Shown here: one piece after another, positions 1 to 44,980 of the stretch | Numbering within the stretch: the first letter of the stretch is position 1 | Layout of the letters: each line of letters starts with the position of its first letter | DNA from: Candidatus Gastranaerophilales bacterium | GTDB taxonomy: Bacteria > Cyanobacteriota > Vampirovibrionia > Gastranaerophilales > Gastranaerophilaceae | Reading direction: 5' to 3' | NCBI GenBank assembly: GCA_944324365.1 | Contig: CALUWA010000016.1 | Coordinates: forward strand, 1 to 44,980 | DNA: 44,980 nt | Program-made: the position numbers and the translations under genes | The notes under the pieces: model-generated | The model's input: the letters and a program-made list of their open reading frames with translations, nothing else | Databases searched by the model: none | What the model was told of the DNA's origin: nothing

Positions 1-445
1 GGTTGGGATGGGGAGCAATCTTAACCGAGTATTAAATCGTCCCCCACCCTGACCCTCCCCGAGTTGGGGAGGGAACATCCTGGATTGCTTCGCTAACGCT
101 CGCAATGACGTCTGGTGAGAGTCAGGCGAACGTGCACGAAGTGCGATAGTGAGCCTTGAAAGAATTTGAGCTGAAAGCTCAAATAACATTTTGGCATTGA
201 GCGTCAGCGAAATGCAGGGAACGTTTGCGTGTTTTCTCTTTCTTGCCTTCTTTTGCAGTTGAGAGCTCTGCTCGAAACGTGCAAAATGGCTTCACTCTTT
301 CATTTGGTTGTGAACGGTTCATTTCTTTCTCTTTATTTGCGAAGCAAAGCGGATTGTGAGCGTAGAGTGAAGAGCGTTGCCGAAGGGCAATGCTCTGGAA
401 CTCGTAATACGCGAACAACCAAGCAGAGAAAGAAATGAACATAAA
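1..445. repeat. Gene-free repeat region at the left edge
   Basis: No credible gene lies here; the open frames run through repeat DNA. Bases 54-72 form a CCTCCCC/GGGGAGG hairpin. Bases 78-112 are a copy of the short element containing GGATTGCTTCGC and CTCGCAATGACG. Bases 78-283 recur almost unchanged, in the same orientation, at 44772-44980. A TTTGAGCT/AGCTCAAA hairpin lies at 165-183. An inverted repeat of 16 bases (GTTCATTTCTTTCTCT at 317-332, complement at 425-440) closes a 92-base interior that contains smaller inverted repeats, for example CTTCACTCT against AGAGTGAAG. The region is visibly richer in G+C than the neighbouring genes. Confidence 0.8.
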
Positions 446-474
446 CGGTACCTTTGTATATCAAAAAGGTACCG
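446..474 (-). terminator. Hairpin after the asparaginase gene
   Basis: A perfect 10-bp stem (CGGTACCTTT at 446-455, AAAGGTACCG at 465-474) with a 9-base loop lies just past the asparaginase stop codon. On the minus strand it is followed by only a short T stretch (TTTATG), so it is a plausible but not ideal intrinsic terminator. It also abuts the repeat arm ending at 440. Confidence 0.5.
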
Positions 475-479
475 AAAAT

Positions 480-1430
480 TTACAACGTTGTTACAATCTG
501 CCCTACAACATCACCGTGATTTGTTTTTATATCATAATCAGCAGGAATATCTGCCCAATGCATATTTTTCAATGCGTCAATTACAACATATTCCCTTGCT
601 CTCATATCACAATCAGATATTTTTACAACAAGACATTCTTCATTTTCTACGTTTACGACTATACACAAACCGCCGGCGCCGACTTTCGCAACCAGATTTT
701 TCGAATTTTCAATAATTTTGGTATCGGTTCGGCACTCACCGCCAATAATATACGGATGATTTAAAAACGCATTTCTAATTTTTACATATTCATCGGAACA
801 GAAAAGATTCAAATAACCTTTGCCCATATTTTCCAAAGGCATAGCATAAATCGGAACCCCGCAGCCATCTTTTGTTGAAGGATAATCCTTTTTAAGTTCG
901 CACAACTCATAAATTCTCTCTTTAATAAGTTTCTGCAAAGGATGATACGGCTCTTCGTAAGTTGCCATATCCCAATTATGCATCGCACAAAGCCCCAGCA
1001 TCATAATATGTTTACCTGAGCAATTATGATGCAATACAGAGGGTTCTTCATCATCAAGAAGCATTCTCTCGCGTTCCGTAAGAGATAAAGGCTTTTGAGT
1101 TCCGCATTTCAAATAACTCTCATCTATACCGATTTTTTTGAGAAGCCCGCGGGCAATATCAATATGGCACTGTTCCCCGGCATGCGAAGCACAGCAGAAA
1201 GCTATTTCTTCTTCTGTCATATCGTAGGCCTCATCCATACCAAAATCTATTATTAAGGAAGCCTGCAAAGGCTTGGCACAAGAGCGCAGATAATACGGAT
1301 AACTGCCGCTTTCTCCAACCCGGTCTATGACATGAACCCTGTTTAAAACCATTACATATCCAAAATGCTGCTCTTCAACAAGCCCATCTCGAACATATTT
1401 TACAAGTGTGTCCGGAGAATTAATCATCAT
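480..1430 (-). CDS. L-asparaginase, Rhizobium etli/COG4448 type
   Basis: Predicted cytoplasmic asparaginase (316 aa) hydrolysing L-asparagine to aspartate and ammonia. It belongs to the Asparaginase_II (PF06089) family, which is unrelated to E. coli AnsA/AnsB. Family motifs are all visible: SCAKPLQ (Ser50, Lys53, the Ser-Lys pair), CASHAGEQCH (Ser82), HNCSGKH (Cys137, Lys140) and DGCGVP (Cys190). In the R. etli enzyme the equivalent Cys/Lys/Cys set binds zinc; a second lysine probably corresponds to Lys270 in CLVVKISD. No signal peptide or membrane segment is seen. The start overlaps the 3' end of the upstream MshEN-domain gene by 11 bases (ATGATGATT), which suggests translational coupling; the second ATG is an equally possible start. 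The family call is firm; the exact substrate is inferred. Confidence 0.9.
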   Translation of the reverse strand: MMINSPDTLVKYVRDGLVEEQHFGYVMVLNRVHVIDRVGESGSYPYYLRSCAKPLQASLIIDFGMDEAYDMTEEEIAFCCASHAGEQCHIDIARGLLKKIGIDESYLKCGTQKPLSLTERERMLLDDEEPSVLHHNCSGKHIMMLGLCAMHNWDMATYEEPYHPLQKLIKERIYELCELKKDYPSTKDGCGVPIYAMPLENMGKGYLNLFCSDEYVKIRNAFLNHPYIIGGECRTDTKIIENSKNLVAKVGAGGLCIVVNVENEECLVVKISDCDMRAREYVVIDALKNMHWADIPADYDIKTNHGDVVGQIVTTL

Positions 1431-2169
1431 ATTTTTTCACCATATCAATTATTCTTGCCATTGTTTGCTTTAAGGCATTATTCTCATTCTTCAATGCCCT
1501 GACTTCATCTTCAAGTTTTTGTATACTACCTGCGGCCTGCTCGCTGTCAGGGAACGTTTCAGGATTGAGGACAAACCGTTTTCTGGAATCCGCCTTTAAT
1601 TTAAACAAAGTTTTTACGCTTTCCTGTGTAATAAACCCGAGTCTTACAAGAATTTTTCCAATCAACTCGTGCTGTCCGCGATCTGCAAGCCTTTGCTGCT
1701 CGGCAAGTGCAACATCAAGCTGATCAATAGTTATAGAGCCGTTTTTTAGGAAATAATCACCGGTAGGGAATTTGCCTGCTATAAATCCTGCCATGGCATA
1801 AACTTCTTCCGCTTCTGGAGCTTCAATATAATTTTGCTCAAGACAGAATATATAATATTTTGCAACTTCTTCAATAGATAAAAACATATTCAAAGAAATT
1901 TCCAAAATATTATATTCGCTATGAACAAACTTTAAAAAGTTATAAATATTACTATCTAAGCCGCCTGACTTATCCCATAATTCATTTTTACCCTGGAACG
2001 TAAGCGTTGGCACATGCATCGCAAAGAGATGATCAATATTCTTGATTATATAACGCTCGCAGTTATTCTCTTTCATATTTTGGTACAAACGATAATATAC
2101 AACCTGCTTAACCCACAAAGGATACGCAAGAAGCTTATTTATAAATAATTTAAATAAATTTCTTTTCAC
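1420..2169 (-). CDS. MshEN (GspE N-terminal)-like domain protein with C-terminal coiled coil
   Basis: The C-terminal half contains a stretch of the MshEN/GspE-N type (FLKNGSITIDQLDVALAEQQ, then IGKILVRLGFITQESV), a fold that binds c-di-GMP in MshE but is also found in many proteins without that role. A heptad-rich segment (IQKLEDEVRALKNENNALKQ) follows and ends the protein. The first 120 residues are not recognised. No GspE ATPase domain is attached. I start the gene at GTG 2169 (249 aa) because GAGAGG precedes it and because the only longer start, GTG at 2196, lies on the -10 box of a strong promoter. The gene is first in a two-gene operon with the asparaginase. Function unknown; a regulatory or docking role is a guess. 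Confidence 0.75.
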   Translation of the reverse strand: MKRNLFKLFINKLLAYPLWVKQVVYYRLYQNMKENNCERYIIKNIDHLFAMHVPTLTFQGKNELWDKSGGLDSNIYNFLKFVHSEYNILEISLNMFLSIEEVAKYYIFCLEQNYIEAPEAEEVYAMAGFIAGKFPTGDYFLKNGSITIDQLDVALAEQQRLADRGQHELIGKILVRLGFITQESVKTLFKLKADSRKRFVLNPETFPDSEQAAGSIQKLEDEVRALKNENNALKQTMARIIDMVKKYDD

Positions 2170-2187
2170 AACTACCTCTCGCGGATT

Positions 2188-2216
2188 ATTATACACTATT
2201 AAGCAATTAATTTCAA
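2188..2216 (-). promoter_or_regulatory. Sigma70-type promoter for the MshEN/asparaginase operon
   Basis: On the minus strand TTGAAA (2216-2211) and a perfect TATAAT (2193-2188) are separated by 17 bases. Transcription should begin near 2181, just before the GAGAGG ribosome site at 2175-2180, which fixes the GTG at 2169 as the start. Confidence 0.8.
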
Positions 2217-2245
2217 CAGATTATAAAACATCCCCCGAAACTCTA

Positions 2246-2274
2246 TTGATTTATTGCCCGATGGAATGTAAAAT
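2246..2274 (+). promoter_or_regulatory. Sigma70-type promoter for the VKOR-DsbA gene
   Basis: TTGATT (2246-2251), a 17-base spacer and TAAAAT (2269-2274) precede the gene by 29 bases. It is divergent from the promoter at 2188-2216, and the two -35 boxes are 29 bases apart. Confidence 0.65.
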
Positions 2275-2303
2275 AAATACAGGAATAAGGAGAAAGATTA
2301 TTT

Positions 2304-3515
2304 ATGGAAAAGATAAACATTAGGAAGATTATAGTTTTTATTCTTGCTTTAATCGGCTTTATAACATCAATTAAACTCGCCATGATATATTATGATGTAA
2401 ATTTCAATGCATATGCACTGCCGAGTTTTTGTTCCATTGACGATTTTATAGATTGTGATGGAGTTGCTAAAACAAACGAATCGCAATTCTTTGGAATACC
2501 GCTTGCATATTGGGGAATATTTTTATATTCTTTCATTTTCCTTATGCTTGCTGCAAACAAACTTAAAGATTTTAAGATTTTTAATTTCAGATTATTTAAG
2601 TTTATGGAAGTTTTCAAAAATCCGCTTTCATATATCGGAATGCTGGGGTTAATATCATTTGCAATTTCTATGACATTGCTTTGCGTAAGCTTATTCGGAA
2701 TACATAAGCTATGTGTTCTATGCGCTTTGACCTACGTATTGGATTTGGCTATAGGACTTGTTGCAATTGATTTTAAAAACGGCGGTATTGTCCAGGCTTT
2801 CAAAAACAGCGTTAATGATTTTCTCGATGCAATCAAAAACAGAGCATATTTAATTGCTTTTGTTATCGTAATGTTAATCGCCGCAGGAGGACTTTATTAC
2901 ACATCAACATCTTTGATATTTGCCCCTCAGGTTAAACAACAAAAAGATTTCGGGGAATTTATCAATGCCAAAACAAACAAATATGCCGTAGAAGGTAACG
3001 TTCTGGGAGATCCGGACGGCAAAGTTGTCGTATATACTTACACAGATTTTAACTGCCCTATATGCGAAGCTTTTAATATTATGATTCACAAAGCAGCAAA
3101 AGAAATGAAAGATGTAAAAATTGTTCATAAGAACCTGCCGCTTGATATGGAATGCAATCCATTCTTAAGACAGCCATTCCACGAAGGCTCCTGCAGAATG
3201 GCACGCTATGCTATGGCTGCAGAAAAACAGGGTAAATTCTGGGCTATAAATTCAAAATTCTTTGAACTTCATCCGCAATCTGATGAAGAAATTCTTAAAA
3301 TTGCAGAAGACTTAAATTTAGACACCGAAAAATTATATAACGATGCAAATTCAAAAGAAATTAAAGATGAACTTGCTGATGAAATAGAATTGGCTTATAC
3401 GCAGGGAATCAATGCAACACCTTCTATGAAAATAGGAAATGACGTATATGTCGGCATGAAACCATACAGCCAATTTATAAAACTATTGGAGGATGCAGGT
3501 GCAAAAAGAAGATAA
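2304..3515 (+). CDS. VKOR-DsbA fusion, disulfide-forming membrane enzyme
   Basis: A 403-aa natural fusion of a vitamin K epoxide reductase homologue (residues 1-205) and a DsbA-like thioredoxin domain (about 210-403). The VKOR part has about four membrane helices, the Cys43/Cys51 pair (PSFCSIDDFIDCDGVAKT), FFGIPLAYWG, and the quinone-side CxxC (HKLCVLCAL, Cys137/Cys140). A fifth helix (183-205) leads to the periplasmic domain, with CPIC active site (Cys251/Cys254) and cis-proline loop ATPS (Pro373). Cys284 and Cys297 may form another disulfide. It should oxidise thiols in exported proteins and pass the electrons to quinone, replacing the DsbA/DsbB pair; this arrangement is known from cyanobacteria and actinobacteria. 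AAGGAG lies 12 bases before the ATG. First gene of a plus-strand operon. Confidence 0.93.
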   Translation: MEKINIRKIIVFILALIGFITSIKLAMIYYDVNFNAYALPSFCSIDDFIDCDGVAKTNESQFFGIPLAYWGIFLYSFIFLMLAANKLKDFKIFNFRLFKFMEVFKNPLSYIGMLGLISFAISMTLLCVSLFGIHKLCVLCALTYVLDLAIGLVAIDFKNGGIVQAFKNSVNDFLDAIKNRAYLIAFVIVMLIAAGGLYYTSTSLIFAPQVKQQKDFGEFINAKTNKYAVEGNVLGDPDGKVVVYTYTDFNCPICEAFNIMIHKAAKEMKDVKIVHKNLPLDMECNPFLRQPFHEGSCRMARYAMAAEKQGKFWAINSKFFELHPQSDEEILKIAEDLNLDTEKLYNDANSKEIKDELADEIELAYTQGINATPSMKIGNDVYVGMKPYSQFIKLLEDAGAKRR

Positions 3516-4053
3516 AAACATAATTCTTCATGCCTGCTGTGCAATTTGTTCAGGATATCCCGTATCTATGTTAAAAGATGCGGGGTATTCTGTTAAAGTA
3601 TATTTTTACAATCCGAATATATTTCCATCGGAAGAATACCACAGACGTCTTGAGGCGGAAAAAACACTATGCGAATATTTTAACGTGGAACTTATTGAAG
3701 GAAATTACGAACCGGATATGTACTATGATTTTGTGAAAGGGTTGGAAAACGAACCGGAAAAAGGAGCTCGCTGCGACAAATGTTTTGAACTCCGGCTCAA
3801 ACAAACCGCAGAATTATGCAAAACTTTAAACATCCAAAATTTCACAACATCAATAGTAATCAGCCCGCACAAAAGTTTTCAAAAATTATCAGCAATCGGT
3901 AAACAAATTGCTGCAGAATACAATCTTAACTACGTTGATATAGATTTTAAGAAAAAAGACGGATTTCTGAAGACAAACAAAATTTCCAGACAATTAAACT
4001 TATACCGCCAAAATTACTGCGGATGCAAATTTGCCCTTCCGTCGAAAAATTAA
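3499..4053 (+). CDS. queH: Epoxyqueuosine reductase QueH
   Basis: A 184-aa QueH (DUF208, PF02677) enzyme, which reduces epoxyqueuosine to queuosine in tRNA, the last step of Q synthesis, in bacteria lacking the cobalamin enzyme QueG. All cysteine motifs are present: HACCAIC at the N-terminus, RCDKCFELRL in the middle and YCGCKFA at the C-terminus, plus SPHKS. I choose GTG 3499 because GGAGG (3488-3492) is then 6 bases away; the ATG at 3493 would touch the ribosome site. The gene overlaps the end of the VKOR-DsbA gene by 17 bases, implying coupling. Length is at the short end of the family. Confidence 0.92.
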   Translation: MQKEDKNIILHACCAICSGYPVSMLKDAGYSVKVYFYNPNIFPSEEYHRRLEAEKTLCEYFNVELIEGNYEPDMYYDFVKGLENEPEKGARCDKCFELRLKQTAELCKTLNIQNFTTSIVISPHKSFQKLSAIGKQIAAEYNLNYVDIDFKKKDGFLKTNKISRQLNLYRQNYCGCKFALPSKN

Positions 4054-4138
4054 AAATATCCATTCTCCTCATTTACTATTTTCAAGTCAGATTATTTATA
4101 GTATTATTTACGTAAAGAAGATATTGAGAGGGGATAAG

Positions 4139-6724
4139 ATGAGAAAATTTTTTATTACGTTGTTGGTACTTCTAATCGGGGGCAGCACATTTGCAGTTGA
4201 AAACTTGCAAAAATTTGAACTTGAAAACGGTCAGACTGTTATAATAAAGGAAGTTAAATCAAACCCGATTGTAACGCTTGACACTTGGATAAAAACCGGT
4301 TCAATCAACGAAAACGACAACAACAACGGAGTATCCCATTTTTTGGAACACCTATTTTTCAAGGGCTCAAAAAACCATGCACCGGGAGAGTTTGACAAAC
4401 TTCTTGAAACAAAAGGCGCCATCACAAATGCTGCAACAAGTAAAGATTTTACCCACTACTACATAACAATACCTTCAAAACACTTCACAGAAGCACTTTC
4501 TCTTCATGCTGATATGCTTTTGAACCCTCTTATCCCGCGCAAAGAACTTGAAATGGAAAGAAAAGTAGTATTGGAAGAAATTGCCAAAGACGAAAATTCC
4601 CCGACAAGCGCCGTATATGAAAATTTAGTAAACTTAATGTATACAACACACCCTTACAAACGAAAAGTAATAGGGACAAGAAAAAATATCGGAACCATTC
4701 ACCGTGATGAAATTCTCGATTATTACACAAAATGGTATTCCCCAAATAACATGGTAACAGTAATTGTAGGGGACGTAGATGCAAATACGGCACTAAACCA
4801 GATTAAACAAAATTTTGCCAAAGAAACACAAAAAAGTCCGAAATCTGTATATGCGAAAGAAAAACCTCTGACTGAGCAAAAACGCAATATTGAGTATCTA
4901 AAGGCTCAAACAGGATACATGCTTATCGGTTTCAGAGGAGTAAATATAAACGACAAAGACAGCTATGCTCTTGATGTTCTGGCAACAATTCTCGGAGAAG
5001 GACGGACTTCCGTATTCTATAAAAATATTAAAGACAAATTACAGCTTGCAAATACAATTTCAGCTTCAAACTCCGGATTTAGGGATGACGGAATTTTCTA
5101 TATATCCGCAACCTTCAATCCTGAAAAACAACAAAGACTTGAAAACGAAATCTTTGAAGAGATAAAAAACATACAAAAAAACGGAGTAACCGATGAACAG
5201 GTTAGTTTGGCAAAAAATATCATAGAACGGGATACCTACTATGCAAGAGAATCAATTTCAAATATTGCACAGGAAATCGGCTATATAATGGTAACATCCG
5301 GAGATATCAGCGTATATGAAAACTATGTAGATAATATTAAAAAGGTAACCGCGCAGGATGTAAAAAATGCAGCAAACAAATATCTGGGAGTTAACAAATC
5401 AGCAGTTTCAATAGTACTACCTGAAAACTGCAAGGAAGTTAAAGTTTCAAATAAAACTCCGCTTGCCGCAAAACCTGTTCTTAAAAGTTCAGACAACGGA
5501 ACAGAAGAATATACACTTGAAAACGGGGCAACATTATTACTCACACCAAATACAACAAACGAGATTGTTGCAATAAGTATCTTTGCAAAAGGTGGTAACT
5601 TTTTAGAACCGAAATACGGAATTGCAAACCTAACGGCTTCCACTATGATGAAGGGAACAAAAAAATATACCGCCCAGGAACTTGCCGAAATTTTAGAAGA
5701 TAACGGCATAAAAATAGATCCGGGAACCCGCTCAGATGCCTTTTCTATAACGGTATTAACAACAACCCCGGAATACGAAAAAACTCTGGAACTTCTAAAC
5801 GAAATAGTAAATAATGCAACATTTACGGAATACGAGCTTGAAAAAGTTAAAAATGATAAAATCAACGCAATAAAAAAATCCCGTGATATTCCGCTAAATG
5901 TCGCAATTGAAGAGTATAAGCATCTCATATTTGACGGAACACCTTATTCCAATTCAAGCTTAGTTCTTGAAAAGAATATCCCGTCAATTTCAAGAGAAGA
6001 AATAATAAACTATTACAACACAATATTTGCACCGCAAAATATTGTAATATCAGTTAACGGAAATGTTGATTTGGATAAAACCGCACAGGCTTTCTCCAAT
6101 ATGTTCCATTCAAATTCAAAAACCACATTTGAATATCAGGCACATAAAGATTCAATAACTCCGATTACGGAAAACAGAACCTGCATAAAACAAATGCCGG
6201 ATACAAACACTGACTGGATATTCCTTGCCTGGCAGACGGCAGGATTAAATAACAAAAAAGATTATGCTGCATTACAGGTCATTGATGCACTGTTAGGAAA
6301 CGGAATGAGCTCCCGTCTGTTTAAAAACTTAAGAGATCAGCAAGGTCTTGCATATCAGCTTGGTTCCGGGTATTCCGCGAATGTCTTAAAAGGAGCTTTT
6401 GTTGTATACATAGGCACTAACCCGGAAACTTATGACAAAGCATTAAACGGATTGTGGGCAGAAATTAACAAGTTAAAAACAGAATTTGTCGGGACAAAAG
6501 AATTACAGGAGGCAAAAGATAAATTAACCGGACAATTTGTAATCGCGTTAGAAACAAATCTTGATAAAGCTGTAACCACAGGCTGGTTTGAAACAGCAGA
6601 AGATAACTACAAATTTGTAAATAAATATGACAAATTAATCAATTCCGTTACAGAATCTGATATAATGAGAGTAGCAAACAGATATTTCAATAACAGATAT
6701 GTCTTATCCGCAGTAAAAAAATAA
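4139..6724 (+). CDS. Secreted M16 (pitrilysin-type) zinc peptidase
   Basis: An 861-aa peptidase with two tandem M16 halves. The start at 4139 follows GAGAGGGG and begins a signal peptide (MRKFFITLLVLLIGGSTFA), so the mature enzyme starts near residue 20 and works outside the cytoplasm. The zinc motif HFLEH (residues 67-71) and the third ligand in VLEE (Glu147) are intact in the first half. The second half, from about residue 440, lacks HxxEH and is the usual inactive partner, with the C-domain arginine stretch DPGTRSDAF. It probably degrades small peptides. The TPM gene follows 12 bases later. A paralogue without a signal peptide lies at 28152-30968. Confidence 0.92.
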   Translation: MRKFFITLLVLLIGGSTFAVENLQKFELENGQTVIIKEVKSNPIVTLDTWIKTGSINENDNNNGVSHFLEHLFFKGSKNHAPGEFDKLLETKGAITNAATSKDFTHYYITIPSKHFTEALSLHADMLLNPLIPRKELEMERKVVLEEIAKDENSPTSAVYENLVNLMYTTHPYKRKVIGTRKNIGTIHRDEILDYYTKWYSPNNMVTVIVGDVDANTALNQIKQNFAKETQKSPKSVYAKEKPLTEQKRNIEYLKAQTGYMLIGFRGVNINDKDSYALDVLATILGEGRTSVFYKNIKDKLQLANTISASNSGFRDDGIFYISATFNPEKQQRLENEIFEEIKNIQKNGVTDEQVSLAKNIIERDTYYARESISNIAQEIGYIMVTSGDISVYENYVDNIKKVTAQDVKNAANKYLGVNKSAVSIVLPENCKEVKVSNKTPLAAKPVLKSSDNGTEEYTLENGATLLLTPNTTNEIVAISIFAKGGNFLEPKYGIANLTASTMMKGTKKYTAQELAEILEDNGIKIDPGTRSDAFSITVLTTTPEYEKTLELLNEIVNNATFTEYELEKVKNDKINAIKKSRDIPLNVAIEEYKHLIFDGTPYSNSSLVLEKNIPSISREEIINYYNTIFAPQNIVISVNGNVDLDKTAQAFSNMFHSNSKTTFEYQAHKDSITPITENRTCIKQMPDTNTDWIFLAWQTAGLNNKKDYAALQVIDALLGNGMSSRLFKNLRDQQGLAYQLGSGYSANVLKGAFVVYIGTNPETYDKALNGLWAEINKLKTEFVGTKELQEAKDKLTGQFVIALETNLDKAVTTGWFETAEDNYKFVNKYDKLINSVTESDIMRVANRYFNNRYVLSAVKK

Positions 6725-6736
6725 GGAGATAAAAGA

Positions 6737-7411
6737 ATGAAAAAGCTAGTATTAGGAATTGCAGTATTGATATTTAGCATCCTGCCAGCAATGTCACTTG
6801 AAAATTTAAACTTCAAATACGGCTACATTTCAGACAATGCAAAAGTAATTACGCAAGACGACTATGCAGGGATTACAGCTATTATCAAGGAACTCCAAGA
6901 AAAAACAACTGCTGAAATCGCTGTTGTCACTGTAAAATCACTACAGGGACAATCAATTGAACGAACAGCCACTGAAATAGGCAGAAAATACAAAGTGGGT
7001 GCCGCAGATAAAAATAACGGAGTTGTAATATTAGTTGCACCTAATGAAAGAAAAGCCAGACTTGAAGTTGGTATGGGACTTGAAAGTGAAATTACAGACC
7101 CGAAAGCTGATTCAATAATGAATACGGATATGGTACCGTATTTTGCCAAAGGAGATTACTCCAAAGGAATATACAGAGGAGTTGCCTCAACAGCAAATTT
7201 AATAGCCGGCGCATACGGTATTGAACTAACCAATACGGCAAACGCTCCTGCAAAAACAGCAGGTGCCCCGTCATCTTCCAAGAAGTCAAATGTACCATTC
7301 TGGGCGTGGCCTATAATTATAATTGCCGGATTACTCGGAATAGGTAAAAAAGGCAACTTCGGAGGAGGAGGAGGCTTCTCCGGCGGCAAAGGTTCAACAG
7401 GAAGCTGGTAA
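6737..7411 (+). CDS. TPM-domain membrane protein (Psb32/YgcG type)
   Basis: A 224-aa protein with signal peptide (about 1-20), a TPM domain (PF04536, about 28-165; YGYISDNAKVITQDD, then EIAVVTVKSL, GVVILVAPNERKARLEVGMG and the IYRGV segment), a low-complexity linker, one membrane helix (about 187-203, WAWPIIIIAGLLGIG) and a Gly/Ser tail ending GFSGGKGSTGSW. Plant and cyanobacterial relatives (TLP18.3, Psb32) are linked to photosystem II repair; here, without photosynthesis, the role is unknown. Some TPM proteins have weak phosphatase activity in vitro. TAAGGAGA precedes the ATG and the gene closely follows the M16 peptidase gene. No terminator is obvious after it. Confidence 0.88.
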   Translation: MKKLVLGIAVLIFSILPAMSLENLNFKYGYISDNAKVITQDDYAGITAIIKELQEKTTAEIAVVTVKSLQGQSIERTATEIGRKYKVGAADKNNGVVILVAPNERKARLEVGMGLESEITDPKADSIMNTDMVPYFAKGDYSKGIYRGVASTANLIAGAYGIELTNTANAPAKTAGAPSSSKKSNVPFWAWPIIIIAGLLGIGKKGNFGGGGGFSGGKGSTGSW

Positions 7412-7487
7412 AATATTAATTCGCATTATAACATTTAAAAATCAATCTCAATAAGTATTCATTTTTGTAAAGAAAATTTTTATAATC

Positions 7488-7517
7488 TTTACATAAGGGC
7501 ATGTTTATTATTAAAAT
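7488..7517 (+). promoter_or_regulatory. Possible promoter for the unknown gene at 7543
   Basis: TTTACA (7488-7493) and TAAAAT (7512-7517) are separated by 18 bases and lie just before an AAAGGA ribosome site. A perfect TATAAT also occurs at 7481-7486 but lacks a good -35 box. Confidence 0.4.
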
Positions 7518-7542
7518 ATGTTATAAAAGGACGGATTAAAAA

Positions 7543-8187
7543 TTGTTAAATAATTACGAAAGCTTTGATAATTCTGAAACATCATCCAGAAAATCAGCAT
7601 TGGTACAAGAGAGAGTAGGGCTTGTTTCGGCTCATATGTATAAACAATTTCTTGACTATCAGCATGCAACAATTAATACTGCGGAAATTTTCAGCAGAAT
7701 GATTGAAGAAATTATGGATGTTACGGATATTTTAAAAGAAGCTTTTTCTTCACGCGGAGTCACGACACAAAACATCTATGTTGACACAGACCCGCAAAAA
7801 TCCGTCATTATTATGAACATCCTATGGCATAAAATAAGCTTTACTACGCGCTGTAACTTCCAGCCGCAAGTGCTGTATAGAGAAAATTTAAACCACCTTT
7901 TTTCTACGAGGATTATGGCGATAAAAGGAAACTACAACGAACTTATGCTCGGCGTAAAGGATCATAAAGAAGAAATGGCACGTCTGCTTGATGAAGAGAT
8001 TGCGTCACTGTTTGTCCCTGCTGAAACAACGCATAATGCGATTTTAAAAATCAGACACCTTGGCGGAAGAGAGTTACCGTTAAATCAAACAGATGCACCG
8101 AGAGAATTTGTTTTGAAGGTGGTTGAAACTGTCTGCGGCGGCGGTTTTTACCACGAAGAAGGCTCCAGAAAAAGTTTTAATATATAA
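7543..8187 (+). CDS. Protein of unknown function, TTG start
   Basis: A 214-aa soluble protein I do not recognise. No signal peptide, membrane helix or known motif is visible. The centre is rich in charged residues (DHKEEMARLLDEEIASLF), and the N-terminal third (MYKQFLDYQHATINTAEIF) looks helical. TTG at 7543 is the likely start because AAAGGACGG lies 8-9 bases upstream and no in-frame ATG occurs before residue 32. It lies between the TPM operon and the poly-G prepilin locus on the same strand, separated from each by more than 80 bases, so it is probably its own transcript. Probably lineage-restricted. Confidence 0.7.
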   Translation: MLNNYESFDNSETSSRKSALVQERVGLVSAHMYKQFLDYQHATINTAEIFSRMIEEIMDVTDILKEAFSSRGVTTQNIYVDTDPQKSVIIMNILWHKISFTTRCNFQPQVLYRENLNHLFSTRIMAIKGNYNELMLGVKDHKEEMARLLDEEIASLFVPAETTHNAILKIRHLGGRELPLNQTDAPREFVLKVVETVCGGGFYHEEGSRKSFNI

Positions 8188-8230
8188 TTTTAACCGAGTA
8201 CTTGTAAAATCATCAAATATAAGTTAAAAT

Positions 8231-8258
8231 TATAATAGTTGTTTTAATTTTATGGAGG
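8231..8258 (+). promoter_or_regulatory. -10 box and ribosome site before the poly-G reading frame
   Basis: A perfect TATAAT (8231-8236) without a clear -35 box is followed by GGAGG (8254-8258), placed 9 bases before ATG 8268. These signals make 8268 a real translation start although its frame stops at 8324. Confidence 0.55.
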
Positions 8259-8308
8259 ATACACTAAATGTTAAAATCTGAAAACACTGATTATACCGGT
8301 ATTCTCCA

Positions 8309-8320
8309 GGGGGGGGGGGG
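8309..8320 (+). repeat. Poly-G tract (12 G)
   Basis: A run of 12 G inside codons 14-18 of the frame that starts at 8268. In an AT-rich genome such a run is rare, and tracts of this length are typical slippage sites. Lengths of 8, 11 or 14 G join the start to the prepilin frame; 12 and 13 do not. Confidence 0.95.
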
Positions 8321-8377
8321 CTAGACTCTCCGCTTTTGGAGGGTATTTCAGCCTTTTAGACAGGTTAAGTTCCCTGC

Positions 8378-8537
8378 TATGTCGTTATTCTGAGGACGAA
8401 GCCAAATTCCGTCATTCTGAGGACGAAGTCCGAAGAATATCCTTAAACAATAGATCCTTCGCTATCGCTCAGCTCTGCATACAGGCTCACACGTCCTCAC
8501 TTCGTTGCGGCGGTTCGCTTTGTAAGGATGACAAAAA
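8378..8537. repeat. CGTCATTCTGAGGACGAAG-type dispersed repeat
   Basis: Two near-copies of a short unit (GTTATTCTGAGGACGAAG at 8382-8399 and GTCATTCTGAGGACGAAG at 8411-8428) open a block that continues with GAAGAATATCC and GATCCTTCGCTATCGCTCAG and ends near AAGGATGAC. Such blocks resemble intergenic palindromic repeats, but here the block lies inside the extended prepilin frame without an in-frame stop. Confidence 0.6.
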
Positions 8538-8698
8538 CGTCATTGTAAACGAAGTGAAGCAATCCAGGGGAAAAGATCGCGCAACGAAGTGCGCGATGAC
8601 AGCATTTGAGACATCTTGCCAGCCACATGTCATCGCAGAAGGCGAAGCCTATCCGCGATCTATATGGATTGCTTCGTCGCAAGCTCCTCGCAATGACG
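8538..8698 (-). repeat. MITE-like element, copy A
   Basis: A 161-bp element with imperfect terminal inverted repeats: CGTCATTGTAAACGAAGTG at the left, and CGTCATTGCGAGGAGC at the right when read on the minus strand. Read on the minus strand it aligns along its length with copy B (23130-23280): both contain GATCGCGGA, GCGATGACATG, GATGT, CAAAT and TTGCGCGATCT in the same order. It ends at the first base of the Gly codon just before the prepilin KKAAFTLAE segment, so its reverse complement encodes most of the leader. Confidence 0.75.
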
Positions 8699-9485
8699 GG
8701 AAAAAAGCGGCGTTCACGCTTGCGGAAGTCCTTATCACACTTGGGGTTATCGGAATAGTTGCAGCTATGACATTACCTATGCTAATAGCTAAATACCAGG
8801 AAAAAGTACTGGTCACAGCCGCTAAAAAAGGATATTCCGTAGCCGTTAACACAGTTACGCGCTGGAATGCAGCTAATGAAATAGCAGGGGACTCATATAA
8901 CTTTTTTGCTACCGGCGGCTCCAGCAATGATTGGAGCAGTCGTACTGTTGTAACAAAAGAACTGGCAAAATATCTAAAGATTGTACAGGTCTGTGACAGC
9001 TCAAACAATATTAAAAATTGCGGAGGAAAATACACGGTAAAACAATATAAAAAGTTGAACAACGGGCAAGGCGGTACAAAAGAAGAAACTTATATGAATT
9101 ATTTTAGAATTGTACTTGCAGACGGAAGTTTTATTGCTCCTCAAAGTGAAGTTACAGACGACGGAATGTGTAAACATACATTTTGGAGCAATGCTACAGA
9201 TTCTAACGGCTTTTATATTCCTGATACATCAGGGAACTCGCCTACAGGCTTTCAGGGAGAATACAAGAGCTCAGATAACTGCGGATATATACATATTGAC
9301 ACTAACGGGCTGAAAGGCCCAAATCAGGTCGGAAAAGATTACTTTAGAATTAGTTTTAGCAAGGCCGGGAAACCAAATTCACGTAGTAATAGCATTGGAA
9401 ATCTTGATTATGTTTTAAAATATGATAAACTCATTGAAACTGAGGACTATACTCCGCAAGAGTCTGGTGCGTTTACGCAATAATA

Positions 9486-10715
9486 TTATTCATATCTCAA
9501 GGCATCAATAGGATTAAGCAAAGAGGCTTTATATGCAGGATAATATCCGAAAAGCACACCGATAGCCCCGGAAAATCCGAGTGCAAGCGCAATTGAAAAT
9601 CCTGATATAGAAATACTCATTGTCGAAAACAACTCTATAGATTTTGCGCCGGCAATTCCGATTATAACCCCGATAATCCCGCCTATTATAGAAAGCAGAA
9701 ACGATTCTATTAAGAATTGAATGCGGATATCGGTGGCTTTTGCACCGATTGCCATTCTAATACCAATTTCTTTAGTTCTTTCGGTAACTGATACAAGCAT
9801 AATATTCATAATGCCGATACCGCCGACCAACAGTGATACAGAGGCAATTGCCCCCAGCAATACAGACATAGTCTGGGCGGAAGATTTAATTGTTTCCTGC
9901 ATTTCAGCAAGGTTTCTTATCTCAAAATCATCTTCCTGATTTTTGCCTATATGATGCCTGTTTCTCAAAAGACTTGAAATATCTTCCTGGGCAATTTCAA
10001 GCATTTCAGAATCTGTTGCCTTTACGTTTATCATTTTTATAGTGCCCGGATAATCCGTTCCGAAAACCTTCTTTTGCGCAGTTGTAATAGGAATAAATAC
10101 CAAATCATCCTGATCCATTCCCATACCGCTTTGCCCCTTTGTTTTTAGCAGACCAATAATTTTAAACGGAACATTTCCGATACGCATAGTTTTATTTATA
10201 GGATCCACATCTCCAAAAAGCTCTGTTGCAACAGTATTACCGATAATAGCCACCTTGGAACTGTTTTGGATATCCTCTTTCCCCATATTTCTTCCGCTGA
10301 GAATTTCATAATTTCTTATAAAAAGATAAGAACCCGTAGTTCCGCCTACAGTAGTAGACCAGTTCTGGTTTCCGTAAGTAAGCTGCTGGGTGCCGGATGA
10401 ATAAGGAGCTACAGCTAAAATTCCGCGGCAGCTTTGCGGGATAGCATCAGCATCTTTAAGTGTCAGGGAAGGTTTTGTACCAAACCCCTGGCGAACACCG
10501 CCGGTATTGGCAGAAGCCGAACGTATCATAAGAAGATTTGAACCCATGGATTCCATATCTTTTGCTATGCGCTTGCTGGCTCCGGAGCCGACAGCAAGCA
10601 TAATAATTACGGCGCTTACACCGATAATTATACCTAAACTTGTAAGCATTGAACGCATTTTATTTATTTTTAGCGACCTTATCGCCATTATAACTGTAGA
10701 TTTAAAATCAATCAT
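9486..10715 (-). CDS. MacB-type ABC transporter permease
   Basis: A 409-aa permease of the FtsX/MacB type. It has one N-terminal membrane helix (about 23-43, SLGIIIGVSAVIIMLAVGSG), a large extracytoplasmic MacB_PCD domain (about 50-270) and three C-terminal helices in the FtsX domain, with the signature GIGIMNIMLVSVTERTKEIG. The ATPase is a separate gene just upstream, unlike E. coli MacB where both are fused. With MacA and TolC homologues it should form a tripartite pump that works mechanically on periplasmic substrates (macrolides, peptides, lipopeptides or siderophores in known cases); the substrate here is unknown. GGAGATAAAG precedes the ATG. Last gene of its operon. Confidence 0.92.
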   Translation of the reverse strand: MIDFKSTVIMAIRSLKINKMRSMLTSLGIIIGVSAVIIMLAVGSGASKRIAKDMESMGSNLLMIRSASANTGGVRQGFGTKPSLTLKDADAIPQSCRGILAVAPYSSGTQQLTYGNQNWSTTVGGTTGSYLFIRNYEILSGRNMGKEDIQNSSKVAIIGNTVATELFGDVDPINKTMRIGNVPFKIIGLLKTKGQSGMGMDQDDLVFIPITTAQKKVFGTDYPGTIKMINVKATDSEMLEIAQEDISSLLRNRHHIGKNQEDDFEIRNLAEMQETIKSSAQTMSVLLGAIASVSLLVGGIGIMNIMLVSVTERTKEIGIRMAIGAKATDIRIQFLIESFLLSIIGGIIGVIIGIAGAKSIELFSTMSISISGFSIALALGFSGAIGVLFGYYPAYKASLLNPIDALRYE

Positions 10716-10727
10716 CTTTATCTCCGG

Positions 10728-11432
10728 TTAATATGGAATCGTTGTATGTTCATTTATCTCATCTGAGATAATATTGCCGTCTTTAAAGCGGACAACACGC
10801 TTGCAATATTGCGCGATATCAGGTTCGTGGGTAACAAGTACTATTGTCTTACCCGTTTCTTTGTTTAATTTAACAAAAAATTCCATTACTTCTATACTAG
10901 TTTTAGTATCAAGGTTTCCGGTAGGTTCATCTGCCAAAATTAACGGCGGATCGTTTATAATCGCACGAGCAATTGCGACACGCTGCTGCTGACCTCCTGA
11001 CATTTGATTAGGCATATGATCTTCCCTGTTTTCCAACCCTACTATCTTAAGCGCCTTTCTTGCGCGTTCAATGCGCTCCGCTTCCGGAACTCCTTTATAA
11101 ATCATAGGGAGCTCAACATTTTCCAAAGCCGTCGTACGCGATATCAAATTAAACCCCTGAAAAACAAACCCCATTTTTAAATTGCGGATTTGTGAAAGTT
11201 CATTTGAATCAAGAGAAAGCACATCAATCCCATCCAGATGATAACTTCCGGAATTTGGCTTATCAAGAGTTCCAAGCATATTCATAAAAGTTGATTTACC
11301 GGAACCGGAAGCCCCCATAATTGCAACAAATTCTCCCTTTTCGACGCTTAATGATACACAATTAAGCGCATTAAAGCAGTCATCGCCGGTTTGATAAGTT
11401 TTTATAGCATCTTTAACTTCAATTAAACTCAT
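10728..11432 (-). CDS. MacB/LolD-type ABC transporter ATPase
   Basis: A 234-aa ATPase with Walker A GASGSGKST (about residues 40-48), Q-loop VFQGFNL, signature MSGGQQQR, Walker B LILADEPTGNLD and switch His in LVTHEPD. The extra residues and sequence match the MacB/LolD/FtsE branch, which pairs with MacB-type permeases. It powers the permease encoded 12 bases downstream. AAAGGATAAGAA precedes the ATG, and the MacA gene ends 15 bases upstream, so the four genes form one unit. Confidence 0.94.
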   Translation of the reverse strand: MSLIEVKDAIKTYQTGDDCFNALNCVSLSVEKGEFVAIMGASGSGKSTFMNMLGTLDKPNSGSYHLDGIDVLSLDSNELSQIRNLKMGFVFQGFNLISRTTALENVELPMIYKGVPEAERIERARKALKIVGLENREDHMPNQMSGGQQQRVAIARAIINDPPLILADEPTGNLDTKTSIEVMEFFVKLNKETGKTIVLVTHEPDIAQYCKRVVRFKDGNIISDEINEHTTIPY

Positions 11433-11447
11433 TTCTTATCCTTTAAA

Positions 11448-12608
11448 TTAGAACATTCCCGGCCCCCTGCGGCGGGTATTATTTTTTCCGCGTTTAGGCT
11501 GATTTGAAGCGCCGATAATAACTTTATCGCCTATTTTTACCCCTTCGGTAATCTCAATATTTGTATCATCGCTTGCGCCGGTTTTAATATTTACACGAAC
11601 AGGTCTATTTTTAGCAAGAATCCAAAGTCCTTGCGTTTTATACTTCTGCCCGTCTGTTGCCGGGGTATATTTTAAAGCAACTGACGGAACACAGAGCACA
11701 TCATTCTTTTCACTTGTTATAATAGAAACATTCGCCGTCATACCCGGCTTAAGAGTTAAATCCTTGTTATCAACACCCACAATAACGGAATACGTAACGA
11801 CATTTGAAACTGTCGTCGGAGATATTCTAACCTGGGTAACCTTTCCTAAAAAAAGTCTGTCAGGATAACCGTCAAGAGTATATGTAACATCCTGCCCTTC
11901 CTGAACTTTACCGATATCAGCTTCGGAAACACTCACTTCTATTTGCATTTTTGTCAAATCCTGAGCGATAGTGAACAATTCCGGAGCCTGAAAACTTGCG
12001 GCAACCGGCTGCCCTAAGTCTATTTCACGCGAAATAATCGTTCCATCAACAGGGGCGATAATTTTTGTATAACCTAAATTTGTAAGTGCTGTTTTGTAAG
12101 ATGCTCTTGCCTGATTAATTTGCGCCTGAGCCGCACCCACCTGTGCCATATTAGAAAGATAATCACTTTCGGCCTGATCAAGTTCACTCTTTGCTATAAA
12201 ATTCTTTGCATAAAGATTTTTATAACGCACATACGTTTTGCGCGACATTTCCGCAACGGCCTGCATTCTAGCCATATTAGCCTCGGCAGAATTAATTTGA
12301 GCCAAGTTTTGCTGAACTGTAGCTTCAAAGTTTGCCGGGTCAATTTGCGCAAGAAGCTGCCCTTTTTTAACCTGTGAATTGTAATCTACATATATAGCCT
12401 TAATCAAGCCTGACACTGTAGAACCGACACTGACCGTATTAACAGGATTAATCGTTCCGGAAGCTTCAACTACCTGTGTTATAGTACACTGTTCCACGGT
12501 TGTCGTTTCATAACGAACCCGATGCTTTAAAACGGAGCAAATAATCCCGCCAACTATTACTACAAATATTATTCCGGATATTATTATATACTTTCTTTTT
12601 AGAATCAT
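11448..12608 (-). CDS. macA: MacA-like periplasmic adaptor (membrane fusion protein)
   Basis: A 386-aa adaptor anchored by one N-terminal helix (about 7-26). It has split lipoyl halves (VSGLIKAIYVDYNSQVKKGQ and TKIIAPVDGTIISREIDLGQ) flanking an alpha-helical hairpin with coiled-coil pattern (about 97-180), then beta-barrel and membrane-proximal domains. It should bridge the MacB-type permease to the TolC-like channel. The C-terminal tail is basic and Gly-rich (KRGKNNTRRRGPGMF), which is unusual. GAGGATTAACG precedes the ATG; the TolC homologue ends 2 bases upstream. Confidence 0.92.
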   Translation of the reverse strand: MILKRKYIIISGIIFVVIVGGIICSVLKHRVRYETTTVEQCTITQVVEASGTINPVNTVSVGSTVSGLIKAIYVDYNSQVKKGQLLAQIDPANFEATVQQNLAQINSAEANMARMQAVAEMSRKTYVRYKNLYAKNFIAKSELDQAESDYLSNMAQVGAAQAQINQARASYKTALTNLGYTKIIAPVDGTIISREIDLGQPVAASFQAPELFTIAQDLTKMQIEVSVSEADIGKVQEGQDVTYTLDGYPDRLFLGKVTQVRISPTTVSNVVTYSVIVGVDNKDLTLKPGMTANVSIITSEKNDVLCVPSVALKYTPATDGQKYKTQGLWILAKNRPVRVNIKTGASDDTNIEITEGVKIGDKVIIGASNQPKRGKNNTRRRGPGMF

Positions 12609-12610
12609 CG

Positions 12611-14068
12611 TTAATCCTCAACTGTTATTACAATTTCCTGCGGAAGCGCAATCAAACGTTCCAAATTTGCCCTTGCTACATTATAATTATATACTGCCTG
12701 AACATAGTTATTTTGTGCATTGTTATAATTTACCTTGGCATCTTGGAGTTCTATGTAATCACCCAAACCAACTTCATATCTGCCATCTGCAAGTTCAAAA
12801 TTTTCAAGAGTTTGTCTGACGCTAACTGCCATCAAAGGAATTTGTCTTTCTAATTGTATCATATTAATATAGGCATTTTGAACATCAAAATAAAGATTTT
12901 GCTTAGCTAAGTTTAAATCGTTTTCAGCAAGCTGAACCTGCAACTTACCATTATCTATCTGATATTTTGTACTCAATATATTAACGGAACTGGTCAATCC
13001 GATACTTGCATTAAATGAATTCATATTGTACTGATCTCTGTATCCGTAACCAACAGAACCGGTTATTTCCGGATAGTACTGTCTTTTTATATAAAGCAGA
13101 TACTGCTTCATCGCCTCAATTGTTGCACTGTAAGCCTTCAATGAAGGATTGTTTTTTTCGGCAAGCTCAACACACTGTTCAAACGAATACTCAAACGGCT
13201 TAAATTTGTAGTTTTCCATAACAGCCATCTTTTCAACTTTTGTTGTCAAAACTGCATTTGAAACCCCTTTTGGTGGCTCGCTGATATCTTTTTTTTCCGA
13301 AATTTTTTCCAAATTAACCGGGATTTCATTACTGCTAAAATTAAAAGTTTCAGTACTTAAAATTTCATAACTCGGTGCGTGTGCAATGTACATAGAATTA
13401 TTCAACTGAACCAGCGCATTTTGGTAACTTTGCTCGGAATTTACAAGATTAATTTTAGAATCGGACAAATAAACTTCAGCATTAACAAGGTCAATTTTTG
13501 ATCTTATGCCTTCGTTGTAATAGGCCTTTGTACGCTGATAATTTCTCTCGTTTATCTGCACATTGGCTCTGTTAACATCCATAGTTGCCTTCGCCGCAAG
13601 TACACCGTAATAATTAGTTTTCACTGAAAAAATCGTATCCAGAACAGTATTGTCAAATGTATATAATGCCGCAATTTTATTAAACTTCTGCATCCTTATT
13701 TGAGAACTTGTTTTTCCAAAGTTCCAAATAAGCTGGTTTAAACTTGTAGAAAGATTATAATAATTACTGCTCATATCTCTGCCGGATCTTTTAGTATCAG
13801 TAAGATAATATCCGGTATTTACACCGATTGTCGGAAAATATGAAGCCTTTGCTATATTTACATCATTTTTCGAAATTTTATAATTATAAGCCGCCTGCCT
13901 TATATAAGGACTGTTATCCAAAGCAATTTGAATACAATCCGAAATCGTAAGCTTAGCTCCTTTTTCAATTAGAGAACTCTTAGGCTCAAACGAATAAGCT
14001 GACATATCCGAAAATACAAGTACAAAAAATATAAAACATATTTTAATTACATTATTAAAGGTTTTCAA
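12611..14068 (-). CDS. tolC: TolC-like outer-membrane efflux protein
   Basis: A 485-aa outer-membrane factor with signal peptide (about 1-27, KICFIFFVLVFSDMSAYS) and two OEP repeats (PF02321). The first begins at LTISDCIQIALDNSPYIRQA and the second at FEQCVELAEKNNPSLKAYSA, the usual duplicated motif of the coiled-coil hairpins. A low-complexity Glu/Lys/Pro-rich linker (about 243-290) separates the repeats and is longer than usual. It would form the trimeric exit duct for the MacAB-type pump encoded downstream. AAGGATTT lies before the ATG. It proves an outer membrane and is the first gene of the operon. Confidence 0.92.
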   Translation of the reverse strand: MKTFNNVIKICFIFFVLVFSDMSAYSFEPKSSLIEKGAKLTISDCIQIALDNSPYIRQAAYNYKISKNDVNIAKASYFPTIGVNTGYYLTDTKRSGRDMSSNYYNLSTSLNQLIWNFGKTSSQIRMQKFNKIAALYTFDNTVLDTIFSVKTNYYGVLAAKATMDVNRANVQINERNYQRTKAYYNEGIRSKIDLVNAEVYLSDSKINLVNSEQSYQNALVQLNNSMYIAHAPSYEILSTETFNFSSNEIPVNLEKISEKKDISEPPKGVSNAVLTTKVEKMAVMENYKFKPFEYSFEQCVELAEKNNPSLKAYSATIEAMKQYLLYIKRQYYPEITGSVGYGYRDQYNMNSFNASIGLTSSVNILSTKYQIDNGKLQVQLAENDLNLAKQNLYFDVQNAYINMIQLERQIPLMAVSVRQTLENFELADGRYEVGLGDYIELQDAKVNYNNAQNNYVQAVYNYNVARANLERLIALPQEIVITVED

Positions 14069-14171
14069 GTTTAAATCCTTAAGAAATTATCAACATGTAT
14101 ATAACGATACAACCATAAATTTAGTTCATTTAAATCATATCAACAGGGGAATTTTATATACTCAACCGGGC

Positions 14172-14213
14172 AATAAAAAAGCCCTGACTAAAAAAGGGGG
14201 AGAGACAGGGCTT
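14172..14213 (-). terminator. Intrinsic terminator after the Met/Gln-rich protein gene
   Basis: On the minus strand AAGCCCTG (14213-14206) pairs with CAGGGCTT (14186-14179) across a pyrimidine-rich loop and is followed by TTTTTTATTG. It separates the 14263-14784 gene from the TolC operon. Confidence 0.85.
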
Positions 14214-14262
14214 CCTTTAGATTAAGGAATTAAGGATTTATAAGGATTATTTAGAAAATTGA

Positions 14263-14784
14263 TTATGCATATTGAGGAACAAAGTTCTGAACATCATTTT
14301 TAGTTGCTTCTTTTGTTGTTTTGATTTCTTCGTCAATCATTGCGAGTTCAGATTCAAGTGATAATTTTTCTTTTGACATTTCTTTTTGTTTTTCGTTAAG
14401 AAGTTTTGCTTCGTATTTGGCAAACTGCTGCTGAGCCTGCTTATAAAAACTTCTATACATCATCATTTGATATTGCTGCTGCAACTGTGCGTTTTGAGAT
14501 TGAGCCATCATTTGCTGATACAAAGGATTAGAAGACAGCTGTGTCATCTGGTTTTGCGCAACCATTTGGGAATACTGGCTTGATGCCATCATATACTGCA
14601 TCTGCCTGTTGAACATAGACCCCGGAGCAGACATCATCTCGCTTAAGGAGAGTGAACCGTCTGCAATATTGGTTGCATATTCCTTAAGGTCATTGATTTC
14701 CATATTCAGTTGCATTAAGCGGTAGTTTTTCGTATGTCTTTGCGAAATTAATTGAGCTAACCGCCATTGACCGATGAGTAACAT
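14263..14784 (-). CDS. Met/Gln-rich protein of unknown function
   Basis: A 173-aa soluble protein. The N-terminal 45 residues look helical and basic. The middle (about 48-120) is strikingly rich in Met, Gln, Ser and Tyr (NRQMQYMMASSQYSQMVAQ; QQMMAQSQNAQLQQQYQMMM), and the C-terminal third is a charged coiled coil (KYEAKLLNEKQKEMSKEKLS). No enzymatic motif, signal peptide or cysteine is present. Similar-looking proteins occur in this lineage without known function; a structural or assembly role is a guess. AGGGG precedes the ATG, and three AGGTTA repeats lie in the region before it. Monocistronic, with its own terminator. Confidence 0.72.
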   Translation of the reverse strand: MLLIGQWRLAQLISQRHTKNYRLMQLNMEINDLKEYATNIADGSLSLSEMMSAPGSMFNRQMQYMMASSQYSQMVAQNQMTQLSSNPLYQQMMAQSQNAQLQQQYQMMMYRSFYKQAQQQFAKYEAKLLNEKQKEMSKEKLSLESELAMIDEEIKTTKEATKNDVQNFVPQYA

Positions 14785-14808
14785 CTTGACCCCTACCTTT
14801 TTTGATAA

Positions 14809-14839
14809 CTAACCTTGTAAACTAACCTTTAATTAACCT
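14809..14839 (-). promoter_or_regulatory. Three spaced AGGTTA repeats upstream of the Met/Gln-rich protein gene
   Basis: On the plus strand CTAACCTT (14809-14816), CTAACCTT (14822-14829) and TTAACCT (14833-14839) occur with periods of 13 and 11 bases, close to one helical turn. Cyanobacterial Pho boxes are tandem CTTAACCT units with an 11-base period, so a response-regulator site is one reading. An A/T-rich -10-like TATAAA lies just upstream on the minus strand. Confidence 0.35.
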
Positions 14840-14917
14840 ACATTTATATAAAAACAATTTTTATTGCAAAATTGCATGATTAGGAAAAAGTTATTAACAT
14901 TTCTTAACAAAACAAAT

Positions 14918-16084
14918 TCAACAATCCGAAGAACAAGGCAGCTTAAACCAAAACGTACTTCCATGATTTAATTTCGACTTAAATCCGATTTCGCCGTTAT
15001 GTGCATTTACAATCATTTTACAAAGTGCCAGACCGACACCGGAGCCTTGCTGACGCTTAAACTGATTACGGTTAACCTGCGAAAAGAAGTTAAATATTTG
15101 CGAGTAGTCTTTTTTTCTTATGCCATCGCCGCTGTCTTTTATTTCAAATATAAAATTTTTACACTCATCAATATAAGAAACAATTGTAACGGCACCGCCT
15201 GATTTATTAAATTTTACAGCATTTGATATAAGGTTATAAATTAACTGTTTAAAACGGCGCACATCGGCATAAATTTCAACATCCATTAACGTATAAGAAA
15301 AATTTATATTCTTAACCTTTATCTGTTCATCAAAACTAAGAATAATATCTTCGACAATTTCTTTCGGGTAAAAATATTCATAATTAAGCTCCAATTTTCC
15401 AAACTCGGCACGCGCCATATCCAAAATATCCTGAATTAAACTCAGCAAAAATTTTGCGCTTTTATTTATATTATCAATATATTTATATTCAGAATCCCTG
15501 CCCGCCAGCTTGGATTTAAGGATATCAGAAAATCCAATAATAGAATTCAGAGGAGTTTTATACTCGTGGGAAATACTTGCCAAAAACTGGATTTTTTGTT
15601 TATTTGTCTTATCCAAGGCCTCCTCAAGCATAATAATATCAAGCCGTGAATTAAAGTTTTCCATTATTATATCAATAAGCGGTTTAAACTTATGATTAAA
15701 ATCCGTTTTGTTTGAAATAACAGTAACAAATCCGACTAAATCTTCTCTTGAAATAACAGGCGCAATTATAACGTTATCTTTTGACATTTTATAAAAGAAA
15801 TCAAGGATTTCTGCCGTATCATAAGAATTTGAAAATAAATCCGCCCAAAGCTCTGCGATATCTTCAGCTGTCTTTTTAACAGAGTCTGAAAGTTTTGGTG
15901 CCGATTTAACACAATTCAACAGTACCTTGTTCGTTTCTAGATTAATAATAAAAACACTACAATATTTTGCATGCAATGTATTCAAAACTCCCATGACCAA
16001 TTCATTTGCTAATTCTTTCTGCGACTTAATTGTATTAAGTTTCTTCAAAAATTTACACAAGAATTTTTCATACAAAATATTCAT
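14918..16084 (-). CDS. Soluble sensor histidine kinase with GAF-like domain
   Basis: A 388-aa kinase. Residues 20-150 look like a GAF-type sensor domain (LNTLHAKYCSVFIINLETNK; VIIAPVISREDLVGFVTVIS). HisKA follows with the phospho-acceptor His173 in FLASISHEYKTPLNSIIGFS, then HATPase_c with N-box (QLIYNLISNAVKF), G1 (DSGDGI) and G2 (GSGVGLAL). No membrane helix, so it senses something in the cytoplasm. No response regulator is adjacent. The start at 16084 is preferred: upstream codons belong to the divergent gmk gene, and a -10 box ends 7 bases before this ATG, which would make a leaderless message. No ribosome site precedes it. Confidence 0.88.
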   Translation of the reverse strand: MNILYEKFLCKFLKKLNTIKSQKELANELVMGVLNTLHAKYCSVFIINLETNKVLLNCVKSAPKLSDSVKKTAEDIAELWADLFSNSYDTAEILDFFYKMSKDNVIIAPVISREDLVGFVTVISNKTDFNHKFKPLIDIIMENFNSRLDIIMLEEALDKTNKQKIQFLASISHEYKTPLNSIIGFSDILKSKLAGRDSEYKYIDNINKSAKFLLSLIQDILDMARAEFGKLELNYEYFYPKEIVEDIILSFDEQIKVKNINFSYTLMDVEIYADVRRFKQLIYNLISNAVKFNKSGGAVTIVSYIDECKNFIFEIKDSGDGIRKKDYSQIFNFFSQVNRNQFKRQQGSGVGLALCKMIVNAHNGEIGFKSKLNHGSTFWFKLPCSSDC

Positions 16085-16086
16085 TG

Positions 16087-16096
16087 TATAATTATA
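16087..16096. promoter_or_regulatory. Palindromic shared -10 box, bidirectional leaderless promoter
   Basis: TATAATTATA (16087-16096) is a perfect palindrome and gives a TATAAT in each direction: 16087-16092 for gmk and 16096-16091 for the kinase. Each is exactly 6 bases from its ATG (16099 and 16084), so a start 7 bases after the -10 box would fall on the A of both ATGs. Weak -35 matches exist (TTTTCA at 16065-16070 for gmk; TTTACC at 16119-16114 for the kinase). Confidence 0.55.
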
Positions 16097-16098
16097 AT

Positions 16099-16665
16099 AT
16101 GAACAAAAATTCAGGTAAAAAATTATTTGTGATATCAGGTTCATCAGGTGTCGGCAAAGGAACAGTTTTAAAAGAATTTCTGAAACGCAACCCTAGTTTT
16201 ATGCTTTCAATTTCCTGTACAACAAGGAACCCCAGAGAAGGGGAAATTGACGGCGTAAACTACTTTTTCCTGACACGGGAAGAATTTAAAAAATGCATAG
16301 ATGAAAATAAATTCCTTGAATGGGCTGAATTTGCAGGAAACTATTACGGCACAAAGAAGAAATATATAAACCAATGCCTTGAAGAAGGTAAAGACATCAT
16401 TCTTGAAATTGAAACAAAAGGAGCACTCCAGGTAAAAAAACAAATGCCTGAAGCGGTTTTGATATTTATAGCTCCGCCGTCATTGGAAACCTTGGAAGCC
16501 AGACTGCGCGGCAGGCACACAGAAGACGAGGCAACAATCCAAAAACGCCTGAGTGAAGTTAAGGCCGAACTTGAGCTGGCAAAACAGTATGATTACAGAG
16601 TAATTAACGACAGCCTTCAAACAGCGGTTGAAGAACTTGAAAAAATCATAACCGGAGAACAGTAA
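16099..16665 (+). CDS. gmk: Guanylate kinase
   Basis: A 188-aa guanylate kinase (GMP + ATP to GDP + ADP). P-loop SGSSGVGKGT near the N-terminus, GMP-binding segment SCTTRNPREGEIDGVNYFF, lid region around RLRGRHTEDEATIQKRL and the C-terminal YDYRVINDSL are all typical. The ATG at 16099 has no ribosome site and lies 14 bases from the divergent kinase start. coaBC follows with no gap (gmk stop 16663-16665, ATG at 16666). In many bacteria rpoZ separates gmk and coaBC; it is absent here. Confidence 0.96.
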   Translation: MNKNSGKKLFVISGSSGVGKGTVLKEFLKRNPSFMLSISCTTRNPREGEIDGVNYFFLTREEFKKCIDENKFLEWAEFAGNYYGTKKKYINQCLEEGKDIILEIETKGALQVKKQMPEAVLIFIAPPSLETLEARLRGRHTEDEATIQKRLSEVKAELELAKQYDYRVINDSLQTAVEELEKIITGEQ

Positions 16666-17847
16666 ATGTTAAGCGGGAAAAATATATTAATAGGGATTAC
16701 AGGCGGTATTGCCGCTTATAAAATATGCGAACTTATCCGAATGTTTAAACGGGCAAACGCAAATGTCAGAGTAATCTGCACCCCAAATGCCCTAAATTTT
16801 GTAACTAAATTAACCCTGCAAAATCTAAGCCAAAATGATGTCGGAATTGAAGAATTTGAGCTGAAAGAGTTTAAGCCGGAACATATTTCATATGCTGATG
16901 AAGCCGATATTATGGTGATAGCTCCTGCAACCGCCAATACAATAAGCAAGCTTGCAAACGGGATTTGCGACAATCTGCTGACTTCCATAGCCTGCGCTTT
17001 CAGAAAACAAATAATTATTGCTCCTGCAATGAATTTCGGGATGTGGGAGAACAAATTTATTCAGGAAAATATTCAAAAACTTCAAAATGCCGGCCGCATA
17101 ATACTTGAACCGGAAAGCGGCTATCTAGCCTGCGGCTACGAAGGCAAGGGCAGATTATGCAAACTTGAAACTATTTTTGATAAAACCGTTGAGGTATTAA
17201 AAACAGAAAAAAATTTATCCGGCAAAAAAATCGTTATAACCTGCGGCGGTACAATAGAAGAAATAGATTCCGTCAGATATATTTCAAATTATTCATCAGG
17301 CAAAATGGGGATAGCCCTTGCTGATGCCGCTTACGCTCAGGGAGCCGATGTAATACTGATATCCACGGTTAATGTCATAAAACCCTACAGAGTTGAAAAA
17401 GTCAAATCTGCAAATGAAATGCAAATTGCGGTAGAAGGGGAACAAAACAGCGCAGACTGTATAATTATGGCGGCAGCGGTTGCGGATTACAGAGCAAAAA
17501 ATATCGCAAACCACAAACTGAAAAAAACAAAAGAAGATGAAATTACAATCGAACTAGTTAAAAATCCGGATATCTTAAAAGGATTATGCGAAAAAAGAAC
17601 ATCAAACTCACAGATAATAGTCGGTTTTTGCGCTGAAAGCGAAGATTTGATAAAAAATGCCAAAGAAAAAATATTAAATAAGGGCTGTGATTACCTGATA
17701 GCAAATGATATTTCAAGAAAAGATATAGGATTTTCGAGCGACTTTAATGAAGTCACAATTCTTGACAGAAACGGCGGAATAAAACAACTTCCGCGCGCAG
17801 CAAAAACAGAAATTGCAAAAGAAATTTTAAAGGAAATTTATGGATAA
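16666..17847 (+). CDS. coaBC: Bifunctional phosphopantothenoylcysteine decarboxylase/synthetase
   Basis: A 393-aa CoaBC carrying two coenzyme A steps: cysteine is joined to 4'-phosphopantothenate (CoaB, C-terminal) and then decarboxylated (CoaC, N-terminal, FMN). The CoaC part shows GITGGIAAYK, catalytic-type His in EHISYADEAD, APAMNFGMWEN and the substrate-clamp cysteine loop GYLACGYEGKGRL. The CoaB part starts near residue 185 with KIVITCGGTIEEIDSVRYIS, then NYSSGKMGIALADAA and AAAVADYR. Full length. It directly abuts gmk and overlaps the NIF3-like gene by 8 bases. Confidence 0.95.
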   Translation: MLSGKNILIGITGGIAAYKICELIRMFKRANANVRVICTPNALNFVTKLTLQNLSQNDVGIEEFELKEFKPEHISYADEADIMVIAPATANTISKLANGICDNLLTSIACAFRKQIIIAPAMNFGMWENKFIQENIQKLQNAGRIILEPESGYLACGYEGKGRLCKLETIFDKTVEVLKTEKNLSGKKIVITCGGTIEEIDSVRYISNYSSGKMGIALADAAYAQGADVILISTVNVIKPYRVEKVKSANEMQIAVEGEQNSADCIIMAAAVADYRAKNIANHKLKKTKEDEITIELVKNPDILKGLCEKRTSNSQIIVGFCAESEDLIKNAKEKILNKGCDYLIANDISRKDIGFSSDFNEVTILDRNGGIKQLPRAAKTEIAKEILKEIYG

Positions 17848-18517
17848 GTACGAGATAATTAAGCGTATTGAAAAACTGGCTCCGCTTGACACCGCAGAAC
17901 CTTGGGACTGCCCTGGTCAGCTTGTTGAAACAAAAAACAGAAAAATAACGCGTATAATTCTTGCGCTTACTGTAACAGACGACATAATCAGACAGGCAAA
18001 AGAGAAAAATTGCCAAATGATAATTTCCCATCATCCGCTTTTTTATATTCCGCTTAATTATAAAGATATTGATATTTATTGCGCGCATACAAACCTCGAC
18101 TTGGCTCAGGGCGGCACAACCGACACTCTGATTGAAAAACTCAACCTTTGCCCGTCAGAGACTGATGGATTTTTGAGATATGTCAATACAGATATTGAAA
18201 TTTCTGACTTTGTAAAAATTTTAAAAGAAATTTCTCCCAATATGCGCTATGTAAATAACAAAAAAATCACAACTTTACATAAAATTGCATTTTGCGCCGG
18301 AAGCGGAAGTGAATTTATTGAAGAAGCACATCAAAATGGAGCGGATGCTCTTGTTACGGGAGATTTAAAGTTCCACACCGCACTCGAAAGCCCAATCGCC
18401 GTATTTGACATAGGGCATTTTGAAAGCGAAATCCAGGTGCTTAAAGTGTTTGCTAAACTTATAAATAACGAAGCAGAAGTAATATTTGCCGAAGAGAAGA
18501 GTCCTTTTATATATTAA
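17840..18517 (+). CDS. NIF3/DUF34 family metal-binding protein
   Basis: A 225-aa member of the NIF3 family (often labelled GTP cyclohydrolase I type 2, which is doubtful). Family motifs are present: EPWDCPGQLV near the N-terminus, the metal-ligand stretch ISHHPLFY, AHTNLDLAQGGTTD, TGDLKFH and the C-terminal DIGHFESE. It is shorter than typical members because the central inserted domain is reduced. The family forms hexameric toroids and has been linked to dimetal sites and NAD-related or repair roles, with no settled reaction. Translationally coupled to coaBC by an 8-base overlap, so probably a housekeeping gene. Confidence 0.88.
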   Translation: MDKYEIIKRIEKLAPLDTAEPWDCPGQLVETKNRKITRIILALTVTDDIIRQAKEKNCQMIISHHPLFYIPLNYKDIDIYCAHTNLDLAQGGTTDTLIEKLNLCPSETDGFLRYVNTDIEISDFVKILKEISPNMRYVNNKKITTLHKIAFCAGSGSEFIEEAHQNGADALVTGDLKFHTALESPIAVFDIGHFESEIQVLKVFAKLINNEAEVIFAEEKSPFIY

Positions 18518-18542
18518 TTTTATAGAAATTCGCTTGAAATAT

Positions 18543-18560
18543 TGTACTACATATAGTACA
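18543..18560 (+). promoter_or_regulatory. Palindromic operator before the antitoxin gene
   Basis: TGTACTA (18543-18549) and TAGTACA (18554-18560) are inverted around CATA, 41 bases before the ATG. HigA/XRE-type antitoxins usually bind such palindromes in their own promoter, so autoregulation is likely. No clear -35/-10 pair is visible. Confidence 0.5.
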
Positions 18561-18597
18561 GCAAATGAAATTATTAATAAATTGAAAGGAATATAAC

Positions 18598-18900
18598 ATG
18601 AAAAATATAAAAGACTTTTGTCTAACGGAAATAATAGAACAAGAATTAAAAACGGAAGATGACATAAAAGAATGGTTATCTTTGAATTTAGAAGCGTATT
18701 TAGAAGACGGCAACTTAAATGCCTTTGTTCGTTCACTTGAATATGTAGTCCGGGCAAAGGATAATATCTCTAATTTATCTAAAAAAACAGGTATTTCAAG
18801 AAGTAATTTATATGCAATATTTAAAGGCGAAGTTACTCCGCAATTTGATACGGTATTAAAAGTATTAAAGGAATTAGGATATACATTAAAAGTCGCATAA
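18598..18900 (+). CDS. HigA-type (XRE) addiction-module antitoxin, no toxin beside it
   Basis: A 100-aa DNA-binding protein of the probable-addiction-module-antidote type (COG3636/HigA). The N-terminal half (LTEIIEQELKTEDDIKEWLS; YLEDGNLNAFVRSLEYVVRA) matches the family, and the C-terminal helix-turn-helix reads NISNLSKKTGISRSNLYAIF. The family partner, a HigB/RelE-like toxin gene, is normally directly upstream. Here only 80 bases lie between the NIF3-like gene and this ATG, and the next gene downstream is on the other strand, so it is an orphan. GAAAGGAATATAAC gives a good ribosome site. It may now be only a regulator. Confidence 0.88.
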   Translation: MKNIKDFCLTEIIEQELKTEDDIKEWLSLNLEAYLEDGNLNAFVRSLEYVVRAKDNISNLSKKTGISRSNLYAIFKGEVTPQFDTVLKVLKELGYTLKVA

Positions 18901-18924
18901 AACCTTTTGATACTTTATTCAAAT

Positions 18925-18951
18925 AAAAAGCAGGTTTTGTAAACCTGCTTT
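18925..18951 (-). terminator. Terminator between the antitoxin and AAA ATPase genes
   Basis: A perfect 11-bp stem (AAAGCAGGTTT at 18927-18937, AAACCTGCTTT at 18941-18951) with a 3-base loop. On the minus strand it is followed by TTATTTG after the terminal T run, so it mainly ends the ATPase message, but it may also stop the antitoxin transcript. Confidence 0.8.
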
Positions 18952-18957
18952 CGTACG

Positions 18958-20511
18958 TTATGCCATTATGGAGGATTTTCCTTTACTTTGCGGATAATGA
19001 ACAAAACCTATAGGTTTGCGCCCCTGCGGTTTTTGTTCCGCAATAAAATCATCAATAGCTTTTTCAAAATCAGCGTTTAAGAGTTTTACATTATCCATAT
19101 CGGAAGGTACAAAAGTCCCTTTTGCCATTTTTGTATATATGCCTGAACGCTCAAGCGAGTTTTCGTTCGCCTTATTTACGATATAAGCAACATCGGCGCC
19201 GGTAGCCTTTGCATCAAGCAATTTTTTGGCAAACCGCTCGGTATTTAAAGCCTCATCCAAAGGCTTGCCTTTTGTATGAATATTGAAAATACTCAACATA
19301 TCTTTAAGAGTTTCCGGAGCTTTCATTTCAATTTTTCTGCCAAAACGCCCGGAACGGCTTATTGCCTCATCAAGCATTTCAGGTCTGTTGGTTGCGGCGA
19401 TTACATATATATCATCTCCGTTTTTCTCAACATCACTCATTAAAGTTAAAAGCTGGTTTACAACTTTATCACCGTATACATCCGCACCGCCGCGTTTTTT
19501 CGCAACAGCATCAAATTCATCAATAAATATTACTGTAGGCTGGTTTTCTCTTGCAGTATCAAAAAGTACACGCCAGTTTTCTTCAGACTCACCTACCCAT
19601 TTTGATTCCATTTCAAGTCCGTTTAATTTAATAAAATTAGCGTTTGTTTCATTTGCAAGAGCTTCTGCCGTAAGAGATTTACCTGTTCCCGGAGGCCCGT
19701 ACATAATAAAACCGTGATTTAATTTTGTAGTCCTAAATGCCTCAGGATACCTTATCGGGAAAATAACCTCTTTCTGAAGCACTTCTAACGCCTTGTCCTG
19801 CCCGCCGACATCTGTAAATGAAAGTTTTTTGGCAGCTGGCTTCAATGGTCTTAGAAGTGTGCCGATTGTCTTGGAATTTTGCGCCTGAATTGTCTTGGTA
19901 ACATCATCAGTAAAATCGTATAATTTTGAAAAGTTTTTTCTGAAAAGACTCAAATTAGCCTTTGGAACACTTCTGATAGGCATTTTCCAATCGCCCGCAG
20001 ACAATTCATCACCTTCAACTACAAAAAAGCTGTCGTGCTGCATAATAGGAGCACTTTTTCCGGAATGTCCGTCCTTTAGGATTACTGGAGTTTTAGATAA
20101 ATTCATAACCTCCATTTCTCCTGTTGTATTTTTATAAAACATTACAGGAGTCTGCAAATTATCTTCCGGAACAAAGTAACATTTTTTCACAACTTGCTCA
20201 AGTTTTTTAACAGCACCTTTCAAAGAAGAATCAACCCCTTTCATAGTCGGCGCTGTAATGAGAATATCTCCCTGCTTCATAATAGTAAACAAAGAAGCTA
20301 TTCTTTCACCGAGCGGAATTTGCTTCAAAAGAACAAGCGCATTTTTCTCTACCCCGGTAAATGAAGGCGTGTTTGCACTTTTCACAAATGTATCTTGGTG
20401 CATGACACCGGTTTTAAGAGGCACGGAATGCATCAATCCTTTGTTTAGACTTTTTGGGTTTACATTGGTGTAATTTGTACAATAATAATTTTGGACTGAC
20501 GGTATTCTCAT
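18958..20511 (-). CDS. Single-module AAA ATPase with a lineage-type N-terminal tail
   Basis: A 517-aa classical AAA protein. The module (about 228-440) has FTDVGGQDKALEVLQ, Walker A GPPGTGKS (272-279), Walker B VIFIDEFDA (327-335), sensor-1 Asn375 and arginine fingers in SRSGRFGR. The pore loop WVGES (Trp305-Val306-Gly307) implies substrate threading as in Cdc48, proteasomal ATPases and FtsH. No membrane helix or protease domain is present. The N-terminal 225 residues are not recognised; they begin with a disordered stretch holding PSFTG (49-53), a motif shared with the protein at 36279. AAAGGAGG precedes the ATG. The promoter contains a TACA-N2-TGTA palindrome. Unfoldase or remodelling activity is likely; the target is unknown. 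Confidence 0.85.
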   Translation of the reverse strand: MRIPSVQNYYCTNYTNVNPKSLNKGLMHSVPLKTGVMHQDTFVKSANTPSFTGVEKNALVLLKQIPLGERIASLFTIMKQGDILITAPTMKGVDSSLKGAVKKLEQVVKKCYFVPEDNLQTPVMFYKNTTGEMEVMNLSKTPVILKDGHSGKSAPIMQHDSFFVVEGDELSAGDWKMPIRSVPKANLSLFRKNFSKLYDFTDDVTKTIQAQNSKTIGTLLRPLKPAAKKLSFTDVGGQDKALEVLQKEVIFPIRYPEAFRTTKLNHGFIMYGPPGTGKSLTAEALANETNANFIKLNGLEMESKWVGESEENWRVLFDTARENQPTVIFIDEFDAVAKKRGGADVYGDKVVNQLLTLMSDVEKNGDDIYVIAATNRPEMLDEAISRSGRFGRKIEMKAPETLKDMLSIFNIHTKGKPLDEALNTERFAKKLLDAKATGADVAYIVNKANENSLERSGIYTKMAKGTFVPSDMDNVKLLNADFEKAIDDFIAEQKPQGRKPIGFVHYPQSKGKSSIMA

Positions 20512-20593
20512 AACTAACCTCCTTTGGCAGATTTTATACCCCTTTTACTTATCAATCTGTAAAGACAGACTCACATAACTAGCAATAAGAAAT

Positions 20594-20622
20594 AATCTAC
20601 TACAAATGTAATAGATTGTCAA
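20594..20622 (-). promoter_or_regulatory. Promoter of the AAA ATPase gene with an embedded operator
   Basis: On the minus strand TTGACA (20622-20617) and TAGATT (20599-20594) are 17 bases apart. A 24-base imperfect palindrome (20594-20617) with core TACAAATGTA (20601-20610) fills the spacer and covers the -10 box. TACA-N2-TGTA is the core recognised by CopY and BlaI/MecI-type repressors, so repression by such a winged-helix protein is likely. Confidence 0.6.
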
Positions 20623-20705
20623 CCTGTACAATTGTGCTATTTGGGCAAAAGATTGTCAGGCAGACACTTTATAGATAATTTACAATTCTTCACATCCCCT
20701 CGTGC

Positions 20706-20711
20706 TATAAT
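20706..20711 (+). promoter_or_regulatory. -10 box directly before mutS2
   Basis: A perfect TATAAT ends 9 bases before the mutS2 ATG, so the message would have a leader of only about 3 bases. No ribosome site and no good -35 box are visible. Confidence 0.5.
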
Positions 20712-20720
20712 TCAGACATA

Positions 20721-23090
20721 ATGGATATAGAAAAATACAGTCATAAATTACTTGAATACGATAAAATACTGGAAAAACTCTCCGGCTTTGCGAAATGCCA
20801 GCAAAGTAAAAGATTATGCCTGGAGCTTGAACCATTTTCAAATACGGAAGATGTAATAAAAGCCCAGACATTTACAAGGGAAGCAAAAAACGTTTTGGAT
20901 ATGCCGGCGGACATTCCGCTTGAATTTGTCGCCGATATAAATGAAATAGAAAACAGTATTCAAAGCAGTTACTTAAGCGAAGCTGAACTTGTTGACATAG
21001 CAAAAACACTAAGAACTTCCAGATTAGTCAGAAATTTTATGAAAGACAACACTCCGCTTGAAAGCGGTTTAAATAACCTTAGCCGCAATCTGACGGTCGA
21101 AAAAGAGCTGGAAGAGAAAATATTCAACACATTTGATGACAATCTTGAAATAAAAAAAGATGCAACACCGGAGTTAAAAGGACTTTTTGCATCACTTAGG
21201 GAAACCGAAAAAAATATCCGTACAAAAGTAGGAGAATTGTTAAATTCAGCAGACTTTGTTAAGCATTTGCAGGAAGCTATTTACACCACACGCGATGACA
21301 GAATTGTATTTCAGGTAAAATCTTCCGATAAAAACAAAATCCGCGGAATTGTCCACGATGTATCCGCGACAAACAAGACATTCTATATTGAACCGGAATC
21401 GCTTGTGCCGCTGAATAACAAACTCAGAGAAATTCAATCAGCCATACACGCGGAATTTGTAAGAATTTTATCAGAACTAACCCAAATGGTTAAGTACCAT
21501 ATGCCATCCATAAAAAAATCCGAACAAGTTCTGGCGGAAATTGATTTTCATTTTGCAAAGGCACGCTATGCCGTAAAAATTCACGCCGCAGAGCCTGAAA
21601 TTTTAAAAAATACAAAAGAAATAATCTTAGAACAAATGAAACACCCGCTTTTAATCGGAACCGTCAAGAACATTGTAACAAATGATTTTTCCATCGGAAA
21701 GGATTACAAGTCAATTATTATAACGGGTTCCAACACCGGCGGAAAAACCGTAACCCTTAAAACAATAGGACTTTTTATTCTTATGGCAAGAGCCGGAATG
21801 TTTCTGCCGTGTCTTGCGGCAAAAATTTATCCGTTTAAGAAAGTTTACGCAGATATCGGGGATGCACAAAGTATTCTGCAAAGTCTTTCAACTTTTTCAT
21901 CCCATATGAAAAATATTATAGAAATCGTGAACAACAGTGATGATAATACTTTTGTACTCCTCGATGAAATATGCGCCGGCACGGATCCAGTTGAAGGCGC
22001 AGTACTTGCAAAATCAATTCTGGAAAAGCTTGCACAAAATAATGTTTACTCCACAATCACAACGCATTACGGCGAGTTGAAGGCGCTTGAATACTCAAAC
22101 CCGTATTTTAAAAACGCTTCTGTTGAATTTGACACAAAAACCCTCCAGCCGACCTACCGCCTTTTAATCGGCATTCCCGGCCTCAGCAATGCAATTGCGA
22201 TTTCCGCAAATCTCGGGCTTGACAAATCAATCATTGAAAATGCCACTCAGACATTGCATTCGCAAAAGGATCCCTCAATCCTTGTTGTAGAAAAGCTGCA
22301 AAATACCCAGCAGGAACTGAACAACGAACTTAAAGAGGCTGAACAGCTAAAAGAAGAAGCTCTGAAACTCAAGCTGGAATACGAAGAAAATCTCGCAGCA
22401 ATAAAAAAAGATAAGAAAAAATCCATTAAAGATATAAAACACAAATTTGACTACGAGCTTTTAGAAGCAAAAGCGGAAATTAAAAATATACTTGATGAAT
22501 TGAGGAAAGAAAAATCCGAAAAACTTGCCCGCCGGTCATATTCGCGTCTTGCTCGGCTGGAAAGCGGCTACACCGATAAACTGGACAATCTTAAAGACAA
22601 AGAAGAATATGAAAATATTATCTGGGAAAATATAAAAATCCACGACAAACTTATCCTGAAAGAAATCCACCAGCCGGTAGAAGTGCTCGCTTTACCCGAC
22701 AAAAACGGCAATTTAACAGTTCAGATGGGTAATATCAAAACAAAAATTAAAAAAGACAAACTTGCACCGTATGATCCCGCATTTGCGCAAAAAGCCCCGG
22801 TCTATTCGCCTTCAAAATTTGACAGCTTTAAACTGCGAAAAATCAACATCTCAAACACATTAGACCTTAGAGGGGTAAGAGTTGAAGAAGCGTTGGACGA
22901 ACTTGAAGTTTACCTTGATAAAGCAAGCCTGGCAAATCTTTCGCCTGTTACAATTATCCACGGACACGGCACAGGGGCGCTAAAAAGTGCAGTAAGAGAT
23001 TACCTTTCAACATCCCCTTATGTCGCCAAGTTTCGCCCCGGCGAAAACAGCGAAGGCGGCGACGGTGTAACTATTATTGATATTAACTGA
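20721..23090 (+). CDS. mutS2: MutS2 endonuclease/ATPase
   Basis: A 789-aa MutS2. It lacks the mismatch-recognition domain of MutS1 and has core and clamp helices (to about 320), the ATPase with Walker A GSNTGGKT (336-343), Walker B VLLDEICAGTDP (412-423) and TTHYGELK, a long charged coiled coil (about 515-610) and a C-terminal Smr domain beginning LDLRG (714) with HGHGTG (747-752), the nuclease motif. In known bacteria MutS2 suppresses homologous recombination or splits collided ribosomes through Smr. Full length, with no missing motif. Its start has no ribosome site. The repeat element at 23130 follows it. Confidence 0.95.
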   Translation: MDIEKYSHKLLEYDKILEKLSGFAKCQQSKRLCLELEPFSNTEDVIKAQTFTREAKNVLDMPADIPLEFVADINEIENSIQSSYLSEAELVDIAKTLRTSRLVRNFMKDNTPLESGLNNLSRNLTVEKELEEKIFNTFDDNLEIKKDATPELKGLFASLRETEKNIRTKVGELLNSADFVKHLQEAIYTTRDDRIVFQVKSSDKNKIRGIVHDVSATNKTFYIEPESLVPLNNKLREIQSAIHAEFVRILSELTQMVKYHMPSIKKSEQVLAEIDFHFAKARYAVKIHAAEPEILKNTKEIILEQMKHPLLIGTVKNIVTNDFSIGKDYKSIIITGSNTGGKTVTLKTIGLFILMARAGMFLPCLAAKIYPFKKVYADIGDAQSILQSLSTFSSHMKNIIEIVNNSDDNTFVLLDEICAGTDPVEGAVLAKSILEKLAQNNVYSTITTHYGELKALEYSNPYFKNASVEFDTKTLQPTYRLLIGIPGLSNAIAISANLGLDKSIIENATQTLHSQKDPSILVVEKLQNTQQELNNELKEAEQLKEEALKLKLEYEENLAAIKKDKKKSIKDIKHKFDYELLEAKAEIKNILDELRKEKSEKLARRSYSRLARLESGYTDKLDNLKDKEEYENIIWENIKIHDKLILKEIHQPVEVLALPDKNGNLTVQMGNIKTKIKKDKLAPYDPAFAQKAPVYSPSKFDSFKLRKINISNTLDLRGVRVEEALDELEVYLDKASLANLSPVTIIHGHGTGALKSAVRDYLSTSPYVAKFRPGENSEGGDGVTIIDIN

Positions 23091-23129
23091 TAGTTATATA
23101 GCAAATTTCACCAAAACTTTTCAAAACAG

Positions 23130-23280
23130 CGTCATTGCGAGCGCAGCGAAGCAATCCAGGAAATAAGATCGCGGACAAACCTTTGGTTTTCCGCGATGAC
23201 ATGCGGCAGGCAGGATGTACCAAATCCTATCATAGTGCACTTGTTGCGCGATCTATGGATTGCTTCGCCGCAAATATGAC
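23130..23280 (+). repeat. MITE-like element, copy B
   Basis: A 151-bp element in the gap between mutS2 and pepA. Its ends are imperfect inverted repeats: CGTCATTGCGAGCG followed by GAAGCAATCC (23130-23157), and GGATTGCTTCGCCGCAA with ATATGAC (23257-23280). Inner inverted segments (GATCGCGGA with CCGCGATGACATG) suggest a cruciform. It aligns with the reverse complement of 8538-8698. It encodes no transposase, and no gene is seen in the remaining bases of this gap. Confidence 0.78.
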
Positions 23281-23331
23281 TGGTGTTTATAATATTTGGA
23301 ATTTTGGTATACAACTCCCGATATTATCTCG

Positions 23332-23360
23332 TTTACAACTTTATCTAAAAGTGATATAAT
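23332..23360 (+). promoter_or_regulatory. Promoter of pepA
   Basis: TTTACA (23332-23337), a 17-base spacer and a perfect TATAAT (23355-23360) lie 25 bases before the ATG, with AAGGAGAG as ribosome site in between. Confidence 0.8.
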
Positions 23361-23385
23361 CTGCTTGAAAAAGGAGAGAGAACAT

Positions 23386-24783
23386 ATGGAAATTAAAGTT
23401 TTAAACGACGCAAAAGAACTTAAAACCGAAGTTCTTGTAATAAACAAGTTTGAAGGCGAAAAAACTTCAAACGAACTTGCAAATAAATTTGCAGTGGAAA
23501 AAGATAAATTTGAAGGCAAATTTGGGCAGACTTATCTGCTCCAGACTCTTGGTCAGGACAATGCGGATAAGATTTTGATAGTCGGCTTTGGTAAAAAAGA
23601 TGAATTTAATGCTCCAAAAATGACAGAAGCTGTTGCCAAATCAGTAAAAAAATTACAACAAATCCACGCAAAAAAAGCCTGCTTTGATTTTGATGTAATG
23701 TGTGATTACGGGAAATCAGCAGCAATAGGCGCATACATTGCAGATTATGCTTTTGACAAATACAAATCCGAAAAATCAACAAAAGTAGATGAAATTACAT
23801 TTACAAAATTCTCAAAAGCAGAAGTTGAAGAAGGTATTATTTACGGAGAAGCAATGAAGCTAACCCGTGACCTGGCTAATGAGCCCGCAGCGTATGCAAC
23901 TCCAACCAAGCTTGCAGAAGTTGCACAAAATATCGAAGGAATCACAACAGAAGTTTTTGATAAAGATGAAATTGAAAGAATGAATATGGGCGCCTACCTT
24001 GCAGTAGCAAAAGGAAGCATTCAGCCGCCTAAATTCATTCATATGAAATACACAGGCAAAAACCCGAAAAAAAGAATTGCAATCATCGGTAAAGGCTTAT
24101 GCTTTGACAGCGGCGGGATGGATTTAAAACCGGCTTCATCCATGCTTACAATGAGAGATGATATGTCAGGTGCAGCTTGTGTTCTGGGTGTAATGAGCGC
24201 GTTAGCAAAACTTCAGCCGGAACTTGAAGTTCACGGTATAATTGCGGCTTGCGAAAATATGCCTGGTAACGGGGCTTACAAACCGGGGGATATCCTGACT
24301 GCCAAAAACGGCAAAACAATAGAAGTTGACAATACGGATGCTGAAGGCAGATTAACACTTGCCGATGCTATTTGTTATGCCTCTGAACTTGGTGTTAATG
24401 AAATTATTGACATCGCAACTCTTACAGGCGCCTGTATGGTAGCACTTGGCACATCTGTTTCCGGAATTATGGGTAATGACGAAGATATGATTGCAAATAT
24501 CATAAGAACTGCTAAAAACAGCGGGGAAAAATTCTGGGAACTTCCGCTATACCCTGAATACAAAGACAGCCTCAAATCAGATATTGCCGATATGAAAAAT
24601 ACCGGTTCACGCTACGGCGGCGCTTCTGCAGCAGGCGTATTTCTGAAAGAATTTGTATCTGGAAATGCAAAATGGGCTCACATTGATATTGCAGGAACAG
24701 CCTTCCTTGAAAAACCGCAAAAGGAATTTATTTCCGGAGCTACAGGCGTTGGCGTTCGCACATTATTAAACTATTTAAAATAG
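23386..24783 (+). CDS. pepA: Leucyl aminopeptidase (M17)
   Basis: A 465-aa M17 aminopeptidase that removes N-terminal residues from peptides in the cytoplasm. The N-terminal macro-like domain (about 1-150) precedes the catalytic domain with the metal ligands in GKGLCFDSGGMDLKP, MRDDMSGAA and the signature NTDAEGRL. The start at 23386 follows AAGGAGAGAGAACAT; the longer upstream frame overlaps the promoter and is rejected. The terminator at 24795-24828 ends the transcript. M17 enzymes are hexameric; some also bind DNA, which cannot be judged here. Confidence 0.95.
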   Translation: MEIKVLNDAKELKTEVLVINKFEGEKTSNELANKFAVEKDKFEGKFGQTYLLQTLGQDNADKILIVGFGKKDEFNAPKMTEAVAKSVKKLQQIHAKKACFDFDVMCDYGKSAAIGAYIADYAFDKYKSEKSTKVDEITFTKFSKAEVEEGIIYGEAMKLTRDLANEPAAYATPTKLAEVAQNIEGITTEVFDKDEIERMNMGAYLAVAKGSIQPPKFIHMKYTGKNPKKRIAIIGKGLCFDSGGMDLKPASSMLTMRDDMSGAACVLGVMSALAKLQPELEVHGIIAACENMPGNGAYKPGDILTAKNGKTIEVDNTDAEGRLTLADAICYASELGVNEIIDIATLTGACMVALGTSVSGIMGNDEDMIANIIRTAKNSGEKFWELPLYPEYKDSLKSDIADMKNTGSRYGGASAAGVFLKEFVSGNAKWAHIDIAGTAFLEKPQKEFISGATGVGVRTLLNYLK

Positions 24784-24794
24784 CAAACAATACA

Positions 24795-24828
24795 AAAAAT
24801 GCCGCCTAAAAAATTAGGCGGCATTTTT
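24795..24828. terminator. Bidirectional terminator between pepA and clpP
   Basis: A perfect 15-bp stem (AAAAATGCCGCCTAA at 24795-24809, TTAGGCGGCATTTTT at 24814-24828) with an AAAA loop. T runs follow in both directions, so it serves the convergent pepA and clpP transcripts. Confidence 0.92.
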
Positions 24829-24843
24829 ATTTATAACTTAAAA

Positions 24844-25461
24844 CTATTTTTTCTCGGTCTTTTCAATAACCTTATCAATCAAGCCGTATTCTTTAGCTTC
24901 ATATGCCGTCAAGAAGTGGTCGCGTTCACAATCTTCCTTAACTTTTTCATAAGGCTGACCGGAGTTTTCGGCCATAATAGAAATCAGCATTTCTTTCATC
25001 CTCAAAATTTCTTTGGCCTCAATTTCAATGTCTGTTGCCTGGCCTTTCGCACCGCCTAAAGGCTGGTGAATCATTATTCTTGAATTCGGAAGTGCCATTC
25101 TCTTGCCTTTTGCACCTGCGGAAAGCAAAAACGCACCCATTGAAGCCGCATCACCAAGACAAATTGTGCAGACATCCGATTTAATTAAATTCATGGTATC
25201 GTAAATTGCCATGCCGGCAGTAATAACACCACCCGGACTGTTTATATACAACATAATATCTTTTTCATTATTTTCACTGTCAAGAAGCAGAAGCTGCGCT
25301 ACAATAGAATTCGCAACCTCATCATCGATTTCCGTTCCAAGGAAAATAATTCTTTCTCTCAATAATCTTGAAAATATATCGAAAGAACGTTCACCGCGTG
25401 AAGAATTTTCAATAACTGTCGGGACATAGCCCATAATTTTCATATAAGTATCCTGATCCAT
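24844..25461 (-). CDS. clpP: ATP-dependent Clp protease proteolytic subunit
   Basis: A 205-aa ClpP serine protease, full length. The catalytic triad is visible: Ser107 in GDAASMGAF, His132 in [10 protein letters not shown] and Asp181 in [15 protein letters not shown] (73-78) forms the oxyanion loop. The usual Gly-Gln before AASMG is Gly-Asp here, a mild change. It degrades proteins unfolded by ClpX, ClpA or ClpC, none of which is encoded nearby. AGGAGAG precedes the ATG and a TATAAT lies about 20 bases upstream, so it probably has its own promoter although the ABC exporter gene ends 49 bases before it. Confidence 0.96.
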
Positions 25462-25510
25462 TTTTCTCTCCTAATTACGGGAATATTATACCATAAAGTT
25501 GTATAAAAAA

Positions 25511-27304
25511 CTATACTACAGCTTCCTGATGTTTAAACTGGGCGTTATACAAGGCCTTATAAGCACCGTTTTCAATATTTAGCAATTCTTCATGAGTTCC
25601 GGTTTCAACAATTTCGCCCTGATTAATCACGACAATCTTATTTGCATTTTGGATTGTAGAAAGTCTGTGAGCAATAACAAATACAGTCTTGTCCTGCATA
25701 AGGTTCTCAATCGCACGCTGAACAATGGCTTCTGATTTATTATCCAAAGCGGAAGTCGCTTCATCAAGAATAATAATCGGCGCATTCTTTAAAAATGCCC
25801 TTGCAATCGCGACACGCTGTTTTTGACCGCCGGAAAGCAAAATTCCGCGCTCCCCGATATATGTATCCCATCCTTTATCAAGAGAAGCTACAAAGTCATC
25901 CAAATATGCCATCTCCAGAGCTTTTCTTACTTCATCGTCAGTTGCGTTGGCATTTCCTAAAAGAATATTTTCTTTTATGGTACCTGAGAACAAGAAGTTA
26001 TCCTGAAATACTACTGCAATATTCTGTCTTAAGGATTTTAAGGTTAAATCTCTAATATCAACTCCATCAACCTTAATCGCACCGCTCGTGACATCGTAAA
26101 AACGCGGCAATAAGCTGACAATTGTGGTTTTTCCGCCGCCGGAATTTCCGACAAATGCAACAGTTTCGCCATGGTTAACTGTCAGGTTTATATGCTTAAG
26201 TACAGGTACATCTTTTGTATACTCAAAGCAGACATCTTCAAATGTAATCTGTTTATAATTTGGTGACATTTCAACCGCATTTTCTTTATCTTTAATTTTT
26301 GGCTCGGATTCAAGAATATCAAATACTCTTTCTATAGAGAAGAACGAAAACTGAACTGCGTTAAAGTTGTTCCCGAGGTTTTTAATAGGAGTATAAAGCA
26401 TTATCAAAGCCGTTATAAATGACACGAAGTTACCGGCAGTAATTTGTTTAGTTAAAATCAAGTGGCTGCCATAGCCTATTGCAAGACCGATACCGACAGA
26501 AACAATTACATGCATAAACGGAGAAAGCCAAGAGGTTCTCTGTACCATTTTTATATTTACCGTAAAGATATTTTTCAATATCTCATCAAACTTACTTCTC
26601 TGCTGAGCTTCAAGATTGTAAGAAGATATTGTCTTTATCCCGCTGTATGCTTCATTGTAAGCCGTAATTATAGCGGAATCCGCAACCAGGGTACGCTGCA
26701 TAACTTCATTGATACGTTTTCTTATACGTGCAACAGGTGCAAAAGCACAGCCCAAAACAACAACAGCGATTAACGCAAGCTGCCATGAGTTATAGAACAA
26801 TACACAAAGCAAAGACAAAGATGAGAACAGTCTTTGCATAAATATCTTCAAATTGTCCAAAAGCCCCGCACAGGCATTATCCGCCATGTTGTTAAAAGCA
26901 AATATTACATCTCCGGATTTTCTCTGATCAAAGTAAGAGGTTTCAAGAGTAAGCAGCTTCTTAAATAAATCAGCCTTCAAACCGTTTGTAATCTTACGTC
27001 CGACCCAGGTATTAAGGTATGTCGCCAAATAATTAAGCCCGCCTTGCATTGAAGTAAATAACACAATTCCCAGCGGAATATACCACGGCGATTCAATGGA
27101 TTTTTCAACCATAACCAAATCCATATATGGTTTTAAGGATAATGCAATAATAGCATCCAAAGAACCTATCGGAATACATATTAAAACTGCAAGCAGTGCC
27201 CTGAACCAGTAAGGCTTTACGTAAGGCCACATTCTGGAATAATTTTCAACTACATGGGTATTCTTACACTTATTAATAAAATCATCAATCTTAGCTCTAA
27301 TCAT
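25511..27304 (-). CDS. MsbA-like ABC exporter (half-transporter)
   Basis: A 597-aa half-transporter with a six-helix membrane domain (about 30-325) and a C-terminal nucleotide-binding domain with Walker A GNSGGGKTT, Q-loop VFQDNFLFSG, signature LSGGQKQR, Walker B IIILDEATSALD and switch IAHRLSTI. Two copies should form the working exporter. The closest known role is lipid A/lipid flipping by MsbA, but multidrug exporters look the same at this level, so the substrate is not settled. AGGATGATTTT precedes the ATG. The 180 bases upstream hold no gene. Confidence 0.93.
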   Translation of the reverse strand: MIRAKIDDFINKCKNTHVVENYSRMWPYVKPYWFRALLAVLICIPIGSLDAIIALSLKPYMDLVMVEKSIESPWYIPLGIVLFTSMQGGLNYLATYLNTWVGRKITNGLKADLFKKLLTLETSYFDQRKSGDVIFAFNNMADNACAGLLDNLKIFMQRLFSSLSLLCVLFYNSWQLALIAVVVLGCAFAPVARIRKRINEVMQRTLVADSAIITAYNEAYSGIKTISSYNLEAQQRSKFDEILKNIFTVNIKMVQRTSWLSPFMHVIVSVGIGLAIGYGSHLILTKQITAGNFVSFITALIMLYTPIKNLGNNFNAVQFSFFSIERVFDILESEPKIKDKENAVEMSPNYKQITFEDVCFEYTKDVPVLKHINLTVNHGETVAFVGNSGGGKTTIVSLLPRFYDVTSGAIKVDGVDIRDLTLKSLRQNIAVVFQDNFLFSGTIKENILLGNANATDDEVRKALEMAYLDDFVASLDKGWDTYIGERGILLSGGQKQRVAIARAFLKNAPIIILDEATSALDNKSEAIVQRAIENLMQDKTVFVIAHRLSTIQNANKIVVINQGEIVETGTHEELLNIENGAYKALYNAQFKHQEAVV

Positions 27305-27412
27305 AAAATCATCCTGTTTAAACTATCTAGAAGCAATGCCGATTAAGCAAACACTCTTGATGTAGGATAACATAAACACAGAGATTTTACATTAAATATT
27401 AACAAAAATAAA

Positions 27413-27439
27413 TACAGACCGCCCGTTGGACAGTCTGTA
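27413..27439 (-). terminator. Hairpin after the EF-hand gene
   Basis: TACAGAC (27413-27419) and GTCTGTA (27433-27439) form a 7-bp stem; on the minus strand TTTATTTTTGTT follows. A plausible intrinsic terminator of moderate strength. Confidence 0.5.
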
Positions 27440-27485
27440 CAGCAAAAATTTCCCTTTTTCGGCGTTTTTACGCCCGCTAATGTCA

Positions 27486-28043
27486 CTAAGAATCTGTAAC
27501 GTCTTTGTACTTATAGCTCAAAAGACTATAAGTATCTGCGGAAGAATCTTCACTGCCATAAAATACAGACATATTAGAAGCAGCCTGAAGTCTGAATTCA
27601 TCTTGCTTCTTCTGTTTTGAAGCATCTACACTGTATGCAGAAATTTCTTCGCTTGTAATTCTTCCGTCATGATTTGTATCCATCTCATCAAAATGATTTA
27701 GGATATTTTCCATAGTACTTGTGGAAAGCCCACTTGCACCAGATGCGTAAAACTGCGTAAGTTCAGCTTTAGTAAGCCCCTGAGTAGACATCTGATTTGT
27801 CAAGTTGGTCATTTCCGTAGAACTGATAATTCCGTCGCCGTCCTTATCTATATTAGTAAAGTTATTTTGAAGATAAGAAGCAAAACTTTGGTTAACAAGA
27901 TTTATCTTTGTCGCATCAGTTCTGGCTTCATTTATACTGTCAAGCGTAACCCCGTTAGGATTAGTTGCTGAAAGATAAGAATATGTATTTGTTAAGCCCG
28001 CATATATACCAGCAAGCAAAGAACTACCGTTTGAACTAGTCAT
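27486..28043 (-). CDS. EF-hand calcium-binding protein
   Basis: A 185-aa protein with two good EF-hand loops, DKDGDGIISSTE and DTNHDGRITSEE, each with Asp at positions 1, 3 and 5 and Glu at 12. This predicts calcium binding. The N-terminus is Ser/Thr/Asn-rich with no classical signal peptide, and no enzymatic domain is present. GAGAGGG lies 7 bases before the ATG. It has its own promoter (28077-28104) and terminator, so it is monocistronic between two envelope-related genes. Role unknown; a calcium sensor or buffer is an inference. Confidence 0.85.
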   Translation of the reverse strand: MTSSNGSSLLAGIYAGLTNTYSYLSATNPNGVTLDSINEARTDATKINLVNQSFASYLQNNFTNIDKDGDGIISSTEMTNLTNQMSTQGLTKAELTQFYASGASGLSTSTMENILNHFDEMDTNHDGRITSEEISAYSVDASKQKKQDEFRLQAASNMSVFYGSEDSSADTYSLLSYKYKDVTDS

Positions 28044-28076
28044 AATATAACCCTCTCGTTAATGTAATCCGTTACT

Positions 28077-28104
28077 ATTTTAATGTTTTTTCACAAAAAG
28101 TCAA
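28077..28104 (-). promoter_or_regulatory. Promoter of the EF-hand gene
   Basis: On the minus strand TTGACT (28104-28099), a 16-base spacer and TAAAAT (28082-28077) lie 33 bases before the ATG. Confidence 0.65.
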
Positions 28105-28151
28105 GATACAATTTCAAAACGCGCTTTGGACAAGCTTCTCAATGGAATATT

Positions 28152-30968
28152 CTATTTTACAAGATTATTTAAATATTCCTCGTTATACTTTAACGTATCG
28201 GAAGTTGCAACAATTGAATATACCGGCTTACCTGCAAACACATATTGGGCTGCATTATATATATCATCTACCGTAATTTTATCAATCATATCGAAATACG
28301 CATTATCTTTATTCAAGCCGTAATAAGATTCAAGCCCATCACCAAAAGAGCCAGTTTTACATGCAACAGACTCATTAACCGTCAGCAGAAGATTTTTTAA
28401 TGATAATTTTGCACTATCAAGCTCGGCTTGCGAAACCGGTTCTGATTTTATTCTTTCTATATGATGTTTAAATCCGTCTATAGATTTTTGCAAATTGTCA
28501 AAACTCTGTTCGCCGGTTTCTTTATTATCAGTAGTTGTTCCGATTGACAGGGCAATTACCCCGGTATTTCCCTCCGAATACAAATTTGAACGAACAGAAT
28601 AAGCGAGTTTTTGCTGCTCGCGCAAATCATTAAACAATCTGGAAGATGGCCCGCCGCCAAGAATTGTATTTAACAATTCAATAGTAACTTCATCCTTCAA
28701 ATTTCCGGACAGCTTAAACTTGTATGCTTCAACAATTTTCGCCTGGTTTTTATTAGCCGAATCAGTAAGCACCTTTGTTTCAGTTTGAGGCTCGTATGTA
28801 TTATAAATCTCATATTTATACGGCCGAACGGAATTAAACTTACTCAACGTATTAAATACCAGCGGTTTTATATCAGGATTTTCACTGAACGGCGCAGATA
28901 CAACAGCTATACCTTTTGAATTTGCTATAAGCGAGCTATAAAGATTTTGGACATCAGAAAGCGTTAATGTTTCAAGCCCCTGCAGAATATCTTCTTTTGT
29001 ATACGATAACCCCCTATATAATTCCGGATACAATTTATTTCCCGGGGTTTTATCGGAACGCAGCAAACTATCTTTTAAATTTGCTTTCACTTCTTCAAAC
29101 GTCTTTTCATCAAAGCGCGGAGTTTCCACTACTTCTTTCAACATATCCAAAGCCTTTGAAATATCCCCTTTATCGCAATCAGCACCAACTGAGATCCCTT
29201 CATAATTCGCTGAAATATTCAAATACAGCCCGTGTTTTCTTAATAATTCAGTCATTTCATCTTTATTTCTAGATTTGCTTCCTTCTGATAACAAATCATT
29301 TAAAACACTGTATGCTGCCGGATTTTGAGGTTTTATAACATTTTCAGGTATTATTTTGAAGTTAACCACAGAATTTGGCAGAGCAGAATCATTCAACACC
29401 ACTCTGTAATTATTTGCAAGATTATACTGTTTTACATTTTCCATATTCAGAACCTGTTTGTGAACCTGTCCTGTAAATGCAACAGATGCCGCGTTTTTAT
29501 AATTAGCGTTTATACCGGCTTCATCAGCCTCTGACGGATGAACAACAGTTATTGCAGCTTTATTCAGATTAAAATATTTTTTTGCAGCATTTTGTATATC
29601 TTGAGGAGTCATATTATCAATTATCTTTTCATAATCAGTTATTGACTCAAGATTATTCTCCAAAACAGCCTCTCCAATCTTATTATTCACTGCAGAAGAA
29701 TATTCAAAACTGCGTGCAAAATCATATTTCATGTCACGTTTAATTATATTCATTTCTTCTTCTGTCGGCAAAACGTTTTGATATTTGCTTATTTGAGAAT
29801 ACAAAACTTTTAGAAGCTTTTCGGAATTATCTTCGCTCACATCCGCAGAGAGCATTAAGGCTCTTTTATCACCAGGCCTGATGGAAATTTTTTCTGACAT
29901 GTAATCTACGGAAGTATTCAATTTATTAAACAAATTGACTGCCTCGCGAGAATCCAGCATCATACGAATCATCGCATTTACATAAATTCTGTCTTTAGAA
30001 TTATTATTTTCTGGCCCTGCAAATCCAAGAACAACGGTAGTAGAATTTGCCTTATCTGAAATAATATCTTCCCGCTTTGCCTTTTCAAGCGGTTCAAGTT
30101 TTTCATAAGTTCTCTCGCCCGGAACTGCTTTTTGAGAGGAAAAATATTTTGAAAGCAGCTTCATTGTGTCTTCGGGTTCTACTTCACCTGTTACAACAGT
30201 TACCATATTTGCCGGGTAATAGTTTCTGTTAAAATAATCAACTACATCTTCTCTTGTAAGATTTGTTATATTTGAAGTGTTACCCGCAATAATATCCGAG
30301 GACGTACTTTTTATATTAAACAAATTTTTCAAGGTTCTGTTATATGCAACATTTTCAGGATCTGAAGTAATCATATTAATTTCTGAATTAACAATTCCCT
30401 TTTCTTTTTCCAGCATATCAGCAGCAAACCGCGGACTTTCAAGCATAGAGGCATGAATTTTTATTTTCTTTTCTAAATCATCATCATTCAATAAATGAGA
30501 AGAAATAAAATAATTTGTTTCGGCAAGTCCGGTGCTGGCATTGGTATTAGCGCCCATTTTATCCGTAGTTTTGAAAAATTCGCCGGCTTCCAGCCCGTCA
30601 GAACCGTTAAACAAGTTGTGCTCAATATAATGACTTATCCCGCGAACTCTGTCTGGTTCATTCATTGAACCGGTATTTACATACGTCTTTAAAACAGTTT
30701 CACCCTCTTTAGGCACAATAATAACTTTCTGCCCGTTTGAAAGTTTATAAGAGGATGCCTTTAAACCATACGGCAAAGTTATTTCCCCGGTTTTAACATA
30801 AGAGAGCGGAGTTTTTACGGCAGCATGATTTATCGCCGGCTGTAGTTCCGTAACCTGTCGATACTCCGGAACCGACTTGTTAACATTCTCCGGCTTTTTA
30901 TTCACGGGGGCCGCACCAAGTGCATTTACGTTAATTGTTTGTTTTACACCATTAATTAAATCTGACAT
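28152..30968 (-). CDS. Second M16 zinc peptidase, no signal peptide
   Basis: A 938-aa two-half M16 peptidase, paralogous to the enzyme at 4139. The zinc motif is HYIEH (residues 113-117) with a downstream Glu in GIVNSEINM (Glu196), spaced slightly wider than usual. The second half contains RLFNDLREQQKLAYSVRS, the conserved substrate-binding stretch. Unlike its paralogue it begins with about 60 polar residues and no hydrophobic signal, so it looks cytoplasmic or exported by another route. VAFTG (496-500) in the linker resembles the PSFxG motif of other proteins here. GTAGGG precedes the ATG. Probably peptide degradation or processing. Confidence 0.88.
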   Translation of the reverse strand: MSDLINGVKQTINVNALGAAPVNKKPENVNKSVPEYRQVTELQPAINHAAVKTPLSYVKTGEITLPYGLKASSYKLSNGQKVIIVPKEGETVLKTYVNTGSMNEPDRVRGISHYIEHNLFNGSDGLEAGEFFKTTDKMGANTNASTGLAETNYFISSHLLNDDDLEKKIKIHASMLESPRFAADMLEKEKGIVNSEINMITSDPENVAYNRTLKNLFNIKSTSSDIIAGNTSNITNLTREDVVDYFNRNYYPANMVTVVTGEVEPEDTMKLLSKYFSSQKAVPGERTYEKLEPLEKAKREDIISDKANSTTVVLGFAGPENNNSKDRIYVNAMIRMMLDSREAVNLFNKLNTSVDYMSEKISIRPGDKRALMLSADVSEDNSEKLLKVLYSQISKYQNVLPTEEEMNIIKRDMKYDFARSFEYSSAVNNKIGEAVLENNLESITDYEKIIDNMTPQDIQNAAKKYFNLNKAAITVVHPSEADEAGINANYKNAASVAFTGQVHKQVLNMENVKQYNLANNYRVVLNDSALPNSVVNFKIIPENVIKPQNPAAYSVLNDLLSEGSKSRNKDEMTELLRKHGLYLNISANYEGISVGADCDKGDISKALDMLKEVVETPRFDEKTFEEVKANLKDSLLRSDKTPGNKLYPELYRGLSYTKEDILQGLETLTLSDVQNLYSSLIANSKGIAVVSAPFSENPDIKPLVFNTLSKFNSVRPYKYEIYNTYEPQTETKVLTDSANKNQAKIVEAYKFKLSGNLKDEVTIELLNTILGGGPSSRLFNDLREQQKLAYSVRSNLYSEGNTGVIALSIGTTTDNKETGEQSFDNLQKSIDGFKHHIERIKSEPVSQAELDSAKLSLKNLLLTVNESVACKTGSFGDGLESYYGLNKDNAYFDMIDKITVDDIYNAAQYVFAGKPVYSIVATSDTLKYNEEYLNNLVK

Positions 30969-31113
30969 ATTTTCCCTACTTTTATATTAAAACACAGATT
31001 ATTTAAAAATTGCCCGGAATTTTGTTAAAAATTGTAAAGATTATTTTTATAAAAAAAGCAATTTTTGAATAAAAAAATACTTTATTTAAATATAAGGAAA
31101 TGAGGACAAAGAT

Positions 31114-31317
31114 ATGAAAGAACAAGAATTAAATACGATGATGTCAGTAGTGTCAGATCCAATCTGCAATGTTTATAAAATTAATAACAGAAAAGATTTA
31201 GAAGAAATCCAAAGAATAATCAGAATCTTCAACATTGCTGACGAACAGCACAACAAGCACACAATGTTGTCCATCAAAAACCTTGCAACATTCAGACTTG
31301 TATTGAGCAACAACTAG
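31114..31317 (+). CDS. Small protein of unknown function (67 aa)
   Basis: A 67-residue soluble protein, single gene, with GAGGACAAAG as ribosome site and a strong terminator after it. It is predicted mostly helical (RKDLEEIQRIIRIFNIADEQ), has one cysteine and no known motif. The isolated signals, and the long A/T-rich leader shared with the divergent M16 gene, suggest it is real. It is the only plus-strand gene between 24.8 and 44.4 kb. Function unknown. Confidence 0.65.
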   Translation: MKEQELNTMMSVVSDPICNVYKINNRKDLEEIQRIIRIFNIADEQHNKHTMLSIKNLATFRLVLSNN

Positions 31318-31342
31318 AAAACTCATTTTCAACAAAAATTTA

Positions 31343-31376
31343 AAAGGCTTTGATATTGAATAATATCAAAGCCTTT
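31343..31376. terminator. Bidirectional terminator between the small gene and dgkA
   Basis: A perfect 15-bp stem (AAAGGCTTTGATATT at 31343-31357, AATATCAAAGCCTTT at 31362-31376) with loop GAAT. The T-rich continuation is better on the minus strand, so it ends the dgkA operon as well as the small gene. Confidence 0.88.
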
Positions 31377-31383
31377 ATGATAT

Positions 31384-31761
31384 TCATGCAAAATAAGCCA
31401 GTATAGCCGGCACAAAAATCATCACCCCTATTATGATTGCAACAAAAGTTACAAACATAACGGCACCCGCCGAGATATCTTTTGCCATCCCGACAAGCGT
31501 TGAATACCTGTTATGAAACACCGCATCAAGAGAAAACTCTATCGCGGAATTTATCATCTCTGTCACTACAACAAGCGCAATTGCAAAAAGCAATATGCAT
31601 AATTTTACAATATTTAAACCTAATACAATACCTAAAAGCAGAATAAGAGTCGCCGCCATAAAGTGGATACGTATATTTCTTTCGCTTTTTAGAACTATTC
31701 TTAACCCTTTACGCGCATTTTTAAACGTTCTGCCAAACCCTTGCGTTTTGAACTTACTCAT
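31384..31761 (-). CDS. dgkA: Diacylglycerol/undecaprenol kinase
   Basis: A 125-aa integral-membrane kinase of the DgkA family with three helices. Family motifs SERNIRIHF, VTEMINSAIE and AKDISAGAVM are intact. Gram-positive relatives phosphorylate undecaprenol, E. coli DgkA phosphorylates diacylglycerol; sequence alone does not decide here. It overlaps ybeY by 4 bases (ATGA), giving the ybeY-dgkA order seen in many Firmicutes and cyanobacteria. Last gene of the pgpH-ybeY-dgkA operon. Confidence 0.93.
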   Translation of the reverse strand: MSKFKTQGFGRTFKNARKGLRIVLKSERNIRIHFMAATLILLLGIVLGLNIVKLCILLFAIALVVVTEMINSAIEFSLDAVFHNRYSTLVGMAKDISAGAVMFVTFVAIIIGVMIFVPAILAYFA

Positions 31762-32261
31762 ATTCCAACAGCCTTTAGTGCTTTATTTTGTAACTCTATA
31801 ACAAAATTATAATCTTCTTCCGTTTGGTGGTCAAATCCCAATAAATGCATAATTCCATGACTTATCAGAAAAGCAAGCTCATATTCCTTTGTTACATTCT
31901 TTTTTCCGGCCTCTTCAATTACCTTATCCAAAGCTATAATTACTTCCCCGAGATTTATTTCATCATCAAGAATTAATCGCTCCTCAGGCTCGGTATCAGC
32001 AAAGATTGCAAACGTAATTATATCTGCCGGATAATCCTTATTTCTGTATTCTCTGTTGATTTCGTGAGTTTTTATGCTGTCACAGTATAAAAAATCAAAA
32101 GAAATAGTTTTATAATTATACCCGCAAAGGCAGCAAGAAGGAGCTATCTCCGGCTGTTCCAGGTAAAATTTGAGAATATTTTTAGCAATTTTAATACACT
32201 CTTTTTCATCAACAGCCCAGCCGTCATATATATTTTCGCTAAAAATATTAATCTTTGGCAT
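31758..32261 (-). CDS. ybeY: Endoribonuclease YbeY
   Basis: A 167-aa YbeY, a zinc-dependent RNase involved in 16S rRNA 3'-end maturation and ribosome quality control. The signature HGIMHLLGFDH (HxxxHxxxxxH) is complete, preceded by REYRNKDYPADIITFAI, also typical. I start at ATG 32261 because GGAGAG lies just before it; a longer frame to 32300 would run deeper into pgpH. The gene overlaps the end of pgpH by 14 bases and dgkA by 4. The region around CCLCGYNYKT is an unusual cysteine-bearing insert. Confidence 0.94.
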   Translation of the reverse strand: MPKINIFSENIYDGWAVDEKECIKIAKNILKFYLEQPEIAPSCCLCGYNYKTISFDFLYCDSIKTHEINREYRNKDYPADIITFAIFADTEPEERLILDDEINLGEVIIALDKVIEEAGKKNVTKEYELAFLISHGIMHLLGFDHQTEEDYNFVIELQNKALKAVGI

Positions 32262-34455
32262 TATTCTCTCCGGATTTTTTGCCGTTATCCGGCTCTTCAA
32301 GCTGTTTTATTTTATTTTCCAAATCCTCATCAAGAAGCTTGCCCGGAATATTGATTTTATTATTTTTTAGCTTTTCATCAAGTTCCTGATACTTAATTCT
32401 TTCATGCTGCATACCGCGAAGGATCCTTGAGAACGTTGCCGCAATAACTTTTATATCGCGCAAAGTCAAAGGACTGTCCGAAAGCTGCCCGTCATTTAAT
32501 CTTTCGACAATAATTTTATCTATTATGTTGTCAATATCCTCAGATGTCGGATTTTTAAACGAACGCACTGCCGATTCAATCGCATCTGCAAGCATCAAAA
32601 TTGCAGTTTCTTTCATATTAGGCTTCGGCCCAGGATAACGGAACTGATCTTCTTTTACATTTTCAGCACCCTCTTCTTTTACAGCCTCATTATAAAAATA
32701 AGAAACAAGCCCTTCTCCGTGATGCTGTAAAATAAAATTGTTTATAATCGGCGGAAGTCCGGCCTTTTTAGCAAATTCCACACCGTCTTTCGGGTGAGCC
32801 GTAATAAGCATTTTACTTACACGCGGATTATGGTTTTTATGCGGGTTATCAATACCAAAATATGATTGGTTTTCAATAAAGAAAAGCGGTCTTTGAAGCT
32901 TTCCAATATCATGGTAAAATGCTCCGACTCGCGCCAAAATCGGATTTGCCCCAATCGCTTCAGCCGCAGCCTCGCATAAATTTGAAACCATCAAACTGTG
33001 ATGATAAGTTCCCGGGGCATCACGCAAAAGCTGCTTTAACAACGGCTGATTATGATCTGCAAGTTCGGCCAAACCGTATGGAGTAATTATATTAAACATG
33101 CCCTCAAATACCGGAACTGACCAAAATACAAACATAGAACTTACTATACCGTTTATAACAATATAAAAAGCGTCTTTCATAATCAATGTGTTGCTTACAT
33201 CAATAAGGCACTTTTCAAGCACATATATACTCAAAAGTATAAGCAGACCGGCCGCAGATACAATCAATCCGGCTTTTATCAAATCAAACCGTCTTGAATA
33301 CCGAATTTGAGAAACTGTAACCATTGCAATTAAGCTCAGCAGTAAAAATGTAACGACAAATTGCGCCGAATACTGCATGCCAACTGCAAGCACAGCCAAT
33401 AATACCGTCATTGCCACATAAGCAACTCTTGGCGTTATAAATATTGAAAGTAAAATTACAAAAGCCGGTATAGGCAGAATATATGGAGTAAATCCGGTTG
33501 GCATAACAACTGCAACACTGGAAAGTAAAATACTTAAAAATGCTGTTATTGCAAAGTATTTTGGTTCCAAAAACGGCTTTGCAAAATACTTCATATAAAA
33601 AATATAAATAAATGTCGCAACCACAACCAACGCAAAAATAGCCAGCAATCCCTGCCAGTTAAGTTCATAAACATTATATCCGGCCTGTCTTAGTGCATCT
33701 CGTTTTAATTGGGTAACAGGCTCACCTTCAAAAACAATTTTATCTCCTTTTTGGAAGGTTGTTTCATAAGGTTTTACCGAATTCTCCGCATTTTTTCTCG
33801 CAATTTCCGTTGCAAACTCATCTATTACAAGGTTTGGAACCAAAATCTGGCCTAACAAAGCTTTAACAATTGTAATCTGTCTTTTGGAAATATTCGATAC
33901 CAAATTTTCCGTAATAATTCGTTCTATATCGTTATTTTCAAAATCTTTTTCTGAAATCCCGGTTCTTAATATATTTGCCAAAGTCAAATTTGCTTTATCA
34001 AAGGATTCTCGCAAAGTATGCTCATCCGTTTTTAAAAAGAAACTGATTACAAAACTTTTTCTTGAACTATCGGAAATATCAAACAGAATAGATAATTCTT
34101 CTTCTTTAACCGCCGGTTCAACCTCTTTTTTCCGTATCTGTATGATTGAACTTTCTAATGTTTCAAGATTATTTCTTATAAAGTCATCTTCCGCAGCCGT
34201 AAAAACAGGATCAACCTTTTGCGCCACTTCTTTTTTATGCTGTTCCGTACGCTTTACATCTACAACAGTCAGAGTTTTTTCTGCAATAACATCCTTTTTG
34301 CTGATACCGTTTTCAATTATGCTTTGAAAAAAGAAATTTTGTGACGATATAATTGCTGTCAAAACTATAGCAAATACAAAAAAAGCAGTTACCTTAGAGG
34401 TTAAAAAAGCCCACAAAAAATCCCTGGCTTTTGTCAAAATATTTATATTATCCAT
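32248..34455 (-). CDS. pgpH: Cyclic di-AMP phosphodiesterase PgpH (7TM-HD)
   Basis: A 735-aa membrane protein with one N-terminal helix, an extracytoplasmic 7TMR-HDED domain (about 45-265), seven membrane helices (about 270-465) and a cytoplasmic HD hydrolase domain. The HD motif residues are present: HHSLMVSNLC, FYHDIGK, HNPRVSK, ITAHPKDG, ILQHHGEG and MLADAIES. Listeria PgpH hydrolyses c-di-AMP to pApA. A cdaA synthase gene lies about 8 kb further on, which supports that substrate. It heads the pgpH-ybeY-dgkA unit and its end overlaps ybeY. The C-terminus is charged and probably flexible. Confidence 0.94.
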   Translation of the reverse strand: MDNINILTKARDFLWAFLTSKVTAFFVFAIVLTAIISSQNFFFQSIIENGISKKDVIAEKTLTVVDVKRTEQHKKEVAQKVDPVFTAAEDDFIRNNLETLESSIIQIRKKEVEPAVKEEELSILFDISDSSRKSFVISFFLKTDEHTLRESFDKANLTLANILRTGISEKDFENNDIERIITENLVSNISKRQITIVKALLGQILVPNLVIDEFATEIARKNAENSVKPYETTFQKGDKIVFEGEPVTQLKRDALRQAGYNVYELNWQGLLAIFALVVVATFIYIFYMKYFAKPFLEPKYFAITAFLSILLSSVAVVMPTGFTPYILPIPAFVILLSIFITPRVAYVAMTVLLAVLAVGMQYSAQFVVTFLLLSLIAMVTVSQIRYSRRFDLIKAGLIVSAAGLLILLSIYVLEKCLIDVSNTLIMKDAFYIVINGIVSSMFVFWSVPVFEGMFNIITPYGLAELADHNQPLLKQLLRDAPGTYHHSLMVSNLCEAAAEAIGANPILARVGAFYHDIGKLQRPLFFIENQSYFGIDNPHKNHNPRVSKMLITAHPKDGVEFAKKAGLPPIINNFILQHHGEGLVSYFYNEAVKEEGAENVKEDQFRYPGPKPNMKETAILMLADAIESAVRSFKNPTSEDIDNIIDKIIVERLNDGQLSDSPLTLRDIKVIAATFSRILRGMQHERIKYQELDEKLKNNKINIPGKLLDEDLENKIKQLEEPDNGKKSGENNAKD

Positions 34456-34487
34456 ATATCACCTTATTAATACTCAAATTTATACAC

Positions 34488-35447
34488 CTATTTTAAATCA
34501 TCAGATTTTTTTTGCAACCCGTCCAATTTCACACGCTTTTGGATATCTTCTAAAAGTTTTCTGTTAATTGAAATTAAATCAGCCAAAACCGCAATCAGAC
34601 CGATTTGCACACCTGTAAGCAGGAATACAGCTGCAAATATCAACGATTGTATGTGCCCCTGTCCTGTCCCCATAAGAAAATAATATATAAACCTGCCGCT
34701 CAAAATTAAACCAATAAGCAGGAAAATCAAACCGCATACCGCAAAAAACCGAAACGGCCGATAAATAATAAACATTCTTATCATTGTAAATACAGACCGA
34801 AGAATATAAGTAAACATATTACTAAACAGTCTTGATTTTCTGAGCTCCGGATTTACATTTATATCAACACATTCAATATTCAACCCTTTAACTTTTGCCT
34901 GAAGTATAGTTTCAAGAGTATATGAATAGTTATCAAAAACATTTAACTGAATAGCTGCTTCCCTGGAAAAAGCTCTGAAACCGCTCGGAGCATCTTCAAC
35001 TTTCGTAGAACTCAAAAGCCGCATAACCCAAGAACCAAATTTTTGAAGGAACTTTTTCAGCGGAGAAAAATGTTTAATTTCGCTAACAGGTCTGGTGCCA
35101 ATGACAATATCAGCCCGGCCTTCCAAAATCGGCTGAACTAATTTTTCAATATCTTTAGCACAATATTGGTTATCAGCATCCGTATTTACAATAATATCAG
35201 CACCGATATCGAGAGATTTTCCTATTCCCGCAAGAAACGCCTTTGCCAAACCTTTATTCGTTGAAAAATGTACAATATTCTTTACACCAAAAGACTTTGC
35301 AACCTCTACCGTTTTATCGGTAGAACCGTCATCTATAATTACAATATCTATCTCATCTATTCCCGGAACCTGTTTTGGCAAATCTGCCAACGTAACAGGC
35401 AGTGAATCTTCTTCATTTAAACAAGGAATTTGTATTACAAGCTTCAT
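34488..35447 (-). CDS. GT2 glycosyltransferase with two C-terminal membrane helices (DPM1/polyprenyl-phosphate type)
   Basis: A 319-aa glycosyltransferase. The GT-A fold starts at once (IQIPCLNEEDSLPVTLADLP), with IIDDGSTDKTVEVA, the metal-binding NTDADNQY (DxD) and GTRPVSE, then two hydrophobic helices near 228-255 and 268-295. This is the layout of enzymes loading a sugar on undecaprenyl or dolichyl phosphate. The product may feed the GT-C enzyme at 37781. I start at ATG 35447, preceded by AAAGGATAGGTTGG; the longer frame begins before a likely promoter (TACAAT about 30 bases upstream). Confidence 0.9.
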   Translation of the reverse strand: MKLVIQIPCLNEEDSLPVTLADLPKQVPGIDEIDIVIIDDGSTDKTVEVAKSFGVKNIVHFSTNKGLAKAFLAGIGKSLDIGADIIVNTDADNQYCAKDIEKLVQPILEGRADIVIGTRPVSEIKHFSPLKKFLQKFGSWVMRLLSSTKVEDAPSGFRAFSREAAIQLNVFDNYSYTLETILQAKVKGLNIECVDINVNPELRKSRLFSNMFTYILRSVFTMIRMFIIYRPFRFFAVCGLIFLLIGLILSGRFIYYFLMGTGQGHIQSLIFAAVFLLTGVQIGLIAVLADLISINRKLLEDIQKRVKLDGLQKKSDDLK

Positions 35448-35502
35448 CCAACCTATCCTTTCTGATAATTGTAGCATAAATTATATTAACAGTGCAACAA
35501 CC

Positions 35503-36282
35503 CTACTTATTTGTACCAACAGGTTTATCAGAAGGCGATATTGAAGCTTTTATATTTTTTACTATGACATCAGGTGAAAAATTCATATTTGAACTTTTAA
35601 ATTCGACATGTCTTTTTACATGCTTCGACGGATCATATGTATTTTGAGTATCTTTATCAACAACTGGCTTTTTAGCATTTTTATTCATTCTCTCTTCAAC
35701 TTTTCCTGCAAGAGGAGTTGCTATAAACGGTACAATTACACGTTTTCCGATTGTTGTTGCTGCAAACAGGGATGTTAATGAGCCAAAAGCATCACATACA
35801 GAACCTTTAATTCTTGCAAATGATTCGGCAATATCCTGGTTTGAAGCGTTTTTATATTTTTCCGTATTATGAAGAACTATCTGCATCATTTTTTTGGAAT
35901 TTCGGTCAAAGTATTTTCCGAACAGTTTTTCAAACATTTTTGTCTGAACTATCTTATTTGAAATCGTAACGTGCATCAAAATTTGTGCCAAAATCATCAG
36001 ACCGCCGTTTGTCAAATCCAAAGAGGCGACAAACTTTCTTTTGTCTTCCGGAATCTTATCATTATGCAAGCTTTGATTTACATACATAACGCATCCGACA
36101 CCATCTTTAAGGATAATTGATGCGATACTGATACCGTCAATTACCTTTCTGGAATTTGCCCTGTATGAAGCATATCCCTTATCCATTAATGACATTTCAG
36201 AAAAAGCCAAAAACGGTTTTTTAAATCCGTAATTATAAGCTTTTGATGCGAAATCTCTGCCAACCTGCATTAAACCCATCAT
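35503..36282 (-). CDS. Unknown membrane-associated protein, partner of the 36279 gene
   Basis: A 259-aa protein I cannot assign. Hydrophobic stretches near 47-67 (VIDGISIASIILKDGVGCVM) and 92-110 (GGLMILAQILMHVTIS), and a weaker one near 165-190, suggest membrane association. The C-terminal 60 residues are polar and probably unstructured (DTQNTYDPSKHVKRHVEF). ATGA overlap with the upstream gene indicates tight coupling, so the two proteins probably act together. No catalytic motif. Likely confined to this lineage. Confidence 0.7.
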   Translation of the reverse strand: MMGLMQVGRDFASKAYNYGFKKPFLAFSEMSLMDKGYASYRANSRKVIDGISIASIILKDGVGCVMYVNQSLHNDKIPEDKRKFVASLDLTNGGLMILAQILMHVTISNKIVQTKMFEKLFGKYFDRNSKKMMQIVLHNTEKYKNASNQDIAESFARIKGSVCDAFGSLTSLFAATTIGKRVIVPFIATPLAGKVEERMNKNAKKPVVDKDTQNTYDPSKHVKRHVEFKSSNMNFSPDVIVKNIKASISPSDKPVGTNK

Positions 36283-37715
36283 GCCACCTCAACTTTCTTT
36301 GGTGCTTGATTTATAAGTTTCGATGACTCATTATCATGCTTTTTATTTGATAAATTAGGGAAAAACATATCCATAAATCGCGGATAAGTCCAATTCAGCA
36401 ATGTGCAGGTGAATGGAAGTATTGCAAGGGATACAAACACTCCGACAATTTGTTTATAGCATTTCATATGTGCTTTTGTTCTTTCAAGAAGCTGTTTCGC
36501 AACTTCTTCCGCAAAATCTCTGTTCAAACTACTTTGTTCTATACGCAATGATTTTTTCTTTTCATCAATAAGTCGCTGAATTTCTGATATTGTCGTTTTT
36601 TCTGTAACAGTCTTTTTCAAACCGTCAAAGAAATCCTTTGACTCTACAACTTCTTTAACATCAGCCTCTACACTCTTTGCTACTCTGTTAATTACTTCGG
36701 CTTCAGAATTAACATTAGAATATATCTCAACATGTTTTAGCATTTTGTTAACGTTGTCCTGGAGTGCTTTTTTGATATTTTTAAACGAATCCGATTTACT
36801 GCCTCCGTTTTTATGAGCCCGTTTTTGAATATCCGCAAGAATTGATATCATTTCTTTTGCATTTTGATTTTTCCGAAGCTGATTTATCTTCCCGGAAATA
36901 AATGAATCTATGTCACCGACACCTTTTGCATTTTCTATTGCCTGCAGAGTCTCTTCAAGAACGGTTTTCGCCTCCGCATTATTAGTCCGGTAATAATTGC
37001 TGCGTATGGTACGTTTTTTTACTGTCGTTTCAATATCTTCTTCTAATGCTTTATCGTGTTTATATAAATTATCAAGAGTTTCCATTAGTAAATTTCTATA
37101 TTCTTTATCACTTATCTTTTTAGTTGTCCCATCGGAGAAGCGATATTTAACTGTACTCTCATTACGAAGCATTTTGACCAACTCGTCATGCTGCTGCTTT
37201 TTAAACTCAGAAACATAATCAGCAAGCTGTTCCTTTGTGGCATTTGGATGTTCTCGTTTTTTCATCTTCGTTATGTAGTAGTCATCCATAAACAAAGTTT
37301 TATTTAATTTTTCTCCAAATACACCTTTATTCGCCCAATTATCAAAAATCTTATAAAACGGTGCCGTTAAACCGCACTGTGTAAGCACAGCCAGCACTGC
37401 AGAAATCGGCTGGCGCCATGCTGAATAAGTCCTTGTATCTTCATCAGTATCAGAAAAACAGTTATACTTTATAAATATCGGTGCAACAAGCCCTGTTCCT
37501 ATTGAATTTATAATAATATTCTGAATTTCTCCGCTGTTTGCTGCAAGTTTTTTTAATATCCTAAGATGTTTCGGAACAAGATTTTCTACTGCTATATCCA
37601 AAGTACTTGTAGGTAAAACTCTTCCCTTAAAGCTTGGAGCAGTCTTTATTTTCCGTATATTTGCGGGCTCCAACCTGTAGTTATTATTAAAAGCTTTGTC
37701 ATCTACCTTCATCAT
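36279..37715 (-). CDS. Unknown membrane protein with PSFKG motif and long helical middle
   Basis: A 478-aa protein of unknown function. The N-terminus is polar and includes APSFKGRVLP (PSFKG at 27-31), similar to PSFTG of the AAA ATPase at 18958. Hydrophobic segments near 64-85 and 103-125 and one near 423-445 (VGVFVSLAILPFTCTLLNWT) flank a roughly 280-residue charged, helical middle rich in Lys and Glu. A topology with a large loop on one side of the membrane fits. It is coupled to the 35503 gene by a 4-base overlap. No known domain is recognised. Confidence 0.7.
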   Translation of the reverse strand: MMKVDDKAFNNNYRLEPANIRKIKTAPSFKGRVLPTSTLDIAVENLVPKHLRILKKLAANSGEIQNIIINSIGTGLVAPIFIKYNCFSDTDEDTRTYSAWRQPISAVLAVLTQCGLTAPFYKIFDNWANKGVFGEKLNKTLFMDDYYITKMKKREHPNATKEQLADYVSEFKKQQHDELVKMLRNESTVKYRFSDGTTKKISDKEYRNLLMETLDNLYKHDKALEEDIETTVKKRTIRSNYYRTNNAEAKTVLEETLQAIENAKGVGDIDSFISGKINQLRKNQNAKEMISILADIQKRAHKNGGSKSDSFKNIKKALQDNVNKMLKHVEIYSNVNSEAEVINRVAKSVEADVKEVVESKDFFDGLKKTVTEKTTISEIQRLIDEKKKSLRIEQSSLNRDFAEEVAKQLLERTKAHMKCYKQIVGVFVSLAILPFTCTLLNWTYPRFMDMFFPNLSNKKHDNESSKLINQAPKKVEVA

Positions 37716-37780
37716 ACTTTAACTACACACCTTCCATCTATATATACGTTTAAACAAAATAAAAATTGCGTATTTTTATA

Positions 37781-39409
37781 TCATTTATTAAGTTTTGTAA
37801 AGCGAACAATTGACCAGTCACCCATCTTCTCATACCGTGTCACAGCAAGGCTTTTCGACAAATCTATGAACACTTTATTTTTTATATAAGAAAATATCAT
37901 ATACATAATAGGCGTCTTGTTATAAAGATAATCATCACTGGCTATTTGTTGAACATCTACAGGTGAATAAATAGCAACGCTGTCAAACATAACAACAAAA
38001 ACATTTTGCCCAGGTTTTATCTGCTTCAAAATAAGTTCAATCAACACTGCATCAATATGCGCAGGAACCTTTTCCGCAAAGACATCTCTATATTTAGCTT
38101 TTCCGTCAGCAAGCACCTCTGCATAATCAACATCAGGCGCCATAAAAATAGGAAAAGAGCCTTTATCTATCGCATGGACAGTATATTTTGAGAAATCAAA
38201 ATATTTCTCAAACCTGTTTTGCGGATAATATTCCAAAAGAATAAAGTCACCATCCTTAGGGTTTGCACGATTCAACAAATCTGCAACAATTTTATGCCCT
38301 TGCAATCTTGGAATTTTAGGCGCGGAAGCCGGACTAATGAACAAATACAAGAGATTAATCATTAGCAAAATCGAAGCGAGCGTATATGCAATCTTTTTAT
38401 GTTCAAATGCGCAAACCCCAAAGGCCGCCAAATATAAAAGTATCGGATAAATCTCTATAGAGTATTTAGTTATAAAAACCAACTTTCCTAAAACCGCAGC
38501 ACCGGTTAAAACAAGAATTACACCAGCAAAAATACCCAACAGAACAGCATTTTCCTTATTTTTATAAACAGCTCTGCAGATAAACAGAATTGCAAGGATT
38601 GCCGGCACAAACGTAAAGAAAACAAAACTGACACTTTTTATATACAGCAACTTATCCGGGGCATTAACAAGATTGGTTAATACCGGTGAAAAATAATCCG
38701 TAAATAAAAATCCGATTTTAGACAAAGTAAAATGTCCCCACCACTGAGAAAACGAAGGTGTTGTGAGAATTTTTACAACCTGCGGAATACAAATCGAACC
38801 CAACAGGATAACCCCAAACCAAATACTTAAAAGCTGTTTTTTATACTCTTTAAACAAAAGAACCGATAAACCAACAAGCTGACAAAATACAAAAACAAAT
38901 CCGATAGTATGCGTAAATATAATCAAAAAGTTAAATAAAACTAACCCGCCCAAATTAGTCCAGGTTTTATTTTTCATAAACCTCAGGAAATACAAAAGAG
39001 CAAACGCAGAAAGCAAAAACAAAAGTGAATACAATCTTACTTCTTGGGAATAATATATCAAAAACGAGCTGACAGCGGTAAATAAAGCACATATTACTCC
39101 CGTTTTTTTATTATTTTGAAGTCCCACAAAGTACATAACAATTATAGCGAGCACTCCAGGCACTACCGATGTAACTCTTAAAAACAAATCACTGCTGCCC
39201 CCGAAAAACATACAGCATTTCAGGTACAAATAATAAAGCGGCATATGGCACTGAGCTAATATTTCTCTTAAAAATCCACCATTAAAAGAATGAGAAGCCA
39301 CAAACCACGAGATATATTCGTCATTCCAGAGTCCCTGCGGCTTATCAATTCCTATTAATCTTAAATAAAGCCCAAACAATGTTATTAAACAAACTATTAA
39401 AATATTCAC
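37781..39409 (-). CDS. GT-C glycosyltransferase (PMT/ArnT, GT39/GT83 type)
   Basis: A 542-aa integral-membrane enzyme with about 10-12 helices. The first loop carries GLWNDEYISWF (Asp30-Glu31), the catalytic acidic pair of polyprenyl-phosphate-sugar transferases. The C-terminal 150 residues form a soluble domain. It should move a sugar from a polyprenyl-phosphate donor to lipid A, a protein or a polymer outside the cytoplasm; the GT2 enzyme at 34488 could make the donor. I start at GTG 39409 because AAGGGGG lies directly upstream and the helix then begins at once; the longer frame adds 19 polar residues. Confidence 0.88.
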   Translation of the reverse strand: MNILIVCLITLFGLYLRLIGIDKPQGLWNDEYISWFVASHSFNGGFLREILAQCHMPLYYLYLKCCMFFGGSSDLFLRVTSVVPGVLAIIVMYFVGLQNNKKTGVICALFTAVSSFLIYYSQEVRLYSLLFLLSAFALLYFLRFMKNKTWTNLGGLVLFNFLIIFTHTIGFVFVFCQLVGLSVLLFKEYKKQLLSIWFGVILLGSICIPQVVKILTTPSFSQWWGHFTLSKIGFLFTDYFSPVLTNLVNAPDKLLYIKSVSFVFFTFVPAILAILFICRAVYKNKENAVLLGIFAGVILVLTGAAVLGKLVFITKYSIEIYPILLYLAAFGVCAFEHKKIAYTLASILLMINLLYLFISPASAPKIPRLQGHKIVADLLNRANPKDGDFILLEYYPQNRFEKYFDFSKYTVHAIDKGSFPIFMAPDVDYAEVLADGKAKYRDVFAEKVPAHIDAVLIELILKQIKPGQNVFVVMFDSVAIYSPVDVQQIASDDYLYNKTPIMYMIFSYIKNKVFIDLSKSLAVTRYEKMGDWSIVRFTKLNK

Positions 39410-39446
39410 AAAATCCCCCTTATCAGCCAATATATAATGAGAAGTA

Positions 39447-39472
39447 AAGCAGTTGAAATTAATCAACTGCTT
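39447..39472 (-). terminator. Hairpin between the 39486 gene and the GT-C gene
   Basis: A perfect 10-bp stem (AAGCAGTTGA / TCAACTGCTT) with a 6-base loop just past the stop of the 39486 gene. The following minus-strand sequence (TACTTCTC) is weak in T, so termination would be partial. Confidence 0.45.
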
Positions 39473-39485
39473 CTATTTTAGCATA

Positions 39486-39971
39486 TTAATTTTTATCTTT
39501 AATATCAACATATTCCACTTTCTTATCGTCGCCGAAATAAGCTTTTGCCAACGGTTCCGGTTTTTCATCCCCAAGCGTTTGATAATAATAGATATAACAA
39601 TTCTTTTTATCTATACTGCATTGATCTTCTTTATAAAAAGAAATCACAATAACAAAGTTACCTTTCGGTGATGGCCTATCATACCTTATAGAAGAAGGAG
39701 TATCAAGCTTGAATAAGTATGGTTCGCCAGCTAAAGCCGGAGAACCCTCTTGCTGATGCTCTAAAACATACGCAGCAAGGTCGCTGCCGGTCTTTAAGGA
39801 ATCATAATTTTCATTTTCAAACATAATCCTGGTTACAATCCCCAATATAAATTTGCCCACAGACATATCGTTAAGCGACTTGTAATATTTAATACCTAAA
39901 CCAACAGCTAAAATCGCAATAATAGCAATCACTGAAACTAAAACCTTTGTTGATTTTTTTTGAAAGTCCAT
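39486..39971 (-). CDS. Single-pass membrane protein, tandem paralogue of the 40038 gene
   Basis: A 161-aa protein with an N-terminal membrane anchor (about 9-28, VLVSVIAIIAILAVGLGI) and a soluble domain. From YDSLKTGSDLAAYVL to the end it aligns with the C-terminal half of the protein at 40038: shared SLKTGSD, PKGN/AKGR, FYKEDQCSIDKKNCYIYYY and KAYFGDDKKVE. Two cysteines in CSIDKKNC are conserved and may form a disulfide. Domain not recognised. The gene follows its paralogue by 66 bases, a tandem duplication in which this copy lacks the DUF2628-like part. Confidence 0.75.
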   Translation of the reverse strand: MDFQKKSTKVLVSVIAIIAILAVGLGIKYYKSLNDMSVGKFILGIVTRIMFENENYDSLKTGSDLAAYVLEHQQEGSPALAGEPYLFKLDTPSSIRYDRPSPKGNFVIVISFYKEDQCSIDKKNCYIYYYQTLGDEKPEPLAKAYFGDDKKVEYVDIKDKN

Positions 39972-40037
39972 ATATTTTTAAATTCTCCTTAGTATATCTA
40001 CAATATTTTTAACTAGTCCGTTTAGACAAATCACACA

Positions 40038-40832
40038 CTATTTTTTTGCTTCTATACCTACAATTTTTATCTTTCCATCATCACCGTAATAAGCCTTTGA
40101 TTTTGGTTGAAGCTCTTGGCCATTAAGTGATTCATAATAATAAACATAACAATTTTTCTCTTCTATACTACATTTTTCTTCTTTATAAAAAGTAAATACA
40201 ATAGCCATATTTCTCCCTTTTGCCGAATTTTTTTCATATTTTATGCCAGTCGCCCCATATGGCACAAAGTTTTTAGAATCTTCATTCTGCGCAGACAACA
40301 AAAAGGCCGCAACATCACTGCCGGTTTTAAGTGTACTATACTTTTCCTGTTTAACAAGAGTTTTAATTAATGGTTTTAACATTAACTCACCCCTGCCAGA
40401 TGGTGAAAACACAGATGATACCATATAACTGACATACACAATGCTCGCAATTACAAATAATACTATAATTATCAATACTATAGCCGCAGCTTTTGCCCAA
40501 TTTTTCTGCACTTTAATAAACTTTTGAAAATCTGTAACTTTTTTCGCCTCATATGCCCACAAATTTCCGTTCATACCACAGTAAATTGCAGCAGCCACAA
40601 AACCCGCAAAAGCCAACTTTACCAAATACATATTGATATAAAAAACAATTAATATCATTAAAAGCAGCCATAAAACAAAACATACGATAAATTTGTCAAA
40701 TACCCCATTACATGCACCCCAAATCCAATTCAGACAAAAAGCCCCCCAGTTAAAGCGCTTTAACTCCCGAATTATGGCCATATCTTCAGGATTATTTTTA
40801 TCAAGCCCACTAATCGACTTCCACTCACTCAT
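40038..40832 (-). CDS. DUF2628-like membrane protein with the same C-terminal domain as its neighbour
   Basis: A 264-aa protein. The N-terminal part resembles DUF2628: WGAFCLNWIWGACNG, then two helices (about 48-85), NLWAYEAKKVTDFQKFIKVQ, a motif type found in small bacterial membrane proteins. A further helix (about 114-140) leads to an extracytoplasmic domain with TLKTGSDVAAFLL and FYKEEKCSIEEKNCYVYYYE, homologous to the protein at 39486. The ATG at 40832 follows GAGGTG; the codon before it is a TTG that is less likely as a start. Function unknown. Confidence 0.78.
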   Translation of the reverse strand: MSEWKSISGLDKNNPEDMAIIRELKRFNWGAFCLNWIWGACNGVFDKFIVCFVLWLLLMILIVFYINMYLVKLAFAGFVAAAIYCGMNGNLWAYEAKKVTDFQKFIKVQKNWAKAAAIVLIIIVLFVIASIVYVSYMVSSVFSPSGRGELMLKPLIKTLVKQEKYSTLKTGSDVAAFLLSAQNEDSKNFVPYGATGIKYEKNSAKGRNMAIVFTFYKEEKCSIEEKNCYVYYYESLNGQELQPKSKAYYGDDGKIKIVGIEAKK

Positions 40833-40879
40833 CAAACACCTCTTTCTCTATAATAAACACCAGTCAAGTTAAAAATAAA

Positions 40880-41227
40880 CTAAAACGGACGAGTCTGGTT
40901 TAGTTTCATTCTCAACTCTCTGAAACGGGTAATATCTTCCTGCGATTTACCTGAATCCTTAAATACAGTTTGAGCTGCAGGGTGAACCATAAGCACATAA
41001 TCCATGTGAATTTCCAGGAAATTATATTTTCGCGGTGACTGATTATTATTTCTCGGATAAATTTCAGCATTTGTAACAGCCAGAAAACGTCTTTCCTTAT
41101 CATTCAAAAGATCTGTCAGTTCACGATTAGTATTAGTATATTTAGACACATGCACAATGCCCTTAATATCATGATCAACCGTCAATATGCAGACTTCTAT
41201 AGGTACTGTATCAATATTTTTTGCCAT
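40880..41227 (-). CDS. Conserved small soluble protein of unknown function
   Basis: A 115-aa protein with no signal peptide or membrane helix. It looks like a compact beta-rich fold: VPIEVCILTVDHDIKGIVHV, then FLAVTNAEIYPRNN and YNFLEIHMDYVLMVHP. I do not recognise a family. AAGGATAGGAAA is the ribosome site, and a good promoter (41264-41292) lies upstream, so it can be expressed apart from the lysA-cdaA-yitT genes that run into it. Confidence 0.75.
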   Translation of the reverse strand: MAKNIDTVPIEVCILTVDHDIKGIVHVSKYTNTNRELTDLLNDKERRFLAVTNAEIYPRNNNQSPRKYNFLEIHMDYVLMVHPAAQTVFKDSGKSQEDITRFRELRMKLNQTRPF

Positions 41228-41263
41228 TTTCCTATCCTTAATTTTCTCTTCTTCTATGCCTTT

Positions 41264-41292
41264 AGTATAGTATAATTTAGCTTACTTGTCTA
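41264..41292 (-). promoter_or_regulatory. Promoter of the 40880 gene
   Basis: On the minus strand TAGACA (41292-41287), a 17-base spacer and TATACT (41269-41264). The -35 box overlaps the yitT stop codon. Confidence 0.6.
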
Positions 41293-42165
41293 TATTTTAT
41301 CAATTTTTTTACTCATTCTGGAACCATAGACCTCATGAACATCCGCAACAGAAAAGAATGCCTGCGGATCAATTTGTCTGATAACTTCTTTCATTTTACT
41401 CATTTCAAGACGGGACGCAACACAGTAGATAAGAGTTTTTTCCTGCCTTGAATATCCGCCGATACCGCGAAGATAAGTAACACTAATATCCAAATCTTCA
41501 ATCAGAGCAGTACCGATTTCTTCCCATTTTTCACTTATAATTCTTATAGATTTTGAACCGTTCAAACCTTCCAAAACGATATCAATCATTCGATACGCAA
41601 TAAAATAGGTAAGGATTGAATACATTGCACTTTCCCAGGTAAGAACAATACCGGCAACAAAATATATGAAAATATTTAATCCCATTACGATTTCGCCAAC
41701 CGTAAACCCGAATTTTTTAGACAGAACAAGCGCCATTATCTCTGTACCGTCAAGCGAACCTTCATTTTTTAATACGGTACCAACCCCGACACCAAGAATA
41801 ATACCGCCAAATACAGTAGCAAGAAGCATATCATTCGTCACAACAAAATTAAAATGATGGAATATATTAGTCGCAATACCAAGCATTAAAACAGCATAGA
41901 AGGTCTGCAGTACAAACAATTTGCCTAACTTTGTAAAAGCAAGACAAATAAACGGCAAATTTATCAATACAAGCAAAATACCCAAGTTAAAGTGAGTAAT
42001 ATAATTTATCATCATTGAAATACCGACAACTCCACCATCAATAATTTTATTTGGCACCAAAAAACAATCTAAGGCAAACCCTGCAATAAATGCCCCTAAC
42101 GTTAAGAAAAATGTTTTCTGTATCAGTTGTCCCCAAGTTAATTTCTGTTTTGCTGCTTCTGCCAT
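41290..42165 (-). CDS. YitT family membrane protein (DUF161 + DUF2179)
   Basis: A 291-aa protein with about five or six membrane helices (about 15-175; LGAFIAGFALDCFLVPNKII, VVGISMMINYI, GVGVGTVLKNEGSLDGTEIM) and a C-terminal cytoplasmic DUF2179 domain (about 210-291; SKSIRIISEKWEEIGTALIE, YSRQEKTLIYCVAS). The function of this family is unknown. Many bacteria carry several copies. It follows cdaA by fewer than 12 bases. The ATG at 42165 is used; the TTG at 42171 is better spaced from AAAGG and is an equally possible start. Confidence 0.9.
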   Translation of the reverse strand: MAEAAKQKLTWGQLIQKTFFLTLGAFIAGFALDCFLVPNKIIDGGVVGISMMINYITHFNLGILLVLINLPFICLAFTKLGKLFVLQTFYAVLMLGIATNIFHHFNFVVTNDMLLATVFGGIILGVGVGTVLKNEGSLDGTEIMALVLSKKFGFTVGEIVMGLNIFIYFVAGIVLTWESAMYSILTYFIAYRMIDIVLEGLNGSKSIRIISEKWEEIGTALIEDLDISVTYLRGIGGYSRQEKTLIYCVASRLEMSKMKEVIRQIDPQAFFSVADVHEVYGSRMSKKIDKI

Positions 42166-42176
42166 AATCAATTATA

Positions 42177-43085
42177 TTACCTTTTGTCTTCTTGTTCATT
42201 CTTATGTTTTGCAATGAAATTGTTCAAATGAAAAATAGTTTTCTTTTCTACATTATTTTCCTGCGTTTTATAACCCAAAATCCTTTCCAAATCCGCTTTT
42301 AAAGTAGTTAAATCATCATATCTTTTTAATGTTCCATCTAATGCAATGGAAACATCTCCGGTTTCTTCGGATACAACAAGACAAGCTGAATCACAAGTTT
42401 CTGACATACCGATAGCAGCCCTGTGGCGGGTTCCATATTTCCAGCTGAGCTTCGGATCCTCTGTAAGCGGCAACAAAACCCCGGCAGAAATTATTTTTGG
42501 CCCGTTTATAACAACAGCTCCATCGTGAAGCGGAGTATTTACATGAAAAATAGTTAAAAGCAGCTCTGTTGACAAATCAGCATTTAACTTTGTCCCGACA
42601 TCTGAATAAGTATTACTCAAATCCTTCTGGAATACCATCAATGCTCCGGTGTGAGATTTTGACAAAAATTTAACCGCTTCAATAAGTTCTTTTATTACAT
42701 CAATTTTATCATCACTATTTTGCTTGTTATTATTGCCGAAAAGTCTTGTAAATATATCAGCCTGCCCCAAAAAGCCCAAAAATCTGCGCAATTCCGGCTG
42801 GAATATTACAATCAAACTCAATGAAATCAAGGTAACAATTGACTTTAGAAACATTCCCAAAATCTTCAAATCAAGTCTGACAAGAATTTCAGAAAAAACC
42901 CATAAGAAAATAAGAAAAAATATTCCTTTTACAAACTTTTCAGACTGAGAATCTTTAATAAATTTCTTATAAAATGCGTACAAAATTGCCACAATTATTG
43001 CAATCTCAATTATATTGACCCAGCTTAATGACCAATCCATAGTTCCTAATTGAAATTGTAAATATGACAAAATATCGTTAAACAT
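42177..43085 (-). CDS. cdaA: Diadenylate cyclase CdaA (c-di-AMP synthase)
   Basis: A 302-aa CdaA-type enzyme (DisA_N/DAC domain) with three N-terminal membrane helices (about 24-42, 52-70 and 74-96) and the cyclase domain (about 110-270). Key motifs: TGALMVF (146-152), PLHDGAVV with DGA at 188-190 and GTRHRAAIG with RHRAA at 220-224. It makes c-di-AMP from two ATP. It is usually followed by cdaR (ybbR) and glmM; here lysA precedes it with an 8-base overlap and yitT follows, so the regulator is missing locally. The tail (272-302) is charged. PgpH at 32248 is the likely degrading partner. Confidence 0.95.
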   Translation of the reverse strand: MFNDILSYLQFQLGTMDWSLSWVNIIEIAIIVAILYAFYKKFIKDSQSEKFVKGIFFLIFLWVFSEILVRLDLKILGMFLKSIVTLISLSLIVIFQPELRRFLGFLGQADIFTRLFGNNNKQNSDDKIDVIKELIEAVKFLSKSHTGALMVFQKDLSNTYSDVGTKLNADLSTELLLTIFHVNTPLHDGAVVINGPKIISAGVLLPLTEDPKLSWKYGTRHRAAIGMSETCDSACLVVSEETGDVSIALDGTLKRYDDLTTLKADLERILGYKTQENNVEKKTIFHLNNFIAKHKNEQEDKR

Positions 43086-44409
43086 CTGCTCTAAGCCTAT
43101 CCGGAGTTATATCATGTGCAATTAAATCATCCAAAGATTCCCTACTTACTATAATATCAGATTGAGAATTATTTACAAGTACCATTGCCGGCTTTTCCAC
43201 TCTGTTATAGTTAGAAGCCATAGAATAATTGTATGCTCCGGTGTTAAATACGCACAAAATATCACCTTCCTCCAATTCAGGAAAATTAATATTATGGATT
43301 AAAATATCACCGCTCTCACAAAATCTGCCCGCAATTGTAACAGTTTGTAAAGATTTCTCTTCAGGTTTATTAGCAACAACTGCCGTATACTCAGCCTTAT
43401 ACATACTTGGACGGGCATTGTCAGCCATTCCGCCGTCAACGGCAACATATTTTTTCCCGTTCGGAACCTGTTTGGAACTTCCTATGGTATACAAAGTAAC
43501 TCCGGCCGTAGATATAATACTTCGCCCCGGCTCCAAAAAGACAGAAGGCTCTTCTATTCCGTATTTTCCCACCGCTTTATGCAGTGCATTTAAAATTAAA
43601 TCAGCAATAGTATATACAGATGGCGGAACATCCGATTCCGTATACTTAACTCCTAATCCGCCGCCAATATTAATTTCGTCCAGCTTAATCGAATATTTAT
43701 CCTGCAACCTGGCGAGTTCCTTAATCAGGATTTCAATTTCATCAACATAAACTTTTGTTTCAAAAATCTGTGAACCGATATGCGCATGAAGTCCATGCAG
43801 CTTAAGATTACTGGAAAGAATAAACTCAACAGCTTCATCTACTTGTGTTAAATCAAACCCGAATTTTGAATCCAAATGTCCGGTCTGAATGTATTCATGA
43901 GTATGACACTCAATTCCCGGAGTAATCCTTAAGAGAATATCAACTGTTTTGTTCTTGCTTTTTGCAAGCTCATCCAACAAAGACAACTCAAAAAAATTAT
44001 CCACAGAAATCCTGCCAACACCAAGCTCTAACGCCAAAAGCAGCTCATCAACGGATTTGTTATTACCGTTAAAAAGAACTTTAGACATATCAACTCCGGT
44101 TTTATAAACCGTATACATTTCACCGGCAGAAACTACATCAAACCCGAAGCCTTCACTTGCAATAATTGCACTTGTTGCCATTGTACACAATGCTTTTGAA
44201 GCATACATCATATTAACTTTAGGATAAGCGACAAAAGCCCTTTTATAATCCCTGCAAATATCACGTAAAGTCTGTTCATCAATAACATACAACGGGGTTC
44301 CGTAAGTTTGAGCTAATTCCACAACGTCACAGCCGCCGATTTCAAGATTTCCGTTATCATTAACACTGCAAGTAACCGGTCTTATAAATTGATTTACACT
44401 ATTCGGCAC
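43078..44409 (-). CDS. lysA: Diaminopimelate decarboxylase
   Basis: A 443-aa PLP enzyme that converts meso-diaminopimelate to lysine and CO2. The alanine-racemase-type barrel has MYASKAL (PLP lysine Lys72), GFGFDVVSAGE, HAHIGSQI, the phosphate loop GGGLGVKY and EPGRSI; the C-terminal beta domain has CESGD and GAYNYSMASNYN. Full length. The start is GTG 44409, with AGGAG 6 bases upstream and no better ATG near it. First gene of lysA-cdaA-yitT; the 8-base overlap with cdaA couples lysine synthesis to the second-messenger enzyme. Confidence 0.96.
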   Translation of the reverse strand: MPNSVNQFIRPVTCSVNDNGNLEIGGCDVVELAQTYGTPLYVIDEQTLRDICRDYKRAFVAYPKVNMMYASKALCTMATSAIIASEGFGFDVVSAGEMYTVYKTGVDMSKVLFNGNNKSVDELLLALELGVGRISVDNFFELSLLDELAKSKNKTVDILLRITPGIECHTHEYIQTGHLDSKFGFDLTQVDEAVEFILSSNLKLHGLHAHIGSQIFETKVYVDEIEILIKELARLQDKYSIKLDEINIGGGLGVKYTESDVPPSVYTIADLILNALHKAVGKYGIEEPSVFLEPGRSIISTAGVTLYTIGSSKQVPNGKKYVAVDGGMADNARPSMYKAEYTAVVANKPEEKSLQTVTIAGRFCESGDILIHNINFPELEEGDILCVFNTGAYNYSMASNYNRVEKPAMVLVNNSQSDIIVSRESLDDLIAHDITPDRLRADV

Positions 44410-44449
44410 CAGGGGCTCCTATCTCTTTTAATATCCTATATCCGAAACA

Positions 44450-44478
44450 ATTATAGCATAATTTTTTGAGGTTGAAAA
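44450..44478 (-). promoter_or_regulatory. Promoter of the lysA-cdaA-yitT operon
   Basis: On the minus strand TTTTCA (44478-44473), a 17-base spacer and a perfect TATAAT (44455-44450), 40 bases before the GTG start. The short leader leaves no room for a lysine riboswitch. Confidence 0.65.
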
Positions 44479-44489
44479 GAGGAAACTTA

Positions 44490-44537
44490 ACATAACCCAT
44501 GTTATGTGCATCTATCGACCCCATACATAAGTTATGT
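44490..44537. promoter_or_regulatory. Two palindromes with the ACATAA half-site upstream of lysA
   Basis: ACATAAC and GTTATGT (44490-44496, 44501-44507) and the 13-base ACATAAGTTATGT (44525-44537) share the half-site ACATAA. Their centres are about 33 bases apart, near three helical turns, starting 12 bases upstream of the lysA -35 box. A regulator binding pair is a reasonable inference. Confidence 0.4.
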
Positions 44538-44546
44538 AAAATATTT

Positions 44547-44591
44547 GTTCATTTTCTCTTTTTGGTTGCGAAGCAAAAAGAGAAAATGAAC
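44547..44591. repeat. Perfect 18-bp hairpin arm of the dispersed repeat
   Basis: GTTCATTTTCTCTTTTTG (44547-44564) and its exact complement (44574-44591) flank a 9-base loop. The arm resembles the 16-base arms at 317-332 and 425-440, so it is probably an end of the same repeat family. Confidence 0.75.
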
Positions 44592-44980
44592 CAAAAGAGA
44601 AAAACACGCAAAAGCTTCCTGCGCTGCCTGCGGCATCGCACTGACAAAATGGACGTACGTTCCGTTTGCTTCGCAAACGAAATCTTTAAGCGCTGCTAAG
44701 GACAACGCAGCGCATTTCACGTCATTGCGAGGAGCAACGCGACGAAGCAATCCATAAACCCATAGAAAATTTCCTGGATTGCTTCGCTTACGCTCGCAAT
44801 GACGCCTGGTGGAATTGCGTCAGGCGAACGTGCACGAAGTGCGATAGTGAGCCTTGAAAGAATTTGAGCTGAAAGCTCAAATAACATTTGGGCATTGAGC
44901 GTTAGCGAAATGCAGGGAACGTTTGCGTGTTTTCTTTTCTTGCCTTCTTTTGCAGTTGAGAGCTTTGCTCGAAACGTGCA
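44592..44980. repeat. Gene-free repeat region at the right edge
   Basis: No gene. The CGTCATTGCGAG / GAAGCAATCC element is present at 44720-44753 and again inverted at 44776-44804. Bases 44772-44980 repeat 78-283 in the same orientation with few changes, and run off the window edge. The reading frames through this region are by-products of the repeats. Confidence 0.85.

Follow-up and report, generated by a model that had tools for sequence, protein, structure and literature searches.

The 14-bp gap between gmk and a divergent histidine kinase gene is very probably a bidirectional sigma70-type promoter core serving two leaderless mRNAs, as judged from the sequence and its conservation in relatives. 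The two genes are found in the window, i.e., the whole stretch of 44,980 nucleotides that was analyzed, which belongs to a Candidatus Gastranaerophilales genome of 2.05 Mb (GC 36.7% in the sampled part). The gmk gene (16099–16665, plus strand) encodes a guanylate kinase of 188 aa (Pfam Guanylate_kin PF00625, E 4.7e-52) and is followed downstream by coaBC-like and then NIF3-like genes. The histidine kinase gene (14918–16084, minus strand) encodes a protein of 388 aa with the Pfam domains HisKA and HATPase_c. Both identities had been proposed from the sequence alone and are borne out by these Pfam matches. Downstream of the gmk-coaBC-NIF3 genes, positions 18598–18900 (plus strand) encode an antitoxin-like HTH protein (dnstrm_HI1420, PF21716).

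The Gap, the Boxes, and the Start Codons

Read directly, positions 16082–16101 are CAT-TG-TATAATTATA-AT-ATG. The original prediction described a palindromic box midway between divergent ATGs 14 bp apart, with TATAAT 6 nt before each, and this is exact in the sequence. The predicted -10 element of gmk (TATAAT, 16087–16092, plus strand) and that of the histidine kinase (TATAAT, 16091–16096, minus strand) each end 6 nt 5′ of the respective ATG, and the two boxes overlap by 2 bp (16091–16092). Overlapping -10 elements on opposite strands, the feature by which bidirectional promoters are recognized, are therefore present at 16087–16092 (+) and 16096–16091 (-). The predicted shared intergenic promoter is the 14 bp tgtataattataat (16085–16098, no strand assigned). 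The kinase -10 box lacks a TGN, and the base 5′ of the kinase ATG is an A, not the favored T. Matches to a TTGACA-like -35 element of at least 4/6, with spacers of 15–19 bp allowed, were counted for gmk in 19/31 loci and for the kinase in 10/31, with about 25% expected at random; this is background level for the kinase and modest for gmk, and neither gene has a good -35. In addition to the pair named at first, a third TATAAT abuts the gmk ATG on the plus strand (16093–16098). It was rejected as a functional box and is judged incidental, because its fifth base is unconstrained in relatives (A26 C2 G2 T1).

The gmk start codon is placed at 16099–16101 (plus strand), where the N-terminus is conserved. 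A TTG at 16084, taken as the gmk start by the ORF lister, sits 5′ of the gmk -10 box. For the kinase, the start codon is placed at 16082–16084 (minus strand). In the window, the kinase frame can be extended 5′ as far as an ATG at 16144, which lies within the opposite-strand gmk; the position of this ATG is not conserved among relatives. As 18 of 34 relatives have no possible upstream in-frame start, 16084 is likely the kinase start. No SD-like sequence was detected before gmk (0/34) or before the kinase (0/34) across the divergent loci, in agreement with the earlier claim that neither gene has a ribosome site.

RNA polymerase would load on the 14-bp core in either orientation, using two -10 elements, one per strand, whose downstream ends overlap by 2 bp. 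Given the 6 nt between either box and its ATG, transcription is predicted to start at the A of the ATG on both sides (16099 for gmk and 16084 for the kinase), which places the two start sites 15 bp apart. The gmk and kinase mRNAs would then be translated as leaderless messages, without an SD, and polymerases in opposite orientation would be mutually exclusive.

The Reverse Box Accompanies the Kinase

The comparison set consisted of 92 gmk loci of the family from about 40 genera. The kinase is divergent and adjacent in 34 of these loci and absent from that place in the other 58. A reverse -10 box was scored when at least 5/6 positions matched, A2 and T6 were present, and the box lay 5–7 nt from the kinase ATG or at the matching place. 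By this definition it is present in 31/34 kinase-bearing and 0/58 kinase-free loci (Fisher probability 2.6e-14, with the relatedness of the loci ignored), and it is missing from all 27 kinase-free loci that retain a gmk box at 5–7 nt. A looser count, used in the tree test below, gave 33/34 and 3/58. The gmk box is found at 5–7 nt in 59/92 loci, both kinase-bearing and kinase-free, and at exactly 6 nt in all 12 congeners that have gmk.

Of the 34 kinase-bearing loci, 31 have a gap of exactly 14 bp, and in these, columns 1–8, 11, 12, and 14 are invariant (11/14). Variation is confined to columns 9 and 10 (positions 4 and 3 of the reverse hexamer) and to the spacer column 13, while T1, A2, and T6 of the reverse hexamer never change. 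From the alignment, the freedom of just these hexamer positions is the pattern expected of a -10 box. By comparison, where the kinase is missing and the gmk box lies at 6 nt (19 loci), columns 9–13 are free to vary. The shared -10 box is strongly supported by these sequence comparisons, the reverse box being retained only where the kinase is present.

Conservation of the gap through recent descent alone was ruled out because fourfold-degenerate gmk sites, unlike the gap, are close to saturation: between genera of the kinase-bearing set, these sites are about 40% identical, and 0/28 are invariant. On the gmk tree, kinase presence changes at least 10 times, with five of the changes forced by well-supported branches. 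Across these independent contrasts, the presence of the reverse box agrees with that of the kinase in an average of 4.8 of the five, and the gmk box shows no such agreement; the corresponding p of 0.0625 is the minimum attainable with five supported contrasts, so that p < 0.05 is unreachable.

These data bear on the possibility that the site drives gmk alone, in which case the kinase would have its promoter somewhere else and the symmetry would simply result from an AT-rich gap. It is true that kinase-free loci retain the gmk box and that -35 matches for the kinase do not exceed background. However, the tracking of the kinase by the reverse box, its invariant T1, A2, and T6, and the near saturation of the gmk fourfold sites make this explanation very improbable.

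We also asked whether the kinase had moved. Relocation elsewhere in the kinase-free congeners was rejected, the best matches being about 35% identical and not orthologous; no kinase ortholog was found anywhere in the kinase-free genomes of the window's genus. In another genus (g3, loci L186 and L187), the gmk/kinase gap is 17 bp, tgtataataagtatact, and both boxes lie about 9 nt from the ATGs; exact leaderless spacing is therefore not universal. Besides this gmk, the g3 genomes have another copy that is more distant.

A Predicted Class of Leaderless Genes in the Family

The spacing between box and start codon was examined genome-wide in a 443-kb sample containing 349 ORFs, using hexamers with at most one mismatch from TATAAT. 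The counts show a peak at a distance of exactly 6 nt from the first ATG, where 24/349 ORFs have such a hexamer (14 exact). This is about 7% of sampled genes vs. 0.7% at control ATGs, with low counts at neighboring distances; as the ORF calls are mechanical, the 7% applies, as an estimate, to genes that truly start at their first ATG. Many of the 6-nt boxes are preceded by TGN. An SD-like sequence is found in 6% of genes with the 6-nt box vs. 58% of the others, a T at -1 in 88% vs. 56%, and a divergent upstream neighbor in 17/33 vs. 94/307. The absence of an SD, the T at -1, and the divergent neighbor are the marks that would be expected if the gene opens a transcription unit and its RNA starts at the A of the ATG. 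TATAAT-like hexamers also peak immediately 5′ of the ATG (15/349 ORFs), but several of these ORFs show an SD-like sequence and then an AT-rich spacer.

The same signal was found across the family. In 60 family genomes, TGNTATAAT-N6-ATG averages 19.8 occurrences per genome, compared with 4.2 for the N9 control and 2.5 for N6-GTG. In a comparison uncontrolled for base composition, other families of the class mostly show no such excess, one of them (f5) being weakly enriched. Moreover, divergent pairs with separate, back-to-back TATAAT-N6-ATG units were found in 28/97 family genomes, and one was found for the reversed control. Genes with the 6-nt box are thus predicted to form a leaderless class throughout the family, of which the gmk/kinase core would be one case. 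The original prediction of leaderless gmk and kinase messages is strongly supported by these sequence comparisons, through a 6-nt class that lacks the SD.

The palindrome could instead be an operator for a regulator, perhaps the response regulator of the kinase, and not a pair of -10 boxes. The site is indeed palindromic and is located between a signaling gene and a metabolic gene. Yet the TATAAT-N6-ATG unit precedes many unrelated genes in each genome, one half of the palindrome persists without the kinase, the variable positions are those that a -10 box tolerates, and no response regulator was recognized by Pfam among the neighboring proteins scanned. We regard an operator as the least probable of the explanations considered, and as most unlikely in itself.

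Relation to Known Promoters and Leaderless Genes

Bidirectional promoters and leaderless genes are both known kinds. The symmetrical -10 promoters described by Warman, Grainger, and colleagues resemble the paired boxes of the window in having overlapping boxes on opposite strands (PMC12825309, PMC10268837). In those studies, bidirectional promoters have by definition start sites 7–25 bp apart, most commonly 18, 10, or 23 bp, and on chromosomes they are concentrated between divergent genes (PMC12825309, PMC10268837). The 15 bp predicted for the window site is inside the defined range but is not among the commonest distances. A further difference of the window site is that its two boxes overlap at their downstream ends, and leaderless transcripts are predicted in both directions.

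Leaderless genes were reported in 207 of 953 bacterial genomes, with Cyanobacteria unlisted among the groups concerned (Zheng 2011, PMC3160421); many Cyanobacteria genomes have neither SD-led nor detectable leaderless starts (PMC3160421). The family studied here shares with the TA-led leaderless genes (PMC3160421; Deinococcus-Thermus, PMC12340547) a TA-like signal about 10 bp 5′ of the start codon, the lack of an SD, and a family-wide class. The positional peak of a TANNNT-type signal about 10 bp upstream, by which TA-led genes are recognized, was observed both genome- and family-wide. The gmk/kinase site differs from the TA-led genes in having one palindromic signal for two divergent, predicted leaderless genes.

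Two further systems are comparable in part. The lysG/lysE genes of Mycobacterium tuberculosis (PMC5648196) are divergent, with overlapping promoters and one leaderless transcript, that of lysE. However, their gap of 108 bp holds a binding site for a regulator. The leaderless transcript comes from a second promoter, and the overlapping promoters do not give leaderless transcripts in both directions. The EcoRV restriction-modification genes (PMC5333194) likewise have two divergent promoters with overlapping polymerase sites but are controlled by a C protein; the leaderless AhdI C gene in the same paper belongs to a different, convergent system.

No discussion of leaderless genes in Gastranaerophilales was found in the open-access literature searched, and only a paper on an archaeon was found to name leaderless genes and bidirectional promoters together. 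As far as this search reached, what is new is the fusion of the two into one conserved element and the predicted leaderless class in this lineage. If the start sites are confirmed, two divergent genes could hardly be arranged more compactly: a start codon, one palindromic box, and a start codon, 20 bp in all. The data also point to a leaderless mode of expression across a non-photosynthetic gut lineage related to Cyanobacteria, which would aid the annotation of start codons in Gastranaerophilales.

Possible Competition between Polymerases

The original prediction went further and had the two genes compete for one polymerase site, tying nucleotide supply to a signaling kinase. That two polymerases are unable to share the site is physically plausible; the coupling itself is not supported by the present data and is weakened. 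For bidirectional promoters, it has been reported that opposing polymerases exclude each other, so that they cannot jointly occupy the promoter, and that activating one direction can lead to repression of the other (PMC12825309). This would be in keeping with gmk and the kinase regulating each other and thereby coupling GDP supply to signaling, as would the retention of the gmk/kinase arrangement across about ten genera. In the same 2026 study, however, competition was seen at none of the five tested E. coli bidirectional promoters under basal conditions, all being too weak for it (PMC12825309). In addition, many relatives without the kinase have an unchanged gmk box; the gmk promoter persists without the kinase, and the link is therefore not required for gmk. 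Shared DNA alone may also preserve the pair, since relocating either gene would break the promoter of the other. Mutual regulation of the two genes is, on balance, unlikely.

A broader proposal is that Gastranaerophilales regularly use leaderless mRNAs and that back-to-back leaderless pairs with a common palindromic -10 are direct switches of polymerase orientation, which couple the two genes, here gmk and the histidine kinase, and lock them together in evolution. We consider this proposal, taken as a whole, unlikely. If the start sites are confirmed, the gmk/kinase site would be a natural setting in which to test polymerase competition, since matched relatives without the partner gene are available.

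Motif Counts and Other Loci with the Double Box

On its own, TATAATTATA is unremarkable, with 34 sites in the 2.05 Mb genome vs. 25 for the reversed control. The full arrangement CATNNTATAATTATANNATG was found in 54/383 family genomes and the reversed controls in none. Chance in an AT-rich genome was ruled out by the spacing controls together with conservation, which, on the sequence evidence, means that the double-box arrangement between gmk and the kinase is not fortuitous. The 30 loci with CATNNTATAATTATANNATG that were read include 17 gmk/kinase pairs, which come from several genera, and two examples of an unrelated pair; in most of the others, a long reading frame is present on just one side.

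The unrelated pair shares the palindromic-box architecture, with CATGCTATAATTATAGCATG at 1501–1520 in loci L125 and L126 and a TGN on both sides. A serine recombinase gene (PF00239, PF07508) there diverges from an 83-aa gene of unknown family. Finally, the CATNNTATAATTATANNATG site (L130–L137) is where a transporter permease gene (BPD_transp_1) of genus g5 begins. On the other side of the site there is no more than a short, similar reading frame, in most cases MRERTYAKI or a close variant of it, which may encode a leaderless short peptide or may merely be the beginning of an unrelated transcript.
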